Under the pieces are notes generated by a model. The model was not told where the DNA came from and did not search any database. It saw only the letters and a program-made list of their open reading frames with translations. A stretch of DNA of 64,000 nucleotides from Ruegeria marina. GTDB lineage: Bacteria > Pseudomonadota > Alphaproteobacteria > Rhodobacterales > Rhodobacteraceae. The translations under genes were made by a program, and so were the position numbers. Shown piece by piece: positions 1-64,000 of the stretch. The stretch lies in the NCBI RefSeq assembly GCF_900101475.1, contig NZ_FMZV01000002.1, positions 372,001 through 436,000 on the forward strand, given 5' to 3'. How positions within the stretch are numbered: position 1 is the first letter of the stretch; each line of letters starts with the position of its first letter.

Positions 1-686
1 TGGCGCACAGGGGGAAAGCGGACTTCGTGGCGCAAGACACCCGGCAGGTCCAATCGCTCCAGACCGGCCAGCATCGCCTTGTGGCGCCCGTCCGTCAAAA
101 TCGGATACCACAACGCGATCACGCCCACGTTCCATTTGCGATGGAACTGGCCGATGATCCCCGGAATCCGGTCGTAGTCGGCCTTCACCTCGTAGCTGGG
201 GTCGATCAGCATCATGCCCCGCCTGGGATCGGGAGGCAGCAGCGATTGGGCCATGTCGAAGCCGTCCCGGGCATGGATACGCGCCGGGAACGACGCCATC
301 GCGACAGCGAGCGCGGCGCGCTCCTGCGGATGCAGTTCAGCGAGGTGCATCGTATCGCCCGGCCTCAGCAGGTGCGCCGCAATCAGGGGAGACCCAGGAT
401 AGGCCATCGCCCCTTCCTGATCATGGACCCTGTCCAGAACGCCGATCAGCGGGTGATCGGGCCTGAACCAGTTTTCGGTCTGCGCCCGGCCTATTCCGGC
501 GGCCGCTTCTCCGGTCTTGACCGCCTCGGCCGCATCCAGCCGGTACAGGCCGCGCCCGGCATGGGTTTCGATATAGCAAATCGGCTTGTCCTTGCGGGTC
601 AGATATTCGAGCGCCACCGCCAGAACAGAGTGTTTCTGCACATCGGCCAGGTTTCCGGCATGATAGATATGCTGATAGGATAGCAT
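1..686 (-). CDS. rlmJ: 23S rRNA (adenine-2030-N6)-methyltransferase RlmJ, C-terminus cut by window edge
   Basis: The reverse strand encodes a protein starting MLSYQHIYHAGNLADVQKHS, a hallmark of RlmJ (YhiR), the SAM-dependent enzyme that methylates A2030 of 23S rRNA. A SAM-site stretch (YIETHAGRGLY) lies near residue 40. The catalytic (D/N)PP(Y/F)-type motif appears as DPSYE, with Ser in place of the second Pro. About 228 codons are visible; E. coli RlmJ has 280, so roughly the last fifth lies outside the window. The gene diverges from mreB across a 164-base gap. Identity rests on the start and both motifs and is firm. Confidence 0.9.
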   Translation of the reverse strand, partial: MLSYQHIYHAGNLADVQKHSVLAVALEYLTRKDKPICYIETHAGRGLYRLDAAEAVKTGEAAAGIGRAQTENWFRPDHPLIGVLDRVHDQEGAMAYPGSPLIAAHLLRPGDTMHLAELHPQERAALAVAMASFPARIHARDGFDMAQSLLPPDPRRGMMLIDPSYEVKADYDRIPGIIGQFHRKWNVGVIALWYPILTDGRHKAMLAGLERLDLPGVLRHEVRFPPVR

Positions 687-1897
<1,211 letters not shown>

Positions 1898-1974
1898 GAC
1901 GCGCAGATTCCGGGACACGATCCAGGGACATGGGTCGCCGAACGGCGGCCGGCAACGCACCGGAAAGGAGCTTC

Positions 1975-2883
1975 GTGGCCAAGGACCGTTCACAACGCGA
2001 GGATTTTTCCGCCCCCCTCCGCCGTCTGCTGTTAGGGGTCATCCTGTTGTGTCTTGTCAGTATTTTCCTTGTCTGGAGGATCGACAGCCCGCGCGTTGAG
2101 CGGTTCCGTGCGCAGGTGGTGGACACGGTCGTTCCCTCGTTGGACTGGGCCATGGCGCCCGTGACCGGCGTGATCAACCTGGTACGCGACTTCCAGAGCT
2201 ACCATAGACTCAGCGAACAGAACCGCGAATTACGCAGTGAGTTGCGCCAGATGCGGGCCTGGAAAGAAGCCGCGCTGCAACTGGAGCAAGAGAACGCACG
2301 ACTGCTCGACCTGAACAACGTGCGCCTCGACCCGCGGTTGACCTATGTGACCGGCGTCGTCATGGCTGACAGTGGTTCGCCCTTCCGGCAATCGGTCCTG
2401 CTCAATGTGGGCGCGCGCGACGGCATAGTCGACGGTTGGGCCGCGATGGACGGGATCGGCCTGGTCGGACGTATATCGGGGGTTGGCCAGAACACCGCAC
2501 GCGTGATCCTGCTCACCGATGCGGCAAGCGCAATTCCGGTGACGATCCAGCCTTCGGGCCAAACCGCCCTGGCTGTTGGCGACAACACCCCGGCACCGAC
2601 AGTGGATTTTCTGGAAAATCGGGAACATGTCAGGCCCGGCGACCGTGTGGTGACCTCTGGTGACGGCGGCGTCTTTCCGGCGGGGCTACTGGTGGGACAA
2701 TTGGCAGAGGACCCCTCGGGCCGGTTGCGCATCCGCCTGTCCGCCGATTACGAAAGGCTGGAGTTCCTGCGAATCCTCCGTCATCACGGCATTGAAAAGG
2801 TCGAGGACCACGGCGGAATTGTGGGAGCTGACCTCCCTCCCGGCCAAGCCCCTGCCGTATCCTCCGAGGCGACCGATGGATAA
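1975..2883 (+). CDS. mreC: Rod shape-determining protein MreC
   Basis: Membrane-anchored periplasmic scaffold linking MreB to PBP2 and RodA. A transmembrane helix (LLLGVILLCLVSIFLVW) is followed by a coiled-coil stretch (LSEQNRELRSELRQMRAWKEAALQLEQENARL) and the paired beta-barrel region expected of MreC. I prefer the GTG at 1975 because AAGGAG ends four bases before it; an in-frame ATG at 1930 would add 15 basic residues. From GTG the protein has 302 residues, in the usual range. It overlaps mreD by eight bases. Confidence 0.95.
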   Translation: MAKDRSQREDFSAPLRRLLLGVILLCLVSIFLVWRIDSPRVERFRAQVVDTVVPSLDWAMAPVTGVINLVRDFQSYHRLSEQNRELRSELRQMRAWKEAALQLEQENARLLDLNNVRLDPRLTYVTGVVMADSGSPFRQSVLLNVGARDGIVDGWAAMDGIGLVGRISGVGQNTARVILLTDAASAIPVTIQPSGQTALAVGDNTPAPTVDFLENREHVRPGDRVVTSGDGGVFPAGLLVGQLAEDPSGRLRIRLSADYERLEFLRILRHHGIEKVEDHGGIVGADLPPGQAPAVSSEATDG

Positions 2884-3412
2884 CTTCTCGCCTTCGCGGA
2901 TCTGGATCATGCGGCTGGTCTATATCGGCATCGCACTGGCCATCCTGTTCTTTCAACTCCTGCCGCTCGACGCCAGACCCTCGCGCTGGGCCGGCCCGGA
3001 CTTTCTGCTTGCCATGACCTTGGCCTGGACGCTGCGGCGGCCCGATTATGCGCCCGCGCTGCTCGTCGCGCTGGTCATGCTTCTGGCCGATCTTCTGCTG
3101 CAACGACCGCCGGGGCTTCTGGCGGCACTGACGGTCGCGGCATCGGCGTTCTTGCGAAACCGGCTGTCTGGCCAGGGCGAGACCGGCTTCATCGGAGAGT
3201 GGATTTCGGTTTCGGTGGTTCTGATCGCGCTCGCGCTGTTCTACAGGCTTACCCTGATCGCCACGGCCGTTGATCGGGCGCCCTTGACGCTTGCTGCTTC
3301 TCAGGTCGTGCTGACGATACTGTGCTACCCGGCGGTTGTTGCCGCCAGCCAGACCCTGTTCGGGGTGCGCCGACTGACCCCGTCAGACGCCGAAGCCTTG
3401 GGAGCGCGTTGA
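2876..3412 (+). CDS. mreD: Rod shape-determining protein MreD
   Basis: Small hydrophobic inner-membrane partner of MreC in the elongasome. The 178-residue product starts MDNFSPSRIWIMRLVYIGI, has about five hydrophobic helices and a short basic tail. The start at 2876 lies inside the end of mreC (eight-base overlap), implying translational coupling. A longer reading frame runs further upstream but is buried in mreC. MreD sequences diverge strongly, so the call rests on topology, length and its fixed place between mreC and mrdA. Confidence 0.93.
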   Translation: MDNFSPSRIWIMRLVYIGIALAILFFQLLPLDARPSRWAGPDFLLAMTLAWTLRRPDYAPALLVALVMLLADLLLQRPPGLLAALTVAASAFLRNRLSGQGETGFIGEWISVSVVLIALALFYRLTLIATAVDRAPLTLAASQVVLTILCYPAVVAASQTLFGVRRLTPSDAEALGAR

Positions 3413-3413
3413 C

Positions 3414-5360
3414 ATGAGGCGTTCACAGCGCGAATTGGACAAGGTTCACCGGACATTGACCCGCCGGACCCTGGTTCTGGGTGGCTTGCAGGCCGCCTTC
3501 GTCGGCGGACTGGCAATGCGGATGCGCTACATGCAGGTCGAGCAGGCTGACCAGTTCCGCTTGCTGGCAGAAGAGAACCGCATCAACATTCGCCTGCTGC
3601 CTCCGACCCGCGGCGAGATTTTCGACCGCAATGGCAAGATTGTCGCCGAGAACATCCCATCGTACCGCATCGTCATCGTGCGGGAGGACGCCGGCGATGT
3701 CGAACAGGTCATCTCGAACCTGCAACGGCTGATTCCGCTCGACCCGGAGGAACTGGAACGTGCACGGGCGGAAATGCGCCGGTCCCCCCCGTTTCTTCCG
3801 GTCACGTTGGCCGACCAGATCAGTTGGGAGGATATCTCTAAAGTTGCCGTCAACGCTCCCGCCCTGCCAGGCATAACGCCTGAGGTCGGATTGACCCGCG
3901 TCTATCCGAACGGCACCGATTTCGCACATGTCGTCGGATATGTCGGCCCCGTCAGCGACTACGACCTGAGCCAGATACAGGATCCCGAACCCGTTCTGCG
4001 AATCCCGCGGTTTCAGATCGGCAAGGTTGGGCTCGAAGCCCGGCAGGAAGAACTCTTGCGCGGCAAGGCCGGAGCGAAGCGGGTCGAAGTCAACGCGACC
4101 GGTCGGGTCATGCGGGAACTTGACCGCCGCGAAGGCCAACCCGGCGCCGACCTGCAACTGACCATCGACACCGATCTCCAAGCCTATGTGCAGGCGCGCT
4201 TGGGGAACGAAAGCGCGGCAGCGGTCGTTGTGGACTGCGACACAGGTGACCTGCGCGCCATTGTTTCGGCCCCCAGTTTCGATCCGAACCTTTTCGTCAG
4301 GGGTATTTCGGTGGCCGACTATCGCGCCCTGACCGAAGACCCTTACAGACCCCTGGCCAACAAGGCTGTTCAGGGCACCTATCCACCCGGCTCGACCTTC
4401 AAGATGATCACCGCCATGGCCGCTCTGGAGGCCGGTTTGCTGGGACCCGACGAGACTGTCTACTGTCCCGGTTACCTGGAAGTCGCAGGCCGCAAGTTCC
4501 ACTGCTGGAAGCGCGGCGGTCACGGGCATGTGGATCTGGAGAATTCGCTCAAGCAGAGTTGCGATGTCTATTACTACGATGTCGCGCTGAAGGTCGGCAT
4601 CGACAAGATCACCGCAATGGCGCAGGAATTCGGGCTGGGGGTTCGGCATGATATTCCGATGTCGGCGGTTGCAACAGGGCTGACGCCCGACCGGGCATGG
4701 AAATCCCGTGTACACAAACAGGATTGGTTGATCGGGGACACAGCCAACGCCTCTATCGGCCAGGGATACATGCTGGCTTCGCCGCTCCAGCTTGCCGTGA
4801 TGAGCGCGCGCATTGCCACAGGCCGCCGGGTCGAGCCCCGACTGGTGAAATCCGTCGATGGCGTCGAGCAACCTTCCGGCGGCGGTGAGGATCTGGCGCT
4901 GAATTCGGCCAATCTCCGCAAGCTGCGCCGGGCAATGTACGCCGTGAGCAATGACAGGCGCGGCACGGCCTATCGCAGCCGAATCCTGACCGACGAATTC
5001 AGGATGGCTGGCAAGACCGGAACCAGCCAGGTGCGCAACATTACCGCCGCCGAACGTGCCGCCGGGGTAATCCGAAACGAGGATCTGCCGTGGGAGCGGC
5101 GTGATCACGCTCTGTTCGTCTGCTATGCGCCTTTCGACAATCCCAAGTATGCCGTCTCGGTCGTCGTCGAGCATGGTGGGGGTGGATCGGCGGCCGCGGC
5201 ACCCATTGCCCGCGATATCATCCTGCAAGCGCTTTACGGCGGGTTTCCGCCGCTTGAAGCCTATCCGTCAGAGGATCGCAGCCGCGTGTCCGCGCAGCAG
5301 GAAAGGCTCCAGCGCGAGTTACGGCCGAAGATCAAGCCAGACGACAAGGACCGAGCATGA
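3414..5360 (+). CDS. mrdA: Penicillin-binding protein 2 (elongation transpeptidase)
   Basis: Class B PBP that cross-links peptidoglycan during rod elongation. It has a short cytoplasmic N-terminus, one membrane anchor near residues 18-35, a PBP dimer domain with the TRGEIFDRNG motif near residue 65, and a transpeptidase domain. The active-site triad is visible: STFK with Ser327, SCD at 382-384 in place of SxN, and KTG at 534-536. At 648 residues it is full length. It starts one base after the mreD stop and overlaps rodA by four bases (ATGA). Confidence 0.97.
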   Translation: MRRSQRELDKVHRTLTRRTLVLGGLQAAFVGGLAMRMRYMQVEQADQFRLLAEENRINIRLLPPTRGEIFDRNGKIVAENIPSYRIVIVREDAGDVEQVISNLQRLIPLDPEELERARAEMRRSPPFLPVTLADQISWEDISKVAVNAPALPGITPEVGLTRVYPNGTDFAHVVGYVGPVSDYDLSQIQDPEPVLRIPRFQIGKVGLEARQEELLRGKAGAKRVEVNATGRVMRELDRREGQPGADLQLTIDTDLQAYVQARLGNESAAAVVVDCDTGDLRAIVSAPSFDPNLFVRGISVADYRALTEDPYRPLANKAVQGTYPPGSTFKMITAMAALEAGLLGPDETVYCPGYLEVAGRKFHCWKRGGHGHVDLENSLKQSCDVYYYDVALKVGIDKITAMAQEFGLGVRHDIPMSAVATGLTPDRAWKSRVHKQDWLIGDTANASIGQGYMLASPLQLAVMSARIATGRRVEPRLVKSVDGVEQPSGGGEDLALNSANLRKLRRAMYAVSNDRRGTAYRSRILTDEFRMAGKTGTSQVRNITAAERAAGVIRNEDLPWERRDHALFVCYAPFDNPKYAVSVVVEHGGGGSAAAAPIARDIILQALYGGFPPLEAYPSEDRSRVSAQQERLQRELRPKIKPDDKDRA

Positions 5361-6496
5361 GTTACCTTGAATACTCGGTGAAATCGACGCCCACGGGCCT
5401 GCGCAAGATTCTCTACATGAACTGGCCCCTGACGCTGTTGTTGATATCGGTCGCCTCGGTGGGGTTCCTGATGCTCTACTCGGTGGCGGGCGGCTCCTTC
5501 CGTCCCTGGGCCGAACCGCAGATCAAGCGGTTCGCCGTGGGACTGGCAGTCATGACCTTTGTCGCGATGGTTCCCATCTGGTTCTGGCGCAACATGGCGG
5601 TCGTGGCTTATTCCGTCTCTCTGCTTCTGCTTGTCATGGTGGAGTTGTTCGGCGCCATCGGAATGGGCGCGCAGAGGTGGATCGACCTTGGCTTCATGCG
5701 TCTTCAACCCTCCGAATTGATGAAGATCACGCTCGTCATGCTGCTGGCGGCCTATTATGACTGGCTGCCCGGGAAGAAAACATCGCGGCCGCTGTGGGTT
5801 CTGATCCCTGTCCTGATCATTCTGGTGCCGACAGGACTGGTGCTTAAACAACCTGACCTTGGAACCGCCATCCTTCTGCTGGCCGCCGGCGGCGGCCTGA
5901 TGTTTCTGGCCGGCGTGCACTGGAGCTATTTTGCGGCGGTGATCGCCGCCGGTGTAGGTCTGATCACCGCCGTGTTCAAAAGCCGCGGAACAGAGTGGCA
6001 ACTGCTCAAGGACTATCAGTTCCGTCGTATCGATACGTTCCTGGATCCCTCCTCGGACCCCCTCGGCGCCGGATACCACATCACCCAATCCAAGATTGCC
6101 CTCGGGTCCGGCGGCTGGTCCGGACGCGGTTTCATGCAAGGGACGCAATCGCGGCTGAACTTCCTGCCCGAAAAACACACCGATTTCATCTTTACGACCC
6201 TGGCCGAGGAATTTGGCTTTGTCGGCGGATTTTCTCTTCTGTCCCTATACGCCCTGATCATCGTCTTCTGCATCGTGACAGCGCTCGCTACCCGTGACCG
6301 CTTCTCCTCTCTGGTCACGATGGGAATCGCCATCAATTTCTTCCTGTTCTTCGCAGTAAACATGTCGATGGTGATGGGTCTTGCCCCCGTCGTCGGCGTG
6401 CCGCTGCCGATGGTCAGCTATGGCGGTTCGGCCATGCTGGTTCTGATGGTTGCCTTTGGCCTGGTGCAAAGCGCCCATATCCACCGACCCCGCTGA
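5357..6496 (+). CDS. rodA: Peptidoglycan glycosyltransferase RodA
   Basis: SEDS-family multi-pass membrane polymerase that works with PBP2 to extend glycan strands. The 379 residues hold about ten hydrophobic helices and the conserved SEDS stretches RWIDLGFMRLQPSELMK, the long periplasmic loop ending in the SKIALGSGGWSGRGFMQGTQS region, FLPEKHTDFIF and GVPLPMVSYGGSAML. The start codon overlaps the mrdA stop, so the two partners are co-translated. It closes the elongasome operon; the next gene follows after 17 bases and may be co-transcribed. Confidence 0.97.
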   Translation: MSYLEYSVKSTPTGLRKILYMNWPLTLLLISVASVGFLMLYSVAGGSFRPWAEPQIKRFAVGLAVMTFVAMVPIWFWRNMAVVAYSVSLLLLVMVELFGAIGMGAQRWIDLGFMRLQPSELMKITLVMLLAAYYDWLPGKKTSRPLWVLIPVLIILVPTGLVLKQPDLGTAILLLAAGGGLMFLAGVHWSYFAAVIAAGVGLITAVFKSRGTEWQLLKDYQFRRIDTFLDPSSDPLGAGYHITQSKIALGSGGWSGRGFMQGTQSRLNFLPEKHTDFIFTTLAEEFGFVGGFSLLSLYALIIVFCIVTALATRDRFSSLVTMGIAINFFLFFAVNMSMVMGLAPVVGVPLPMVSYGGSAMLVLMVAFGLVQSAHIHRPR

Positions 6497-6513
6497 CATC
6501 GGAAAGGATCGCC

Positions 6514-7443
6514 ATGACCGTGAATGTAATGTTCTCCGCCCCACCCCGGCTGTGGCCCGTCTACAAACCACTGCTTGAAAACTATCTTGACGAAATGGGC
6601 ATCGACGTCGATCTGAAGACCGGGTTTTCTCCAGATGTGGTCGACTATGTGGTCTATGCTCCAAGCGGGCTTCGCGACTTCACGCCATTTACCCGGCTCA
6701 AGGCGGTTCTCAGCCTCTGGGCCGGGGTTGAGAGCATTGCCGACAACACGACCCTGACGGTTCCGCTTGCGCGCATGGTCGACCATGGCCTGACCCAGGG
6801 GATGACCGAATGGGTGGTCGGCCACGTGCTACGGTATCACCTGGGAATAGATGCCCATATCCACGGTCTGAAAGGCGAATGGCGGCAGGACGTGCCGCCG
6901 CTGGCCAGCGAACGGGCGGTCACGATCCTCGGACTGGGGGCGTTGGGACAGGCGGCGGCTGTGGCGCTGGCCGCGCTTGGATTCCGCGTCACGGGTTGGA
7001 GCCGCTCAGCCAGGGATGTTCCCGGCGTCACCTGCCTGCATGGCGGCGATGGGCTGAAAACGGCTCTGAACAGTGCCGAAATCGTGGTGCTCCTGTTGCC
7101 CAGCACACCGGCCACGGAAAACACGCTGAATGCCGAAACACTGGCACTGCTGCCGCGTGGAGCGCGTATCATCAATCCCGGGCGTGGCCCGCTGATCGAC
7201 GACACGGCACTCCTGGCGGCACTCGACAGCGGCCATGTCGGACATGCGACGCTTGACGTCTTCAGAACCGAACCGCTGCCCGCCAGCCATCCCTACTGGA
7301 CTCATCCCAATGTCACTGTCACGCCGCATATCGCCTCCGAGACCCGCCCCGTCACGGCCGCAAAGGTGATCTGCGAAAACATCCGGCGCGGAGAAGCAGG
7401 CGAACCCTTCCTGCATCTGGTCGACCGCGGCCTGGGGTACTGA
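6514..7443 (+). CDS. Glyoxylate/hydroxypyruvate reductase A-like 2-hydroxyacid dehydrogenase
   Basis: NAD(P)H-dependent D-isomer-specific 2-hydroxyacid dehydrogenase, closest in layout to GhrA. The Rossmann motif reads ILGLGALGQAAAVALAALGF (about residues 131-150), the catalytic Arg sits in NPGRGPLID, and the catalytic His in VTPHIASETRP. GGAAAGGATC precedes the ATG by three bases. The 309-residue length matches GhrA. It likely reduces glyoxylate or hydroxypyruvate, but substrate cannot be read from sequence. A hairpin starts on its stop codon. Confidence 0.85.
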   Translation: MTVNVMFSAPPRLWPVYKPLLENYLDEMGIDVDLKTGFSPDVVDYVVYAPSGLRDFTPFTRLKAVLSLWAGVESIADNTTLTVPLARMVDHGLTQGMTEWVVGHVLRYHLGIDAHIHGLKGEWRQDVPPLASERAVTILGLGALGQAAAVALAALGFRVTGWSRSARDVPGVTCLHGGDGLKTALNSAEIVVLLLPSTPATENTLNAETLALLPRGARIINPGRGPLIDDTALLAALDSGHVGHATLDVFRTEPLPASHPYWTHPNVTVTPHIASETRPVTAAKVICENIRRGEAGEPFLHLVDRGLGY

Positions 7444-7461
7444 AAGGGCCAAAGGCCCTTT
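7443..7461 (+). terminator. Hairpin at end of the hydroxyacid dehydrogenase gene
   Basis: AAAGGGCC and GGCCCTTT form a perfect eight-base-pair stem with an AAA loop. The first A is the last base of the TGA stop. Only three Ts follow, so it is a weak intrinsic terminator. It separates this gene from the convergent M3 peptidase gene. Confidence 0.6.
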
Positions 7462-7477
7462 ACGCTCTGCCGGAGGC

Positions 7478-7500
7478 GAGATTTTTCGACGAAAAATCTC
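7478..7500. repeat. Stop-codon palindrome, copy 1
   Basis: A 23-base palindrome with arms GAGATTTTTCG and CGAAAAATCTC around one central base. It overlaps the TGA stop of the leftward M3 peptidase gene (7499-7501). An almost identical copy lies at 13357-13379 on the coaBC stop. It has T-runs on both strands and could act as a bidirectional terminator. Confidence 0.85.
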
Positions 7501-9514
7501 AGGCCGCTATCAAACCCCTGCCTTTGAGCAAGGCCTCCACCCCCGGCATGCGTCCACGGAAGGCCAGGTAGAGGTCTTGCGCTTCGCGCGAGCCACCGGT
7601 CGACAGGATGTGCCGTTCCAGCGCCTGTGCCCGATCGGGGTCGAACGCACCACCGGCCTCGTTGAAGGCGGCGAAGGCGTCGGCATCCATGACCTCGGAC
7701 CACATGTAGCTGTAATATCCCGAACTGTAGCCATCGCCCGCAAAGACATGAGCGAAATGCGGCGTCGCATGGCGCATCGTGATCGCGCGGGGCATGCCGA
7801 GCGCAGCCAGCGTTTCAGCCTGCGCGGCCATCGGGTCGGCAGGGGCGGTACCGTCATGGAAATCCAGATCCACCAGCGCCGAGGCCACATACTCGACAGT
7901 CTGGAAACCCATGTCGAAATTCGCCGCTCCCAGCACCTTGTCGAGCATCGCCTGAGGCATCGGGGCGCCGGTTTCGGCGTGGGTGGCGAACTCGGCCAGA
8001 ACCTCGGGCACTTCCAGCCAGTGTTCGTATAGCTGGCTGGGCAGTTCGACGAAATCGCGGGCCACCGAGGTGCCCGAAATGCTTTCATAGGTCACGTCCG
8101 ACAGCATCTGGTGCAAGGCGTGGCCGAATTCGTGAAACAAGGTGCGCGCGTCGTCATAGGAAAGAAGCGCCGGATCGCCCTTTGCGAAGTTGCAGACATT
8201 GATGACCACCGGAGTTTGCACGCGCGGGAACCGCGCCTGCGACCGCATCGCCGAACACCAGGCGCCCGAGCGCTTCGAGCCACGCGCGTAATAGTCACCG
8301 ATGAAGACGGCCAAATGGTCTCCGTTGCGCGTCACCTCCCAGGCACGGCAATCGGGGTGGTAAAGAGGGACATCAAGCGGCCTGAATGCCAACCCGAACA
8401 GGCGATGCGCGCAGGCAAAGGCTGCCTCGATCATGCGATCGAGTTGCAGGTATGGTTTCAGCGCGGCTTCGTCGAGATCGTGTTCAGCCTTGCGGCGTTT
8501 CTCGGCATAATAGCGCCAGTCCCATGGCTCCAGATCCCCATTGATGCCGTCGGCATGCATCATCCTGGTGAGAACTTCCGCATCCGACTCGGCCCGCGCC
8601 CGGGCCGGGTGCCAGACCTGCATCAGAAGTTCACGCACCCGTCCGGGTTCGCGCGCCATCTCCGTTTCCAGCTTGTACTCGGCAAAGCTCCGGTACCCCA
8701 GCAGCCGCGCCCGCTCTTCGCGCAGGCGCAGGATCTCGGCTGCAATTTCGCGATTGTCGGTCTCGCCGCCATTGGCCCCACGCGCAACCCAGGCGCGATA
8801 GGCGCGTTCGCGCAGATCGCGGCGGGGCGAGAATTGCAGGAAAGGCGCGATCAGCGACCGCGAAAGCGTGACGACCGGCCCCTTGGCGCCTTTCTCGGCG
8901 CCGGCGGCGCGAGCGGCATCGACAACGAACCCCGGCAGGCCATCCAGATCGGAATCCGACAGTTCCATGAACCATTCCCGTTCATCGGCCAGCAGGTTCT
9001 GGGTGAACTGGGTGCCAAGCGCGGCAAGCCGGCCCTTGATCTCCTTCATCCGCGCTTCGTCATCGCCGCTCAACGCCGCGCCCGATCGCACGAAGCCGCG
9101 ATGCGTCAGCATCAGCACGCGGCTTTGCTCGTCGGTCAGATCCAGCTGCTCGCGTGCCTCCCATACGGCGGCGACCCGGGCAAACAGCGCCTTGTTGGCC
9201 GAGATCTCCGAGAAATGCGCGGCCAGCTTCGGAGAGAAATCGCGTTGCAGCCCTTCGCGTGCCGGGTTGCTGTCGGCCCCGGCCACGGTAAAGAACACGC
9301 CCAGCACCCTGTCCAGCGCCTTGCCCGCCCCTTCGAGCGCCTCGATCACATTGGCGAAGTTCGGCGGCTCGGAGTTTTCCGCGATCGCCGCGATTTCAGC
9401 GCGATGGGCGGCAAGCGCCTCTTCCAGAGCCGGTGCGAAGTCTTCGTCCTTGATCCGGTCAAACGGGGCAATTTCGAACAGGGTCTGCCATTCGGCGAGA
9501 AGCGGGTTGGTCAT
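7499..9514 (-). CDS. M3 family oligoendopeptidase (PrlC/Dcp-like)
   Basis: Zinc metallopeptidase of the thimet oligopeptidase family that degrades short cytoplasmic peptides. The zinc motif HEFGH is at residues 461-465, inside LFHEFGHALHQML, and a downstream region (YYSYMWSEVMDADAF) matches the family substrate loop. The start ATG at 9514 (MTNPLLAEWQTLFEIAPFDRI) follows AAAGGAG by about eight bases; a longer frame upstream has no support. The 671 residues are normal for the family. It could be oligopeptidase A or peptidyl-dipeptidase Dcp; I cannot separate these. Confidence 0.92.
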   Translation of the reverse strand: MTNPLLAEWQTLFEIAPFDRIKDEDFAPALEEALAAHRAEIAAIAENSEPPNFANVIEALEGAGKALDRVLGVFFTVAGADSNPAREGLQRDFSPKLAAHFSEISANKALFARVAAVWEAREQLDLTDEQSRVLMLTHRGFVRSGAALSGDDEARMKEIKGRLAALGTQFTQNLLADEREWFMELSDSDLDGLPGFVVDAARAAGAEKGAKGPVVTLSRSLIAPFLQFSPRRDLRERAYRAWVARGANGGETDNREIAAEILRLREERARLLGYRSFAEYKLETEMAREPGRVRELLMQVWHPARARAESDAEVLTRMMHADGINGDLEPWDWRYYAEKRRKAEHDLDEAALKPYLQLDRMIEAAFACAHRLFGLAFRPLDVPLYHPDCRAWEVTRNGDHLAVFIGDYYARGSKRSGAWCSAMRSQARFPRVQTPVVINVCNFAKGDPALLSYDDARTLFHEFGHALHQMLSDVTYESISGTSVARDFVELPSQLYEHWLEVPEVLAEFATHAETGAPMPQAMLDKVLGAANFDMGFQTVEYVASALVDLDFHDGTAPADPMAAQAETLAALGMPRAITMRHATPHFAHVFAGDGYSSGYYSYMWSEVMDADAFAAFNEAGGAFDPDRAQALERHILSTGGSREAQDLYLAFRGRMPGVEALLKGRGLIAA

Positions 9515-9635
9515 CGAGGTCTCCTTTGACGCACAAGCTAGAAGCGCGAACCGTGATGGTCCAGAGGGCCAATGTCGCAAACCGGCTTGCATGATCTTTT
9601 TGCGGCCTTCACCTTCGGGACCAGGAGGAATTTCA

Positions 9636-10847
9636 ATGCACAAGACCAATCGCCCGACCGGACCGATGACCACTGCCATTCACGCAGGCGAGACGCCGGA
9701 CCCATCCACACTGGCCTCGGCGCCGCCCATTCACATGTCGTCGACCTTTGTGTCCGAGGAAGTCTCGGGATTTTCGGCCCATGACCTGACACCGGACAGC
9801 CCTTTTGCCTATACCCGCTGGGCCAATCCGACCGTGGCAATGCTGGAGGCCAAGATCGCCGCCATGCAGGGAACCGAGGCCTGCCTGTGCACGGCATCAG
9901 GCATGGCGGCGGCGGCGGCCATCTTCTTCACCTTCCTGTCCGCGGGTGATCATGTGATCGTGTCGGATGTTTCCTATGCCGGGGTTGCCGAACTGGCGCG
10001 TGACACCCTGCCCCGGATGGGCATCGAAGTCAGCACGGTGGACATGTCCGATCCCCAGACCGTGGCGGCGGCAATCCGCCCGAACACCCGGCTGATCCAT
10101 ACCGAAACACCCGTCAACCCCATCGGCCGTCTGACCGACCTGGCCGCCATATCGGGCTTGGCCCGGCAGGCGGGCGCGCTGCTCAGTTGCGATGCAACCT
10201 TCGCCTCGCCCATCGGGATGGATACAGTAGCGCTGGGTGTCGATCTGACCATGCATTCGGTGACCAAGTACATTTGCGGCCATGGCGACGCGGTGGCGGG
10301 TGCGGTCTGCGGCCGGGCCGATCTGGTGGCGAAAATGCGGGTTGAGGCCGCCATTCATCATGGAGGTGTCCTGTCACCCTTCAACGCCTGGCTGATCGCG
10401 CGAGGCGCGGCCACCCTGCCGCTCAGGATGAAGGCGCATGCCGCCGGCGCACAGGCGGTGGCCGAATGGCTGGAAGCCGACCCCCGCGTGACCCGCGTGA
10501 TCTACCCCGGCCTGCCCTCGCACCCGCAGGCGGACCTGGCCGCGCGTCAGATGTCGAACATGTCGGCCATGATCTCGTTCCAGGTCGGGGATGCCGCGAC
10601 CGGCGAACGGATTGCACGGCAGATGATCGACCGGATGGAAGTGATCCATTATGCCGTGTCGCTTGGCCATCACCGAAGTCTGATCTTCTGGATGGCAACC
10701 GAAGGATTGATGGAAACATCTTTCCGTCTCCAGGGACGGCAACGCGACGCCTATCGCGCCTTTGCCGGTGACGGGATCTTCCGCTTGTCGGTGGGGCTGG
10801 AGGATCCCGAAGACCTGATTGCCGATCTGGACCGCGCATTGGGCTGA
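9636..10847 (+). CDS. Trans-sulfuration-type PLP-dependent enzyme (cystathionine gamma-lyase/synthase family)
   Basis: Fold-type I PLP enzyme of the Cys/Met metabolism family. The N-terminus TTAIHAGETPDPSTLASAPPIHMSSTF is typical, as are YTRWANPT near residue 59 and the PLP lysine K211 in HSVTKYICGHGDAVAGAV. AGGAGG lies eight bases before the ATG at 9636, which fixes the start and gives 403 residues. It could be cystathionine gamma-synthase, gamma-lyase or methionine gamma-lyase. It diverges from the M3 peptidase gene. Confidence 0.85.
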   Translation: MHKTNRPTGPMTTAIHAGETPDPSTLASAPPIHMSSTFVSEEVSGFSAHDLTPDSPFAYTRWANPTVAMLEAKIAAMQGTEACLCTASGMAAAAAIFFTFLSAGDHVIVSDVSYAGVAELARDTLPRMGIEVSTVDMSDPQTVAAAIRPNTRLIHTETPVNPIGRLTDLAAISGLARQAGALLSCDATFASPIGMDTVALGVDLTMHSVTKYICGHGDAVAGAVCGRADLVAKMRVEAAIHHGGVLSPFNAWLIARGAATLPLRMKAHAAGAQAVAEWLEADPRVTRVIYPGLPSHPQADLAARQMSNMSAMISFQVGDAATGERIARQMIDRMEVIHYAVSLGHHRSLIFWMATEGLMETSFRLQGRQRDAYRAFAGDGIFRLSVGLEDPEDLIADLDRALG

Positions 10848-10912
10848 TTTATCGCACCCCGGACATGCGGAACTTGATCTGCCTTAAGGTGGGAGGAGGC
10901 AAGCGGTGACAT

Positions 10913-10938
10913 CCTGTTTCGGAACTTTTCGAAACAGG
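10913..10938 (+). promoter_or_regulatory. Leader hairpin covering part of the phasin ribosome binding site
   Basis: CCTGTTTCG and CGAAACAGG form a perfect nine-base-pair stem with an eight-base loop. The AGGAG ribosome binding site at 10936-10940 begins inside the 3' arm, and the phasin ATG follows at 10949. The fold would compete with ribosome binding. It could instead be a terminator for the upstream gene, but no T-run follows. Confidence 0.5.
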
Positions 10939-10948
10939 AGACGCTCCG

Positions 10949-11398
10949 ATGGCCCAAAAGTATACCGCATTTCCATCACCCGAAGCCTTTGCAGACATTT
11001 TGAAGTCACTGCAGGCTCCGGCGCCGATGACCACGCTCGTCTCACCGCAGATGGAGCAGTTCTGGGACGCCCAGGAAAAACTGCTGAGCGAATCCGAACG
11101 CTTTACCCGCCACTGGTTCGAACGTCGCCACGAAGCGATCCGGACTGCGCTGGATGCCGCCCGGACGGCCACCTCGTCGGAACGCGCGGATCCGGCCAAG
11201 GCGATGGAGGCCATGCTCGACTGGCAACGTCACTCTGTCGAACGGCTGGTCGAGGATGCCCGCGAATGGTTCGACACCGTATCGCGCTGCGCCGATTATG
11301 TCACCAAGACCGAAGCCGAAGCGGTGGGGGAAACGATCGGCGAAGCCAAGGAGCTGACCAGAAAGGCAACCCGCTCAGCCAAGTCCGAACCGATCTGA
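10949..11398 (+). CDS. Phasin family protein
   Basis: A small amphipathic helical protein of 149 residues resembling phasins, which coat polyhydroxyalkanoate granules. The pattern LVSPQMEQFWDAQEKLLSESERFTRHWFERRHEAI and the later repeated helices (AMLDWQRHSVERLVEDAREWFDTVSRCADYV) fit the Phasin_2 type; there is no signal or membrane segment. The next gene is a universal stress protein 27 bases on. Ccr and Ecm elsewhere in the window use acetyl-CoA units that also feed PHB, so granule storage is plausible but not shown here. Confidence 0.75.
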   Translation: MAQKYTAFPSPEAFADILKSLQAPAPMTTLVSPQMEQFWDAQEKLLSESERFTRHWFERRHEAIRTALDAARTATSSERADPAKAMEAMLDWQRHSVERLVEDAREWFDTVSRCADYVTKTEAEAVGETIGEAKELTRKATRSAKSEPI

Positions 11399-11425
11399 CA
11401 CAGACAGCCAAGGGAGACGGGCCAG

Positions 11426-11833
11426 ATGTACCGCAATATTCTTGTTCCGGTGGCCTTCGATGAGGGTCACGATACAGAGGCCGCCTTTCTGGCGGCGCGC
11501 AAACTGGCAAGCGATGATGCGAAATTCACCGTTCTGCACGTGATGGAGGCGATCCCGGCATATGTCACTTCCCAGATCCCTGACGAAATCATGGCGCACA
11601 GCCGCGACGATGCCAACAAGGCGTTGAGACAAATGGCCGCCGGCCTGCCCGGCGCGACGGCGGTGATGGCGACCGGCCATGCCGGGCGTGGCATCGTCGA
11701 CCATGCCGCGGCGCATGACATCGACTGCATCGTCATCGCCTCGCACAAACCGGGCTTCGAGAACCTCTTTTTGGGGTCCACGGCCGACCGGGTGGTGCGG
11801 CACGCGAAATGCGCGGTGCATGTGATACGCTAG
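11426..11833 (+). CDS. Universal stress protein, UspA family
   Basis: Single-domain Usp protein of 135 residues. MYRNILVPVAFDEGHDTEAAF gives the first strand and loop; the nucleotide-binding signature appears as GHAGRGIVDHA...IVIASHKPGFENLFLGSTADRVVRHAKCAVHVIR, close to the ATP-binding G-2x-G-9x-G(S/T) form. It likely follows phasin in one transcript and ends two bases before the convergent moeB gene. A second Usp lies at 33.8 kb. Its specific stress role is unknown. Confidence 0.88.
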   Translation: MYRNILVPVAFDEGHDTEAAFLAARKLASDDAKFTVLHVMEAIPAYVTSQIPDEIMAHSRDDANKALRQMAAGLPGATAVMATGHAGRGIVDHAAAHDIDCIVIASHKPGFENLFLGSTADRVVRHAKCAVHVIR

Positions 11834-11835
11834 GT

Positions 11836-12876
11836 TCAGGACGGCCCGCCGCAGGCTGGGCAACCCTCTCTGCGGGTCAGGCGGATCTTGCGGCTTTCGC
11901 CATAGAGCGCGTCGTAGATCAGCATCTCTCCCTTGAGCGCGGCGCCTGCGCCGGTGATCAGTTTGATGGTCTCGACCGCCATCATCGCACCGACAACGCC
12001 AGGGAGGGGTCCGATAACACCGGCCTCGGAGCAGGACGGCGCCAGGCCCGGCGCCGGCGCCTCGGGGAAGATGCATTGATAGCAAGGGCCGTGGTCGGCG
12101 GGGTGGAAGACGCTGAGTTGCCCTTCCCATTGCGCCAGCGCACCCGAGACCAGCGGTTTGCCCTGCGCCACGGCAACCCGGTTCGATAGATAACGGGTTA
12201 CGAAGTTGTCGGTGCCATCAAGGATCAGGTCGTAGTCGGCAAACAGCGCGTCGGCGACATCCTCGGACAGCCTCCGATGATAGGGACGGACAACGACGTT
12301 GGGATTCTGCGCCTCCATCGCCATTTTCGCGGAAAACACCTTGGGCAGCCCGATATCGGCATCGCGATGGATCACCTGGCGTTGCAGGTTTGCGTTTTCG
12401 ACGACGTCGTCGTCGATCACCCCGATGGTCCCGACCCCTGCCGCGGCCAGGTACTGGAGCGCGGGCGCGCCCAGCCCGCCCGCCCCGATCACCAGAACGC
12501 GGGCCTTTTTCAGCTTTTTCTGCCCCGGCCCGCCCAATTCGCGCAACACGATGTGGCGGGCGTAACGATCAAGTTCCGTTTCCGAAAACGTACCGCCAGG
12601 TTTGGGGGCAGCCACTTCGGGCCGGGCACGCGACTTCAACCAGGTCACGATACGCCCATAGGCCATGGCCAGCGCAGCAAAACCCCCGATCAAGAGCCAC
12701 AGCGCCGGCGACTGGCCAGTCGCCATGCGCACGGGATGGCCATCGGGCAAGGCAAACTGCGCCAGCATTACAAACAGGAACAGGACGGCCAGCAGAGCAA
12801 TTCTGGCCTGCCGCGAAACGCCCATCGCCAGACCCAGCCCCCAGAGAATTGCCGCGCCACCCAGAACCAGCAGCAT
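11836..12876 (-). CDS. moeB: Membrane-tethered MoeB/ThiF/HesA-type adenylyltransferase
   Basis: E1-like enzyme that adenylates the C-terminal Gly of MoaD (or ThiS-like) sulfur carriers. The catalytic domain starts near residue 100 (FSETELDRYARHIVLRELGGPGQKKL), carries the nucleotide loop GAGGLG at 131-136, and has two zinc CxxC pairs (CYQC and CPAC). Unusually, residues 1-80 form about three membrane helices (roughly 2-20, 25-44, 57-75), absent from E. coli MoeB. The start overlaps the dut stop by one base (TGATG). It could serve MoaD, ThiS or another carrier. Confidence 0.85.
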   Translation of the reverse strand: MLLVLGGAAILWGLGLAMGVSRQARIALLAVLFLFVMLAQFALPDGHPVRMATGQSPALWLLIGGFAALAMAYGRIVTWLKSRARPEVAAPKPGGTFSETELDRYARHIVLRELGGPGQKKLKKARVLVIGAGGLGAPALQYLAAAGVGTIGVIDDDVVENANLQRQVIHRDADIGLPKVFSAKMAMEAQNPNVVVRPYHRRLSEDVADALFADYDLILDGTDNFVTRYLSNRVAVAQGKPLVSGALAQWEGQLSVFHPADHGPCYQCIFPEAPAPGLAPSCSEAGVIGPLPGVVGAMMAVETIKLITGAGAALKGEMLIYDALYGESRKIRLTRREGCPACGGPS

Positions 12877-13331
12877 CAGCTGCGCCCCGTCGAGCCGAAG
12901 CCGCCCGCCCCGCGGGCGGTTTCCTCCAGCGTTTCAGTCAGTTCGAACACTGCCCGGATCACGGGCGCCACAACCAGTTGCGCGATCCGCTCACCATGGT
13001 GGACCGTGAACGGCTCGGTACCGGCGTTCAGCAGTATTACCCCGAGCGGGCCGCGATAGTCACTGTCGATGGTGCCTGGCGCATTCGGCAAGGTGATCCC
13101 ATGTTTCAGGGCAAGACCTGACCTGGGACGAACCTGGATCTCGTACCCGGCCGGAATTTCGACTCTCAGCCCGGTCGGAATCAGCGCACGCGCCCCGGGC
13201 GCGAGCACGACCGACCCACGATCCGCCAGGTTGGCGCGCACATCCGCACCAGCCGAACCCTGCGTTTCATAAGAGGGAAGCTGGACATCCGTATCGGCAT
13301 CCTCGTCGCGGATCACACGTATCGAAACCAT
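12876..13331 (-). CDS. dut: Deoxyuridine 5'-triphosphate nucleotidohydrolase
   Basis: Hydrolyses dUTP to dUMP and PPi, keeping uracil out of DNA and feeding dTMP synthesis. The 151-residue trimeric-type protein shows the dUTPase motifs: [53 protein letters not shown] and the C-terminal [11 protein letters not shown] start at ATG 13331, with GAGG nine bases before it; the frame continues upstream through a palindrome but that part is not protein-like. It lies between coaBC and moeB and overlaps the latter by one base. Confidence 0.96.
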
Positions 13332-13356
13332 CTGGACCTCATCATCTTGCGTCACC

Positions 13357-13379
13357 GAGATTTTTCGTCGAAAAATCTC
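13357..13379. repeat. Stop-codon palindrome, copy 2
   Basis: Same 23-base palindrome as at 7478-7500, with arms GAGATTTTTCG and CGAAAAATCTC and a central T. It overlaps the TGA of coaBC (13378-13380) and ends 26 bases before the dut start on the same strand. As a terminator it would partly uncouple dut-moeB from coaBC. Confidence 0.85.
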
Positions 13380-14574
13380 ACCCGCCCAGCGCCTCGGCAA
13401 TCCGAAGCGCCAGCTTTTCAGCGACCTGATCCTTGCCCATGCGCGGCCATTCCTCGGCCCCTTCATCGGAAATCAGGATCACCGCGTTCTCGCTGCCGCC
13501 CATGATGCCGGTCGCTGGGCTGACATCATTGGCGACGATCCAGTCGCAACCCTTGCGCAGCCGCTTCGCGGTCGCGTGCTCGACCACGTCATTGGTTTCG
13601 GCGGCAAAGCCGACGACCAGTCTTGGCCGCCCCGCTTCCAGCCGGCTCACCCGTTTCAGGATGTCCGGGTTTTCTGCAAACTCCAGTACCGGCAGTCCAT
13701 CCTTCGACTTCTTGAGCTTGCGGTCCGAAGCGCTGGCCACCCGCCAGTCGGCCACCGCCGCCGCGAATACACCTGCATCCACCGGCAGGGCCGCGTCCAC
13801 GGCTGCGTCCATCTCGCGCGCGCTTTCCACGGGCACCACCTGAACCCCCTGCGGCGGCGGAACGCTGGCAGGACCGGTAATGAACACCACCTCTGCGCCA
13901 AGCGCCGCCAGAGCACGGGCCACTGCCGTACCCTGCGCCCCTGACGAACGGTTCGCAATATAGCGCACCGGGTCGATCGGTTCGTGCGTCGGCCCGGAGG
14001 TGACCAGGATACGCCTTCCGCTCAGCGGGCCATCTCCAAGGGCGGTCTCGATCGCGGCCAGGATCTCCATCGGTTCGGCCATCCGGCCCGGGCCGAATTC
14101 GCCGCACGCCATGTCGCCGTCATTGGGGCCAACGAAGCGGATACCGTCGGCGGCCAGTTGGTCGTGGTTGCGCCGCGTCGCCGGATGCTCCCACATGCGG
14201 ACATTCATCGCCGGCGCAAGAAGGACTGGTGTATCCGTGGCCATCAGCAGGGTCGAGGCCAGATCATTGGCCAGACCGGCCGCCATCTTGCCCATCAGAT
14301 CGGCGGTCGCCGGGGCCACCACCACCAGGTCGGCCGAACGTGACAGCTGGATATGCCCCATCTCAGCCTCGTCCGTCAGGTCGAAAAGGTGGCGGAAAAC
14401 CCTTTCTCCCGCCAGTGCCGAAACCGACAACGGTGTCACGAATTCCTCGGCTGCGGAGGTCATCACCGGTGTTACCGCCGCGCCGCGCTCGCGCAGTCGC
14501 CGGATCAGGTCAAGCGTCTTGTAGGCGGCAATGCCGCCCCCGATGATCAGCAGGATACGTTTCGAAGCCAGCAT
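13378..14574 (-). CDS. coaBC: Bifunctional phosphopantothenoylcysteine decarboxylase/synthetase
   Basis: Carries out two steps of coenzyme A synthesis: ligation of cysteine to phosphopantothenate (CoaB half) and FMN-dependent decarboxylation (CoaC half). CoaC motifs are GGGIAAYK, the active His74 in [22 protein letters not shown] and the [10 protein letters not shown] loop with its Cys. CoaB begins near [27 protein letters not shown] choose ATG 14574 (MLASKRIL); a TTG at 14595 would add seven residues and neither has a clear ribosome site. Length 398 residues fits the family. Confidence 0.95.
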
Positions 14575-14652
14575 GTTCGTGCCAATTTTCCCCAAGGATC
14601 GGCCTGAACTTAGGAGAGGCCGCCGACAAGTGCCAGCGGATAATCCCTGCCC

Positions 14653-15477
14653 TCAGCTCTTGTCGAACGCCGCGCAAGGATCCTCTCGCGGAACGGCGGG
14701 GCTGTCGATGACCGCGTCGAAGGACCCGTCAATGGCGCCTTCCTCGGACTGACCCAGCGTGAACACACGCAATCCGGGCTCGACCCTGAACAGAAACACC
14801 GGAATCCCGCGGTCGCTGCGGGCATGTCCGTTGCCGGTGATCACAGCGATCGGGCCGCCGGTTTCCTCGTGGGCGCGCAGGACCGCACGGGCCAGAACCG
14901 CGTCGCGCAAACGCTGCACCGCCACCAGCTTCGGCAGCATCTCGGGCGGCATCGCATTGCAATGGGCGGCCTGCTGATCGGCCTCGCGGGCCTTCTGTTC
15001 GTCCGCTGGCAGAGGAATCCCCAGGCCGAAGCGTGCGGCATCTGCGCCAAGCGCGGCAGCGGCGCCTGTTTCCATCGCGGCCCGTGCCGCCGTGCGTGGC
15101 ACCAGCGCGCCGTAAACCGGCGCTTCGGCAGCCTGAAACACAGGCAGATACATTGCCAGAGGCGGCCAGCCCAATTCTGCCCATTGCAGGATACGTGCCA
15201 GTTCCTCGGGGTCATCAAGCGCCGCGCGGGACAGACGAGCCGCGCTCACTTCTGTCAGCATCTCCCAGACCACGGCAGAGGGTTCGAGCGCCGCTATCGC
15301 TTCGGCCTGAACCAGATGGTGCCGGGGATTGTCATGGACTTCGCCCAGAATGACGACATCGGCCCCGCGCATCCCGTCCAGCACGTCGGACGGTATCAAT
15401 TCACCGGGCAACGCCGGGCCGACTGGCGCGGCCAGGAACAACAACAGGGCTAGGCCCGGAATCGGAATGCCTCTCAT
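14653..15477 (-). CDS. ChaN-family lipoprotein-like / haem-uptake fold protein
   Basis: Predicted periplasmic protein of 274 residues with an N-terminal hydrophobic signal (about residues 5-25). The motifs VVILGEVHDNPRHH and AVITGNGHARSDRGIPVFL are those of the ChaN-like, haem-binding Tiki superfamily. I see no lipobox Cys, unlike Campylobacter ChaN, so it may be soluble. The start overlaps the rpoH stop by four bases (ATGA), so it is co-translated with a heat-shock/oxidative-stress sigma factor. A haem or metal role in stress is inferred. Confidence 0.75.
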   Translation of the reverse strand: MRGIPIPGLALLLFLAAPVGPALPGELIPSDVLDGMRGADVVILGEVHDNPRHHLVQAEAIAALEPSAVVWEMLTEVSAARLSRAALDDPEELARILQWAELGWPPLAMYLPVFQAAEAPVYGALVPRTAARAAMETGAAAALGADAARFGLGIPLPADEQKAREADQQAAHCNAMPPEMLPKLVAVQRLRDAVLARAVLRAHEETGGPIAVITGNGHARSDRGIPVFLFRVEPGLRVFTLGQSEEGAIDGSFDAVIDSPAVPREDPCAAFDKS

Positions 15478-16352
15478 GCCAGGAAGTTTTGCACCTCGCG
15501 CGACTGCGCTTCAAGGCTCTTGCGCATCTTGGCAAAAGCTGCCGCCTCAAGTTGGCGCACCCGTTCCTTGCTGAGCCCCAGTTCCTCGCCCAGGCTTTCC
15601 AGCGTGCGTGGCTCATCGCGCAGTTTGCGCTCGCGCACGATGAACCGCTCGCGGTCATTGAGATTGTTCAACGCCGCCAGCAACCATTCGCGCAATCGGG
15701 CCGTGTCGTGCCGATGTTCGACAAGTTCGGCCGCCTGCGCACTGTCATCCTCAAGCGCCTCGATCCATTCACGGCCTTCCTCGTCGGATGCCTGCGTTGC
15801 ATTCAGCGAGAAATCGGAACCGGACAGCCGTCCGTCCATCATCTCGACATCGCGCAACGGAACCCCGATCTCGGTCGCGATCATCTGGTGCAACTGATGC
15901 TGGTCCAGCGCGATCCCGTCCGAGGCCGCTTCCCGCTCCAGCCGGGCCTGCACCCGTCGCATGTTGAAGAAAAGCGATTTCTGGCTGCTGGTGGATCCGG
16001 TCCGCACCATGGACCAGTTCCGCATCACGTAATCCTGGATGCTGGCCTTGATCCACCACACGGCGTAGGTCGAAAACCGCACCCCGCGGTCGGGGTCGAA
16101 CTTGTCAGCGGCCTTCATCAGACCCAAGCCCGCCTCCTGGATGAGGTCGTTCATCGGCGCACCGTACCGGCGAAAGCGCGCGGCCATCGAGATTGCCAGA
16201 CGCATGTAGGCATTGATGAGACGATGCAGCGCCTGCTCGTCCCGCTGGTCTCGCCACGCATAGGCGAGTTGCAATTCCGTCTCGGCATCAAGCAATTCGG
16301 CCTTCATTGCCTGCCGGGACATCCGTATATCGCTCGGGTTATCCAGTGCCAT
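15474..16352 (-). CDS. rpoH: RNA polymerase heat-shock-type sigma factor RpoH (RpoHII-like)
   Basis: Sigma-32 family factor of 292 residues. Region 2 (AYMRLAISMAARFRRYGAPMNDLIQEAGLGLMKAADKFDPDRGVRFSTYAVWWIK) is complete, the RpoH box is QKSLFFNMRR at 124-133, and region 4.2 ends LGLSKERVRQLEAAAFAKMRKSL. Rhodobacter has two RpoH proteins; the ECF-like promoter just upstream and the coupling to a ChaN-type gene point to the RpoHII (oxidative stress) member, an inference from known Rhodobacter biology. No DnaK-linked features are visible nearby. Confidence 0.9.
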   Translation of the reverse strand: MALDNPSDIRMSRQAMKAELLDAETELQLAYAWRDQRDEQALHRLINAYMRLAISMAARFRRYGAPMNDLIQEAGLGLMKAADKFDPDRGVRFSTYAVWWIKASIQDYVMRNWSMVRTGSTSSQKSLFFNMRRVQARLEREAASDGIALDQHQLHQMIATEIGVPLRDVEMMDGRLSGSDFSLNATQASDEEGREWIEALEDDSAQAAELVEHRHDTARLREWLLAALNNLNDRERFIVRERKLRDEPRTLESLGEELGLSKERVRQLEAAAFAKMRKSLEAQSREVQNFLA

Positions 16353-16407
16353 TCATCTCTCCCCAAATGTCCGGCGTGAAACTTGACTTTTTGTTCCTGA
16401 CTACTGT

Positions 16408-16436
16408 CCTTACGAAGAACCGGGAGTCGTGGATCA
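16408..16436 (-). promoter_or_regulatory. RpoE (ECF)-like promoter of rpoH
   Basis: On the reverse strand TGATCC (16436-16431) and TAAGG (16412-16408) are separated by exactly 18 bases. This matches the TGATCC-N18-TAAG pattern known for Rhodobacter RpoE-ChrR promoters, which control singlet-oxygen genes including rpoHII. The implied transcript starts near 16401 and has a leader of about 49 bases. Confidence 0.65.
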
Positions 16437-16453
16437 TCAGAAAGGTAAGAATT

Positions 16454-16975
16454 TTGCATTCCAAATACACCTTGATCATTGGTGGCGCGGCGTCCGGAAA
16501 ATCTGCCTTTGCGGAACAACTGGTTGTATCAACGGGTAAATCCCGGAAATACCTGGCGACTTCACAAGTATTTGATCAGGAGATGCGCACCAAGGTGAAC
16601 CGGCATCTTGCACAACGCGGCACCGGCTGGACAACGATCGAGGAGCCGCACGAGCCGGGTCCGGCCCTTTCGGCGCTGGCGGAAGGGGACATCTGCCTGT
16701 TCGACTGCGCCACGATGTGGCTGAGCAACCAGATGCTGGCGGGGGCCGATCTGGAGGCGGCGCAGGGCCGCTTGCTTGAGGCGATCCGCGCTTGCCCGGC
16801 ACAAGTGGTCATGGTCACGAACGAGGTTGGCCACGGCATCGTGCCCGAAAACGCGCTGGCAAGAGAGTTTCGCGAGGCACAGGGGCGTCTGAACATCGCG
16901 CTGGCCGCCGAGGCCGACCTGGTGGTTCTGGTAACGGCCGGGTTGCCCTTGGTCCTCAAGGGACGGCTGCAATGA
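16454..16975 (+). CDS. cobU: Adenosylcobinamide kinase / adenosylcobinamide-phosphate guanylyltransferase
   Basis: Phosphorylates adenosylcobinamide and transfers GMP to it in the nucleotide-loop assembly of vitamin B12 (CobU/CobP). The P-loop GGAASGKS is at residues 10-17, followed by KYLATSQVFDQEMRTKVNRHLAQRG and the VTNEVGHGIVPENALAREFREAQGRLN signature. I start at TTG 16454, eight bases after AAAGG; it gives 173 residues, the usual size. An upstream ATG at 16367 has no ribosome site and would add non-conserved residues. The stop overlaps the next gene. Confidence 0.93.
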   Translation: MHSKYTLIIGGAASGKSAFAEQLVVSTGKSRKYLATSQVFDQEMRTKVNRHLAQRGTGWTTIEEPHEPGPALSALAEGDICLFDCATMWLSNQMLAGADLEAAQGRLLEAIRACPAQVVMVTNEVGHGIVPENALAREFREAQGRLNIALAAEADLVVLVTAGLPLVLKGRLQ

Positions 16976-17550
16976 CCCGGTTGCATCTGGTTCGCCACGG
17001 TCCGACCCATGCCAAATCCATGGTCGGTTGGTCGGACCTGCCCGCAGACCTGAGCGACACCGGCCTGCTGACCCGCTTGTCGGGCCACCTTCCGGCAGAC
17101 GCGCTGGTTGTCTCGTCCGACCTGATCCGCGCGGCGGACACGGCCAGCGCCATACAGGGCAACCGACCCCGCCTGCCCAACCGCCCCGGCCTGCGGGAAA
17201 TCAACTTCGGCGCATGGGAGTTGCGCCGCTATGCCGAGATCGAAGCAGACGATCCTGTCCGCGCACGCGCCTATTGGGAGACACCTGGCGATGTTTCCCC
17301 GCCAGGAGGTGAAAGCTGGCATCAGGTATGCGCAAGGGTGAATGCCGAGGTTGACGCGCTTACTGCCTTGCACCCGGGGACCGACCTGATCGTGGTCGGC
17401 CATTTCGGGATGATCCTGACCCAGTTGCAGCGCGCATTGGCGATTTCGGCCGAACAGGTCTTTTCCCATCGGATCGACAACCTTTCGGTCACCGAGATCA
17501 CTTGGTCGCCGGACGGCTGGAGCATTGGACGGATCAATCACCTCGTGTGA
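16972..17550 (+). CDS. Histidine phosphatase family protein, CobC-like
   Basis: Phosphoglycerate-mutase-type phosphatase of 192 residues. The phosphohistidine motif is LVRHGPT with His9, the second His is in VVGHFGM, and LREINFGAWE is the family substrate segment. It overlaps cobU by four bases (ATGA), so a B12 role is likely: CobC removes phosphate from alpha-ribazole phosphate. Because this superfamily is promiscuous, the alpha-ribazole assignment rests mainly on that coupling. Confidence 0.75.
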   Translation: MTRLHLVRHGPTHAKSMVGWSDLPADLSDTGLLTRLSGHLPADALVVSSDLIRAADTASAIQGNRPRLPNRPGLREINFGAWELRRYAEIEADDPVRARAYWETPGDVSPPGGESWHQVCARVNAEVDALTALHPGTDLIVVGHFGMILTQLQRALAISAEQVFSHRIDNLSVTEITWSPDGWSIGRINHLV

Positions 17551-17608
17551 TGCGGCAGGCCACGAAAAACCGTTTTACCATATGGAATTGCGTGGCCTTA
17601 CTGGCGTC

Positions 17609-18484
17609 ATGACATACGAACTGTTCATCGGCGACCGAATGTTTTCCAGCTGGTCGCTTCGCGGTTGGCTGATGCTCGAGAAATTCGGCATCCCCTTCCG
17701 GTCACATATGGTGGGTCTCTATTCCGGGACCATGGCGCTGGATCTGGCAAGTGTCCTTCCGGCGCGGCAGGTTCCCGTATTGCGCACTCCGGAGGGGTGC
17801 GTCGTGGGCCAGAGCCTCGCCATGGCCGAAACGCTGGCAGAACGGCATCCGGACGCGGGACTTTGGCCCGAAGACCCCGCCCAGCGGGCGACCGCGCGCT
17901 GGCTTTGTGCTGAAATGGTGTCGAGTTTCACCGCTCTACGCGGCGAATGCCCGATGCAGTTGATGCATTGCTATGAGGGGTTCGAGCCATCCAGAAACAC
18001 GCATGGCGATCTTGCGCGTATCGAAACCCTGTGGGCGCATGCACGCGCCGTGTCCGGCGCGGCCTCCGGGCCGCTTTTTGGCCGCTATTCTCTGGCCGAT
18101 GTATTCTACACGCCAGTGGCTGCGCGGATTGTGGGCTATAATTTGCCAGTCAGTGCCGACAACCGGCAATATTGCCTGGACCTGCTCAGCGACACCAGTG
18201 TCCGGCAATGGCGCGCAATGGGAGCGACTGTCTCGTACGATCCGGTACCCTATGCATTGGATCTGCCCACGACTGCCTGGCCGATCGGCGCCAGCGGCGC
18301 GGCCCGGTCCGTTGCTGGCGGTCCTTCCCTCAACGCCACCTGTCCCTATTCAGGCAAGCCTGTCACCGACTTTCTGGAAATGGACGGACGGATCTGGGGC
18401 TTCTGCAACAGGTTCTGCCGTGACAAGACCGATGCCGACCCCGAGGCCTGGCCGAAATTCATGGCGATGGTCACCACCGGTTAA
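17609..18484 (+). CDS. Glutathione S-transferase with C-terminal Cys-rich extension
   Basis: GST-like protein of 291 residues. The thioredoxin-fold domain starts YELFIGDRMFSSWSLRGWLML with a Ser-rich active site, and PARQVPVLRTPEG holds the cis-Pro. The helical domain runs to about residue 235. Residues 243-288 form an added module with C245, C266 and C270 (CPYSGKP and GFCNRFCRDK), resembling a small zinc or YHS-like site. I start at ATG 17609; an ATG at 17582 is possible. Neither has a strong ribosome site. Substrate unknown. Confidence 0.8.
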   Translation: MTYELFIGDRMFSSWSLRGWLMLEKFGIPFRSHMVGLYSGTMALDLASVLPARQVPVLRTPEGCVVGQSLAMAETLAERHPDAGLWPEDPAQRATARWLCAEMVSSFTALRGECPMQLMHCYEGFEPSRNTHGDLARIETLWAHARAVSGAASGPLFGRYSLADVFYTPVAARIVGYNLPVSADNRQYCLDLLSDTSVRQWRAMGATVSYDPVPYALDLPTTAWPIGASGAARSVAGGPSLNATCPYSGKPVTDFLEMDGRIWGFCNRFCRDKTDADPEAWPKFMAMVTTG

Positions 18485-18542
18485 CCATTCTTAAACCTGC
18501 CTCGCTGTAGCAACAAAGCGTTAACCAAGAGGCAGGATCCGG

Positions 18543-20057
18543 ATGGTCGCTCGCGCCTATACTGTCGCCTTTCAGGGGGTCGAGGCCCGCACCGTCGAGG
18601 TGCAATGTGCCGTGACCCCCGGCCTGCCGGCCTTTTCCATCGTTGGCCTGCCGGACAAGGCAGTGTCCGAGGCGCGCGACCGTGTTCGCAGCGCACTGAG
18701 CGGCATGGCCATTGCCCTGCCCTCCAAGCGGATAACAATCAACCTGTCGCCCGCCGACATGCCCAAGGAAGGCAGCCATTTCGACCTGCCGATTGCGCTG
18801 GCGCTGCTGGCGGCGCTGGAAATTGTGCCGGCGGATGCCGCAGAAAGCACGCTTGCCCTTGGAGAACTGTCGCTCGATGGCACGCTGGTTCCGGTCACAG
18901 GGGCGCTGCCGGCCGCGATGACGGCGGCCGAGGAAGAGAGGATGCTGCTTTGCCCCAAAGGGTCCAGCGCCGAAGCGGCCTGGGTCGATGCGGCCAAGGT
19001 GATTGGTGCCGAAACCCTCGCGGCGGTCATTCGCCACTATACCGGGCAGGCCCCGATCGACGCGGCACGGCCCGGCGAAGTGCAGTCGCCCGCCTTTTTG
19101 CGCGACCTGCGCGACGTCAAGGGGCAGGAACGCGCCAAACGCGCCCTGGAAATCGCTGCCGCCGGACGTCACCACATGATCATGATCGGCACGCCGGGGT
19201 CGGGAAAATCCATGCTGGCGGCCCGCATCCCCGGCATCCTGCCACCGCTGAACGCCGTAGAGGCTTTGGAAACGTCGATGATCCATTCCCTGTGCGGCCT
19301 GCTGGACGAGGGCGGGATCAGCCGAACCCGCCCCTTTCGGGAACCGCATCACACGGCTTCGATGGCCGCCATCGTCGGCGGTGGCAAGGGGGCCAAGCCC
19401 GGAGAAATCAGCCTGTCCCACAATGGCGTTCTGTTCCTCGACGAATTGCCGGAATTCCCGCGCACGGTGCTGGAGACCCTGCGCCAGCCGATTGAAACGG
19501 GAGAGGTTATGGTCGCCCGCGCCAATGCGCATGTGAAATATCCCTGCCGCTTCATGCTGGTCGCGGCGGCCAACCCGTGCCGTTGCGGCTATCTGACCGA
19601 TCCGGCGCGGGCCTGTTCGCGCGCGCCGGGCTGCGGCGAGGATTACCTCGGTCGTATCTCGGGGCCGTTGATGGACCGGTTCGACCTGCGCATCGAAGTT
19701 CCCCCGGTGGCCTTTACCGATCTCGACCTGCCCCCCAGCGCCGAGGGTTCGGCCGAAGTGGCCGCCCGCGTCGCCGCCGCCCGCGATATCCAGAGGATGC
19801 GGTTCGCCGGACAGTCCGGCATGCGGCAGAATGCCGATGCCGAGGGAAAGGCGCTGGAGGAAATCGCCACGCCGGATGCCGAGGGGCGCGATCTGCTGGT
19901 CAAGGCGGCAGACCGGTTCGGCCTGTCGGCACGGGCTTACCACCGGATCCTCCGCGTCGCGCGCACCATCGCAGACCTCGCCGGTGACACCGACGTCCGC
20001 CGCCCGCATGTGGCCGAAGCGCTCAGTTTTCGGGTCGCGGCCAGGTCGCTCGCCTGA
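18543..20057 (+). CDS. comM: YifB/ComM family Mg-chelatase-like AAA+ ATPase
   Basis: ComM is a hexameric helicase that promotes branch migration during natural transformation and homologous recombination. The 504 residues show the N-terminal ChlI-type domain (SIVGLPDKAVSEARDRVRSAL), Walker A GTPGSGKS, FREPHHTAS, Walker B VLFLDELPEF, a zinc-like Cys cluster (NPCRCGYLTDPARACSRAPGCG) and the arginine segment RISGPLMDRFDLRIEV. It follows the GST gene by 58 bases, with GGATCCGG before the ATG. Convergent with gshB. Confidence 0.94.
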   Translation: MVARAYTVAFQGVEARTVEVQCAVTPGLPAFSIVGLPDKAVSEARDRVRSALSGMAIALPSKRITINLSPADMPKEGSHFDLPIALALLAALEIVPADAAESTLALGELSLDGTLVPVTGALPAAMTAAEEERMLLCPKGSSAEAAWVDAAKVIGAETLAAVIRHYTGQAPIDAARPGEVQSPAFLRDLRDVKGQERAKRALEIAAAGRHHMIMIGTPGSGKSMLAARIPGILPPLNAVEALETSMIHSLCGLLDEGGISRTRPFREPHHTASMAAIVGGGKGAKPGEISLSHNGVLFLDELPEFPRTVLETLRQPIETGEVMVARANAHVKYPCRFMLVAAANPCRCGYLTDPARACSRAPGCGEDYLGRISGPLMDRFDLRIEVPPVAFTDLDLPPSAEGSAEVAARVAAARDIQRMRFAGQSGMRQNADAEGKALEEIATPDAEGRDLLVKAADRFGLSARAYHRILRVARTIADLAGDTDVRRPHVAEALSFRVAARSLA

Positions 20058-20073
20058 CCTGCCGGTTTTCCCC

Positions 20074-21006
20074 TCAGAGCTTGGCCTCGATCGCCTCCCA
20101 GATGCGGGCCGCGATGTTGACGCCGTCGAACCTCTCCAACTCCTGGATACCGGTGGGCGAGGTCACATTGATCTCGGTCAGATAATCACCAATCACATCG
20201 ATGCCCACAAAGACCTGCCCCTTTTCGCGCAGCAGAGGTCCGATAGTGGCACAGATTTCCAGATCGCGTTCCGTCAGCCCGATCTTTTCGGGGCGTCCGC
20301 CCACATGCATGTTCGACCGCGTCTCGCCCTCGGCAGGCACGCGGTTGATGGCACCGACCGCCTCGCCATCCACGAGGATCACGCGCTTGTCGCCCTGGCG
20401 CACGGCAGGCAGATACTTCTGCACGATCAGTGGCTCGCGCGAGAATCCGATGAAAAGCTCGTGCAGCGACGACAGGTTGCGGTCGTTTTCATCCAGCCGG
20501 AACACGCCCGCGCCGCCATTGCCGTAAAGCGGTTTCAGAATGATGTCGCCATGCCTGGCCTTGAACGTGCGGATCGTGTCCAGATCGCGGGCGATTGCGG
20601 TTGGCGGTGTCAGCTGAGGGAAATTCAGCACCAGCAGCTTCTCGGGATAGTTGCGCACCCAGAAGGGGTCGTTCACGACCAGGGTCTGCCCCTTGAGCCG
20701 GTCCAGCAGATGCGTCGAGGTGATGTAGTGCATGTCGAACGGCGGGTCCTGCCGCAGCCAGACCACGTCAAAATCGGCCAGGTCCACCTCTCGCATCGGC
20801 CCCAGTACTGCAGGGTTGCCTGCCACCCGCTGCACCGTCATGTCATGGCCGCGCGCGGTGATCCGCCCCTCCTGATAGGCCAGATGGTCCGGCCCGTAGT
20901 AGAACAGTTCATGTCCGCGCGCCTGCGCCTCTTCGGCAAGCCGGAACGAACTGTCGGCATTGATGTTCACGGCCCCGATCGGGTCCATCTGAAAGGCGAT
21001 CTTCAT
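20074..21006 (-). CDS. gshB: Glutathione synthetase
   Basis: ATP-grasp ligase joining gamma-glutamylcysteine and glycine, the last step of glutathione synthesis. [32 protein letters not shown] starts the substrate domain, and the ATP-grasp region shows [18 protein letters not shown] and [26 protein letters not shown] 21006 follows GAGGGA by seven bases; the 19 residues further upstream in frame are not conserved. At 310 residues it is full length. The GST gene nearby is another glutathione user, though on the other strand. Confidence 0.96.
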
Positions 21007-21069
21007 TCTTCGTCCCTCGTTAGCGGCTGTCCGATACATGGCGCAGCCGGCGGCGGGGTTCAATGGCGA

Positions 21070-21441
21070 TCAGAGGTGACCGAAGGCATTCTCAAGGATT
21101 TGAAGGCGGCCCATGGAGTCGACCAGCGCCACGTCGAACCGCACCGGGGTCAATTGTCCAAGCGGTTCCCCGGCAAGGAACTCTGCGGCGGCATTTTGCA
21201 GGCGCACCATCTGCCGTGCTCCCAGGCTGGCGGCAGCGCTATCGAAATCGCGGCTCTGCTTGACTTCGACAAATACCACCTCTTGCCCGAACCGGAGGAT
21301 CAGGTCGATTTCCCCGCCCTTGCCGCGCCACCTGCGGCGGTCCACGCGATGGCCGCGCCTTTCGTAATCCTGAGCGACCCTTCCCTCTGCCGCATCACCT
21401 GACAGCTGATTGAGTCTCCCGCGCAGGTTTCTTGCCGACAT
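21070..21441 (-). CDS. YraN family (UPF0102) endonuclease-like protein
   Basis: Small protein of 123 residues with the restriction-endonuclease-like core: GDAAEGRVAQDYERRGHRV, then GGEIDLILR and VVFVEVKQS, carrying the E-D-ExK catalytic pattern. Function is not established; a nucleic-acid processing role is assumed. It starts one base after the rsmI stop. In E. coli rsmI (yraL), lpoA (yraM) and yraN are neighbours; the same three are together here, though lpoA is inverted. Confidence 0.9.
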   Translation of the reverse strand: MSARNLRGRLNQLSGDAAEGRVAQDYERRGHRVDRRRWRGKGGEIDLILRFGQEVVFVEVKQSRDFDSAAASLGARQMVRLQNAAAEFLAGEPLGQLTPVRFDVALVDSMGRLQILENAFGHL

Positions 21442-21442
21442 C

Positions 21443-22300
21443 TCACCGTTTCCCCAGTTTCAGTGCCATCTGATAGACCGGACGCCGGGGAACCCCGTGC
21501 ATTCGGGCGACCAGATCGGCGGCATCTTTTACCGAATGGCTTTCAAGCGCATCGCGCAGGGATTGTTCTATATCCGTCTCCTTAACGGGTTCTGAACGGG
21601 CCCGGTCCACGAGCAGAACGATTTCGCCCCTGACTGCCGTATCCGCCACGGAGGCCCCAATGCTGTCCAGTGTGCCCCGTCGAATTTCCTCGAATTTCTT
21701 CGTCAACTCCCTGCACAGGGCGGCAGGACGCGACCCGCCCAGTACTGCCGACATGTCGGAAAGGGTTTCGGCAACCCGTTTAGGCGACTCGTAGAACACA
21801 AGTGTTCCCGGAACATCGCGCAACGCCTCCAGGCGCGTCTTGCGCGCCGACCTGGTGTTCGGCAGGAAGCCGGCAAAGAAAAACGCGTCGGTCGGCAGGC
21901 CGGCAAGCGTCAACGCCGTGAGGGCCGCCGAAGGGCCCGGCGCAGTTGTGACCATGTACCCCGCTTCGGCCGCCGCCTTGCTCAGCTCGTACCCCGGATC
22001 GGCGATCAGCGGCATTCCGGCCTCGGATGCATATGCGACCGAACGCCCTTCCGCGAGGGCATCCAGAAGTTTTGCGCGGGCGCCCGCACCCGAATGATCA
22101 TGATAGGCAAGGACTCGCCGCCCCTCCAGCGGAATACCGTGAATATCCAGCAAATGCCTGAGAGAGCGTGTATCCTCGGCAGCGATCACTTCGGCCGAGG
22201 CCAGCACGTCCAGTGCCCTGAGCGTGATGTCACGCGCGGCGCCGATCGGTGTTCCGACGAAATACAAGCCTGCCGGCAATCTGAGCTTTTGGTAATTCAA
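21443..22300 (-). CDS. rsmI: 16S rRNA (cytidine-1402-2'-O)-methyltransferase
   Basis: SAM-dependent tetrapyrrole-methylase-fold enzyme that methylates C1402 in the ribosomal decoding centre. GLYFVGTPIGAARDITLRALDVLASAEVIAAEDTR and GMPLIADPGYELSKAA are diagnostic, as is FFFAGFLPNTRSARKTRLEAL. The start is a TTG at 22300; the frame has a stop about nine codons upstream and no ATG between. The product has 285 residues. It opens a leftward yraN-containing run and diverges from the LpoA-like gene with an 84-base gap. Confidence 0.94.
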   Translation of the reverse strand: MNYQKLRLPAGLYFVGTPIGAARDITLRALDVLASAEVIAAEDTRSLRHLLDIHGIPLEGRRVLAYHDHSGAGARAKLLDALAEGRSVAYASEAGMPLIADPGYELSKAAAEAGYMVTTAPGPSAALTALTLAGLPTDAFFFAGFLPNTRSARKTRLEALRDVPGTLVFYESPKRVAETLSDMSAVLGGSRPAALCRELTKKFEEIRRGTLDSIGASVADTAVRGEIVLLVDRARSEPVKETDIEQSLRDALESHSVKDAADLVARMHGVPRRPVYQMALKLGKR

Positions 22301-22384
22301 CGCTGGACCCGTGTTTCGTGACGTTTATTATCGCGGCTCGACCAACGCGGCGGTCCGCCGCCGGATCAGGGAGCTATTGATTAG

Positions 22385-23560
22385 ATGTTTGCCGTTTTCA
22401 ACCCCGCCCGCAAGTTCGCCCTTTCCGCGCTCGCCGTGGCGGCAGCGGCCATTCTGTCCGCGTGCGATACCGCCACGATCGGAGGCGGAGGCCCGTCGAT
22501 CAATGCCTCGAACCCGGTTCCGGTCGCCTTACTGGTGCCGCGCGGTTCTGCCCAGCCGGGCGACGCCGTGCTTGCCCAAAGCCTGGAAAACGCGGCACGA
22601 ATGGCCATCGGAGACCTTCAGAACGTGCAGATAGACCTGCGTGTCTATGATACCGCGGGCGATGCCAATACCGCTGCTGCCGTCGCGCAGCAGGCGGTGG
22701 GCGAAGGCGCAAAAATCATTCTTGGCCCGGTCTATGCGCAAGCGGCCAATGCTGCCGGTCTGGCCGTCCTGAACCAGAACATCAATGTTCTTTCGTTCTC
22801 CAACAACCCCAAGATTGCGGGCGGAAACGTGTTTGTCCTCGGGCCGACGTTTGAAAATACGGCAAACCGGTTGGCCAGTTTCGCAGCCCGCCAGGGCAAG
22901 GGAAACATCGTCGTCGTGCACAGCAACGACGAGGCTGGCCAACTCGGCAAGGCCGCGATCACCCAGGCGATTTCGCAAACAGGGGCCAATCTGGCCGGGT
23001 CCGTTGTGTTCGAGCAATCACAGCAGGGCGTGATCACCTCCGTGCCGCAGGTCAAGGCCACCGTCGATGGGACTGGCGCCGATTCGGTATTCTTCACGGC
23101 GACCACGGCGGGTGCCCTGCCGCTCTTTTCGCAACTCCTCCCCGAGGCTGGCCTGTCGCCAGCTGAGAAACAGTTCATTGGGCTTACACGTTGGGACATT
23201 CCCGCACAGACACTGGAGTTGCCAGGTGTTCAGGGTGGATGGTTTGCCCTGCCCGACCCCTCCAAGAGCGCCGCGTTCAACGCGCGCTACCAGGCCGCCT
23301 ACGGAGGCGCGCCGCACCCGATCGGCGGATTGGCTTATGACGGCATCGCGGCCATAGGCGCTCTGGTCGGCGCCGGAAAATCCGACGCTCTCACAGGCGC
23401 AGCCCTTACTCAAAGCGCCGGGTTTCAGGGAGTCGGAGGGATCTTCCGTCTTCGTCCGGATGGCACTAATGAACGGGGACTTGCTGTTGCCACAATTCAG
23501 AACAAACAGGTGGTTGTGATTGACCCTGCCCCACAAAGCTTCTCAGGCGCCGGCTTCTGA
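22385..23560 (+). CDS. Penicillin-binding protein activator-like lipoprotein (LpoA C-domain type)
   Basis: Secreted lipoprotein with signal residues 1-26 and lipobox LSAC, modified Cys27. The rest is a type I periplasmic-binding fold: PVPVALLVPRGS, KIILGPVYAQAANAAGLAVLNQ, VVVHSNDEAGQ and YDGIAAIGALVGAG match the LpoA/leucine-binding family. LpoA activates PBP1A from the outer membrane; this protein lacks the LpoA N-terminal TPR domain, as in other alphaproteobacteria. Its place beside rsmI and yraN supports the LpoA link. The stop lies 41 bases inside glnD. Confidence 0.82.
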   Translation: MFAVFNPARKFALSALAVAAAAILSACDTATIGGGGPSINASNPVPVALLVPRGSAQPGDAVLAQSLENAARMAIGDLQNVQIDLRVYDTAGDANTAAAVAQQAVGEGAKIILGPVYAQAANAAGLAVLNQNINVLSFSNNPKIAGGNVFVLGPTFENTANRLASFAARQGKGNIVVVHSNDEAGQLGKAAITQAISQTGANLAGSVVFEQSQQGVITSVPQVKATVDGTGADSVFFTATTAGALPLFSQLLPEAGLSPAEKQFIGLTRWDIPAQTLELPGVQGGWFALPDPSKSAAFNARYQAAYGGAPHPIGGLAYDGIAAIGALVGAGKSDALTGAALTQSAGFQGVGGIFRLRPDGTNERGLAVATIQNKQVVVIDPAPQSFSGAGF

Positions 23561-26351
23561 GCCGATTTACGACCACCATGCCATTCAGCCGAAGCTGACC
23601 GGAGACCTTGTCCGGGATCCGGTCGAGGTATTCGATGCTGCATCCGTGTTCGACCGTATCCGGACGGCAGCGGACGAAGCCACGGACAACGCTGCGCTGC
23701 GCAGCGCTGTCGTGGCAGTCCTGCGGGAAGTGCAGACAGACGGGCGCACCGCCATAGCCCAAGGTTTTGCCGACAACCCCTTCGCCGCCCGCCCGATGAC
23801 CCGGGCCTACACCTACCTGACCGACGGGCTGGTGATGACGGCACTCTATGTGGCGGCAAACCTGCTGCATCCTCTGGCCACTCCCACACAGGGAGAACGC
23901 ATTGCCGTCATGGCGGTCGGCGGGTACGGCCGGGGCGAGATGGCTCCGCATTCGGATGTCGACCTGTTGTTCCTGACCCCTTACAAGATCACCGCCTGGG
24001 CGGAGAGTGTGATCGAGTCGATGCTCTACATGCTGTGGGACCTGCGTCTGAAAGTCGGGCATTCTTCGCGCACGGTGACAGATTGTCTGCGGCTCGGACG
24101 CGAGGATTTCACCATTCGCACCGCACTGCTGGAACACCGGTTCCTGTCGGGGCACCTGCCGCTGGCCCAGTCGCTCGACAAGAAGTTGAAATCGGACCTG
24201 TTCAAGGACACCGAGCGCGAGTTCATCGAGGCCAAGCTGGAAGAACGCGACGCCCGGCACCGCAAGCAGGGTCAGCGCTACATGGTCGAGCCCAATGTAA
24301 AGGAAGGCAAAGGCGGATTGCGTGACCTGCAATCGCTGTACTGGATCTCGAAATACGTGTACGGGGTCAAGGATACCGCCGAGCTGGTGCCACTGGGCCT
24401 GTTCACCCCGGCGGAGTACCAGACCTTCGTGCAGGCCGAGGATTTTCTCTGGGCCGTGCGCGGGCATCTCCATATCGTGACCGGCAGGGCAACCGAACAG
24501 TTGAACTTCGACCTCCAGGTAGAGGTCGCCGATCGCATGGGATACGAGGATCGTGCGGGCCGGCGCGGGGTCGAGATCTTCATGCAGAAATATTTCCGCG
24601 AGGCGACCCGTGTCGGCGAGTTGACACGGATATTTCTCACCAAGCTCGAAGCACAGCACATGAAGGGCGCGCCGCTCCTCGAACGGATCTTCCGACGCAG
24701 GCCGAAGATCAAGCCCGAATACAAGGTCGTGCATGGACGGCTTGATGTCGTCGATCCCAAGGCATTCCTTTCGGACAAGTTGAACCTGTTGCGCCTGTTC
24801 GAGGAAGGTCTGCGTACCGGGATGCTCATTCACCCGGATGCCATGCGTTTGGTCACGGCCAATCTGGCCCTCATCGACGATGAGATGCGCAACGACAAGG
24901 AAGCCCAGCGCCTGTTCCTGGACCTGCTGCTCAAACACGGAAATCCGGAACGTGCCCTCAGGCGGATGAACGAACTGGGCGTTCTCTCCGCCTTCATCCC
25001 CGAGTTCGAACCGATCGTGGCGATGATGCAGTTCAACATGTACCACAGCTATACGGTCGACGAGCACATCATTCAGACCATCGTGAACCTCGCCCAGATC
25101 GAAAAGGGCGAACTGGTCGAAGCCTTGCCGTTGGCGTCGTCAATCCTGAAGGCGGGCGTCAATCGAAAGGTGCTGTACACCGCGTTGTTGCTGCATGACA
25201 TCGGCAAAGGCAGGCCCGAAGACCATTCGATCCTGGGCGCCCGCATCGCTCGCAAGGTGGCGCCGCGCCTCGGCCTCAACAAATCCGAATGCGAAACGGT
25301 CGAATGGCTGGTGCGGTATCATCTGCTGATGTCCGACATGGCGCAGAAACGGGACATCTCCGACCCTCGCACGGTGCGCGATTTCGCCAAGGCGGTGCAG
25401 ACGGTAAAACGTCTCGACCTGCTCACCGTGCTTACGGTCTGTGACATCCGCGGTGTGGGTCCGAATACCTGGAACAACTGGAAAGCCACGCTGCTGCGCG
25501 CCCTGCACGCCGAAACCAAGCGCGCGCTGGAAACCGGGATGGAGGATCTGAACCGCGAAGGTCGCGGCAACGAGGCCAAGAAGGCGCTGCGCGAAGCGCT
25601 CTCTGATTGGCCGCGCGAGGATCTCAAGGTTGAAACCGGCCGCCATTACGACCCGTACTGGCAGGGCCTAAACCTTTCGACCCATGTCGAATTCGCCGAG
25701 ATGCTGCGCAAGCTGGAAGAAAGCGGCGATCCGGGCGCCGTCGAGATCCGCCTTGAGCCGGATCTTGACCGCGATGCCACTCGCGCCTGTTTCGCGATGG
25801 CCGACCATCCCGGCATCTTCTCGCGCATGGCCGGCGCGCTGGCGCTGGTTGGCGCGAATGTGGTCGACGCCCGTAGCTACACGACCAAGGACGGCTATGT
25901 GACAGACGCTTTCTGGATCCAGGACGCCGAAGGCCATCCCTACGAAGCCTCCCGCCTGCCCCGGCTGAGCCAGATGATCCTCAAGACGCTCAAGGGTGAA
26001 GTGGTGGCGCGCGAGGCGCTGAAATCCCGCGACAAGATCAAGAAGCGGGAGAAAGCCTTCAATGTTCCGACCCATATCACCTTCGACAACGACGGGTCCG
26101 AAATCTACACCATCATCGAGGTCGATACCCGCGACCGGCCCGGCCTGCTCTATGATCTGGCGCGCGCCATGGCCGCGGCGAACGTCTACATCGCCAACGC
26201 GGTCATCGCGACCTATGGCGAGCAGGTCGTCGATACATTCTACGTCAAGGACATGTTCGGCCTGAAATACTATTCGGAATCCAAGCAGCGCACCCTTGAG
26301 AAAAAACTGCGCGAAGCGATCTCCGAGGGCGCCAAAAGAGCCGCTTCATGA
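23520..26351 (+). CDS. glnD: Bifunctional PII uridylyltransferase / uridylyl-removing enzyme
   Basis: Primary nitrogen sensor: uridylylates PII when glutamine is low and reverses it when high. The nucleotidyltransferase motif GGYGRGEMAPHSDVDLLFL has G134-G135 and D146/D148; the HD hydrolase motif is H559-D560 in LLLHDIGKG; two ACT domains (starting near ATRACFAMADHPGIFSRM and YTIIEVDTRDRPGLLYDL) end the protein. At 943 residues it is full length. No ATG is in frame early, so I take TTG 23520, seven bases after AGGTGG, inside the lipoprotein gene. Confidence 0.95.
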   Translation: MTLPHKASQAPASEPIYDHHAIQPKLTGDLVRDPVEVFDAASVFDRIRTAADEATDNAALRSAVVAVLREVQTDGRTAIAQGFADNPFAARPMTRAYTYLTDGLVMTALYVAANLLHPLATPTQGERIAVMAVGGYGRGEMAPHSDVDLLFLTPYKITAWAESVIESMLYMLWDLRLKVGHSSRTVTDCLRLGREDFTIRTALLEHRFLSGHLPLAQSLDKKLKSDLFKDTEREFIEAKLEERDARHRKQGQRYMVEPNVKEGKGGLRDLQSLYWISKYVYGVKDTAELVPLGLFTPAEYQTFVQAEDFLWAVRGHLHIVTGRATEQLNFDLQVEVADRMGYEDRAGRRGVEIFMQKYFREATRVGELTRIFLTKLEAQHMKGAPLLERIFRRRPKIKPEYKVVHGRLDVVDPKAFLSDKLNLLRLFEEGLRTGMLIHPDAMRLVTANLALIDDEMRNDKEAQRLFLDLLLKHGNPERALRRMNELGVLSAFIPEFEPIVAMMQFNMYHSYTVDEHIIQTIVNLAQIEKGELVEALPLASSILKAGVNRKVLYTALLLHDIGKGRPEDHSILGARIARKVAPRLGLNKSECETVEWLVRYHLLMSDMAQKRDISDPRTVRDFAKAVQTVKRLDLLTVLTVCDIRGVGPNTWNNWKATLLRALHAETKRALETGMEDLNREGRGNEAKKALREALSDWPREDLKVETGRHYDPYWQGLNLSTHVEFAEMLRKLEESGDPGAVEIRLEPDLDRDATRACFAMADHPGIFSRMAGALALVGANVVDARSYTTKDGYVTDAFWIQDAEGHPYEASRLPRLSQMILKTLKGEVVAREALKSRDKIKKREKAFNVPTHITFDNDGSEIYTIIEVDTRDRPGLLYDLARAMAAANVYIANAVIATYGEQVVDTFYVKDMFGLKYYSESKQRTLEKKLREAISEGAKRAAS

Positions 26352-27889
26352 AGCCCATTCGCCTTATGGCCGGCTTTTTCACGGTCGGGTTCTGGACTCT
26401 GGCCAGCCGCATCCTGGGCTTTGTCCGCGAGATGATGCTGGCCGCCTACATCGGCCCTGGCCCGGTGATGGACGCCTTTGTCGCCGCTTTCCGCCTGCCC
26501 AACCTGTTCCGACGCTTCTTTGCCGAGGGCGCGTTCAACGCCGCCTTCGTGCCGATGTTCTCGAAACGGCTTGAGGCGGGCGAAGATGCCATAGTCTTTG
26601 CACAGAAATCGCTGAACCTTCTGACGGCAGCCGTGCTGGGCCTGGTTGGATTGGCGATGGTGTTCATGCCAGTCCTGATCTGGCTCACGGCAAGTGGTTT
26701 TGCAGGAGATGCACGGTTCGATCTGGCCGTGGGCTACGGCAAGATCGTGTTCCCCTACATCCTGTTCATGTCCCTGGCGGCATTGTTTTCCGGCGTATTG
26801 AACGCAACCGGCCGTTTTGCCGCCGCTGCCGCCGCGCCAGTGCTTCTGAACGTGTTCGCCTGTGCGGCGATGCTGGCAGGGTCGGTGTTCGGCGGCGCAG
26901 TGATCGACTGGCTGATCTGGGTCATCCCCGTGGCGGGCGTGGCGCAACTGGCACTGGTCTGGATCGCGACCGAGCGGGCGGAGATTCGCCTGCGTCCGGG
27001 CCTGCCGCGCCTTGACCCCGAGATGCGCCAACTGGTCCGCGTCGCCTTTCCCGCCGCTCTGGCAATGGGGGTCACACAGATCAACCTCGTGGTGGGTCAG
27101 TTGGTGGCCTCGCGCACCGAAAGCGCGGTCAGCTGGCTGTTTACCGCGGACCGACTGTATCAGTTGCCGTTGGGCGTGGTCGGTATCGCAGTCGGTATCG
27201 TCCTTCTGCCCGACCTGTCGCGTCGCCTGCGTGCCGGCGACATGGCGGGATCGCGCGATGCCTATTCCCGCGCGGGCGAATTTTCCCTGATCCTGACCCT
27301 GCCCTCTGCCGTGGCGCTGGTGGTGATCCCGTCGCCGCTGGTCTCGGTCCTGTTCCAGCGGGGCGCCTTCGGGCCAGAGGACACCGCCGCGACCGCGATT
27401 GCGGTTGCAATCTATGGGATGGGCCTTCCCGCGTTCATGTTGCAGAAAGTATACCAGCCGCTGTTTTTCGCGCGCGAAGACACCCGGAGCCCGTTCCGCT
27501 ATGCGGTGGTGGCAATGGTGGTGAACGCGGGACTGGCCTTTGGCCTCTATCCTCTCGTCGGCTGGTTCGCACCGGCCATTGCCGCCAGCGCGGCGGGCTG
27601 GACCATGGTGGCGCTCCTGGCGGCCGGTGCGCGCCGCATGGGCGAGGTCGCACGGTTCGACGCACGTTTCCACCGTCGGGCCGGGCGCATCCTGGCCGCA
27701 TCGCTGATCATGGGCGCTGTCCTATTCGGTATCCTCGTCCCCTTTGCCTGGGTTCTGGCCCTGCCTGGCTGGCGCTATCTTGGCTTGCTGGCGCTCATCC
27801 TGCTGGCCGCGGTCGTCTATTTCGGGGTCGGACACCTTATTGGCGCCTTCCGCCTGTCGGAATTCAGACGCGCGCTGAGGCGGTCATGA
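26348..27889 (+). CDS. murJ: Lipid II flippase MurJ (MviN)
   Basis: Multi-pass transporter that flips undecaprenyl-linked peptidoglycan precursor to the periplasm. The N-terminal run LMAGFFTVGFWTLASRILGFVREMMLAAYIGPGPVMDAFVAAFRLPNLFRRFFAEGAFNAAFVP is strongly MurJ-like, with the essential Arg residues in TLASRILGFVRE. About 14 helices in 513 residues. The ATG overlaps the glnD stop by four bases and the murJ stop overlaps the regulator gene by four, so the three are translated in a chain. Confidence 0.96.
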   Translation: MKPIRLMAGFFTVGFWTLASRILGFVREMMLAAYIGPGPVMDAFVAAFRLPNLFRRFFAEGAFNAAFVPMFSKRLEAGEDAIVFAQKSLNLLTAAVLGLVGLAMVFMPVLIWLTASGFAGDARFDLAVGYGKIVFPYILFMSLAALFSGVLNATGRFAAAAAAPVLLNVFACAAMLAGSVFGGAVIDWLIWVIPVAGVAQLALVWIATERAEIRLRPGLPRLDPEMRQLVRVAFPAALAMGVTQINLVVGQLVASRTESAVSWLFTADRLYQLPLGVVGIAVGIVLLPDLSRRLRAGDMAGSRDAYSRAGEFSLILTLPSAVALVVIPSPLVSVLFQRGAFGPEDTAATAIAVAIYGMGLPAFMLQKVYQPLFFAREDTRSPFRYAVVAMVVNAGLAFGLYPLVGWFAPAIAASAAGWTMVALLAAGARRMGEVARFDARFHRRAGRILAASLIMGAVLFGILVPFAWVLALPGWRYLGLLALILLAAVVYFGVGHLIGAFRLSEFRRALRRS

Positions 27890-28470
27890 GCCGGCTGGAC
27901 TGTCCATCCGGAACGGTCCTGTTTCACGCAGGAGAGGAGTGCCCTGGCTTCCTGCGCCTCGACGAAGGATCAATCCGCGTCACCCTTACCGCCGCGAACG
28001 GGCGCGAGGTTGTGCTGTACCGGGTCGGGCCCGGCGATGTGTGCCTGCAAACCTTCGCCTGCCTGACCGAGGGTCGCAGCTACAGCGCCGAGGGCGTCAC
28101 CGAAACGCATACGCGTGGAACCCTGATGAGCCATGCCGAGTTTCGCCGCGCGCTGGCCGAAGATGACGGGTTCCGGTCCGAGATCCTGCACGCGGTCGCC
28201 CGCCGCTTTGCCGATTTCGAACATCTTGTCGAAGATGTCGCGCTGACCGGCTTCGACGCCCGTCTTGCCCGCGCTTTGTTGCGCCTTTCGAAAGACGATA
28301 GCGTAACCGCGACGCACGAGGCGCTGGCCGCCGAAACGGCATCGGGCCGCGCCTTCGTCAGCCGCCGGCTTGCCGAATTCGCGCGCCAGGGGCTGGTCGA
28401 ACTGGCGCGCGGGCGGGTCACGCTACTGGACCGCGCCGGCCTGGAACGGATTGCCGCAGACGAACGGTGA
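27886..28470 (+). CDS. Crp/Fnr family transcriptional regulator with four Cys in the sensor domain
   Basis: 194-residue regulator: an N-terminal cyclic-nucleotide-binding-like beta barrel (residues 8-95), a long dimer helix near 100-118, and a winged helix at the C-terminus (HEALAAETASGRAFVSRRLAEFARQGLVEL). It has C6, C19, C53 and C59; these are not in the FNR spacing, and C53/C59 form GDVCLQTFACL. A thiol, persulfide or metal switch is possible. It overlaps murJ by four bases and is followed by a DUF2892 gene. A palindrome covers its stop. Confidence 0.85.
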   Translation: MSRLDCPSGTVLFHAGEECPGFLRLDEGSIRVTLTAANGREVVLYRVGPGDVCLQTFACLTEGRSYSAEGVTETHTRGTLMSHAEFRRALAEDDGFRSEILHAVARRFADFEHLVEDVALTGFDARLARALLRLSKDDSVTATHEALAAETASGRAFVSRRLAEFARQGLVELARGRVTLLDRAGLERIAADER

Positions 28471-28481
28471 CACTGTCACCG
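28465..28481. promoter_or_regulatory. 17-base palindrome at the regulator stop codon
   Basis: CGGTGACA-C-TGTCACCG is a perfect eight-base inverted repeat around one base. It includes the TGA stop of the Crp/Fnr gene and lies 61 bases before the DUF2892 ATG. It could be the regulator's operator for the DUF2892 gene or a short terminator; there is no T-run. Confidence 0.5.
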
Positions 28482-28542
28482 ACGCGTGAGCCGCATCAGG
28501 TCAGGATGAGGACATGTGAACTTTCCTGAAAGGAACCCGGAC

Positions 28543-28734
28543 ATGACCCGCAACGAAGGCACTTTCGACCGTGCGGCCCGCATCATCCTTGGACTGGCGC
28601 TGCTTTCCCTGACCGTCGTTGGCCCGCAAACCATGTGGGGCCTGATCGGTATCGTACCGCTTTTGACCGGAATGGTCGGCATTTGCCCGCTCTACAGTAT
28701 TCTCGGCATCAACACCTGCCCGCTGAAGAAATGA
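28543..28734 (+). CDS. DUF2892 (YgaP-type) inner-membrane protein
   Basis: 63-residue protein with two membrane helices (about 13-28 and 31-52) and the family ending GICPLYSILGINTCP with C48 and C59. In YgaP this domain anchors a rhodanese and is linked to sulfur transfer; here it stands alone. ATG 28543 follows GAAAGGAAC at normal distance. A short inverted repeat, TTCCT-GAA-AGGAA, covers the ribosome site. The upstream Crp/Fnr gene with Cys residues suggests control by it. Confidence 0.85.
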   Translation: MTRNEGTFDRAARIILGLALLSLTVVGPQTMWGLIGIVPLLTGMVGICPLYSILGINTCPLKK

Positions 28735-28752
28735 CCTCTGGCGGCCGGGCCG

Positions 28753-29439
28753 TCAGTCGTGACGGATCCGGCCGCGAATGCGCGACCAGCCGCCGGGCAC
28801 CAGGAAGAACGACAGGACAAAGCCGGTGGCAAAGCCGACAAGATCGGCCACCCAGTCGAGCCCGCCACCGAACAGCAGCCCGAACAGGAGCTGCGCCCCC
28901 ATAAGAAAGGCGATCAGGCTGAAGGCGCGCGCCTGATTCTCGCCCACCCGCGACAGGTTGCGCCACAAAAGCCAGGTAAACGCCCCGATCAACCCGTAGA
29001 CAGGCGGGAACCCTCCGACCAGTGCCATCGGAGAACTGGTCAGCACGCCGTACCCCAGCGCCCCCACCGCGCCCGAGGCGACGAATACCACCAGCATGGC
29101 GAGGCTGCCAAAGCTTTCGGCCACCATCTTGCCCATCGCCAGCACGAAGACACAGACAAAGAGCGACTGGGTAAACGATACATTGACGAACGGATAGGTC
29201 ACGAACCGGATCACGTGTTCGACAGGCCAGCGTCCGGACTCCCACATCCATGCCAGGATATCAGGCGAAAACGCGTAAGACTGCATCGCCGCCAGCCGCC
29301 AGCCCACCGCCTGCGGCCCGCCGACAATCCCGCGCGCGCCAAACGAAAAGGCCAGTTCGATCCCCATGATGAACAGCACCAGCGCCACCACGACCGGCGG
29401 CAGGGGGTTCACGGGCGATGTATCGTTATCACTGCTCAT
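28753..29439 (-). CDS. Rhomboid-family membrane protein without catalytic residues (pseudo-rhomboid)
   Basis: 228-residue protein with six or seven helices and the rhomboid layout: FVTYPFVNVSFTQSLFV, then GKMVAESFGS, GGFPPVYGLIGAFTWLLWR and WVADLVGFATGF. Against E. coli GlpG, Ser201 aligns with F144, His254 with D199, and oxyanion residues His150 and Asn154 with Q91 and V95. It should therefore lack protease activity, like iRhom/Derlin-type pseudo-rhomboids that bind clients. Monocistronic, leftward, with a ribosome site AAAGG before ATG 29439. Confidence 0.8.
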   Translation of the reverse strand: MSSDNDTSPVNPLPPVVVALVLFIMGIELAFSFGARGIVGGPQAVGWRLAAMQSYAFSPDILAWMWESGRWPVEHVIRFVTYPFVNVSFTQSLFVCVFVLAMGKMVAESFGSLAMLVVFVASGAVGALGYGVLTSSPMALVGGFPPVYGLIGAFTWLLWRNLSRVGENQARAFSLIAFLMGAQLLFGLLFGGGLDWVADLVGFATGFVLSFFLVPGGWSRIRGRIRHD

Positions 29440-29524
29440 GGGCGGGCCTTTCCCGGCTGTTGACGTCCCTTTGCCTCATGGGTAAGCGACGGAGGCCGAA
29501 TTTTCCAGACGGGAGTTTCCCATC

Positions 29525-30553
29525 ATGACCGAAACCAAATTCACGCCGCGCGTGTTTTCCGGCATCCAGCCCTCGGGCGGGCTGACGCTGGGCAATTACC
29601 TGGGCGCGATCAAACGCTTCGTCGACATGCAGGGACCGAAGTTCGCAACCATCTACTGCATGGTCGACCTCCACGCCATTACCGTCTGGCAGGACCCCGC
29701 CGCGCTGAGACGCAACACGCGCGAGCTGTGCGCCGGGTTCATCGCCTCGGGCATCGACCCGGAACAGTCGATCCTGTTCAATCAGTCCCAGGTTCCCGAA
29801 CATGCGCAGCTGGGCTGGATCTTCAACTGCGTGGCGCGCATGGGCTGGATGCAGCGCATGACCCAGTGGAAAGACAAGGCCGGCAAGAACCAGCAGAACG
29901 CATCGCTGGGCCTGTTCGCCTATCCCTCTCTGATGGCCGCCGACATTCTGATCTACCACGCCACCCATGTCCCGGTGGGCGAGGACCAGAAACAGCACCT
30001 GGAACTGACCCGTGACATTGCGATCAAGTTCAACAACGATTTCGGTGTAGATTTCTTCCCCGTCACCGAACCGGTAATCGAAGGCGCCGCGACCCGAGTG
30101 ATGAGCCTGCGCGACGGCACCAAGAAGATGTCGAAATCCGACCCGTCCGACATGAGCCGGATCAACATGACCGATGATGCCGACGCGATCGCGCAGAAGA
30201 TCCGCAAGGCCAAGACCGACCCCGACGCCCTGCCCTCGGAGATCGAGGGGCTGGAAGGGCGTCCCGACGCCCGTAACCTGGTCAACATCTATGCCGCCCT
30301 TGCCGATCAGAGCGTCGAGCAGGTGCTGGCCGAGGTGGGCGGCAAGCAGTTCCGTGAATTCAAACCGATGCTGGCCGAACTGGCGGTTTCCAAGCTCTCG
30401 CCGATCTCCTCCGAGATGGCGCGCCTGATGAACGATCAGGCCGAAATCGACCGCATCCTGGCACGTGGCGCGGAACGCGCCCGCGTCATTGCCGAACCGA
30501 TCCTGCGCCAGACCTACGACATCGTGGGCATGGTCTCGTCCGCGCGGAACTGA
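29525..30553 (+). CDS. trpS: Tryptophanyl-tRNA synthetase
   Basis: Class I aminoacyl-tRNA synthetase charging tRNA-Trp. The HIGH-type motif appears as [13 protein letters not shown] and the KMSKS loop is intact in [11 protein letters not shown]. Other TrpRS landmarks are [23 protein letters not shown] and [17 protein letters not shown]. The 342-residue length is normal. ATG 29525 follows GACGGGAG. It is followed by a strong terminator and appears monocistronic. Confidence 0.98.
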
Positions 30554-30559
30554 TGTGCG

Positions 30560-30586
30560 CCCGCGCAGGCGTTCTGCGCGGGTTTT
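30560..30586 (+). terminator. Intrinsic terminator of trpS
   Basis: CCCGCGCAG and CTGCGCGGG pair over nine bases with a five-base loop, directly followed by TTTT. It lies seven bases past the trpS stop. Confidence 0.88.
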
Positions 30587-30640
30587 CTACCTTTCACAAG
30601 GCGCGGATCCATCCGATATTCGGAAGAAAGGAGACGCGCC

Positions 30641-31126
30641 ATGACCTATACTGCCCCTGCCGGCACCTGTGTCGGCCACGTTCATCTGAAAGTATCCGAT
30701 CTAGACCGGTCGATCGCGTTCTATCGCGATGTGCTGGGGTTCGAGTTGCAACAGAAATTCGGCGACAGCGCTGCCTTTCTGGGCGCGGGCGGCTATCACC
30801 ATCATATCGGGCTGAACACCTGGCACAGCCGGGGCGGACCGCAACCCCACGCGCGGGCGACAGGTCTTTACCATTCGGCCTTCCTGTATCCCGACCGAAA
30901 GGCGCTGGGGACGGCCGTGCGCCGTGTGATCGAGGCCGGTGTGCCACTGGACGGCGCCGCCGACCATGGCGTCAGCGAGGCTGTGTATCTGAAGGACCCG
31001 GATGGAAACGGGGTGGAACTGTACCGTGATCGCCCGGTCGAGGACTGGCCCCGCCTGCCCGACGGAAGCCTCGCCATGGTGAGCGACCCGCTGGATCTGC
31101 GGGCACTGATCGCCGAAGCGGAATAG
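30641..31126 (+). CDS. VOC family (glyoxalase/extradiol dioxygenase fold) protein
   Basis: 161-residue vicinal-oxygen-chelate protein, similar to CatE-type dioxygenase halves. The first module gives VGHVHLKVSDLDRSIAFYRDVLGFELQQKFGDSAAFL; likely metal ligands are His in GHVHLKV, His in LYHSAFL and Glu in DPDGNGVELYRDRP. GAAAGGAG precedes the ATG. Neither substrate nor reaction can be told: ring cleavage, glyoxalase and resistance activities all occur in this fold. It stands alone between trpS and a convergent dehydrogenase. Confidence 0.85.
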   Translation: MTYTAPAGTCVGHVHLKVSDLDRSIAFYRDVLGFELQQKFGDSAAFLGAGGYHHHIGLNTWHSRGGPQPHARATGLYHSAFLYPDRKALGTAVRRVIEAGVPLDGAADHGVSEAVYLKDPDGNGVELYRDRPVEDWPRLPDGSLAMVSDPLDLRALIAEAE

Positions 31127-31134
31127 AAAGACCC

Positions 31135-31152
31135 CGGAAAGGGGCCTTTCCG
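31135..31152. terminator. Bidirectional hairpin between convergent genes
   Basis: CGGAAAGG and CCTTTCCG form a perfect eight-base-pair stem around two Gs. It sits between the VOC gene stop (31126) and the leftward dehydrogenase stop (31158) and could serve both; T-runs are short. Confidence 0.6.
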
Positions 31153-31157
31153 ATTGG

Positions 31158-32207
31158 TCAAGCCGCTTTCGAATGCAGGATTTCGTCGACGATGGCGTCG
31201 GCGACCTCTGCTGGGCTGACCGACAGTGTACGGGCGCGCGTCAGGATGCGGTCCATGGTCCGGTCAAGCGCTTTCAGCTTTTCCTCCACCCAGACCTCGC
31301 GCCCCGAAATGCGCAGAATCTCGGTCGCGACGTTGATGATGCCGCCGCCGTTTGCGACATAGTCGGGCGCATAGAGGATACCGCGCGCATGCAACCGCTT
31401 GCCGTCCTCGGGCGTGGCCAACTGGTTGTTCGCCCCGCCGGCCACGACGGCAACTTTCAACTGCGGAATGGTCTCGGAGTTCAGGATGGCGCCAATGGCG
31501 CAGGGGGCAAAGATGTCGGCTTGAACCCCATAGATCGTATCGGGCGCAACCGTGGCCGCGCCGAATTCCGCGGCAACACGGGCAACCTGTGCCTCGTCGA
31601 TATCGGTCACGATCAGCCTTGCCCCTGCCCGATGCAGGTAACCGCACAGATAGTGGCCAACATGGCCGAGGCCCTGGACCGCAACGGTGCGGCCAGACAG
31701 CTCCGCCGAGCCCAGCCGATGTTTTGAAGCGGTCCGGATCGCGTTGAAGATGCCCTTCGCGGTGATCGGCGACGGATCACCGCTGGCAAACTCCCCAACG
31801 GCCAGCCCGGCCACATAGGCCGTGCGCGTGCCGATCCGCGCCATGTCGGCGGGCGTCATACCCATGTCCTCGGCTGTCCAGTAGCGCCCCTCCAGAGCCT
31901 CGACAGCCATACCGAAGGCTTCGAGCAGTTCCGGCGTCTTGTCGGTGGCAGGGTTCCCGATGATCACCGCCTTGCCCCCGCCCAGCGCCAGATCGGCGGC
32001 TGCGTTCTTGTAGGTCATTCCGCGCGACAGGCGCAACGCATCAGTCAGCGCATCGGTTTCGTTCGCGTAGGGACGCATCCTGACGCCACCGGCAGCCGGA
32101 CCGCGCAGGGTCGAGTGAATGGCGATATACCCGACCAGCCCGCTGGCCTGGTCGACTATCCGCACGACCTCTTGGTGTTCGGGCGCATCGACAACGGTGA
32201 TCTGCAT
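31158..32207 (-). CDS. Leu/Glu/Phe/Val-type amino acid dehydrogenase
   Basis: NAD-dependent oxidative deaminase of the branched-chain/aromatic type, 349 residues. Catalytic lysines are K67 (MTYKNAAADLALGGGK) and K79; the NAD loop is VQGLGHVGHYL; APCAIGAILN and YAPDYVANGGGIINVA complete the pattern. ATG 32207 follows GGAGG by five bases. It diverges from an Lrp-family regulator and lies near a branched-chain aminotransferase, so leucine/valine catabolism is likely. Whether Leu, Val or Phe is preferred is open. Confidence 0.88.
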   Translation of the reverse strand: MQITVVDAPEHQEVVRIVDQASGLVGYIAIHSTLRGPAAGGVRMRPYANETDALTDALRLSRGMTYKNAAADLALGGGKAVIIGNPATDKTPELLEAFGMAVEALEGRYWTAEDMGMTPADMARIGTRTAYVAGLAVGEFASGDPSPITAKGIFNAIRTASKHRLGSAELSGRTVAVQGLGHVGHYLCGYLHRAGARLIVTDIDEAQVARVAAEFGAATVAPDTIYGVQADIFAPCAIGAILNSETIPQLKVAVVAGGANNQLATPEDGKRLHARGILYAPDYVANGGGIINVATEILRISGREVWVEEKLKALDRTMDRILTRARTLSVSPAEVADAIVDEILHSKAA

Positions 32208-32337
32208 GGAATCCTCCGAATTTCCTACATCCAAGGTGCCACAGATCCAACGCCGGTTTTCACTAATATTGCGCGGCCGAATGGTTCAGGTTAGAGAAAA
32301 TACACAATAATGCCACCCAGAATGGAGAATTCCTCCA
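32208..32337. promoter_or_regulatory. Divergent control region between the amino acid dehydrogenase and Lrp genes
   Basis: This 130-base gap must carry both promoters. An AT-rich stretch (CACTAATATTG) sits mid-gap. Just before the Lrp ATG, TGGAG and CTCCA form an inverted repeat around AATTC, and TGGAG contains the ribosome site. Lrp proteins usually bind between themselves and the gene they control. Confidence 0.5.
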
Positions 32338-32790
32338 ATGGATCAGATCGACCGCTGGATTGTTCGCGCCTTGCAAAAGGACGGCCGCATGACCGTGACC
32401 GAACTTGCAGACAAGGTCGGGCTGTCGCCCACCCCCTGTGCCCGGCGGTTGGAACGGTTGCAGCGGGACGGGGTGATTACGGGCTACAGCGCCACTGTGG
32501 ACCCCGCCAAGCTGGGCCTGTCGGTTTCGATCTTTGTCTCGGTTGAACTGGAAAAACAGGATCGCGCGGCTGTGGACGCCTTCGAACAGGCGATCCGCCG
32601 CTGCGAAGAAGTGATGGAGTGTTACCTGATGACAGGGTCGCGCGATATCCTGCTGCGTGTGGTCGCGGCTGATCTGACGGCTTTCGACGCGTTCCTCGAA
32701 AACCGGCTGATGAAAATCCCCGGCATCCGCAACCTGCGCTCCAACTTTGCCCTGCGCACCATGGTGCGGCGCGATACCCTGCCCGCATGA
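32338..32790 (+). CDS. Lrp/AsnC family transcriptional regulator
   Basis: 150-residue regulator. The helix-turn-helix is in the first 55 residues (DRWIVRALQKDGRMTVTELADKVGLSPTPCARRLERLQRDGVITGY), and the RAM ligand domain follows (VSVELEKQDRAAVDAFEQAIRRCEEVMECYLMTGSRDILLRVVA). It diverges from the amino acid dehydrogenase, the classical BkdR/Lrp arrangement where the regulator senses the amino acid substrate. Ligand unknown; branched-chain amino acids are the best guess. The aminotransferase 68 bases on may share control. Confidence 0.93.
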   Translation: MDQIDRWIVRALQKDGRMTVTELADKVGLSPTPCARRLERLQRDGVITGYSATVDPAKLGLSVSIFVSVELEKQDRAAVDAFEQAIRRCEEVMECYLMTGSRDILLRVVAADLTAFDAFLENRLMKIPGIRNLRSNFALRTMVRRDTLPA

Positions 32791-32858
32791 CGCGCCGAAC
32801 AGGTCTGGACCTATGACCCAACCGCGCCTAACTTGTCGCCAACCCGAGGGAGGCGACC

Positions 32859-33722
32859 ATGGCAACCGGCAAGAACATCCGCACCTATTTCGAAGGCTCC
32901 TGGCATGACGGAGACGTGCCGATCATGCGCGCGGCCGACCACGGCGCCTGGCTGGGGTCCGGCGTGTTCGACGGCGCGCGGTATTTCGACGGGATGGCAC
33001 CAGACCTGGCCGCACATTGCGCCCGCGTCAATCGCTCGGCCCAGGCGTTGATGGTTACGCCGACCGTCTCGACCGAAGAAATGGTCGAGATCGTGCACGA
33101 GGGCCTGAAAACCTATGGCAAGGACCAGGCCGTCTATATCCGGCCGATGTACTGGGGGATCGACGGCGATATCACCGCGATCGTACCCAACGCCGATACC
33201 ACCGGTTTCGCGATCTGCCTGGAAGAGATTCCAATGGCGCCCGCTACCGCATCGGCGACCCTGACCACGACCCGGTTCCGCCGGCCCGTGCTGGAGGACG
33301 CCGTGGTGAATGCCAAGGCAGGCTGTCTTTACCCCAACAATGCTCGCATGTTGCAAGAGGCCCGGTCCAAGGGCTTCTCGAATGCACTGGTCGCCGACGC
33401 CATGGGCAACGTGGCTGAAACGGCGACAGCAAACATCTTCATGGTCAGGGATGGCGAGGTTTTCACCCCCATCGCCAACGGCACCTTCCTGGCTGGCATC
33501 ACCCGCGCCCGTCACATGACAAACCTGCGGGCCGACGGGTACACCGTGCATGAAACGGTGCTGACATTTGCAGATTTCCACTCTGCCGACGAGGTGTTCA
33601 TGTCCGGCAACATGAACAAGGTAACGCCTGTCACCGCTCTGGACGACACGCAGTACCAGATTGGTCCTATCGCCCGCCGCGCGCGTGAGCTTTACTGGGA
33701 CTGGGCAGCTTCGGAGGCGTAA
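32859..33722 (+). CDS. ilvE: Branched-chain amino acid aminotransferase, class IV
   Basis: PLP fold-type IV transaminase of 287 residues interconverting Leu/Ile/Val and their 2-oxoacids. The PLP lysine is K153 in VVNAKAGCLYPNNARML; ANIFMVRDGEVFTP and GNMNKVTPVTALD complete the active site, and AADHGAWLGSGVFDGARYF is the N-terminal signature. AGGGAGG stands before the ATG. Next to an Lrp regulator and a branched-chain dehydrogenase. D-amino acid transaminase is the main alternative in this fold but the length and motifs favour IlvE. Confidence 0.88.
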   Translation: MATGKNIRTYFEGSWHDGDVPIMRAADHGAWLGSGVFDGARYFDGMAPDLAAHCARVNRSAQALMVTPTVSTEEMVEIVHEGLKTYGKDQAVYIRPMYWGIDGDITAIVPNADTTGFAICLEEIPMAPATASATLTTTRFRRPVLEDAVVNAKAGCLYPNNARMLQEARSKGFSNALVADAMGNVAETATANIFMVRDGEVFTPIANGTFLAGITRARHMTNLRADGYTVHETVLTFADFHSADEVFMSGNMNKVTPVTALDDTQYQIGPIARRARELYWDWAASEA

Positions 33723-33781
33723 ACCCCCGGTTGCCAGGCACAGCCTGCTCGGGCATGATCCGGCGAAAGAAAGGGAAACTC

Positions 33782-34237
33782 ATGCGCAAGTTTCTGGTGG
33801 TTCTCGATGACAGCCGCGAATGCCTGAACGCGATGCGGTTCGCGGCGATGCGTGCGGCCCATACCGGCGGCGGCGTGGCGATCCTTTCGGTCATCCCGCC
33901 GGACGAATTCAATCACTGGATCGGCGTAGGCGAGGTCATGCGCGAGGAGGCCCGTGAACGTATTCACGCGCATTTCGAGGTCTTTGCCAAATGGATGCGT
34001 GACAAGCAAGGCATCGAACCCGAACTGATCATCCGCGAAGGCGAACCGGTGCCCGAGATCATCGCGCATATTCAGGAAGACCCGGAAATAGGTGTGCTGG
34101 TACTGGGTGCCGGAACCGACAAGAAAGGCCCCGGCCCGCTGGTGTCGCAGATGAGCCGATCATCGGGCAGCCTGCCAATTCCGATCACCATCGTTCCGGG
34201 CGACCTGAGCAAGGAAAAGCTTGAAGCGATCACCTGA
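33782..34237 (+). CDS. Universal stress protein, UspA family
   Basis: 151-residue Usp domain: MRKFLVVLDDSRECLNAMRFAAMRAAHTGGGVAILSVIP at the N-terminus and a shortened nucleotide loop (VLVLGAGTDKKGPGPLVSQMSRSSGSLPIPITIVPG). ATG 33782 is preceded by AAAGGGAAA. It differs clearly from the Usp at 11.4 kb, so the two are not recent duplicates. It is 59 bases after ilvE and ten bases before the isomerase start, perhaps in the same transcript. Confidence 0.88.
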   Translation: MRKFLVVLDDSRECLNAMRFAAMRAAHTGGGVAILSVIPPDEFNHWIGVGEVMREEARERIHAHFEVFAKWMRDKQGIEPELIIREGEPVPEIIAHIQEDPEIGVLVLGAGTDKKGPGPLVSQMSRSSGSLPIPITIVPGDLSKEKLEAIT

Positions 34238-34247
34238 AGGCCGGAAG

Positions 34248-34841
34248 ATGGCCGGGACAATCCAATTCTGGTTCGAATTCGCATCGACATATTCCTACCT
34301 GTCGGCAATGCGGATCGAAGAGGCGGCGCACCGTCATGGTGTGAGCGTTCAATGGGAACCGTTCCTGCTGGGTCCGATCTTTGCCGCGCAAGGATGGACA
34401 AGTTCACCCTTCAACCTCTACGCCGCCAAAGGCCGCTACATGTGGCGCGACATGGAGCGTCTCTGCGCCTTGCGCGGCTTGCCCTTCTTTAGGCCAGATC
34501 CGTTTCCGCAAAACGGTCTGTCGGCCGCGCGCCTGGCACTGGTGGCCCGCAGGGCGGGCCGCATCGCACCCTTCACGCGGGCAGTCTTTTCGGCGCAGTT
34601 CGCAGACCGGGAAAACATCTCGGAGCCAAAGGTTCTCGCTGCGTGCTGGGACAGGGCTGGCTTGCCGTCCGACATGATGGATCAGGCCCGGCACGAAGAG
34701 ACCAAGGCAGAGTTGTTCGCCCAGGGAGAGCGGGCCGTGCATCTGGGGCTTTTCGGTGCACCCAGTTTCATCGTGCAGGACGAGTTGTTCTGGGGAGACG
34801 ACCGCCTGGACCAGGCGATTGCATGCGCCGCCTCACTTTAG
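34248..34841 (+). CDS. 2-hydroxychromene-2-carboxylate isomerase / DsbA-like (kappa GST) family
   Basis: 197-residue thioredoxin-fold protein. IQFWFEFASTYSYLSAMRIEEAA has Ser where DsbA has its first Cys, as in HCCA isomerases and kappa-class GSTs. GLFGAPSFIVQDELFWGDDRLD contains the cis-Pro and typical C-terminus. HCCA isomerase acts in naphthalene-type ring breakdown, but most bacterial homologues have unknown glutathione-dependent roles and no aromatic pathway genes are near. ATG 34248 is preferred; a TTG at 34221 is possible. Confidence 0.8.
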   Translation: MAGTIQFWFEFASTYSYLSAMRIEEAAHRHGVSVQWEPFLLGPIFAAQGWTSSPFNLYAAKGRYMWRDMERLCALRGLPFFRPDPFPQNGLSAARLALVARRAGRIAPFTRAVFSAQFADRENISEPKVLAACWDRAGLPSDMMDQARHEETKAELFAQGERAVHLGLFGAPSFIVQDELFWGDDRLDQAIACAASL

Positions 34842-34911
34842 AACAGTTCCAAAGATTGACATCAGCCGGGTCACGCCTCATATCTGACCAGAGCGATAAG
34901 GAATTCCGACC

Positions 34912-35475
34912 ATGTTCATCCAGACTGAATCCACACCCAATCCGGCGACGCTGAAGTTCCTGCCCGGACAGACCGTTCTGGACGCGGGAACGGCTGATTT
35001 TCCTTCGGCCGAAGCGGCAGAGAAATCGCCCCTGGCTGCGCGTATCTTCGCGGTAGACGGGGTGACCGGCGTGTTTTTCGGCAACGATTTCGTGACCGTC
35101 ACCAAGTCCGATGCCGTTGCCTGGGACCATATCAAACCGGCAATCCTGGGCGCGGTGATGGAGCATTACCAGTCCGGCCAGCCGGTGATGGGCGCGGATG
35201 CGCAAACGGCCTCGGGCCATGCCGATCACAGCGGCGAAGATTCGGAAATCGTGAACCAGATCAAGGCGCTGCTGGATAGCCGCGTGCGTCCGGCCGTTGC
35301 CCAGGACGGCGGCGACATTACGTTCCACGGCTTCGACAGGGGCGTGGTCTATCTGCACATGCAGGGTGCTTGCGCCGGTTGCCCTTCGTCCACGCTCACC
35401 CTCAAGATGGGGATCGAGAATTTGCTGCGCCACTACATCCCCGAAGTGACCGAGGTGCGTCCCGTTGCCGTCTGA
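34912..35475 (+). CDS. NfuA/NifU-type iron-sulfur cluster carrier
   Basis: 187-residue scaffold with an N-terminal Nfu_N domain (MFIQTESTPNPATLKFLPGQ) and a C-terminal NifU domain bearing the cluster-ligating C154-x-x-C157 in GACAGCPSST. It delivers 4Fe-4S clusters to target proteins; SdhB in this window is the kind of client it could serve, though no link is shown. The stop overlaps the tsaB start by eleven bases. This nfu-tsaB-rimI order points to one transcript. Confidence 0.93.
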   Translation: MFIQTESTPNPATLKFLPGQTVLDAGTADFPSAEAAEKSPLAARIFAVDGVTGVFFGNDFVTVTKSDAVAWDHIKPAILGAVMEHYQSGQPVMGADAQTASGHADHSGEDSEIVNQIKALLDSRVRPAVAQDGGDITFHGFDRGVVYLHMQGACAGCPSSTLTLKMGIENLLRHYIPEVTEVRPVAV

Positions 35476-36055
35476 CCCGGTCGTTCTGGCTTTTGACACA
35501 TCGGCCGCGCATTGCGCGGCCGCTTTGCTGGTGGGCGACCGCATCGTTGCCGCCCGCGCCGAAGACATGGGGCGCGGTCAGGCCGAACGTCTAATCCCTT
35601 TGCTCGAGGAGGTTCTGCAAGAGGCCGGAAAAACCTGGCGTGATCTGACGGCGATCGGCGTGGGCGTCGGTCCGGGCAATTTCACCGGCATCCGGATCTC
35701 GGTTGCCGCAGCACGCGGCCTTGCCTTGGCCCTCGGCATTCCCGCCGTGGGCGTCGATGGATTCGACGCACGCGAACCAGACACGGCCCCCGGCCATCTT
35801 CCGGCGATCCCGGCCCCACGAGATCAGGTCTACATTCGGCCCGCCGGAGGTGAGGCAATGCTGGTGAGCCGAGACGAAACTGCCTCTCTCGGGCCGCTGC
35901 AAACCGAGTTTTCGCCGTGCGCGCTGGCCGAAGCGATTGCCGTGCTCGCCGCCGAGCGGGCCGCGGAAACCTCAGCCCCTCCGGCGCCGCTTTATGTCAG
36001 GCCGGCCGACGCGGCCCCGTCGCGCGACGTCGCCCCGGCGCTTCTCGACCCATGA
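35465..36055 (+). CDS. tsaB: tRNA t6A37 synthesis protein TsaB
   Basis: Actin-fold partner of TsaD needed for N6-threonylcarbamoyladenosine at position 37 of ANN-reading tRNAs. The 196 residues begin VVLAFDTSAAHCAAALL and contain GVGVGPGNFTGIRISVAAARGLAL, the TsaB signature. The start is TTG 35465, inside the end of the Nfu gene. Its stop overlaps the rimI start (ATGA). TsaB and RimI are often adjacent in bacteria, which supports both calls. Confidence 0.94.
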   Translation: MPSDPVVLAFDTSAAHCAAALLVGDRIVAARAEDMGRGQAERLIPLLEEVLQEAGKTWRDLTAIGVGVGPGNFTGIRISVAAARGLALALGIPAVGVDGFDAREPDTAPGHLPAIPAPRDQVYIRPAGGEAMLVSRDETASLGPLQTEFSPCALAEAIAVLAAERAAETSAPPAPLYVRPADAAPSRDVAPALLDP

Positions 36056-36465
36056 CCCCCAAAGAGATGGCCCGGACCCATGCCTTGGCCTTTTCCGAAA
36101 CCCGCGCATGGACGGAAACGGAATTTGCCGACCTGCTGGCCGGCGAGTTCGTTCATGCCATCGGCTCCGTTGACTGTTTTGCAGTGTTCCAGGTTATTGG
36201 CGACGAAGCCGAATTGCTGACGATCGCCACCGATCCGGCGCAACGCCGCCGCGGCCTCGCCCGCGCCTGCATGAACAATTGGCAAACCGAAGCCTTTCGA
36301 AGAGGTGCACGCCGGGGACTGCTCGATGTTGCCGCCGACAATTCGGCAGCCATCGCGCTCTATGCCGGTTGTGGCTACGTGCCCTGTGGCCTGCGCAAAG
36401 CCTATTATCAGCGCGCGGACGGGAAAAAGGTGAATGCGATCCTCATGGAACGCCCCTTGCCCTGA
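36052..36465 (+). CDS. rimI: Ribosomal protein S18 alanine N-acetyltransferase RimI-like
   Basis: GNAT acetyltransferase of 137 residues. The acetyl-CoA loop is ATDPAQRRRGLARACMNN (Q/R-x-x-G-x-A form), followed by LLDVAADNSAAIALYAGCGYVPCGLRKAYY, which is typical of RimI. It overlaps tsaB by four bases. RimI acetylates the N-terminal Ala of S18; the substrate here is assumed from family and context. A six-base-pair hairpin (CTTGCC/GGCAAG) surrounds the stop codon. Confidence 0.88.
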   Translation: MTPKEMARTHALAFSETRAWTETEFADLLAGEFVHAIGSVDCFAVFQVIGDEAELLTIATDPAQRRRGLARACMNNWQTEAFRRGARRGLLDVAADNSAAIALYAGCGYVPCGLRKAYYQRADGKKVNAILMERPLP

Positions 36466-36504
36466 CGGCAAGTAAGAATTGCGGACCAGGCGGTCAAAAA
36501 GCGG

Positions 36505-36534
36505 TTGACCGGCGGCCGGGCAAGCGGCCTTAAT
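36505..36534 (+). promoter_or_regulatory. Candidate sigma-70 promoter of the BMP transporter gene
   Basis: TTGACC at 36505-36510 and CTTAAT at 36529-36534 are 18 bases apart, a fair housekeeping promoter match. It would give a leader of about 80 bases before the ATG at 36621. The rest of the 36466-36620 gap holds nothing else I recognise. Confidence 0.45.
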
Positions 36535-36620
36535 CATCGCCATCACAGCAGTTCTGCTCGCTATGAGCGGGGTGTCCGGATTTGTCCACCGCCCCGGAAA
36601 ATAACCAACGGGAGTACATT

Positions 36621-37619
36621 ATGAGCCTCATGAAAACCCTGATGGGCGCCGCGGCAGCCGTTGCGCTGACTGCGGGCGCAGCCCTTGCCGAACCGGCCCT
36701 GATCTTTGATCTCGGGGGCAAGTTCGACAAATCCTTCAACGAAGCTGCCTTCAACGGCGCCAAGCGCTGGGCCGACGAGACCGGCGGCAGCTTCCGCGAG
36801 ATCGAACTGCAATCCGAAGCCCAGCGCGAGCAGGCCCTGCGCCGTTTTGCCGAAGCGGGCGCCAACCCGGTGATCACCATGGGCTTTGCCATGGCCGACC
36901 CGCTGAGTGCAGTGGCAGCGGACTACCCCGACACCAAGTTCGTCGCGGTTGACGTCACCTGGCTTGATGCCCCGAATATCCGGCAGATCGGTTTTGCCGA
37001 GCACGAAGGCTCTTATCTGGTCGGCATGATGGCGGCGATGGCTTCGAAATCAGGCACCGTTGGCTTTGTCGGCGGTATGGACATCCCGCTGATCCGCCAC
37101 TTCGGCTGCGGCTATGCCCAGGGCGCCAAGGCGGTCAACCCGGACATCAAGATCGTCGCCAACATGACCGGCACCACCCCGGCCGCCTGGAACGACCCGG
37201 TCAAGGGGTCGGAACTGACCAAGGCCCAGATCAGCCAGGGCGCCGACGTGGTCTATGCCGCTGCCGGCGGGACCGGTGTCGGCGTGCTGCAGACCGCCGC
37301 CGACGAAGGCATCCTGTCCATCGGCGTGGACAGCAACCAGAACCACCTGCACCCGGGCAAGGTTCTGACCTCGATGCTCAAGCGCGTGGATGTCGCGGTT
37401 TATGACGCGATGAAGGCGGGCGAGAACCTGGAAACCGGCGTCTTCAACATGGGCCTCGCCGAAGAAGGCGTGGGCTACGCTCTGGACGAGAACAACGCGT
37501 CGCTGATTTCAGACGAGATGAAGGCCGCAGTCGACAAGGCGCGCCAGGACATCATCGACGGCAATCTGAAGGTCGTCAGCTACTATGAGAACGACAGCTG
37601 CCCCGCGCTGAAGTTCTAA
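36621..37619 (+). CDS. BMP family ABC transporter substrate-binding protein
   Basis: Periplasmic binding protein of 332 residues with a Sec signal (about residues 1-22, ending GAALAEP). IFDLGGKFDKSFNEAAFNGAKRW is the BMP/Med signature; VITMGFAMADPLSAVAADYPDTKFVAVD, GFVGGMDIPLIRHFGCGYAQGAKAVNP and GADVVYAAAGGTGVGVLQTA follow the family. BMP proteins typically bind purine nucleosides. ATG 36621 follows GGGAG. A strong hairpin separates it from the ATPase and permease genes, allowing more binding protein than membrane components. Confidence 0.93.
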   Translation: MSLMKTLMGAAAAVALTAGAALAEPALIFDLGGKFDKSFNEAAFNGAKRWADETGGSFREIELQSEAQREQALRRFAEAGANPVITMGFAMADPLSAVAADYPDTKFVAVDVTWLDAPNIRQIGFAEHEGSYLVGMMAAMASKSGTVGFVGGMDIPLIRHFGCGYAQGAKAVNPDIKIVANMTGTTPAAWNDPVKGSELTKAQISQGADVVYAAAGGTGVGVLQTAADEGILSIGVDSNQNHLHPGKVLTSMLKRVDVAVYDAMKAGENLETGVFNMGLAEEGVGYALDENNASLISDEMKAAVDKARQDIIDGNLKVVSYYENDSCPALKF

Positions 37620-37640
37620 GCCTTGCTTATGTCAGAAGGG

Positions 37641-37674
37641 GGACCGCGCGGTTTCGCTCCGCGCGGTCCTTCTT
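37641..37674 (+). terminator. Terminator/attenuator between binding protein and ABC genes
   Basis: GGACCGCGCGG and CCGCGCGGTCC form an eleven-base-pair stem with a seven-base loop, extended by G-U and A-U pairs of the flanks and followed by TTCTT. It lies 21 bases after the BMP gene stop and 45 bases before the ATPase start. Confidence 0.85.
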
Positions 37675-37718
37675 GCAAAAGGATATCCCGGTTTCACAAA
37701 ATGAGCGCGTGATCTGTC

Positions 37719-39266
37719 GTGGAAGATAAAACAATCAAGGCTGTCCCCGCCATCGAGCTCAAAGGGATTTCCAAGTCCTTTGGACCTGTGCAAGCAAACA
37801 AGAATATCTCGATCAGCGTCGCCCCCGGCACGATCCACGGAATCATCGGCGAAAATGGCGCGGGCAAATCCACGCTGATGAGCATCCTCTACGGCTTCTA
37901 CAAGGCCGACAAGGGCGAGATCTGGATCAAAGGAAAGAAGACCGAGATCCCCGACAGCCAGGCGGCCATCGCCGCCGGTATCGGCATGGTGTTCCAGCAC
38001 TTCAAACTGGTGCAGAATTTCACGGTGCTGGAAAACATCATTCTCGGCGCCGAAGACGGCGGCTTGCTGCAACCCTCGCTGGCCAAGGCGCGCAAGACGC
38101 TGGCGGAACTGGCCGCCGAATACGAGCTGAACGTGAACCCCGACGCGGTGATCGAAGAAATCGGCGTCGGACAGCAGCAGCGGGTCGAAATCCTCAAGGC
38201 GCTGTACCGGCAGGCGGAAATCCTGATCCTGGACGAGCCGACCGGCGTGCTGACCCCGGCCGAGGCCGATCAGCTGTTCCGCATCCTTCATCGGCTCAAG
38301 GACGAGGGCAAGACGATCATCCTGATTACCCATAAGCTGCGCGAGATCATGGAGGCGACCGATACCGTCAGCGTGATGCGGCGCGGCGAGATGACGGCCA
38401 CCGTCAAGACCTCTGAAACCAGTCCCGAGCATCTGGCCGAACTGATGGTGGGCCGCAAGGTGCTGCTGCGCGTCGACAAGGTGCCCGCCAGGCCCGGCAA
38501 GCCGATCCTGGAGATCGAGAACCTGCGCGTGGTCGATGAAAAGGGAGTCGAACGGGTCAAGGGCATCGACCTGACCGTGCGCGCGGGCGAGATCCTGGGC
38601 ATTGCCGGCGTCGCGGGCAATGGCCAGTCGGAATTGCTCGAGGTTCTGGGCGGCATGCGCCCGGGCAGCGGCGCGATCCGGCTGAACGGCAGAGCCCTGC
38701 CGCTGAGCGGGCCGGGATCGGATGCCCGTGCGCGCCGCGCCGCCCATGTGGCGCATGTTCCCGAAGACCGCCAGCGCGAAGGGCTGATCATGGAGTTCCA
38801 CGCCTGGGAAAACGTCGCCTTCGGCTATCACCACGATCCGGCCTATCAATCCGGCATCTTCATGAACAACGCCGCTCTGCGCGCCGATACCGACCGCAAG
38901 ATCGAGAAGTTCGATGTCCGCCCCGCCGATGGATGGCTGGCGGCCAAGAACTTCTCGGGCGGCAACCAGCAGAAGATCGTCGTTGCGCGCGAGATCGAAC
39001 GCAATCCTGACCTGCTGCTGGTCGGTCAACCCACGCGCGGGGTCGATATCGGTGCCATCGAGTTCATCCACAAGCAGATCGTCGCCCTGCGCGACCAGGG
39101 CAAGGCGGTGCTGCTGGTCTCGGTCGAACTGGAGGAAATCTTCGGCCTCGCCGACCGTATCGCCGTGATGTTCGACGGCCATATCATGGGCGAACGTCTG
39201 CCGCATGAGACCGATGAAAAGGAACTGGGCCTGTTGATGGCCGGTGTCAGCGGGGAGGCCGCCTGA
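37719..39266 (+). CDS. Sugar/nucleoside-type ABC transporter ATPase with two nucleotide-binding domains
   Basis: 515-residue double ATPase of the RbsA/NupO class. Domain 1 has Walker A GENGAGKST and signature-like VGQQQRVEILKAL with LILDEPTGVLTPAEAD. Domain 2 has a degenerate Walker A (GVAGNGQSE) and signature FSGGNQQKIVVAREI, as usual for this class. The start is GTG 37719. It ends in a TGATG overlap with the first permease gene. With BMP protein upstream, it powers purine-nucleoside-type uptake. Confidence 0.93.
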   Translation: MEDKTIKAVPAIELKGISKSFGPVQANKNISISVAPGTIHGIIGENGAGKSTLMSILYGFYKADKGEIWIKGKKTEIPDSQAAIAAGIGMVFQHFKLVQNFTVLENIILGAEDGGLLQPSLAKARKTLAELAAEYELNVNPDAVIEEIGVGQQQRVEILKALYRQAEILILDEPTGVLTPAEADQLFRILHRLKDEGKTIILITHKLREIMEATDTVSVMRRGEMTATVKTSETSPEHLAELMVGRKVLLRVDKVPARPGKPILEIENLRVVDEKGVERVKGIDLTVRAGEILGIAGVAGNGQSELLEVLGGMRPGSGAIRLNGRALPLSGPGSDARARRAAHVAHVPEDRQREGLIMEFHAWENVAFGYHHDPAYQSGIFMNNAALRADTDRKIEKFDVRPADGWLAAKNFSGGNQQKIVVAREIERNPDLLLVGQPTRGVDIGAIEFIHKQIVALRDQGKAVLLVSVELEEIFGLADRIAVMFDGHIMGERLPHETDEKELGLLMAGVSGEAA

Positions 39267-40360
39267 TGGACAAGATGCCCCAATGGGCCGATGTGGTCCT
39301 CATTCCCCTGATCAGCCTGATCCTGGCTGCGATCCTGTCGGCACTGGTTATCCTCGGCATCGGCGAAGACCCGGTCGCCGCCGTCAACATGATGGTATCC
39401 GGCGCGCTTGGGTCGACCTATGGCTGGGGTTACACGCTCTACTATGCCACCAATTTCATGTTCACCGGCCTGGCCGTGGCCGTCGCCTTTCACGCCCGAT
39501 TGTTCAACATCGGCGGCGAAGGTCAGGCGATGCTGGGCGGGCTGGGCGTGGCGCTGGTCTGTCTTTACGTGCCATGGCCGCATTGGAGCATCGCCTTGCT
39601 GGCCGCCTGCGGGGCCGCGATGCTGTTCGGGGCGATCTGGGCGGCGATCCCGGCCTATCTGCAAGCCCGGCGCGGCAGCCATATCGTGATCACCACGATC
39701 ATGTTCAACTTCATTGCGGCGGCATTACTCAACTACATGCTGGTCAACGTGATGCGCCCGGTGGGCTCGATGGATCCGGCCAGCGCACGGTTTGCCGAGA
39801 CCGTGCATTTGCCTACGCTGCACGAACTTCTGGTCCCGATCGGCATCAACTTCTCCAAGGCGGCACCGGCCAATGTCTCGCTGCTGGTGGCGGTTCTGGC
39901 CTGTGTCGTGGTCTGGGCGCTGATCTGGCGCACCCGTCTGGGGTACGAGATCCGCGCCTATGGCCATTCCGAAACAGGGGCGCTCTACGCGGGTATCTCG
40001 CCCTACAAGATCACCATGGTCGCCATGCTGATCTCGGGTGCGCTGGCTGGCCTGATGGCCATCAACAACGTAATGGGCGAGGCCGAGCGGCTGGTCCTGA
40101 ACTCGACCGAGGGCGCCGGTTTCATCGGTATTGCCGTGGCCCTGATGGGGCGCAGCCACCCGTTCGGGGTGTTCCTGGCGGCAATCCTGTTCGGGTTTCT
40201 CTACCAGGGCGGCGCGGAACTGGCGCTGTGGACCAATATCCCGCGCGAGCTGATCGTCGTCATCCAGGCACTGGTGATCCTGTTCACAGGGGCGCTGGAC
40301 AACATGGTCCGGATGCCGCTTGAAAAGATCTTCCTGGCCCTGCGGAAAGGCAAAGCGTGA
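39266..40360 (+). CDS. ABC transporter permease 1 (BMP/nucleoside system)
   Basis: 364-residue permease with about ten helices of the BPD_transp_2 family. Landmarks are FHARLFNIGGEGQAMLGGLGVAL, RRGSHIVITTIMFNFIAAALLNYMLVNVMR and YEIRAYGHSETGALYAGISPYKITMVAMLISGALAG. It overlaps the ATPase gene by one base and the second permease by one base, both as TGATG. The two permeases form the heterodimeric channel. Confidence 0.92.
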   Translation: MDKMPQWADVVLIPLISLILAAILSALVILGIGEDPVAAVNMMVSGALGSTYGWGYTLYYATNFMFTGLAVAVAFHARLFNIGGEGQAMLGGLGVALVCLYVPWPHWSIALLAACGAAMLFGAIWAAIPAYLQARRGSHIVITTIMFNFIAAALLNYMLVNVMRPVGSMDPASARFAETVHLPTLHELLVPIGINFSKAAPANVSLLVAVLACVVVWALIWRTRLGYEIRAYGHSETGALYAGISPYKITMVAMLISGALAGLMAINNVMGEAERLVLNSTEGAGFIGIAVALMGRSHPFGVFLAAILFGFLYQGGAELALWTNIPRELIVVIQALVILFTGALDNMVRMPLEKIFLALRKGKA

Positions 40361-41325
40361 TGGACTTTCTCACGATCATCCAGGTGCTGGATTCAACGGT
40401 CCGCCTCGCCACGCCCCTGCTGCTGGCCTGTCTGGCCGGGCTGTTTTCCGAGCGCGCCGGTATTTTCGACATCGGGCTAGAGGGCAAGATGCTGATGTCG
40501 GCCTTCTTTTCGGCCGCTGTTGCCGCGGTCACAGGGTCGGTATGGCTGGGTCTTCTGGCAGGCATTGCGGCCTCGCTGGTGCTGGCCGGCCTGCATGGGC
40601 TTGCCTCGATCACCTTTCGCGGCAACCAGCTGATTTCCGGCGTCGCCATCAACTTTCTGGCGGCGGGCATGACGGTCCTGATCGCTCAGGACTGGTTCCA
40701 GCAGGGCGGCCGTACGCCTTCGCTGATCGGCGGTGGGCGGTTCGGGCCGATCGAATGGCCCTTGGCAGAAAGTCTGAGGGAGTTTCCCCTGATCGGTCCG
40801 GTCTATTCCGAACTTCTGTCCGGGCATTCGATCCTTGTCTATGTCGCCTTTCTGGCCGTGCCCGCGACCTGGTGGGTGCTGTTCCGAACAAGGTTCGGCC
40901 TGCGCCTGCGGGCGGTGGGCGAGAACCCGGCGGCCGTGGACACCGCCGGCGTCTCGGTCGTGGGGCTGCGCTATGCGGCGGTGGCGATCTGCGGCGTGCT
41001 GTGCGGCATTGCCGGGGCCTATCTGGCAACCGCGCTGCAAGCCGGGTTCGTCAAGGACATGACAGCCGGGCGCGGCTTCATCGCTCTGGCGGCATTGATC
41101 TTTGCCAAGTGGCGGCCCTGGCATGCCATGGGGGCCTGTCTGCTGTTCGGCCTGTTGCAGGCTATCGCCTTGCGCTTCCAGAACATCGACCTCGGCGGCG
41201 TTGTCATTCCGGTACAAGTGATGGATGCACTGCCTTATGTGCTGACCGTCGTCATCCTTGCCGGGTTCGTTGGCAAGGCGATCCCCCCTCGGGCGGGTGG
41301 CGAGCCCTACGTCAAGGAGCGCTGA
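40360..41325 (+). CDS. ABC transporter permease 2 (BMP/nucleoside system)
   Basis: 321-residue second permease subunit. LATPLLLACLAGLFSERAGIFDIGLEGKMLMSAFFSAAVA is the counterpart of the IGGEGQ stretch in the partner, and LRLRAVGENPAAVDTAGVSVVGLRYAAVAICGVLCGIAGAYLA is the coupling region. ATG 40360 overlaps the upstream stop; a GTG three bases earlier is equally possible. It ends the transporter operon; a purine phosphorylase gene lies elsewhere in the window at 53.6 kb. Confidence 0.92.
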   Translation: MDFLTIIQVLDSTVRLATPLLLACLAGLFSERAGIFDIGLEGKMLMSAFFSAAVAAVTGSVWLGLLAGIAASLVLAGLHGLASITFRGNQLISGVAINFLAAGMTVLIAQDWFQQGGRTPSLIGGGRFGPIEWPLAESLREFPLIGPVYSELLSGHSILVYVAFLAVPATWWVLFRTRFGLRLRAVGENPAAVDTAGVSVVGLRYAAVAICGVLCGIAGAYLATALQAGFVKDMTAGRGFIALAALIFAKWRPWHAMGACLLFGLLQAIALRFQNIDLGGVVIPVQVMDALPYVLTVVILAGFVGKAIPPRAGGEPYVKER

Positions 41326-41416
41326 TAGGGCCAGATCGACAAGGAATTTCAGTCCTGTTCGCTGCATGGCGGCATTCTTCATTGATTTCAATGGGGGTGC
41401 CGGTTTAACAAAAAAC

Positions 41417-42340
41417 ATGCAGATATACCTCCCTATCGCCGAAGTATCCGCAAACCCGCTCATCCTGCTTGGGATTGGCGGCTTCGTGGGGATTCTGTCG
41501 GGGATGTTTGGTGTAGGCGGCGGGTTTCTGATTACCCCCATGCTGTTTCTGATCGGCATTCCCCCTGCGGTCGCGGTGGCGACATCGGCAAATCAGGTCG
41601 TCGCCTCTTCGATTTCGGGTGTGCTCGCGCATTTCCGCAAGCGGACGGTTGACCTGAAGATGGGCGGCGTGCTGCTTGCAGGAGGGCTGGTTGGCGCTGC
41701 AATCGGAATGACGCTGTTCAACCTGATGAAGAGCCTTGGACAGGTCGATCTTGCGGTGCAGCTCTGCTATGTCCTGTTCCTCGGTGTCATCGGCGGGCTG
41801 ATGTTCATCGAAAGCCTGAATGCGATCAGGCGATCCCGTTCGACGGCGCCCGTCGCCCCGTACAAGAGGCGCCAGCGCAGCTGGGTGCAAACCATGCCGC
41901 TGAAGATGCGGTTTCGGGCGTCCAACCTTTACATTTCGGCGTTTCCGCCGGTGTTTGTCGGCTTTGGCGTCGGTGTATTGTCTGCGGTGATGGGTGTCGG
42001 AGGCGGTTTCATCATGGTGCCCGCAATGATCTATATCCTCGGCATGCCAACAAAGGTGGTAATCGGCACATCGCTGTTTCAGATCATCTTTGTCGCCGGT
42101 TTCACGACGATGATGCATGCCGCGACGAACTTCTCGGTCGATGTGGTCCTGGCCCTGTTCCTGCTGGTCGGCGGCGTCTTGGGCGCGCAATTGGGCACGC
42201 GTATTGGTGCCTACCTGAAAGCCGAGCAGCTACGGGTACTGCTGTCCCTGCTTGTGCTGTCCGTCTCGATCAAGATCGGGTTCGAGTTGCTTCTCGAACC
42301 CGGTGACCATTTCAATCTTTCCGTTTCAGGCGGGGTCTGA
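41417..42340 (+). CDS. TauE/SafE family transporter, paralogue 1
   Basis: 307-residue, roughly eight-helix membrane protein with the internally repeated family motif: GMFGVGGGFLITPMLF near residue 31 and VMGVGGGFIMVPAMIY in the second half. TauE/SafE proteins export sulfite, sulfoacetate or similar organosulfonates. It starts MQIYLPIAEVS, the same eleven residues as the next gene, so ATG 41417 is chosen over an upstream ATG at 41366. Two bases separate it from its paralogue. Confidence 0.88.
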   Translation: MQIYLPIAEVSANPLILLGIGGFVGILSGMFGVGGGFLITPMLFLIGIPPAVAVATSANQVVASSISGVLAHFRKRTVDLKMGGVLLAGGLVGAAIGMTLFNLMKSLGQVDLAVQLCYVLFLGVIGGLMFIESLNAIRRSRSTAPVAPYKRRQRSWVQTMPLKMRFRASNLYISAFPPVFVGFGVGVLSAVMGVGGGFIMVPAMIYILGMPTKVVIGTSLFQIIFVAGFTTMMHAATNFSVDVVLALFLLVGGVLGAQLGTRIGAYLKAEQLRVLLSLLVLSVSIKIGFELLLEPGDHFNLSVSGGV

Positions 42341-42342
42341 CC

Positions 42343-43263
42343 GTGCAGATTTATCTCCCCATCGCCGAAGTGTCCGTCAACGCCTTTCTCCTGCTGGGAT
42401 TGGGCGGGATGGTGGGTATTCTTTCAGGTATGTTCGGTGTCGGCGGTGGATTCCTGATGACGCCGCTGCTGTTCTTTATCGGCATACCTCCGGCGGTCGC
42501 CGTTGCCACCGAAGCAAACCAGATCGTCGCCTCGTCCTTCTCGGGCGTTCTGGCGCATTTCCGAAGGCGAACGGTCGATCTGAAGATGGGCACAGTTCTG
42601 CTGATCGGCGGCCTGACCGGGGCCGCCCTGGGCCTTGTGCTGTTCAACTATCTCAAAAGCCTCGGCCAGGTCGATCTGCTCGTCAAGCTCTGCTATGTCG
42701 TGTTCCTCGGCATCATCGGTGGGTTGATGTTCATCGAAAGCCTGAATGCCATCCGCAAATCGCGAAAGACGGGCGGGACCGCTCCGAAACGCCGTCAGCG
42801 AGGCTGGATTCACGCCATGCCGTTCAAGATGCGCTTTCGCACGTCCGGACTTTACATCTCGGTCATTCCTCCGTTGGTGGTCGGGCTGTTTGTCGGCGTA
42901 CTGTCGGCGATCATGGGTGTCGGTGGCGGGTTCATCATGGTGCCTGCAATGATCTATCTGCTGGGAATGCCAACAAAGGTCGTCGTCGGGACTTCGCTGT
43001 TCCAGATCATCTTTGTAACCGGCTTCACGACCATGCTGCATGCCACCACCAACTACACCGTGGATGTGGTTCTGGCCGTCCTACTGTTGATCGGCGGCGT
43101 GGTCGGGGCACAGATCGGGACGGTGATCGGGGCACGGATGAAGGCCGAACAGTTGCGCATATTGTTGGCCGGGCTGGTTCTGGCCGTATGCGGCAAACTG
43201 GCGCTGGATCTTCTGTTGATGCCGGGCGAGATCTACTCGCTCGGCACGACTGGGGGGCACTGA
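42343..43263 (+). CDS. TauE/SafE family transporter, paralogue 2
   Basis: 306-residue close copy of the preceding gene, starting GTG 42343 (MQIYLPIAEVS). It has the same two GVGGGF motifs (GMFGVGGGFLMTPLLF and IMGVGGGFIMVPAMIY), the same KRRTVDLKMG-type loop and the same central basic loop (RRQRGWIHAMPFKMRFR). Both copies look intact. It follows paralogue 1 by two bases and precedes the anchored periplasmic protein by one base, so all three are likely translated together. Confidence 0.88.
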   Translation: MQIYLPIAEVSVNAFLLLGLGGMVGILSGMFGVGGGFLMTPLLFFIGIPPAVAVATEANQIVASSFSGVLAHFRRRTVDLKMGTVLLIGGLTGAALGLVLFNYLKSLGQVDLLVKLCYVVFLGIIGGLMFIESLNAIRKSRKTGGTAPKRRQRGWIHAMPFKMRFRTSGLYISVIPPLVVGLFVGVLSAIMGVGGGFIMVPAMIYLLGMPTKVVVGTSLFQIIFVTGFTTMLHATTNYTVDVVLAVLLLIGGVVGAQIGTVIGARMKAEQLRILLAGLVLAVCGKLALDLLLMPGEIYSLGTTGGH

Positions 43264-43264
43264 C

Positions 43265-44041
43265 ATGCGCGTACTTAGCCTTGTCCTGCTTGCCGCAACG
43301 CTGTTCGCTCCGAAGGCCGTGAAAGCCACGGAAGAGCAGGTCGTTCTGGGCCTCAGCCGGGACCGCGTCGCAATTACCGCCAATTTCGACGGGTCCGACA
43401 TCCTGATCTTCGGCGCGATCAAGCGCGAGAGTCCAATACCATCGGGTGACCCGCTGCAAGTCATCGTTGCGGTATCCGGCCCGTCTGCGCCGGTTCTCGT
43501 CCGTCGAAAGGAAAAGAAGTTCGGAATCTGGGTAAACACCGATAGCGTTCTGGTTGATGCCGCACCAAGTTTCTACGCGGTTGCAACCAGCAGCCCGTTT
43601 ACCGAAGTGATCACGGATACGGAAGATCTGCGCCACAAGATCTCGATCAATCGTGCGATCCGGTCGGTCGGGGCGGACATGAACATTCAGAATGCTCAGG
43701 AGTTTGCCGAAGCGGTCGTGCGTATCCGGGCCCGGGAGGGTCTCTATTCGATACGTGAAAACACCGTCGCCGTCGATGAACAAACCCTGTTCCGGACCGA
43801 GATCGACATGCCGGCCAACCTGACCGAAGGCGACTACGCAGCCCGGATCTACCTGACTCGCGGCGGCAAGGTCATATCGACTTACCAAACCACGATAGAT
43901 GTCCAGAAAGTCGGGCTGGAGCGCTTCCTGTTCAACCTGTCGCGACAACAACCCATAGTTTATGGATTGTTGTCGCTGGCCATTGCAATTGCCGCCGGTT
44001 GGGGTGCCTCCGCAGCTTTCCGGGCCCTGCGAGGCAACTGA
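43265..44041 (+). CDS. TIGR02186-type periplasmic protein with C-terminal membrane anchor
   Basis: 258-residue protein with a signal peptide (about residues 1-21, cut near VKA) and a C-terminal helix (PIVYGLLSLAIAIAAGWGASAAF, about 230-252). The middle, starting EEQVVLGLSRDRVAITANFDGSDILIFGAIKRE, matches the uncharacterised TIGR02186 family often found with TauE/SafE genes. It begins one base after the second transporter. A periplasmic accessory or sensor role for the transporters is inferred from position only. Confidence 0.75.
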   Translation: MRVLSLVLLAATLFAPKAVKATEEQVVLGLSRDRVAITANFDGSDILIFGAIKRESPIPSGDPLQVIVAVSGPSAPVLVRRKEKKFGIWVNTDSVLVDAAPSFYAVATSSPFTEVITDTEDLRHKISINRAIRSVGADMNIQNAQEFAEAVVRIRAREGLYSIRENTVAVDEQTLFRTEIDMPANLTEGDYAARIYLTRGGKVISTYQTTIDVQKVGLERFLFNLSRQQPIVYGLLSLAIAIAAGWGASAAFRALRGN

Positions 44042-44047
44042 TGGGTC

Positions 44048-44069
44048 TGGCCGGGATCAGCCCCGGCCA
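44048..44069. terminator. Bidirectional hairpin between TIGR02186 and SDR genes
   Basis: TGGCCGGG and CCCGGCCA form an eight-base-pair stem with a six-base loop. The loop holds the SDR gene stop codon (44057-44059). There is no T-run. Confidence 0.55.
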
Positions 44070-44785
44070 ACATAGGGCATGGTGGTCGCCATCACCGTCA
44101 TGAACAGAACATTGGCCTCGGCGGGCAGGCTGGCCATGTGCAGCACCGAACGCGCCGCATCTTCGACCGCCATCGTGGGATCGGGCACCCGCCCCTGTTC
44201 AAGCACGGCCTTGTTCAGGCTCTCGACAATGTCTGTACGCGCATTGCCAATGTCGATCTGTCCGGCGGCGATGCCGAACCCGCGCCCATCCAGCGACAGG
44301 CTGCGGGTCAGCCCGGTGATGGCGTGTTTGGTTGCGGTATAGTGCACGGAATTCGGCCGCGGTGCATGGGCCGCGATCGAGCCGTTGTTGATGATACGGC
44401 CGCCCTGCGGCTCTTGTCGGCGCATCCGGGCAAAGGCCGCACGGGCACACAGGAACATCCCGTTCAGGTTGACATTGACCGACCTGTACCAGTCGTCCAG
44501 CGCGATCTCGTCAATGGTGCCGCCCGGGGCGAAGATACCCGCGTTGTTGAACAAGACATCCAACCGCCCTGTCTGCATGCAAAACCGGTCGAAAGCCGCT
44601 TCGACGGCTTCCGGCTCGGTGACATCGGCAGCCAGGGGTATTGCCCGCGCCTGGCCCGCCGCCATGTCGTCCAGAAGATCACTCCGGCGCGCCAGCAGCC
44701 CGACAGTCCATCCTTCGGCAAGGAACAATTCGGCAGTGGCCCGTCCGATACCGGAACTGGCGCCAGTGATCAGGATGGTTTTCAT
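44057..44785 (-). CDS. Short-chain dehydrogenase/reductase
   Basis: Classical SDR of 242 residues: cofactor loop GASSGIG at 8-14, NNAG near 80-83, catalytic Ser136 in INNGSIAAH, Tyr149 and Lys153 in YTATK. The lack of an acidic residue at the end of strand 2 (LLARRSD, with Arg-Arg) suggests NADPH. Substrate unknown. Its start overlaps the helicase stop by four bases. Homologues are usually annotated as generic oxidoreductases. Confidence 0.88.
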   Translation of the reverse strand: MKTILITGASSGIGRATAELFLAEGWTVGLLARRSDLLDDMAAGQARAIPLAADVTEPEAVEAAFDRFCMQTGRLDVLFNNAGIFAPGGTIDEIALDDWYRSVNVNLNGMFLCARAAFARMRRQEPQGGRIINNGSIAAHAPRPNSVHYTATKHAITGLTRSLSLDGRGFGIAAGQIDIGNARTDIVESLNKAVLEQGRVPDPTMAVEDAARSVLHMASLPAEANVLFMTVMATTMPYVGRG

Positions 44786-46317
44786 TCAGGTGTCTCCTCT
44801 TCGAGTGTCAGAACGGGTGCGGCGGCCTGTCGTAGATCCTCAACCTGCAAGGGGTGCGTCGGTTTCGACAAACGGTTGCGAACAACCCAGATCAACCGTT
44901 CCTGTGCCCGGGTTATGGCCACATAGGCCAGCCGTTTCCACAAGGGTTGCCCTGCTTCGACACGTCCTGCACGCGCGGCGGCATAGAGATCCGGAGCAAA
45001 GACCTGCACGGTTTCCCACTGCGACCCCTGCGCCTTGTGAATGGTCACCGCCGCCCCGTGCAGAAATGTTGCGCCCATACGCGCGGCAAAAGGGATGAAC
45101 GGTTCTTCCTCATCCGGCTTTTCAATCTTGACGATCGAGGCAGCCGAGACTTGCGGATCTTCGGCACCGATCACGTGCAGCCGCGAAAACCCGGGTTTGC
45201 GGCCGGGGCCGAGATAGATCACCTGCGCGCCCTTGATCAGCCCGCGCGCCTCCAGATCGAGCCGCTTCTTGCGGTGCTTCAGCGGCAATTCAATCCCGTC
45301 GCAGATCAGCGGCTCGCCCTCCAGCAGTTCCTCGTCCGGAGCGCCATAAACAGTGCGAAAGGCATTGATCAGGCGGATTCGGGTGGCGTTGCGCCAGACC
45401 AGGACCGGGCTGCGCGCCATCAGGTCCACCTCGACCCTCTGTCCCCAGACGATCCGGTCGTCCCCGCGTGCCTTGTCCTCGACCATGTGCTCGAAGGTTT
45501 CGAAATCCAGCGCCGGGTCGGCCAACGCATGGGCAAGGTCCAGGATAGGGTTGTCCGCCTCCTGCCGGTGAACGCGGCTCAGGTTCAATTTGCGAGGCTC
45601 GGGCAATCCGTCGAACACCATCGAACCCGACTGGTTCACCGGCGCCAGCTGTGCCGGATCGCCGAACAGAACCAGCGTCGGGAATATCTCCTTGAGGTCC
45701 TCGAACTGGCGGTCGTCGAGCATCGAGGCTTCGTCGATGAAGCCTATATCAAGCGGTTCTTCTCGCCGCTTCCAACCTGTGATGAAATCAGATCCGCGCA
45801 GCCCCGCAGCCGCCAAAGCCCCGGGGATCGAATTGTTGCGCGCATAAAACGAGGCGGCGCGGTCCAGCGCCTCATAGCTCAGCCCTTCGATCTCCGGGCG
45901 CTCACCGTTGCCTGCCAGCCATTCGGCGATCCGCTCGTAATCCGGATCGTAGACCGGGGTATAAAGGATGCGGTGAATTGTGGTTGCAGGAACGCCGCGC
46001 AGCCGCAAGACGCTGGCCGCCTTGTTGGTGGGGGCAAGCACCGCCAGGGTTCGGCGGTCCTTGGTCTTTCGCCCTTCATAGTCGCCGGACACGACCTGCA
46101 CACCGGCCTGCGTCAGGGTCTTGCACAACTCGGCCAGCAGCAACGTCTTTCCCGATCCCGCCTTGCCGATGACGGCCATCACGCCGGTCACGCCGCCGCC
46201 AGGCGGGCGCAACAGCGCTTCGTCCTCCAGGTCGATGCCAGCGGCGTTCAACAGCTCGGCAATCGCGTCATAGGCACTGGCCTGATCGTCGGAAAAGGTG
46301 ACGGCATTCTGTGTCAT
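44782..46317 (-). CDS. RecD-like superfamily 1 DNA helicase (ATP-dependent)
   Basis: 511-residue SF1B-type helicase. Walker A GKAGSGKT is at 51-58, followed by LAPTNKAASVLRLRG (motif Ia), GFIDEASMLDD (motif II), LFGDPAQLAPV (motif III), VTIHKAQGSQWETVQV (motif V) and YVAITRAQERLIWV (motif VI). It lacks the long N-terminus of RecD2, so it is a compact Pif1/RecD relative probably acting in replication or recombination. It starts 46 bases after luxI on the same strand, and a 12-base-pair hairpin ends on its start codon. Confidence 0.85.
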   Translation of the reverse strand: MTQNAVTFSDDQASAYDAIAELLNAAGIDLEDEALLRPPGGGVTGVMAVIGKAGSGKTLLLAELCKTLTQAGVQVVSGDYEGRKTKDRRTLAVLAPTNKAASVLRLRGVPATTIHRILYTPVYDPDYERIAEWLAGNGERPEIEGLSYEALDRAASFYARNNSIPGALAAAGLRGSDFITGWKRREEPLDIGFIDEASMLDDRQFEDLKEIFPTLVLFGDPAQLAPVNQSGSMVFDGLPEPRKLNLSRVHRQEADNPILDLAHALADPALDFETFEHMVEDKARGDDRIVWGQRVEVDLMARSPVLVWRNATRIRLINAFRTVYGAPDEELLEGEPLICDGIELPLKHRKKRLDLEARGLIKGAQVIYLGPGRKPGFSRLHVIGAEDPQVSAASIVKIEKPDEEEPFIPFAARMGATFLHGAAVTIHKAQGSQWETVQVFAPDLYAAARAGRVEAGQPLWKRLAYVAITRAQERLIWVVRNRLSKPTHPLQVEDLRQAAAPVLTLEEETPE

Positions 46318-46347
46318 GGCGCGACCCTACAGGCGAGGGTCGCGCCA
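46317..46347 (-). promoter_or_regulatory. 12-base-pair hairpin between luxI and the helicase start
   Basis: TGGCGCGACCCT (46317-46328) pairs perfectly with AGGGTCGCGCCA (46336-46347) around a seven-base loop. The last paired base is the A of the helicase ATG. It lies 16 bases past the luxI stop. With no T-run it is a poor intrinsic terminator and may instead hide the helicase start. Confidence 0.6.
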
Positions 46348-46363
46348 CACCAGTACCGTCAGG

Positions 46364-47002
46364 TCATGCCGAACGCAGTTTCCGCAGCTGGCCGCCCTTT
46401 GCAAAAGCCGCGTTGAACCACATGCGCGACAGGTCGCGCGACACACCCGCGCGGGCGGCAACACGCTCGCAATCGGCAGACGAATAGGGCCACAGACCGA
46501 CATATACCCGATTGCGGCCCTCACCTTCGCTGCCCAGAATTTCCGGCGAAGCTCCGATCAGGCGATAAATTCGAATCATCCTGTCGTCGAAGACGCCCGC
46601 TATATGGGTCAAGCCGAACCCATCCATGACCTCGCCGCCGCTCAGCATGATGGCCCCCGCAACGACCGAACTGGCCCGCCGTGACAGGCAAAAGCGTGTC
46701 ACCTCCCAGATCAGCGGGCTGCAGATCGGGCTTCCACCGGTCAGATGCCCAAAGACGTCGTTTATCATCACCGGCCCTGTGGTAGGCAGAAAGCGCATCG
46801 ATCCGCCATGCGTACCGTCAGGCTCTTCCCAAATGACATAAAGCGGGTTCAGGTCGTCGTAGCGATCCCTTTCCTCGCCAGTCTCGTTGATTTGAACATC
46901 CCAACCAAGACGTGTCTTGAACTGGTCGGCACGATCCAGAAACATCGACCTCGCCAACTTTGGAAACTGGTACAACTCGTCTGCATACAGGTAACGCAAC
47001 AT
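46364..47002 (-). CDS. luxI: Acyl-homoserine-lactone synthase (LuxI family)
   Basis: Makes N-acyl-homoserine lactone signals from SAM and acyl-ACP. The 212 residues carry the invariant LuxI set: R24, F28, W34, D49/D50 in RYDDLNPLYVI, R70 in GSMRFLPT, E100 and R103 in WEVTRFCLS. ATG 47002 follows AAGGGGA by seven bases; 20 in-frame residues upstream lack support. It is downstream of luxR on the same strand with an 84-base gap. Acyl chain length cannot be told from sequence. Confidence 0.95.
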   Translation of the reverse strand: MLRYLYADELYQFPKLARSMFLDRADQFKTRLGWDVQINETGEERDRYDDLNPLYVIWEEPDGTHGGSMRFLPTTGPVMINDVFGHLTGGSPICSPLIWEVTRFCLSRRASSVVAGAIMLSGGEVMDGFGLTHIAGVFDDRMIRIYRLIGASPEILGSEGEGRNRVYVGLWPYSSADCERVAARAGVSRDLSRMWFNAAFAKGGQLRKLRSA

Positions 47003-47010
47003 GATTTTGT

Positions 47011-47042
47011 CCCCTTGCCGTCCCAATATGGAACAAAAGGGG
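47011..47042 (-). promoter_or_regulatory. Hairpin covering the luxI ribosome binding site
   Basis: In the luxI leader CCCCTT (47042-47037, reverse strand) can pair with AAGGGG (47016-47011), which is the ribosome site; an inner GTTCC/GGGAC pairing stabilises it. The luxI ATG follows at 47002. No clear lux box was seen in the 47003-47086 gap. Confidence 0.45.
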
Positions 47043-47086
47043 TACGAAAGAATGGTTAACATCCGGTCATTAGGTCGTGCACCGCA

Positions 47087-47806
47087 TTAAACCACGATCA
47101 AACCGCGACTCATCGCCGTCGCTATCGCATGGGTTGTATTCAGGGCGCCCAGTTTGAACCGGGCGCTTTCAATATAGACCCGCAAGGTATGCTCTGAAAT
47201 CGACAGGGAATGAGCAACCTGCGCCCGGTTGTACCCGAGCGCCAGCAAGGTCATGGCGTCCACTTCCCTAGGGGACAAGGTTCGCGAGAATTCCGGTTGG
47301 CGGTTGGCTTCGAATTCCAGCGCTTTACGGTTGAAGTAATGCGCGATCAGGATCAGGTCCCGCGAATAGGTCGAGGTAAAATCAGACCAGACGGTATCGT
47401 CGCAGGTGTGGTTCACCGTGAACAGGGCGAACTGCCCGTTTGGCCCCCGGATCGGTATCGAGTACCCCTGGTTGCCAATGCCATGTTCCATGGCGTCCTT
47501 CAGGAATGCCCTTGCCACCTTGCCGGACCAATCGAGGCGTTTCCAGTCAACCGGGTGAAACCTTTGGAAGCACCCCAGAATGACCGGATCAATCCGGTGA
47601 TAATTCTGTAACAGGTAGCGGTCGACCCAAGGTTGCGGGTATGTCGTACACCCGTACTGATCCCCTGCGCTGTCTACCCAGTGATAGACAATGTGATCAA
47701 TGGCGAGGGTATCCCGCAGCGTCCGGGTTACCTGCTCTAGCTCCTCAAGCGCGCTGGCAGCGTCCAACTCCTCGAGGATGGGCTCCAAATTGACTTTTCC
47801 GTCCAT
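47087..47806 (-). CDS. luxR: LuxR family autoinducer-responsive regulator
   Basis: 239-residue quorum-sensing regulator. The autoinducer domain spans about 10-160 (HIVYHWVDSAGDQYG, WVDRYLLQNYHRIDPV with the conserved W, Y and D), and the C-terminal helix-turn-helix is LSPREVDAMTLLALGYNRAQVAHSLSISEHTLRVYIESARFKLGALNTTHAIATAMSRGLI. ATG 47806 has no ribosome site and lies inside an upstream small ORF, implying coupled translation. luxI follows. A luxR-luxI pair beside ccr recurs in roseobacters. Confidence 0.92.
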   Translation of the reverse strand: MDGKVNLEPILEELDAASALEELEQVTRTLRDTLAIDHIVYHWVDSAGDQYGCTTYPQPWVDRYLLQNYHRIDPVILGCFQRFHPVDWKRLDWSGKVARAFLKDAMEHGIGNQGYSIPIRGPNGQFALFTVNHTCDDTVWSDFTSTYSRDLILIAHYFNRKALEFEANRQPEFSRTLSPREVDAMTLLALGYNRAQVAHSLSISEHTLRVYIESARFKLGALNTTHAIATAMSRGLIVV

Positions 47807-47963
47807 GAGTAAGCGCCAATGCCTCTTCGTACTTGGACGCAATCTCGGTAGCGGCGATCAACTTGGTATCGTCAAGCTGCTCGGCCAGCGCACTCAGACC
47901 GTTCGCCACGGCGAAAGATTTGAGGTCCGACAGTACGTCCAGGATCCATTCGTTATGTGGCAT
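47745..47963 (-). CDS. Small ORF overlapping the luxR start
   Basis: 72-residue ORF beginning MPHNEWILDVLSDLKSFAVA with a good ribosome site (GGGGAGAG, five bases before ATG 47963). The first 45 residues look like an amphipathic helical protein (ALAEQLDDTKLIAATEIASKYEEAL); the last 20 overlap luxR by 62 bases in another frame. I know no function. Either it is a real small protein coupled to LuxR or a leader ORF that carries ribosomes to the luxR start. Confidence 0.65.
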   Translation of the reverse strand: MPHNEWILDVLSDLKSFAVANGLSALAEQLDDTKLIAATEIASKYEEALALTHGRKSQFGAHPRGVGRCQRA

Positions 47964-47981
47964 CAGACTCTCCCCGAAAAG

Positions 47982-47998
47982 GTTAACGAAGCGTTAAC
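47982..47998. promoter_or_regulatory. GTTAACG palindrome upstream of the luxR unit
   Basis: GTTAACG-AAG-CGTTAAC is a perfect seven-base inverted repeat with a three-base spacer, 18 bases before the small ORF start. It could be an operator for the luxR transcript. It does not resemble a classical lux box. Confidence 0.45.
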
Positions 47999-48116
47999 TC
48001 AACCATAGCATGTACCCATTGGGTTAGGAAATTCGCTTCTTTCCACTCCCCAAAAGTAGTGAGGCACAAATTCGCAAACCACTGAAACGCTGTCTGCGCC
48101 GGTTGCAAACGAAATG

Positions 48117-48146
48117 GCCCGCGAACCACATCTGTGATTCGCGGGC
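48117..48146 (-). terminator. Terminator hairpin of ccr
   Basis: GCCCGCGAA and TTCGCGGGC form a nine-base-pair stem; inside, CACA and TGTG pair around TC. It lies 29 bases after the ccr stop on the reverse strand and is followed by CATTTCGTTT, a broken T-tract. Confidence 0.75.
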
Positions 48147-48175
48147 ATGTTGACTGCTTCAAGCTGAAAGCGGGG

Positions 48176-49462
48176 TTAACCCCGGGCGTCGAGCACTTCT
48201 TCAAGAGTCCGCAGACCCGTCCGGGGCGATTGCACCAGAACTGACATGTTGCCCGGCTTGTGTTCGTTGCGCATCATCTTCATATGCGCCTCGGGCAGAT
48301 CATTCCAGGTGAACACTTCGGACATGCAAGGATCAAGACGACGCTCCAGCATCAGCCGGTTGGCGGCCGCCGCCTGTTTCAGATGAGCGAAGTGCGAGCC
48401 CTGCAGGCGCTTCTGGTGCATCCACATGTAACGCACATCAAAGGTACAGTTGAACCCGCTGGTGCCGGCGCAGATGACCACCATGCCGCCCTTTTTCACC
48501 ACCAGCGACGACACCGGAAAGGTCGCCTCGCCGGGATGTTCAAAGACCATGTCCACGTTCACACCCTTGCCGGTGATATCCCAGATCGCCTTGCCGAACT
48601 TGCGGGCCTCTTTCAACCACTCGGCATATTCCGGCGTATTGACCGTGGGCAGTTGTCCCCAGCACTTGAATTCCTTGCGGTTGATCACGCCCTTGGCGCC
48701 CAGCCCCATGACGAAGTCGCGCTTGTCCTCGTCCGAAATCACGCCGATCGCGTTCGCGCCGGCAGTGTTGATCAGCTGGATCGCATAGGAGCCCAGACCG
48801 CCCGACGCGCCCCAGACCAGGACGTTCTGACCCGGCTGCAGGTCATGCGGCGGGTGGCCGAAAAGCATCCGGTAAGCGGTCGCCAGCGTCAGCGTGTAGC
48901 AGGCGCTTTCCTCCCAGGTCAGATGCTTGGGGCGCGGCATCAGCTGTTGCGCTTGAACACGGGTGAATTGCGCGAACGAGCCGTCGGGCGTCTCGTACCC
49001 CCAGATGCGCTGGCTCGGAGAATACATCGGATCGCCGCCGTTGCATTCCTCGTCATCGCCGTCGTCCTGGTTGCAGTGGATCACCACTTCGTCGCCGACC
49101 TTCCAGCGCTTGACCCTGTCACCCACCGCCCAAACGATGCCCGCGGCGTCGGAACCCGCGATGTGATAGGGCTGCTTGTGGCCGTCGAAGGGGCTGATCG
49201 GCTTACCCAGCGCCGCCCAGACACCGTTGTAGTTGACGCCTGCGGCCATCACCAGCACCAGCACCTCATGGCTGTCGAGCACGGGGATATCCACGACCTC
49301 CTGCTGCATCGCGGTATCGGGCTCGCCATGGCGTTCCCTGCGGATCGCCCAAGCGTACATCTTCTTCGGAACGTATCCCAACGGGGGGATTTCGCCCATT
49401 TCATAAAGATCTTTTTCGGGCGCCTCGTAGGAAGCGATACCGCTGTCGGTGTCCAAAGCCAT
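48176..49462 (-). CDS. ccr: Crotonyl-CoA carboxylase/reductase
   Basis: Key enzyme of the ethylmalonyl-CoA pathway: reductively carboxylates crotonyl-CoA to ethylmalonyl-CoA with NADPH. The 428 residues belong to the zinc-free MDR family: MYAWAIRRERHGEP, YNGVWAALGKP, HIAGSDAAGIVWAVG, HCNQDDGDDEECNGGDPMYSPSQRIWGYETPDGSFAQF and the NADPH loop VWGASGGLGSYAIQL. ATG 49462 follows AAAGGAGG. It lies near ecm with only an acyltransferase gene between. The pathway lets the cell grow on acetate-level carbon. Confidence 0.97.
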   Translation of the reverse strand: MALDTDSGIASYEAPEKDLYEMGEIPPLGYVPKKMYAWAIRRERHGEPDTAMQQEVVDIPVLDSHEVLVLVMAAGVNYNGVWAALGKPISPFDGHKQPYHIAGSDAAGIVWAVGDRVKRWKVGDEVVIHCNQDDGDDEECNGGDPMYSPSQRIWGYETPDGSFAQFTRVQAQQLMPRPKHLTWEESACYTLTLATAYRMLFGHPPHDLQPGQNVLVWGASGGLGSYAIQLINTAGANAIGVISDEDKRDFVMGLGAKGVINRKEFKCWGQLPTVNTPEYAEWLKEARKFGKAIWDITGKGVNVDMVFEHPGEATFPVSSLVVKKGGMVVICAGTSGFNCTFDVRYMWMHQKRLQGSHFAHLKQAAAANRLMLERRLDPCMSEVFTWNDLPEAHMKMMRNEHKPGNMSVLVQSPRTGLRTLEEVLDARG

Positions 49463-49556
49463 GGTGGCCTCCTTTATCAAGTCGTTGCCGCAATGCAGAA
49501 TCGCAGCTCTAAGGATGAAGTACTAACGAGTGCGCAACATTGCAACAACATTCGGT

Positions 49557-49572
49557 GTAATTTTGTAATTTT
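49557..49572. promoter_or_regulatory. Tandem GTAATTTT boxes upstream of ccr
   Basis: Two GTAATTTT units stand head to tail (49557-49564 and 49565-49572), about 95 bases before the ccr start and overlapping the acyltransferase stop. The same octamer occurs as an inverted pair in the ecm promoter. The rest of the 49463-49570 gap contains a repeated AATGTTG (reverse strand). Confidence 0.5.
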
Positions 49573-50971
49573 ATGACCCAGCGGGTGCAGAAAGTTCTTT
49601 CGCATATGCAGCGCTGCCATCCATCAGATGCTCAATCGACGCCGCGTAGTAGCCCAGCAACTCCTGCCTTTCGGTTCCGGGGCCAAATCGCCCATCCTTC
49701 TCGACCAGAACCCGGCGATCAATCAACTGGCGCAGACCTACCTCGATCGCGTAAAATCGGTCATCGCGTGGCAGGTGAATCTGAGCGTTAGGCAGACCGG
49801 CAAGCACATCGTCGAAGGCCGAGGCAAGCGCGCTGCGGGTCATCGGCCCGTGCTGCCGGATCAGCCAGGCCACCATTGGCACAGGCAACACCGGCACAAC
49901 GGATCCGATGCGCAGCATGAGTTCTCTGGCCAGCGGAACCGTGACATCCCCCTCCCTGTCCCGCCGGAACTCGGTCAGGGACAGCGGCGCTCCAAAACTC
50001 ACTGCAGCATAGCCGAAACGGTGGAACCGGCCGGTGATCTTGCGCCAGAACTGTTTCAGCGACCACATGGTGATAACGCCGATCCGCGCCCGGAACCTAC
50101 GCTCGCCGCTGTTTGCCGCCGCAGTCAGAATCGTATCCTCCAGCACCCGGTCATAGTTCAGCGATACAGGCACGAACACGACATCGCGCCCCGAGGGGTC
50201 GGCCCCGTCCACGATATATTTCAAGAGACCCAGCTTCGGCCTGCCCAATCCCCCGGTCAGGCTCAACCCTCCCTCGGGAAACATTGCTTGCGTCACCCCG
50301 GCCTCGGTTGCGTGACGGACGTAGGTGGCCAAAACCTTGCGGTACAGATCGCTGCGTGATCTGCGGCGGATAAAATACGCCCCCATGGCCCGGATCAGGC
50401 CACTCAGCGGCCAGACCCTTGCCCATTCCCCAACCGCATAGCTCAGTGCCGACTGATCTGCGGCCAGATAGGTCACCAGCACGTAATCCATGTTGCTGCG
50501 ATGGTTCATGACAAAAACCACCGTCGCCTCGGGGTCGATCTGTTTCAGCGCCTCCGGATTCAGATGCCCCAGCCGGACACGGTAAAACGAGTTCGAAAGA
50601 AACCGCGCCAGCCGGATGGCGAAACTGAAGTAGGTGAATGCGGAAAACCCCGGAACGATTTCACGGGCATATCTTCGCGCCTGTTCGAACGCGACCGCTT
50701 CGGGAATACTCTCTTCGCGCGCACGTTCCTGGACCGCTCTGGCAACTTCGGGGTCATAGATCAGTCTCTGGATCATGTCGTGCCGCCGCGCCAGCTTGAA
50801 TGGCTGAATCGGCCGCGCCAGCCGGGTGTTCAATCGGGTGACAGCACGTTCGAGCCGACGGCGAAAAAACCACCGCACCGATGGAAACAAAAAATGCGAC
50901 GCAAAAGTGACCGCTGCGAATAGCACGATCAGCACGAACAGCCAAAGCGGAAGTTCCACGGTCTCGGTCAT
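49571..50971 (-). CDS. 1-acyl-sn-glycerol-3-phosphate/glycerol-3-phosphate acyltransferase (PlsB-like)
   Basis: 466-residue membrane acyltransferase. An N-terminal helix (LPLWLFVLIVLFAAVTFASHFLF) precedes the LPLAT domain with block I FVMNHRSNMDYVLVTY (H-x4-D), block II AMGAYFIRRRS and block III FPEGGLSLTG. PlsB is longer (about 800), so this is a shorter family member that acylates glycerol phosphate or a lysolipid. ATG 50971 follows CAGGGTG; further in-frame ATG 51052 is unsupported. It sits between ccr and ecm, but is not a pathway enzyme. Confidence 0.85.
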   Translation of the reverse strand: MTETVELPLWLFVLIVLFAAVTFASHFLFPSVRWFFRRRLERAVTRLNTRLARPIQPFKLARRHDMIQRLIYDPEVARAVQERAREESIPEAVAFEQARRYAREIVPGFSAFTYFSFAIRLARFLSNSFYRVRLGHLNPEALKQIDPEATVVFVMNHRSNMDYVLVTYLAADQSALSYAVGEWARVWPLSGLIRAMGAYFIRRRSRSDLYRKVLATYVRHATEAGVTQAMFPEGGLSLTGGLGRPKLGLLKYIVDGADPSGRDVVFVPVSLNYDRVLEDTILTAAANSGERRFRARIGVITMWSLKQFWRKITGRFHRFGYAAVSFGAPLSLTEFRRDREGDVTVPLARELMLRIGSVVPVLPVPMVAWLIRQHGPMTRSALASAFDDVLAGLPNAQIHLPRDDRFYAIEVGLRQLIDRRVLVEKDGRFGPGTERQELLGYYAASIEHLMDGSAAYAKELSAPAGS

Positions 50972-51045
50972 GGCCGCACCCTGCCACCAAAAGCCGCGCC
51001 TCACAATCGTCTGATAAACTGCGTTCCTTGCCGCGATGCAGCGAA

Positions 51046-51092
51046 TTGACATGTCCCGAAAATTACGATTTAGAACCTCTCAGAGTAATTTT
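51046..51092 (+). promoter_or_regulatory. ecm promoter with inverted AAAATTAC/GTAATTTT boxes
   Basis: TTGACA (51046-51051), 17 bases, then TTTAGA (51069-51074) make a good sigma-70 promoter. AAAATTAC (51059-51066) and GTAATTTT (51085-51092) form an inverted pair around the -10 element. A regulator bound there would block or guide RNA polymerase. The transcript should start near 51081, ahead of the ATG at 51123. Confidence 0.6.
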
Positions 51093-51122
51093 ATTGCCGC
51101 AGAAGAATCGAGGATGCCGCCC

Positions 51123-53123
51123 ATGTCGCAGACGCAGAAAGACATTCAGACCGCAGGCGCCGCCCGAAAGGCCGATCGTCCCTGGCTGATCCGCACCTAC
51201 GCGGGCCACTCGACCGCCAGCAAATCGAACGCGCTCTACCGGTCGAACCTTTCCAAGGGGCAGACAGGGCTTTCCGTTGCCTTCGATCTACCGACCCAGA
51301 CCGGCTACGACAGCGATCACGTACTGGCGCGGGGCGAAGTGGGCAAGGTCGGCGTACCGGTTTGCCATCTGGGCGACATGCGTATGCTGTTCGACCAGAT
51401 CCCGCTGGAGCAGATGAACACCTCGATGACGATCAACGCCACGGCCCCTTGGCTCCTGGCGCTCTACATCGCCGTGGCCGAGGAGCAAGGCGCAGACATC
51501 TCGAAACTGCAAGGCACCGTCCAGAACGACCTGATCAAGGAATACCTCAGCCGCGGCACCTATATCTGCCCGCCTAAACCCTCGCTCAAGATGATCGCGG
51601 ACGTGGCCGAGTACTGCTATACCAACGTGCCCAAATGGAACCCGATGAACGTGTGTTCCTATCACCTGCAAGAGGCGGGCGCGACACCGGAACAGGAACT
51701 GGCCTATGCACTGGCCACCGCCATCGCCGTGTTGGACGAATTGAAGCCCCGCGTCCCGGCCGAGGATTTTCCGGCGCTCTGCGGCCGTATCTCCTTCTTC
51801 GTGAACGCGGGCATCCGGTTTGTCACCGAGATGTGCAAGATGCGCGCCTTTGTCGATCTCTGGGATGAAATCCTGGAAACCCGTTACGGCATCGCCGACC
51901 CGAAATTCCGCCGCTTCCGCTACGGGGTGCAGGTCAACAGCCTGGGCCTGACCGAACAGCAGCCGGAAAACAACGTCTACCGCATCCTGATCGAAATGCT
52001 CGCCGTCACCCTGTCGAAAAAGGCCCGCGCCCGCGCCGTGCAACTCCCTGCCTGGAATGAGGCGCTGGGTCTGCCCCGTCCCTGGGACCAGCAATGGTCG
52101 ATGCGGATGCAACAGATCCTCGCTTATGAAACCGACCTTCTGGAATACGGTGACCTGTTCGACGGCAATCCGGTCGTGGATGCCAAGGTCGAAGAATTGA
52201 AAGCCGGCGCGCGTGCGGAACTCGCCAACCTGGACTCGATGGGCGGGGCTGTGACCTCGATCGAATACATGAAATCGCGGCTGGTGGAGGCCAATGCCGA
52301 ACGGCTCAACAGGATCGAACGCAACGAAACGGTTGTCGTTGGCGTGAACCGCTGGACCGAGGGCGAACCTTCGCCCCTCCAAACAGAAGATGGTGGTATC
52401 ATGGTCGTGGACCCCGCGGTCGAACAGGAGCAGATCGCACGGCTTGACAGTTGGCGCCGCGACCGGGATGACCGTACGGTGCAGGAGGCGCTTGCCGCGC
52501 TGCGCGAGGCAGCCAGAACCGGTGCCAACGTGATGGAACCTTCGATCGCGGCGGCCAAGGCCGGGGTCACCACCGGCGAATGGGCCGAAGAAATGCGCAA
52601 GGCTTTTGGCACCTATCGTGGTCCAACCGGCGTATCCGGCTCGGTATCGAACAAGACCGAAGGACTGGAAGAAATCCGTGGTCGCGTTGACGCAGTCAGC
52701 GACCGGCTGGGTCGCCGGCTCAAGTTCCTCGTCGGCAAACCCGGTCTCGACGGTCATTCCAACGGGGCTGAACAGATCGCGTTCCGCGCCCGCGATTGCG
52801 GCATGGACATCAGCTATGACGGTATCCGCCTGACACCAGAAGAAATCGTTCAGGCCGCACTGGATCAGAACGCCCATGTGATCGGGCTGTCGATCCTTTC
52901 CGGCAGCCATCTGCCGTTGGTGCAGGATGTGATGAATGGACTGCGCGGTGCCGGGCTGGATCACATACCAGTCCTCGTCGGCGGGATTATCCCGGAAGAA
53001 GATGCGCGCAAGCTTCAATCCATGGGAGTTTCAAAGATCTATACCCCGAAAGACTTCGAATTGAATTCGATAATGATGGATATTGTGACGCTTTTGGAAG
53101 AAAGCGATATTGCAGCAGAGTAA
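51123..53123 (+). CDS. ecm: Ethylmalonyl-CoA mutase
   Basis: Adenosylcobalamin-dependent mutase turning (2R)-ethylmalonyl-CoA into (2S)-methylsuccinyl-CoA. The 666 residues show the methylmalonyl-CoA-mutase large domain (GLSVAFDLPTQTGYDSDHV, FFVNAGIRFVTEMCKMRAFVDLW) and a C-terminal B12 domain with D543-x-H545-x-x-G (GLDGHSNGAEQI), LSILSGSHL and VLVGGIIP. RSNLSKGQTGLSVAFDLPTQTG, with no linked small subunit gene, is typical of Ecm. ATG 51123 lies nine bases after GAGG; an ATG at 51036 precedes the promoter. CobU in this window supplies its cofactor. Confidence 0.96.
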   Translation: MSQTQKDIQTAGAARKADRPWLIRTYAGHSTASKSNALYRSNLSKGQTGLSVAFDLPTQTGYDSDHVLARGEVGKVGVPVCHLGDMRMLFDQIPLEQMNTSMTINATAPWLLALYIAVAEEQGADISKLQGTVQNDLIKEYLSRGTYICPPKPSLKMIADVAEYCYTNVPKWNPMNVCSYHLQEAGATPEQELAYALATAIAVLDELKPRVPAEDFPALCGRISFFVNAGIRFVTEMCKMRAFVDLWDEILETRYGIADPKFRRFRYGVQVNSLGLTEQQPENNVYRILIEMLAVTLSKKARARAVQLPAWNEALGLPRPWDQQWSMRMQQILAYETDLLEYGDLFDGNPVVDAKVEELKAGARAELANLDSMGGAVTSIEYMKSRLVEANAERLNRIERNETVVVGVNRWTEGEPSPLQTEDGGIMVVDPAVEQEQIARLDSWRRDRDDRTVQEALAALREAARTGANVMEPSIAAAKAGVTTGEWAEEMRKAFGTYRGPTGVSGSVSNKTEGLEEIRGRVDAVSDRLGRRLKFLVGKPGLDGHSNGAEQIAFRARDCGMDISYDGIRLTPEEIVQAALDQNAHVIGLSILSGSHLPLVQDVMNGLRGAGLDHIPVLVGGIIPEEDARKLQSMGVSKIYTPKDFELNSIMMDIVTLLEESDIAAE

Positions 53124-53171
53124 AACTGTCGATTTTCCAGAATGATGCTGAAGTGCGTCTGTAATTGCGAT

Positions 53172-53198
53172 AAATGTGGCGCGAACAACGCCACATTT
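53172..53198 (+). terminator. Terminator of ecm
   Basis: AAATGTGGCG and CGCCACATTT form a ten-base-pair stem with a seven-base loop, followed by CTTGC. It lies 48 bases past the ecm stop. The remaining 53124-53234 gap shows nothing else. Confidence 0.75.
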
Positions 53199-53234
53199 CT
53201 TGCATTTGGCGACCAACAATAAACGGAGCACAAA

Positions 53235-53552
53235 ATGGGAATCGACCTCAGCGGCATGTCGCGCAAGGAACTGGTGGACCTGCGGTCGAAATTGGATGCC
53301 GCGATCAAGAACGCCGAACAACGCGAGCGACAGGAGGCCTTGAAAGCGGCTGAAAAAGCCGCCGCCGAATTCGGGTTTTCGCTTGCCGAGCTTTCAGCCG
53401 AAGCGCGAAAGTCGACCAAAGGCACGAAAGCCAGGGCGAAGTACCGCAATCCTGCGGACCCCGAGCAGACATGGTCCGGGCGTGGGCGCAAACCACAATG
53501 GATTCATGATGCGTTGCATTCGGGCGCGGATATTTCCGATCTGGAAATCTGA
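53235..53552 (+). CDS. H-NS histone family protein
   Basis: 105-residue nucleoid protein: an N-terminal coiled coil (SRKELVDLRSKLDAAIKNAEQRERQEALKAAEKAAAEFGF) for dimerisation and a C-terminal DNA-binding motif, KYRNPADPEQTWSGRGRKPQWI, which fits the H-NS core form. Such proteins (HvrA-like in Rhodobacter) bind AT-rich DNA and silence or modulate genes. GGAGC precedes the ATG. Nearby AT-rich leaders (ccr, ecm) would be natural targets, though this is speculation. Confidence 0.9.
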   Translation: MGIDLSGMSRKELVDLRSKLDAAIKNAEQRERQEALKAAEKAAAEFGFSLAELSAEARKSTKGTKARAKYRNPADPEQTWSGRGRKPQWIHDALHSGADISDLEI

Positions 53553-53569
53553 AGCGGAAGTAGTTGCAC

Positions 53570-54277
53570 ATGACGATTCACATTGGCGCTGAAAAAGGCG
53601 AAATAGCCGAGACTGTCCTGTTGCCCGGCGACCCCTACAGGGCGAAGTGGGCGGCCGAGACATTTCTGACCGATGTAAAACTCGTCAATCAGGTGCGCGG
53701 AATGCTGGGTTTTACCGGTTTCTGGAAAGGAAACCGGGTTACCATTCACGGTTCGGGCATGGGAATGCCATCGCTGTCAATCTATGTTAACGAGTTGATC
53801 AGGGATTACGGCGCGAAAACACTGATCCGGATTGGCTCGTGCGGCGCAATGCAGACTTCGGTCGCGGTACAGGACGTGATTCTGGCCATGACTGCATCCA
53901 CTCTCAGCACACCGTCTAGCGGAATTTTCCGTGAATTGAATTATGCGCCTTGCGCTGATTGGTCGTTGCTCAGCGCGGCTGCCAAGACTGCCGCGGAAAA
54001 AGGCGTGAAAACGCATGTCGGCGGGATCTATTCTTCGGACGTCTTCTACGATGAACGTCCTGATCTGAACGAACAGATGGTTCGGCACGGTATCCTGGGC
54101 GTCGAAATGGAAGCGGCCGAACTCTATATCCTGGCCGCGCGGCACAAATGCCGGGCACTGGCGGTTCTGACCGTCTCGGATCACCTGCTGACCGGAGAGG
54201 CACTTGCCAGCGCAGATCGTGAAACCGGCTTCGGAGACATGGTCGATATCGCACTGAACGCCGCGTTCCCGTCCTGA
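53570..54277 (+). CDS. deoD: Purine-nucleoside phosphorylase, DeoD type
   Basis: Cleaves purine nucleosides to base and ribose-1-phosphate. The 235 residues include [74 protein letters not shown] and [16 protein letters not shown] with the nucleoside-binding Glu pair, then TVSDHL with the catalytic Asp. ATG 53570 follows GGAAG. It may use nucleosides taken up by the BMP transporter at 36.6 kb. It lies 17 bases after the H-NS gene. Confidence 0.95.
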
Positions 54278-54293
54278 AGCCCTGACTGACGAA

Positions 54294-54314
54294 GCGCGGC
54301 CGGAAGGGCCGCGC
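54294..54314. terminator. Hairpin between convergent deoD and DUF1989 genes
   Basis: GCGCGGCC and GGCCGCGC pair over eight bases around GGAAG. It sits 16 bases past the deoD stop and seven before the DUF1989 gene stop; it can act in both directions. Confidence 0.7.
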
Positions 54315-54321
54315 ACTTCCT

Positions 54322-55167
54322 TTACCGTCCGTGGCTGCGATCGTAGCCGTTTAAGGTTGGACTTGACCAACCGTCCAATGCGCTTTCGACCGGAGCAAAG
54401 ATCTCGACCAGCAGAGGGTGGCACGCTGCCGTGTCGGAAGAATGCTCTGACGAACAATCTCCCCCGGGGCAAGCGCTGAGATTTCCCAACAGGTCGATCT
54501 CGGCGAAAAACTCCAGATAATCTCCGGGCCGCACCGGAGATGCCTTCATGAAATATTGTCCCGTATCGCGGGTAAAACCGGTGCACATGAAGACGTTCAA
54601 CACGTCATGTACCATTGTCTCGGCCTCGTGCAGCGGCAGGCCGGTATGATCCGACAACGCCCGGGTCAGGTTGGAATGACAGCAATGATGGTAATGCCCG
54701 CCCGCCAGCAGGTTTCCAGTGTAAGGATCGCAGCGGGTGCCGATCACGTCATGTACCGAGCCACCATACTGATCGATCCCGTACCAGCCCAACGTATCCT
54801 CGATGATCGTCGCCATCGGACGCAGATAGGGAAGGTTCGACCAAAGCCGCTCGCCGGTGGTCACATGCGTACCGTGCAGCGCCCGCGTCTTGCCCGAAAA
54901 AAACCGTTCGGACAGGTCATGCAGGTTGTGCAGGTTCAGGTCGCCGACCTGCGGCCCCTCGACCGAGCTGATGCGAAAGAACCGCCCGGCCTGCACCTCG
55001 AAACACCGGCCCTCACGTGGCGGAACCAGCACCTCGGATACCTTCTCTGCCCCCACCCGCGCGTCACGGTACAGGGCCAGATCGGGTTTAGGCAAAGTTT
55101 CGTTGGGATAGCAGATCACCGGCGTTATGGAACGGCGGGCATCCGCGTCTGGGGGGGCTTCTGTCAT
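54322..55167 (-). CDS. DUF1989 (urea carboxylase-associated type) protein
   Basis: 281-residue protein with the DUF1989 core: VQAGRFFRISSVEGPQVGDLNLHNLHD, THVTTGERLWSNLPYLRPMATIIEDTLGW, HDVIGTRCDPY, HYHHCCHSNLTRAL and VRPGDYLEFFAEIDLLGNLSACPGGDC. Several Cys and His look like metal ligands. The family includes the carboxyguanidine deiminase subunits CgdA/CgdB. Here it is a single gene next to an ornithine-decarboxylase-family gene, so action on a guanidino or amino compound is possible. Exact reaction unknown. Confidence 0.8.
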   Translation of the reverse strand: MTEAPPDADARRSITPVICYPNETLPKPDLALYRDARVGAEKVSEVLVPPREGRCFEVQAGRFFRISSVEGPQVGDLNLHNLHDLSERFFSGKTRALHGTHVTTGERLWSNLPYLRPMATIIEDTLGWYGIDQYGGSVHDVIGTRCDPYTGNLLAGGHYHHCCHSNLTRALSDHTGLPLHEAETMVHDVLNVFMCTGFTRDTGQYFMKASPVRPGDYLEFFAEIDLLGNLSACPGGDCSSEHSSDTAACHPLLVEIFAPVESALDGWSSPTLNGYDRSHGR

Positions 55168-55208
55168 GGGGCGATCACCTGTCAGCTGTCCACCCCATAA
55201 AGCCGCTA

Positions 55209-55238
55209 GTCGGGCAACAGCGCAAGACCGTGCCCGAC
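55209..55238 (-). terminator. Hairpin after the decarboxylase gene
   Basis: GTCGGGCA and TGCCCGAC pair over eight bases with a 14-base loop, ten bases past the decarboxylase stop on the reverse strand. It lies in the 80-base gap before the DUF1989 gene. There is no T-run. Confidence 0.5.
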
Positions 55239-55247
55239 CAGGACAGC

Positions 55248-56417
55248 TCAGATCGCGACAACGTCAAGCGGCGGGAAACCGTTGAACCCGACGCTGGCAT
55301 AGGTCGACGTATAAGCACCGCAGTTGCGGATGATGATCCGATCGCCATCGCGCAGGCCCAATGGCAATTGCACCGGCTTCTTTTCATAGAGCACATCGGC
55401 GCTGTCGCACGAGGGCCCTGCCAGAATGCAGGGGCCGGTCGGCTCGTGCTCGCGCTCGGTCAGGAACTGGTAGCGGATCGCCTCGTCCATGGTCTCGGCA
55501 AGGCCCGAGAACTTGCCGATGTCCAGGTAAACCCAGCGATGCAGGTCATTGCTGGATTTGCGTGAAACCAGAAGAACTTCGGCGGCGATCGCGCCAGCCT
55601 CGGCCACCATGCCCCTGCCCGGTTCGGCCATGACATGGGGGACATCGCCGAACCGCTCGGTCACAAGGCGGATCACCTCGGCAGCATAAAGCTCGGGCGC
55701 ATCCACTTCCTGACCGTAAAACGCTGGGAAGCCGCCCCCGATGTTCAGCAGGCTCAGATCGTGCCCGGCCGCGCGTGCGGCGTGCCAGACGGTTGCGACC
55801 TGATCCAGTACAGGCACCCACATCCCGGCGCGGCGGGTTTGCGAGCCGACATGGAACGACAGGCCAACCGGGTCCAGACCAACGGACCGTGCGTAGTCCA
55901 ACACCGCGATCGCCTTGTCCGGCGCACATCCGAACTTGCGGCTCAGCGGCCAGTCGGCCTCGCAAGCCTCAACGATCATGCGGATATAGACCTTTGCGCC
56001 CGGCGCATGGGCCGCGATCTTGTCCAGTTCCTCCTCGGCATCCGCAGCGAACAGGGTCACTCCGACCGCATACGCCCAAGCGATATCGGCGGGCTTCTTC
56101 ACGGTATTGCCAAAGGAAATCCGGTCGGCCGAGGCACCGGCGGCGAGGCACAGCTCGATCTCGGCGCGCGAAGCGGCATCAAAATTGCTTCCAAGCCGCG
56201 CCAGCGTCTCGAGGATCTCGGGCAACGGGTTTGCCTTGACTGCGTAGTGGATACGCGCACGGCCCAGTCCCTGCGCCAGGGCGGCGAACTGGCGAGCCAC
56301 AGTCTCGGTATCGATCACCAATGTCGGCCGCTCGAAACGGTTGGTCAGGATAAAGGTTTCTGCACGGGACAGAGTCGAGACTTCACGGGCCAAGGGCCCG
56401 GTTACGAAAGCGTTCAT
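55248..56417 (-). CDS. Ornithine/lysine decarboxylase family enzyme (fold type III)
   Basis: PLP decarboxylase of 389 residues like eukaryotic-type ornithine decarboxylase. The PLP lysine is K61 in YAVKANP, HVGSQTRRAGMW is the phosphate region, NIGGGFPAFYG and AEPGRGMVAEAG bind PLP, and GPSCDSADVLYEKKPVQLPLGLRDGD has the catalytic Cys. It probably makes putrescine from ornithine, though lysine is possible. ATG 56417 follows GGAG by six bases; ATG 56423 is an alternative. The 56418-56594 gap upstream shows no other feature. Confidence 0.9.
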   Translation of the reverse strand: MNAFVTGPLAREVSTLSRAETFILTNRFERPTLVIDTETVARQFAALAQGLGRARIHYAVKANPLPEILETLARLGSNFDAASRAEIELCLAAGASADRISFGNTVKKPADIAWAYAVGVTLFAADAEEELDKIAAHAPGAKVYIRMIVEACEADWPLSRKFGCAPDKAIAVLDYARSVGLDPVGLSFHVGSQTRRAGMWVPVLDQVATVWHAARAAGHDLSLLNIGGGFPAFYGQEVDAPELYAAEVIRLVTERFGDVPHVMAEPGRGMVAEAGAIAAEVLLVSRKSSNDLHRWVYLDIGKFSGLAETMDEAIRYQFLTEREHEPTGPCILAGPSCDSADVLYEKKPVQLPLGLRDGDRIIIRNCGAYTSTYASVGFNGFPPLDVVAI

Positions 56418-56594
56418 GGTCATCTCCAACAGAAGCGAGCGGGTCGCGTGGCAAAAGTGGAGACGTTACCGTCGCTGCGTAACCATAGGGTGCGTCCCTT
56501 GCGACAGAGGCGCGTGCGTTGGCGTCTTGATCCGCCATATCGGGCAGACATCGAGTCGTTTCAAGAAGAAATTTCGCAGCCCGGATGATTTTTT

Positions 56595-56801
56595 TCAGGG
56601 GCCCGAATTCGATGTTTGAACGCAACAGGTTGGGGACTTGTCCACACCGCCCCGAGCGCGTCCGCCACAATAGGCGCAATACCATTCGTCCGCGCCCCGA
56701 TCCAGCCGCCAGCGGCAATTGCGGGTCAGTGTCGTGGTGCGGGAACGCCAAAGGAAGTATCCGAACACTCCCAGCGCCATGAGCAAAAGAAGGACAGGCA
56801 T
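56595..56801 (-). CDS. Small membrane protein with C-terminal Cys pair
   Basis: 68-residue protein. Residues 1-19 form a membrane helix (MPVLLLLMALGVFGYFLW), followed by TRNCRWRLDRGADEWYCAYCGG, where C42-x-x-C45 looks like half a zinc site with another C near the end. The NCRWR-then-CxxC layout recurs in short roseobacter proteins of unknown role as I recall them. There is no clear ribosome site upstream. The end of the frame (TCCVQTSNSGP) is less typical. Confidence 0.6.
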   Translation of the reverse strand: MPVLLLLMALGVFGYFLWRSRTTTLTRNCRWRLDRGADEWYCAYCGGRARGGVDKSPTCCVQTSNSGP

Positions 56802-56844
56802 TCCCCCGTCCTATCTGTTTGTTTCGGTCCGGGCAATTCCAGGA

Positions 56845-56997
56845 TCAGCGTGCGTTGGCGTATTGGAACAACTCCAACCGCTCTTCCCGATGCTCAATCA
56901 ATCTTTCAGGGGTGAAATAGGCCCAAGCCTGCTCCAACAGAAACAGCGCTTCCTGCCTGGAGATCCTGGATTTCATTGAATGGTCTGCAGTGTTCAT
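56845..56997 (-). CDS. 50-residue hypothetical protein
   Basis: Short ORF reading MNTADHSMKSRISRQEALFL, then LEQAWAYFTPERLIEHREER and LELFQYANAR. It has AAAGGA eight bases before the ATG and helical, charged composition. The AWAYFTPE and LFQYANA pieces resemble a short family common in Rhodobacterales, but I cannot confirm it. It lies between the sdhB terminator and the small membrane protein gene. Function unknown. Confidence 0.5.
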   Translation of the reverse strand: MNTADHSMKSRISRQEALFLLEQAWAYFTPERLIEHREERLELFQYANAR

Positions 56998-57128
56998 GGG
57001 CGTCATCCTTTTTATCAGAATTGGCCCTCCCTATATTCCATTCTAGACGATCAAGGCGCGGAGTGCACCCCTCAGTCTCGCAACCTTGGCATGCGTCAAA
57101 ATCAAGGGCAAGCGCCCAGAATCCAAAA

Positions 57129-57152
57129 CGGGTCCGCCATCCGGCGGACCCG
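57129..57152 (-). terminator. Terminator of the sdh operon
   Basis: CGGGTCCGCC and GGCGGACCCG form a perfect ten-base-pair stem with a four-base loop, 24 bases past the sdhB stop. On the reverse strand it is followed by TTTTGG. Confidence 0.85.
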
Positions 57153-57176
57153 CTGCAAAAAACACTGGCGCAGCGC

Positions 57177-57956
57177 TCAGACGGCGCGCTCAACCATCAT
57201 CTTCTTGATCTCGGCAATTGCCTTTGCCGGGTTCAGACCCTTGGGACAGGTCTTGGCGCAGTTCATGATCGTGTGACAGCGATACAGCTTGAACGGATCT
57301 TCGAGCTGATCCAGGCGCTCGCCCGTCGCTTCGTCGCGGCTGTCGATGATCCAGCGATAGGCATGGAGCAGCGCGGCCGGCCCAAGATAGCGGTCGCCGT
57401 TCCACCAGTAGCTGGGGCAGGAGGTGGAGCAGGACGCACACATCACGCATTCATAAAGGCCGTCGAGTTTCTTGCGATCCTCGATCGACTGCTTCCATTC
57501 CTTTGCCGGGCGGTTCGTCTTGGTCTCAAGCCACGGCATGATCGAGGCGTGCTGAGCATAGAAATGCGTCAGGTCCGGGATCAGGTCCTTGACCACAGGC
57601 ATATGCGGCAGCGGATAGATCTTCACGTCACCCTTGATCTCGTCCATGCCATAGATGCAGGCGAGCGTATTGATCCCGTCGATGTTCATCGCACAGGAAC
57701 CGCAGATCCCTTCGCGGCAGGACCGGCGGAATGTCAGCGTCGGGTCGATCTTGTTCTTGATGTAGATGAGCGCATCCAGAACCATCGGCCCGCAGTCATC
57801 CATATCCACGAAATAGGTATCGACCCGTGGGTTCTGCCCATCGTCCGGGTTCCAGCGATAAATCTGGAACTTGCGAACATTCTTGGCGCCTTCGGGCTTG
57901 GGCCAGGTCTTGCCTGTGGTGACGCGTGAATTCTTCGGGAGGGTCAGTTGTACCAT
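57177..57956 (-). CDS. sdhB: Succinate dehydrogenase iron-sulfur subunit
   Basis: Carries electrons from the flavin subunit to quinone. The 259 residues contain the 2Fe-2S ligands [13 protein letters not shown]...LACIY, then [14 protein letters not shown] and [17 protein letters not shown] for the 4Fe-4S and 3Fe-4S clusters. It ends the sdhCDAB order on the reverse strand, twelve bases after sdhA, and is followed by a strong hairpin. It also takes the succinate produced by propionyl-CoA in the ethylmalonyl-CoA route. Confidence 0.98.
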
Positions 57957-57968
57957 GGTTTCCTCTCC

Positions 57969-59774
57969 TTAGAAGGTCCGCGCCTTGGGCGCGATTTTCT
58001 TCAGGCTGATCCCGCCCTGCTCTTCGGTGGTCAGCGGATCGACGACAACCGGACGATAGCTCAGATCCACCTTGTTGCCTTCGACCCGGGCCACTGTGTG
58101 AACGCGCCAGTTCTCATCATCACGGGCGGTGAAATCCTCGTGCGCATGGGCGCCACGGCTCTCCTTGCGCGCCTCGGCACCGACGATGGTGGCCAGCGCG
58201 TTCGGCATCAGGTTGGTCAGTTCCAGCGTTTCCATCAGGTCGCTGTTCCAGACCAGACTGCGATCGGTCACGCTCAGATCGTCCATCTTGGCGGCGATTG
58301 CAGTCATCTTCTCGACACCTTCGGCCATGGTCTTGGCGGTGCGGAACACGGCGGCATCGGCCTGCATCGTCTTCTGCATCTCCAGCCGCAGTTCAGCGGT
58401 GGCGATATTGCCCTTGGCATGGCGCAGCCCGTCGAACCGGTCGAAGGCCTTCTCGATCGAGGCCATGTTCAGCACCGGGTTCGAAGCGTCGCGGTCCACC
58501 ACCTTGCCGGCGCGGATCGCGGCGGCCCGGCCGAATACCACCAGGTCGATCAGCGAGTTCGAGCCCAACCGGTTCGCCCCGTGCACGCTTGCGCAGCCGG
58601 CCTCGCCCACGGCCATCAGGCCCGGAACAACCGCATTCGGGTCGGCAGCGGTCGGGTTCAGCACCTCGCCCCAGTAGTTGGTCGGAATGCCGCCCATGTT
58701 GTAATGTACCGTCGGCAGAACCGGGATCGGCTCTTTGGTCACATCAACGCCGGCAAAGATCTTGGCGCTTTCCGAAATCCCCGGCAGCCGTTCCGCCAGC
58801 GCCTCGGCCGGCAGGTGGCTCAGGTTCAGGTGGATGTGATCGCCATCCTTGCCCACGCCCCGGCCTTCGCGGATTTCCATCGTCATCGAGCGGCTGACAT
58901 AGTCGCGCGGCGCCAGATCCTTGTACTGGGGCGCATAGCGCTCCATGAACCGCTCGCCTTCGGAGTTGGTCAGATACCCGCCCTCGCCACGCGCGCCTTC
59001 GGTGATCAGGCAGCCCGAGCCGTAGATGCCGGTCGGGTGGAACTGCACGAATTCCATGTCTTGCAACGCAAGACCCGCGCGGGCCACCATGCCGCCGCCG
59101 TCGCCCGTGCAGGTATGCGCCGAGGTGGCGCTGAAATAAGCGCGGCCATACCCGCCGGTCGCCAGCACCACCATCTTGGCATTGAACACGTGGAAGGTGC
59201 CGTCATCCAGTTTCCAGCACACCACGCCCTGGCATTGCCCGTCCTCGGACATGATGAGGTCGATGGCGAAATACTCGATGTAGAACTCGGCATTGTTCTT
59301 CAGCGACTGGCCATAGAGCGTGTGCAGGATCGCGTGGCCAGTACGGTCCGCGGCGGCACAGGTGCGCTGCACCGGCGGACCTTCACCGAACTCGGTGGTG
59401 TGGCCGCCAAAGGGCCGCTGATAGATCTTGCCCTCTTCGGTCCGCGAAAACGGCACACCGTAATGTTCCAACTCGTAAACCGCCTTGGGCGCCTCGCGGG
59501 CAAGGTATTCCATCGCGTCGGTATCGCCCAGCCAGTCCGACCCCTTGACGGTGTCGTACATGTGCCACTGCCAGTGGTCAGGACCCATGTTCGACAGCGA
59601 TGCCGCGATGCCACCCTGCGCGGCCACGGTGTGAGAGCGGGTCGGGAACACCTTGGTCACGCAAGCGGTGCGCAAACCCTGTTCGGCCATGCCCAGCGTC
59701 GCGCGCAGACCGGCGCCGCCGGCGCCGACCACGACAACGTCATATTCATGCGTCTCATATGCGTAAGCAGCCAT
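57969..59774 (-). CDS. sdhA: Succinate dehydrogenase flavoprotein subunit
   Basis: 601-residue catalytic subunit oxidising succinate to fumarate. The dinucleotide loop is [20 protein letters not shown], covalent-FAD His48 sits in [10 protein letters not shown], and the substrate segment includes [23 protein letters not shown] and the catalytic Arg in [12 protein letters not shown]. It lies 18 bases after sdhD. The opposite strand has a long open frame here, a high-GC artefact. Confidence 0.98.
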
Positions 59775-59792
59775 TGTACAGAAACTCCGGTC

Positions 59793-60164
59793 TTAAAGTG
59801 CGATGCGCGCGATGGCGAACAGGCCCGTCGCCGCGGCGGCATAGGAAAGGCAGATCACCAGGATGATCAGAACCTTCTGCGACAGCCCGTGCACATAGTC
59901 CTCGATCAGCACCTGCGCACCGTCGGCGAAGTGCTTGAACCCCACGATCAGCGTCAGAGCGGCCACGATGGCCGGGAACGGGCGAGAAAAATAGTCCAGT
60001 ACAGTCTCATGCGGTTCACCCAGCACCGGACCAAAGGTAAAGACGAACAGCGGCACCAGCAGCAGCAATGCCACCGCCTGAACCTTCATCATCCAGAAGT
60101 GGTGGACACCGGATTTCGCCGAACCCATGCCCACAGCGCGTTTGCGGTCTGTCAGATAGCGCAT
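59793..60164 (-). CDS. sdhD: Succinate dehydrogenase membrane anchor subunit SdhD
   Basis: 123-residue hydrophobic anchor with three helices that helps bind haem b and quinone. MRYLTDRKRAVGMGSAKSGVHHFWMMKVQAVALLLLVPLF fits alphaproteobacterial SdhD, as does GFKHFADGAQVLIEDYVHG with the probable quinone/haem His-Asp region. ATG 60164 follows GGAGG. It starts eleven bases after the sdhC stop. Confidence 0.94.
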   Translation of the reverse strand: MRYLTDRKRAVGMGSAKSGVHHFWMMKVQAVALLLLVPLFVFTFGPVLGEPHETVLDYFSRPFPAIVAALTLIVGFKHFADGAQVLIEDYVHGLSQKVLIILVICLSYAAAATGLFAIARIAL

Positions 60165-60175
60165 CTCAGCCTCCG

Positions 60176-60562
60176 TTATGCGATGACCACGAGGGTCAGG
60201 GCTGTCAGGACAAAGGACCCGATCACAACGGCCCACCCCAGTTTTTCGGCCGTCGGCAAATCAAGGCCCAGGGCGTAGTCCCAGATCAGGTGCCGGATGC
60301 CCGCCAGCGTGTGATACCACAGGCCCCAAAGCGACGCCGCCATGACAAGATCGCCCAGAAGCGAAGTGATGACCGCGTCGGCCACCGCGAAATACTCGGG
60401 CGAGGTTGCGGCCGCGAGAAACCACCAAACGATCAGCAGCGCTGCCACAATCAGCGCGTTGCCGGTAATCCTGGTCAGTATCGAAGTGATAGAGGTCAGT
60501 TGCGGGCGATAGATCGATATATGCGGCGAAAGCGGGCGGTTGCCCCGATTGACATCGGCCAT
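60176..60562 (-). CDS. sdhC: Succinate dehydrogenase cytochrome b556 subunit SdhC
   Basis: 128-residue, three-helix subunit. RPLSPHISIYRPQLTSITSILTRITGNAL is the SdhC N-terminal signature and LWYHTLAGIRHLIWD holds the haem-ligand His. ATG 60562 follows AAAGGAG by six bases. First gene of the operon; a 217-base region with repeated palindromes lies upstream. Confidence 0.96.
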   Translation of the reverse strand: MADVNRGNRPLSPHISIYRPQLTSITSILTRITGNALIVAALLIVWWFLAAATSPEYFAVADAVITSLLGDLVMAASLWGLWYHTLAGIRHLIWDYALGLDLPTAEKLGWAVVIGSFVLTALTLVVIA

Positions 60563-60779
60563 GGTGGCTCCTTTCCGTTGGCTGCGCTTGGTTTTACCCG
60601 TTTTTTTCGATCTGTCACGCGCTGCATCTGCAAAATGACACGGTTTTTTGTCCTTGTGGTGCAGAAAAATGGCTTTGTGATCACACAATAATTGAGCGTG
60701 ATCACATTATTCTCGACACACTTGGAATGTGAGCGATAGCAGTCCGGCCGCCTGTGATCACGAATCTTGCCACACCTGA
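60563..60779. promoter_or_regulatory. sdh upstream region with three GTGATCAC palindromes
   Basis: TGTGATCACA occurs at 60676-60685, GTGATCAC again at 60698-60705, and TGTGATCACG at 60753-60762. The first two centres are 21 bases apart, two helical turns, and the third is 56 bases on. They lie 114-200 bases before the sdhC start in the only gap that can hold its promoter. The binding factor is unknown. Confidence 0.6.
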
Positions 60780-61439
60780 CTATTGCACTTCCGCCGTCTG
60801 TTGTGTGACTTCCCGCAACAGTTTTTTTCGGATACGGGCCGGATAATCGGCAAACCCAGCGGCAGTCACGACAAAGGCGCCTTCCCCCACGATCACGTTC
60901 TCGAAGAAATAAGCAGTCAGTTCCTGTTCGCTCTGCTCGATGGCAATTGCGTTGACCGTTATACCACGTGCGCGCAAATAAGGATGAATCTCGCGCGGCT
61001 CGACACCTTCATTCGACAACCCGTCGCCCGACAGGTCGATCAGACGCCGCGCACAGTTATCCACCTCGGCAAAAGCCGCCATCGTGGCGTCAAGCGCCTC
61101 GCCGATTGCGGTCGAGTAATTCCTCCAGACCCTCGTATCGGCTGCGACCCGTTCCGAGAAATCATCAAGCACGGAAAACGAGTCGATTACGGTCCACGGT
61201 ATCGTCACCCGCTGGCGCGAGGATCCGGTCCATTGCACCAGCATCAGCCGGGCACGCGCACGAACCAGCGCCTCCGACACCACCGGATCGCGAAGGGCGA
61301 GCGCCAGCCCATCCATTTGAATACGGTATTCCTTTTCATCGACCGAGCCGGACACATCGACCGCCAGAGCCAATGCCAGATCGCAGGCCAGAACCGGACC
61401 GGCGATCATACCCGCCAATGAAGAAACAAACAGCTGCAT
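60780..61439 (-). CDS. DUF1194/VWA-domain secreted protein
   Basis: 219-residue protein with a signal peptide (about residues 1-19) and a von Willebrand A fold. The MIDAS metal motif D28-x-S30-x-S32 (AVDVSGSVDEKEY) is intact, as is LIDLSGDGLSNEG. DUF1194 proteins are of unknown function; metal-dependent protein contact in the periplasm is likely. It ends far upstream of sdhC on the same strand and may read toward it. Confidence 0.82.
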   Translation of the reverse strand: MQLFVSSLAGMIAGPVLACDLALALAVDVSGSVDEKEYRIQMDGLALALRDPVVSEALVRARARLMLVQWTGSSRQRVTIPWTVIDSFSVLDDFSERVAADTRVWRNYSTAIGEALDATMAAFAEVDNCARRLIDLSGDGLSNEGVEPREIHPYLRARGITVNAIAIEQSEQELTAYFFENVIVGEGAFVVTAAGFADYPARIRKKLLREVTQQTAEVQ

Positions 61440-61549
61440 ATCTGGCAGGGTACATGAGGTGCGCCGAACTGTCCTGTACCAAAGCGGCAGGCATGAACCC
61501 GCATCTCACATCCGGAACAAACCCGCTTGCTCTACGGGCGTTCGGTCCA

Positions 61550-61996
61550 TCAGGCGTCGTTACCCCTGATCATGAAGAACAGGGCGATGGCGATCAGCGT
61601 TACCTGGAACTCCATTCCACCAAATGGATGGGTTTCACTCGGGGCGAAATTCCATTGCCCCCAATGCACCACGGAAATGGCCCCCACTAGAATCACGATC
61701 GCGAGCAATCCAGCAAGGCGGGTCAGCAGATCGCCGACTTGTGACTGGGTCAGTCCGCCTACAGCCAGAAGCGCAGGCACGACAAGTTCCACTCCGGTGA
61801 CAACCGTCATGGTTTCCGGTGACAAGCCGAACATCTCGGCGGTCTGCGGAATGTGCGAGACCTTCTTTGCGCCATGGAACAGAAATGTAGCAGACAATGC
61901 GAAACGCAACAGCCAATGCGCCATTGTCGCATCCATCGAGGAGACCCTATCGAAGTTTTCGGGAAGATAATCCGTATGTTTACGAGGTTCCGTCAC
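61550..61996 (-). CDS. DoxX-like membrane protein
   Basis: 148-residue protein with four helices, starting near residue 26 (WLLRFALSATFLFHGAKKV) and including FGLSPETMTVVTGVELVVPALLAVGGL and LLAIVILVGAISVVHWGQW. This fits DoxX/DoxD-type proteins, whose roles in quinone or thiol redox are poorly defined. GTG 61996 follows AAAGGA by eight bases. The 61440-61549 gap after it shows no clear feature. Confidence 0.72.
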   Translation of the reverse strand: MTEPRKHTDYLPENFDRVSSMDATMAHWLLRFALSATFLFHGAKKVSHIPQTAEMFGLSPETMTVVTGVELVVPALLAVGGLTQSQVGDLLTRLAGLLAIVILVGAISVVHWGQWNFAPSETHPFGGMEFQVTLIAIALFFMIRGNDA

Positions 61997-62057
61997 GGTC
62001 GAATCCTTTCGGTCGTTAGTCCGTCAACGTACGCGAGGCATTATAACGCAAAAACAG

Positions 62058-62075
62058 GCCCGCTCGCACGGGCCC
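62058..62075 (-). terminator. Terminator of the mch operon
   Basis: GGCCCG and CGGGCC pair around a six-base loop, 49 bases past the mch stop on the reverse strand, and TGTTTTTGCG follows with a five-T run. Confidence 0.75.
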
Positions 62076-62123
62076 GTTTGCCTTTAATCGGAATCGTGAA
62101 CTCAAAATGCCTGAATTCAGGGC

Positions 62124-63155
62124 TCAAAGCGGCATCAGCGCCCAATAGTCGAGGTCGAGCAGCACGCCCGGCTGGTATTTCCCGGCCGCGTCGCGCAGAT
62201 CGAACGGCGCGCCGCCCTTGGTCGCCACCAGACGCAGACGCAGCGCGCCGACACCGGGAACCCCGGTCTCGGCCTTGTCCAGCACTTCGCTCCACGCCTT
62301 GATCGTATCCCCGGCGAAACAGGGATTGGCATGCGCCCCGCCGTTCAGCCCCACGATCATCTGAGCATTTGCCAGACCGTTGAAGCTGAGCGCCCGCGCC
62401 ATCGAGATCACATGGCCCCCATAGATCAACCGCCCCTCGGGACGGAAGGTCAGGTCGAAATGCACCTTGGCCGTGTTCTGCCACAGGCGCGTGGCGAGCA
62501 TATGCTCGGCCTCTTCGACGGTTACACCATCCACATGGTCGATCGTCTCGCCGACGGCATAATCGCCCCAGCGATGCGGTTCTCCGGCCAGCGCAAAATC
62601 GTAGGACGAGAAATCAAGCCCCGCTGGCACCACAAGGTCTTCGGGCGCCAGCACCTTCTTCAACTCGGGCACCACTGTATCCGGCGCCGGTGCATCCATG
62701 TCGCGCTTGCGCACCATGACCCAGCGGACATATTCCATGACGGTCTCGTCGCGCTGGTTCAGACCGCGGGTACGGACATAGACCACCCCTGTCTTGCCAT
62801 TGGAATTCTCCTTCAGCCCGATTACCTCGGACACCGAGCGCAGCGTGTCGCCCGCATAGACCGGCTTCAGCCAGCGGCCCTCGGCATACCCGAGGTTCGC
62901 CACCGCGTTCAGCGACACGTCCGGCACAGTCTTGCCAAACACCACATGAAACGCGGCCAGATCGTCGATCGGGCTTCCCGGCAAACCGCACGCCTGAGCA
63001 AACGCGTCCGAGGAATAGAGCGCATGACGGGCCGGATAGAGCGCGTGATAAAGCGCGCGCTCACCCGCCGTTACTGTCCGCGGCACCGCGTGGTGCAGGA
63101 TCTGCCCTACGGAGTAATCCTCGAAAAAGCGGCCCGGATTGGTTTTTGCCATCAT
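62124..63155 (-). CDS. mch: Mesaconyl-C1-CoA hydratase (beta-methylmalyl-CoA dehydratase), MaoC type
   Basis: 343-residue double hot-dog protein of the ethylmalonyl-CoA pathway, hydrating mesaconyl-C1-CoA to beta-methylmalyl-CoA. RFFEDYSVGQILHHAVPRTVTAGERALYHALYPARHALYSS is the diagnostic N-terminus; the second half has GGHVISMARALSFNGLANAQ. It is coupled to the DUF1737 gene (ATGA overlap) in a likely operon with the malyl-CoA-type gene. With ccr and ecm it gives three pathway steps in the window. Confidence 0.95.
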   Translation of the reverse strand: MMAKTNPGRFFEDYSVGQILHHAVPRTVTAGERALYHALYPARHALYSSDAFAQACGLPGSPIDDLAAFHVVFGKTVPDVSLNAVANLGYAEGRWLKPVYAGDTLRSVSEVIGLKENSNGKTGVVYVRTRGLNQRDETVMEYVRWVMVRKRDMDAPAPDTVVPELKKVLAPEDLVVPAGLDFSSYDFALAGEPHRWGDYAVGETIDHVDGVTVEEAEHMLATRLWQNTAKVHFDLTFRPEGRLIYGGHVISMARALSFNGLANAQMIVGLNGGAHANPCFAGDTIKAWSEVLDKAETGVPGVGALRLRLVATKGGAPFDLRDAAGKYQPGVLLDLDYWALMPL

Positions 63156-63358
63156 TGCTGTCCCAGTTTCATGTCAGGGGAATAGTCGGCCGGAACATCC
63201 TTGGTCACCGCCTGCGCGCAACGCATGATGCCGTTGGCCTCGTCATAGGCGTAGGCGGGAGAGCCATAAAGCTCCCACCCCTTGGCCAGCGCGTCCGAGA
63301 CCTTGTGGCAGAAGGCCGAGGTATCCTCCTCGGTCAGGAGACGATAGAGCTTCGACAT
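63152..63358 (-). CDS. DUF1737 protein
   Basis: 68-residue soluble protein starting MSKLYRLLTEEDTSAFCHKV with the DUF1737 pattern ALAKGWELYGSPAYAYDEANGIMRCAQAVTKDV. Function unknown. Its stop overlaps the mch start by four bases and it lies eleven bases after nnrU, so it belongs to the mch transcript. Possibly an accessory protein of the pathway; no evidence beyond position. Confidence 0.85.
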   Translation of the reverse strand: MSKLYRLLTEEDTSAFCHKVSDALAKGWELYGSPAYAYDEANGIMRCAQAVTKDVPADYSPDMKLGQQ

Positions 63359-63369
63359 GGAAATTTTCC

Positions 63370-63930
63370 TTACATCGGGAAGGCCGATGGGCCCACCAGT
63401 CCGTGGATATAGCCGATCACGGCCAGCAGAACGATGGACGCGACAAGGAACATGCCATCCTTGGCCAGCGTTCCCTCCGGACCCGGAGTCCAGTCAGGTT
63501 CGGCCGCATTGATGACGGCGACTTCGATGATGCCCCAGATGAACAGGCCGCCGAACAGGATGATCGAGGCGAGGTCGCCATTGACCAGCAGATGCGCCGC
63601 CGCCCAAGCCCGGAACCCGGCCAGTTGCGGATGCCGCATCTTGTGCAACAGCTTGCCCTTGGTACCGGCCGGACTCATCATCCAGATCGCCACCAGCATC
63701 AGCAGGTTGTTGGCATGGGTCATATAGGCAGGCGGCGCCCAGACATGCACATAAGGCGTCATCCGGAACCCGATCACCATCAGTACGATCGAGACCAGCA
63801 GCGCCAGCGCCACCATCCCCTTGCCACGGGCTCCCATCGCCGCGCGTTGCGCGGGGCGGACCCGCTTGAACAGATGTGCAGCCCACCAGAGCGCCACACC
63901 GAGGATCAGAAGAACGAAGCCCATGAACAT
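63370..63930 (-). CDS. NnrU family membrane protein
   Basis: 186-residue protein with about five helices. The region MRHPQLAGFRAWAAAHLLVNGDLASIILFGGLFIWGIIEV matches NnrU, named from nitrite/NO respiration genes but found widely and linked to isoprenoid/carotenoid-type enzymes in the same superfamily. ATG 63930 directly follows the stop of the preceding gene on this strand. Its role in the mch operon is unknown. Confidence 0.85.
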   Translation of the reverse strand: MFMGFVLLILGVALWWAAHLFKRVRPAQRAAMGARGKGMVALALLVSIVLMVIGFRMTPYVHVWAPPAYMTHANNLLMLVAIWMMSPAGTKGKLLHKMRHPQLAGFRAWAAAHLLVNGDLASIILFGGLFIWGIIEVAVINAAEPDWTPGPEGTLAKDGMFLVASIVLLAVIGYIHGLVGPSAFPM

Positions 63931-64000
63931 TTATCCCGCTTGCAAAGCCAGTATCGCCTCTGCTTTTGCCAGAATTTCACGGGCGGTGGCAACGTGCAGG
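63931..64000 (-). CDS. C-terminal end of a probable CitE-type malyl-CoA thioesterase/lyase gene
   Basis: Only the last 22 residues are visible (LHVATAREILAKAEAILALQ, then AG and a TAA stop). The HVATAREILAKAEAIL helix is typical of the end of CitE/Mcl-type proteins, and in Rhodobacter mcl2 ((3S)-malyl-CoA thioesterase) lies near mch. The call depends on context as much as on sequence. Most of the gene lies to the right of the window. Confidence 0.55.
   Translation of the reverse strand, partial: LHVATAREILAKAEAILALQAG

Follow-up and report, generated by a model that had tools for sequence, protein, structure and literature searches.

A conserved small open reading frame that overlaps luxR in a roseobacter luxRI locus very probably encodes a microprotein

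Introduction

What is the role of a 72-codon open reading frame (ORF) that stands before luxR in a roseobacter quorum-sensing locus and ends inside it? The question arises from the window analysed here, the whole stretch of 64,000 nucleotides (nt) of Ruegeria marina contig NZ_FMZV01000002.1 (positions 372,001 to 436,000), whose own numbering is used throughout. The locus is exactly of the ccr-luxR-luxI-helicase type, the 'B topology' that Cude and Buchan described in 2013 for 24 genomes (PMC3824088). The available passages of that text, its figure aside, place the crotonyl-CoA reductase gene before luxRI, and a small gene between them is absent from these passages. The host luxI/luxR of P. inhibens is called a simple two-gene operon in the accessible part of a 2026 preprint (PMC13345283), a statement whose bearing depends on the presence of the ORF there. 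A common roseobacter luxRI operon type thus appears to start with a protein-coding gene that is absent from the cited descriptions, as far as their available passages go. Because of this extra gene, work on these bacteria that relied on two-gene models, on reporter fusions or on deletion of luxR may have removed, uncoupled or affected by polarity an additional regulator.

A preliminary description of the window had proposed that LuxR production depends on translation of the ORF, and that the encoded protein may be functional, perhaps as a LuxR-binding modulator. The account preferred here stands, as a whole, an even chance of being right. The microprotein would be the first cistron of a microprotein-luxR-luxI operon headed by a CtrA-type box. 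Built of two helices with a core of ∼45 residues, it would do a job of its own, without need of LuxR. Ribosomes translating the ORF would cross the luxR start and end 62 nt inside the gene, so that luxR, which has no Shine-Dalgarno (SD) site, would be translated by coupling. Most likely, the microprotein would bind and disarm a helix-turn-helix regulator of the PraR/XRE type, as CinS and MmaP do.

Architecture of the locus

The features of the locus are compiled in Table 1. Two elements of the preliminary description, a 72-residue ORF with GGGGAGAG before its ATG and a luxR start 62 bases before the ORF end, were both recovered on re-examination. The range given there, 47745-47998, also covers the CtrA-type box of Table 1. 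The two start codons are 157 nt apart in the window. Their common strand and compact order suggest that the microprotein, luxR and luxI genes share one transcript. Upstream of the CtrA-type box (48002-48060), two blocks that resemble promoter elements, TGGGGAGTnGAAAnnnGnGAAT and TGCTATrGTTGTG, stand out by eye as strongly conserved.

Table 1. Coordinates of the features of the microprotein-luxR-luxI locus in the window
Feature	Sequence or domains	Position	Strand	Remarks
Helicase-like gene		44782-46317	minus	After luxI (B topology); name from PMC3824088, available passages
luxI	PF00765	46364-47002	minus	Start probably 47002, behind AAGGGGAC, and not the first in-frame ATG at 47062; by eye
luxR	PF03472, PF00196	47806-47087	minus	ATG 47806; no SD site
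Microprotein ORF		47963-47745	minus	ATG 47963, stop TGA 47747-47745; 72 codons; core, residues 1-45, conserved; tail, residues 46-72, variable
Overlap of microprotein tail with luxR codons 1-21		47745-47806	minus	62 nt, +1 frame
Microprotein stop within luxR	TGA (in CTT GAG)	47745-47747	minus	59 nt in
SD site of microprotein	GGGGAGAG	47975-47968	minus	Spacing to ATG 4 nt
CtrA-type box	TTAACGCTTCGTTAA (TTAA-N7-TTAA)	47997-47983	minus	-34 from microprotein start codon
Extended -10-like element	TGCTATGGT	48002-48010	minus	Conserved, just before CtrA-type box; by eye, 34 upstream regions; putative promoter role
Conserved upstream block	TTTGGGGAGTGGAAAGAAGCGAAT	48031-48054	minus	By eye
ccr, crotonyl-CoA reductase-type	PF08240, PF00107	48176-49462	minus	5' side of microprotein; ATG by eye; name from B topology (PMC3824088, available passages)

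A probable small protein conserved in Rhodobacteraceae

The preliminary description had suggested looking for the ORF upstream of luxR in other roseobacters, and it was found there, overlapping luxR in all 30 loci first read. A search with the single sequence detected the microprotein in 62 of 147 relatives, and a profile of 21 relatives raised this number to 64. Once the profile also held copies lacking luxR, 285 of 394 family genomes gave a match, corresponding to 284 of 393 genera. A class-wide draw of 385 genomes gave four matches, three of them from the same family; the fourth lies inside a 558-aa frame and looks spurious. A second match in one genome (G005), which lies across a long ORF region of the opposite strand and contains stops, was also rejected as spurious. 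Contexts were compiled in a census of the best-scoring 100 among the matches listed, drawn from newly met genomes of the 394-genome search, so that census counts lean to well-conserved copies.

Residues W6 and D13 are invariant, even when divergent forms are counted, and conservation of the ORF falls off just before the luxR start. Over codons 2-45, dN/dS is 0.20 (55 sequences; 600 pairs sampled, of which 506 were usable), which indicates that the 45-residue core is under purifying selection; a control with shifted frames yielded 1 and 0 usable pairs and so gives no control. Within the overlap, dN/dS is 1.31 in the ORF's own frame versus 0.51 in that of luxR, so luxR seems to dictate the sequence of this part. 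An AlphaFold2 model from 57 sequences predicts a two-helix hairpin (helices 6-20 and 24-58), with block means of pLDDT of 97-99 for residues 11-40 and of 45-55 past residue 50, and a pTM of 0.58.

The protein has no recognised relative in the collections searched. No family of Pfam, NCBIfam or PHROGs matches the window protein, and Rfam at gathering scores gives no match over 47600-48250. Pfam holds models for TraM and SinI. With Pfam scores relaxed to E up to 10, the window protein still matches none, and the seven families matched by single members of a set of 24 do not include TraM or SinI, in a search in which the HMMER filters drop most weak matches. Foldseek against the PDB returned nothing below E 5, and a PDB sequence search returned four matches (best E 0.24), none of them a solved relative. 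Among viral contigs, 68 stretches fit the pattern and none was confirmed. A literature search over titles, openings of abstracts and text passages found no paper naming the gene, which is short of proof that none exists. The proteogenomics table of new genes in R. pomeroyi (PMC3305630; 39 of 39 rows) holds no 72-residue entry, a result whose weight depends on that strain carrying the ORF. Collectively, the ORF very probably represents a real microprotein family, unremarked within the literature searched. The earlier suggestion of a functional protein thus gains computational support from the spread over genomes, the core dN/dS, the two-helix model and the confined stop described below.

A CtrA-type box in front of the microprotein

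Of 80 named loci, 77 carry a TTAA-N7-TTAA element at -34 to -37 relative to the microprotein start, compared with none of 4930 background windows of 60 nt. In the census (best 100 of the matches listed), it is present in 77 of the 88 contexts with luxR and in 0 of the 12 without. This element is the CtrA consensus, and by its box the locus would belong to a CtrA regulon, with CtrA presumably binding at this place. According to the available parts of PMC4046655, CtrA sites had already been predicted before D. shibae luxR2I2 and R. pomeroyi luxRI, and expression of Dinoroseobacter shibae luxR2I2 drops in a ctrA mutant. What is new here is the fixed place of the box before the start of the microprotein.

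The microprotein without luxR

Microprotein and LuxR matches (the latter at E up to 1e-40) occur together in 53 of the 147 relatives, while 11 have the microprotein without a LuxR match, 4 have LuxR alone and 79 have neither. LuxR without the microprotein is therefore limited to 4 of the 57 genomes with a LuxR match; in two genomes (G078 and G042), luxR follows ccr and no ORF is recognisable. Of the 11 genomes positive for the microprotein and negative for LuxR, ten keep the microprotein gene directly behind ccr, free-standing, and neither luxR nor luxI is matched there. The remaining one, G007, carries two divergent copies, with neither a ccr nor a luxR match over 4 kb. Free-standing copies make up 12 of the 100 census contexts (best 100 of those listed). 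On a Ccr tree (FastTree, 110 rows, 21 of them free-standing), the free-standing state needs eight changes, at least five of which are forced by well-supported branches; in each of them, luxRI may have been lost or gained. Since the microprotein is kept behind ccr without luxRI, over at least five forced changes, it does not exist for LuxR alone, and a LuxR-independent job is likely.

A LuxR match is found in 78 of the 80 named loci, and the other two have the appearance of deletions. The luxR start of Ruegeria atlantica CECT 4292, present to about codon 35, joins luxI from about codon 91, while the CtrA-type box is intact and the microprotein is complete to its own stop; this is a single draft assembly, and the junction may be an assembly fault or too young to have decayed. 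In Aquicoccus porphyridii, only a trace of the start of luxR is left of luxRI, an exact box is lacking and the microprotein is likewise undamaged as far as its stop. Both would be deletions between the helicase gene and the microprotein, apparently independent ones.

These data bear directly on the proposal of a LuxR-binding modulator, in which the microprotein would act on the neighbouring LuxR in the way TraM binds TraR. Partners encoded together often interact, and the two genes coexist in 53 of the 147 relatives and overlap in each of the 30 loci examined. Retention where luxRI is absent or deleted weakens this claim of the preliminary description, because another partner or job is needed in genomes without luxRI; other LuxR-type regulators remain candidates there. 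Together with the lack of a Pfam or NCBIfam family matching the window protein, this makes a dedicated LuxR binder rather unlikely.

A bond with the upstream gene was weighed as well. The microprotein could belong to the ethylmalonyl-CoA pathway, for instance by binding Ccr, luxRI having been attached later. Its gene lies within 400 nt after ccr in 94 of the 100 contexts (best 100 listed), and the copies without luxR stay there. Shared synteny can by itself account for this position, however, and two microprotein-luxR-luxI sets among the matches listed (L298 and L311) have no same-strand ccr match in a 5-kb stretch. Moreover, divergent paralogues lie away from ccr, and the CtrA-type box tracks luxR (77 of 88 versus 0 of 12, best 100 listed). 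A function tied to ccr is thus judged unlikely, and an independent job of the microprotein, directed at a third partner, is retained as the preferred reading. The paralogues away from ccr are L184 (G007), L191 (G340 C16), L185 (G052 C3) and L186 (G017). In G007 and G340, two copies run in opposite directions ∼0.8-1.4 kb apart, and by eye the neighbours of all four resemble transposase genes in part.

Possible kinship with CinS and MmaP

Who could the partner be? According to the accessible passages of PMC4149787 and PMC10790750, CinS of Rhizobium leguminosarum and MmaP of Methylobacterium fujisawaense are small proteins whose genes share a transcript with a luxI homologue. Both bind PraR, a regulator of the XRE type, and MmaP is a PraR antagonist. 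The likeness to the microprotein is one of size (53-81 aa, against 59 aa for MmaP in the passages seen), of origin from a quorum-sensing gene set, of the absence of a recognised domain in the 72-aa window protein and of the presence of PraR-type regulators in the window genome. Unlike CinS and MmaP, the microprotein is encoded upstream of luxR and overlaps it instead of following luxI, is spread family-wide, is kept without luxRI and is headed by a CtrA-type box.

The comparison set consisted of small ORFs located right after luxI in other Alphaproteobacteria, i.e. at the MmaP position, and not of the CinS and MmaP sequences themselves. The microprotein model ranked six plausible post-luxI small genes as its top six, weakly (best E 0.45 in 1000); three other plausible ones (L341, L342 and L347) ranked low. 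A profile, A4, was made of five of the six top-ranked ORFs and two relatives of the best; from a further one, A5, were left out L392 (in a long ORF), L394, near-duplicates and the doubtful L395. Aligned by hhalign, the microprotein and the MmaP-position proteins gave a probability of 80.9 (E 1.2e-5, score 29.4, 36 columns), against scores of at most 15.0 for 60 column shuffles and 9.9 for the reversed profile. With a larger set of MmaP-position proteins, the probability was 75.5 (E 2.4e-5, score 28.4), against at most 13.0 for 100 shuffles and 13.7 for the reversed profile.

The signal varies with the rows used. It fell to a probability of 62.8 without the best three rows, to 27.8 (score 22.6) when the larger luxR-type profile A2 was set against A5, and to 21.0 (score 21) for A5 rows 8-14 alone, which stem mostly from the A4 search. 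An N-terminal window of LuxR scored 20 in the profile comparison, versus 28. Taken as single rows, a trio reached 53%, a pair 1.2% and the best single row 9.2%, with 250 decoy fragments at 5.4% or less (score ≤16.4). The best similarity between single sequences is weak (6.8 bits, a score attained by 3 of 1894 fragments). In the reverse direction, the model of the MmaP-position proteins scored 100 microproteins at a median of 9.2 bits, versus -1.6 for the fragments reported; microproteins filled all of the top 25 places, and free-standing copies scored lower (median 5.5, n = 12). On balance, these profile comparisons tilt slightly towards homology of the microprotein to the small proteins at the MmaP position. 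Plasmids searched with either the microprotein or a protein from the MmaP position gave no match. In other Alphaproteobacteria, small proteins resembling the MmaP-position ones are also encoded at a distance from luxI (L387-L390 and L396-L398), a hint of a broad uncharacterised small-protein family beyond luxI loci.

Candidate partners are widespread. By eye, a PraR-type XRE gene stands between an lnt-like gene and metK in three genomes represented in A4 (G127, G284 and G224), and before metK, without lnt, in G371. The window genome has no PraR at this usual lnt-metK place; its PraR-type XREs are encoded at C20:93101-93463 (49% identity) and C27:119182-119544 (40% identity). One of them lies directly upstream of a second luxR-luxI pair, after which comes a gene of the opposite strand that looks trigger-factor-like (names by eye). 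PraR-type genes were detected in 35 of 36 genomes with the microprotein and in 16 of 19 without (55 family genomes); this shows no detectable co-occurrence and is uninformative, because these genes are near-universal. An XRE partner of the microprotein is thus a testable guess by analogy. If the microprotein is CinS-like, PraR antagonists of quorum sensing extend to the Rhodobacteraceae, and the locus offers a concrete test of the wiring between CtrA, quorum sensing and XRE regulators.

A wider version of this reading is conceivable, in which the microprotein would be a family-wide anti-XRE hub under joint control of CtrA and quorum sensing, disarming PraR-like XREs and ranking competing LuxR circuits. 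It is regarded as unlikely, and so are the targets that it would entail, namely second xre-luxR-luxI systems and xre-luxR-luxI switches of resident prophages. The second luxI of the window genome, mentioned above (L323, G000:C27), shows the order XRE-luxR-luxI with a PraR-like XRE, and a third luxI match lies at C35:45644-46120.

Overlap with luxR and likely translational coupling

Whatever its partner, the microprotein gene is physically tied to luxR. The ORF runs into luxR in all 88 census contexts with luxR (matches listed), and its frame relative to luxR (+1) is constant in the 87 genera tested among these matches, the 88th luxR being too short. In all 87 of these listed genera, the ORF stop begins 26-62 nt inside luxR, and in 52 it occupies the exact place seen in the window; these lengths are relative to a homologous position, because the census luxR start was extrapolated from the window alignment.

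A null model was obtained by redrawing the synonymous codons of luxR from each genome's own usage. For the 87 genera among the matches listed, a first stop falls within 64 nt in all cases, against 49.0 ± 4.2 expected (48.8 in a first run), and within 40 nt in only 5, against 31.1 expected; the 64-nt limit was picked after inspection of the data, and related genera are treated as independent. When all positions are considered, the first stop in the real sequences is on average no earlier than in the null (mean percentile 0.47), whose other draws fall beyond 64 nt. With this excess within 64 nt and deficit within 40 nt, the stop is confined to a narrow zone and not merely early. The other out-of-frame reading shows a far smaller excess, with a stop within 64 nt in 60 of 87 cases (matches listed) where 51.5 ± 3.5 are expected, which marks the null as imperfect. 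The stop is formed by differing codon pairs (CTT-GAx, GCT-GAx and ATT-GAx), which argues that the stop itself is kept, and not a codon. Read most simply, the pattern means that ribosomes translate the ORF and that the point where they leave it matters for luxR.

The ribosome sites of the two genes are unequal. In the window, the energy of the anti-SD duplex is -7.6 kcal/mol for the ORF and -2.0 kcal/mol for luxR, versus a median of -2.6 at random positions. Across the 87 census genera (matches listed), ORF starts have a clear SD site (median -5.6, P = 1e-18 versus background). For luxR, an ATG is present near the expected place in 62 of these listed genera, with sites much weaker than those of the ORF (median -3.0) yet slightly above background (P = 0.006), and is missing there in the other 25. 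Among the 80 named loci, 65 have an ATG precisely 62 nt ahead of the ORF end, and 7 of these show a 4-nt SD match, while the same measure is positive for ORF starts in 55 of 80. The absence of a ribosome site before luxR, as claimed in the preliminary description, thus holds for the window genome and for most of its group, but not for every relative: in some divergent ones, luxR apparently starts with TTG or GTG behind an SD site, so that coupling may be eased there. Occluding RNA structure at the luxR start was not seen in the single sequence folded, that of the window, where the mean unpaired probability is 0.50 around the luxR start and 0.39 around the ORF start.

The missing luxR SD, the constant relative frame in 87 of 87 genera (matches listed) and the confined stop are consistent with a predicted coupling of luxR translation to that of the ORF, which is judged plausible to likely. 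A back-step of 62 nt is long for termination-reinitiation.

Coupling could also be the sole purpose of the ORF, with a functionless peptide whose translation alone opens or loads the luxR start. The strong SD on the ORF and its lack on luxR, the fixed relative frame, and the stop confined to 26-62 nt with few early stops (5 versus 31 expected within 40 nt, matches listed) all suit such a leader. Against it speak the constraint on the protein core (dN/dS 0.20) and its presence in 285 of 394 genomes. The ORF is not confined to loci with luxR either: the microprotein lacks luxR in 12 of 100 contexts (best 100 listed) and stands behind ccr in 10 of 11 LuxR-negative genomes. Because the protein persists without luxR, a mere leader is very improbable. 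Finally, a slip of ribosomes from the ORF into luxR, giving LuxR an N-terminal microprotein domain, is extremely unlikely: the +1 relation is fixed (87 of 87, matches listed) and ORF conservation falls just before the luxR start, but no shared slippery site is seen by eye, copies without luxR exist, and a stop in the luxR frame begins 3-15 nt before the candidate start in 5 of 30 loci (L010, L018, L027, L028 and L029) and 27 nt before it in L007, leaving little room for slippage in those loci.

A last observation concerns DNA around the start of the microprotein. A GANTC site, of the CcrM type, occurs within -25 to +3 of this start in 28 of 87 genomes (matches listed), versus 3.4% of 28-nt background windows, and in the window a GAGTC overlaps the SD site of the microprotein (47961-47988).
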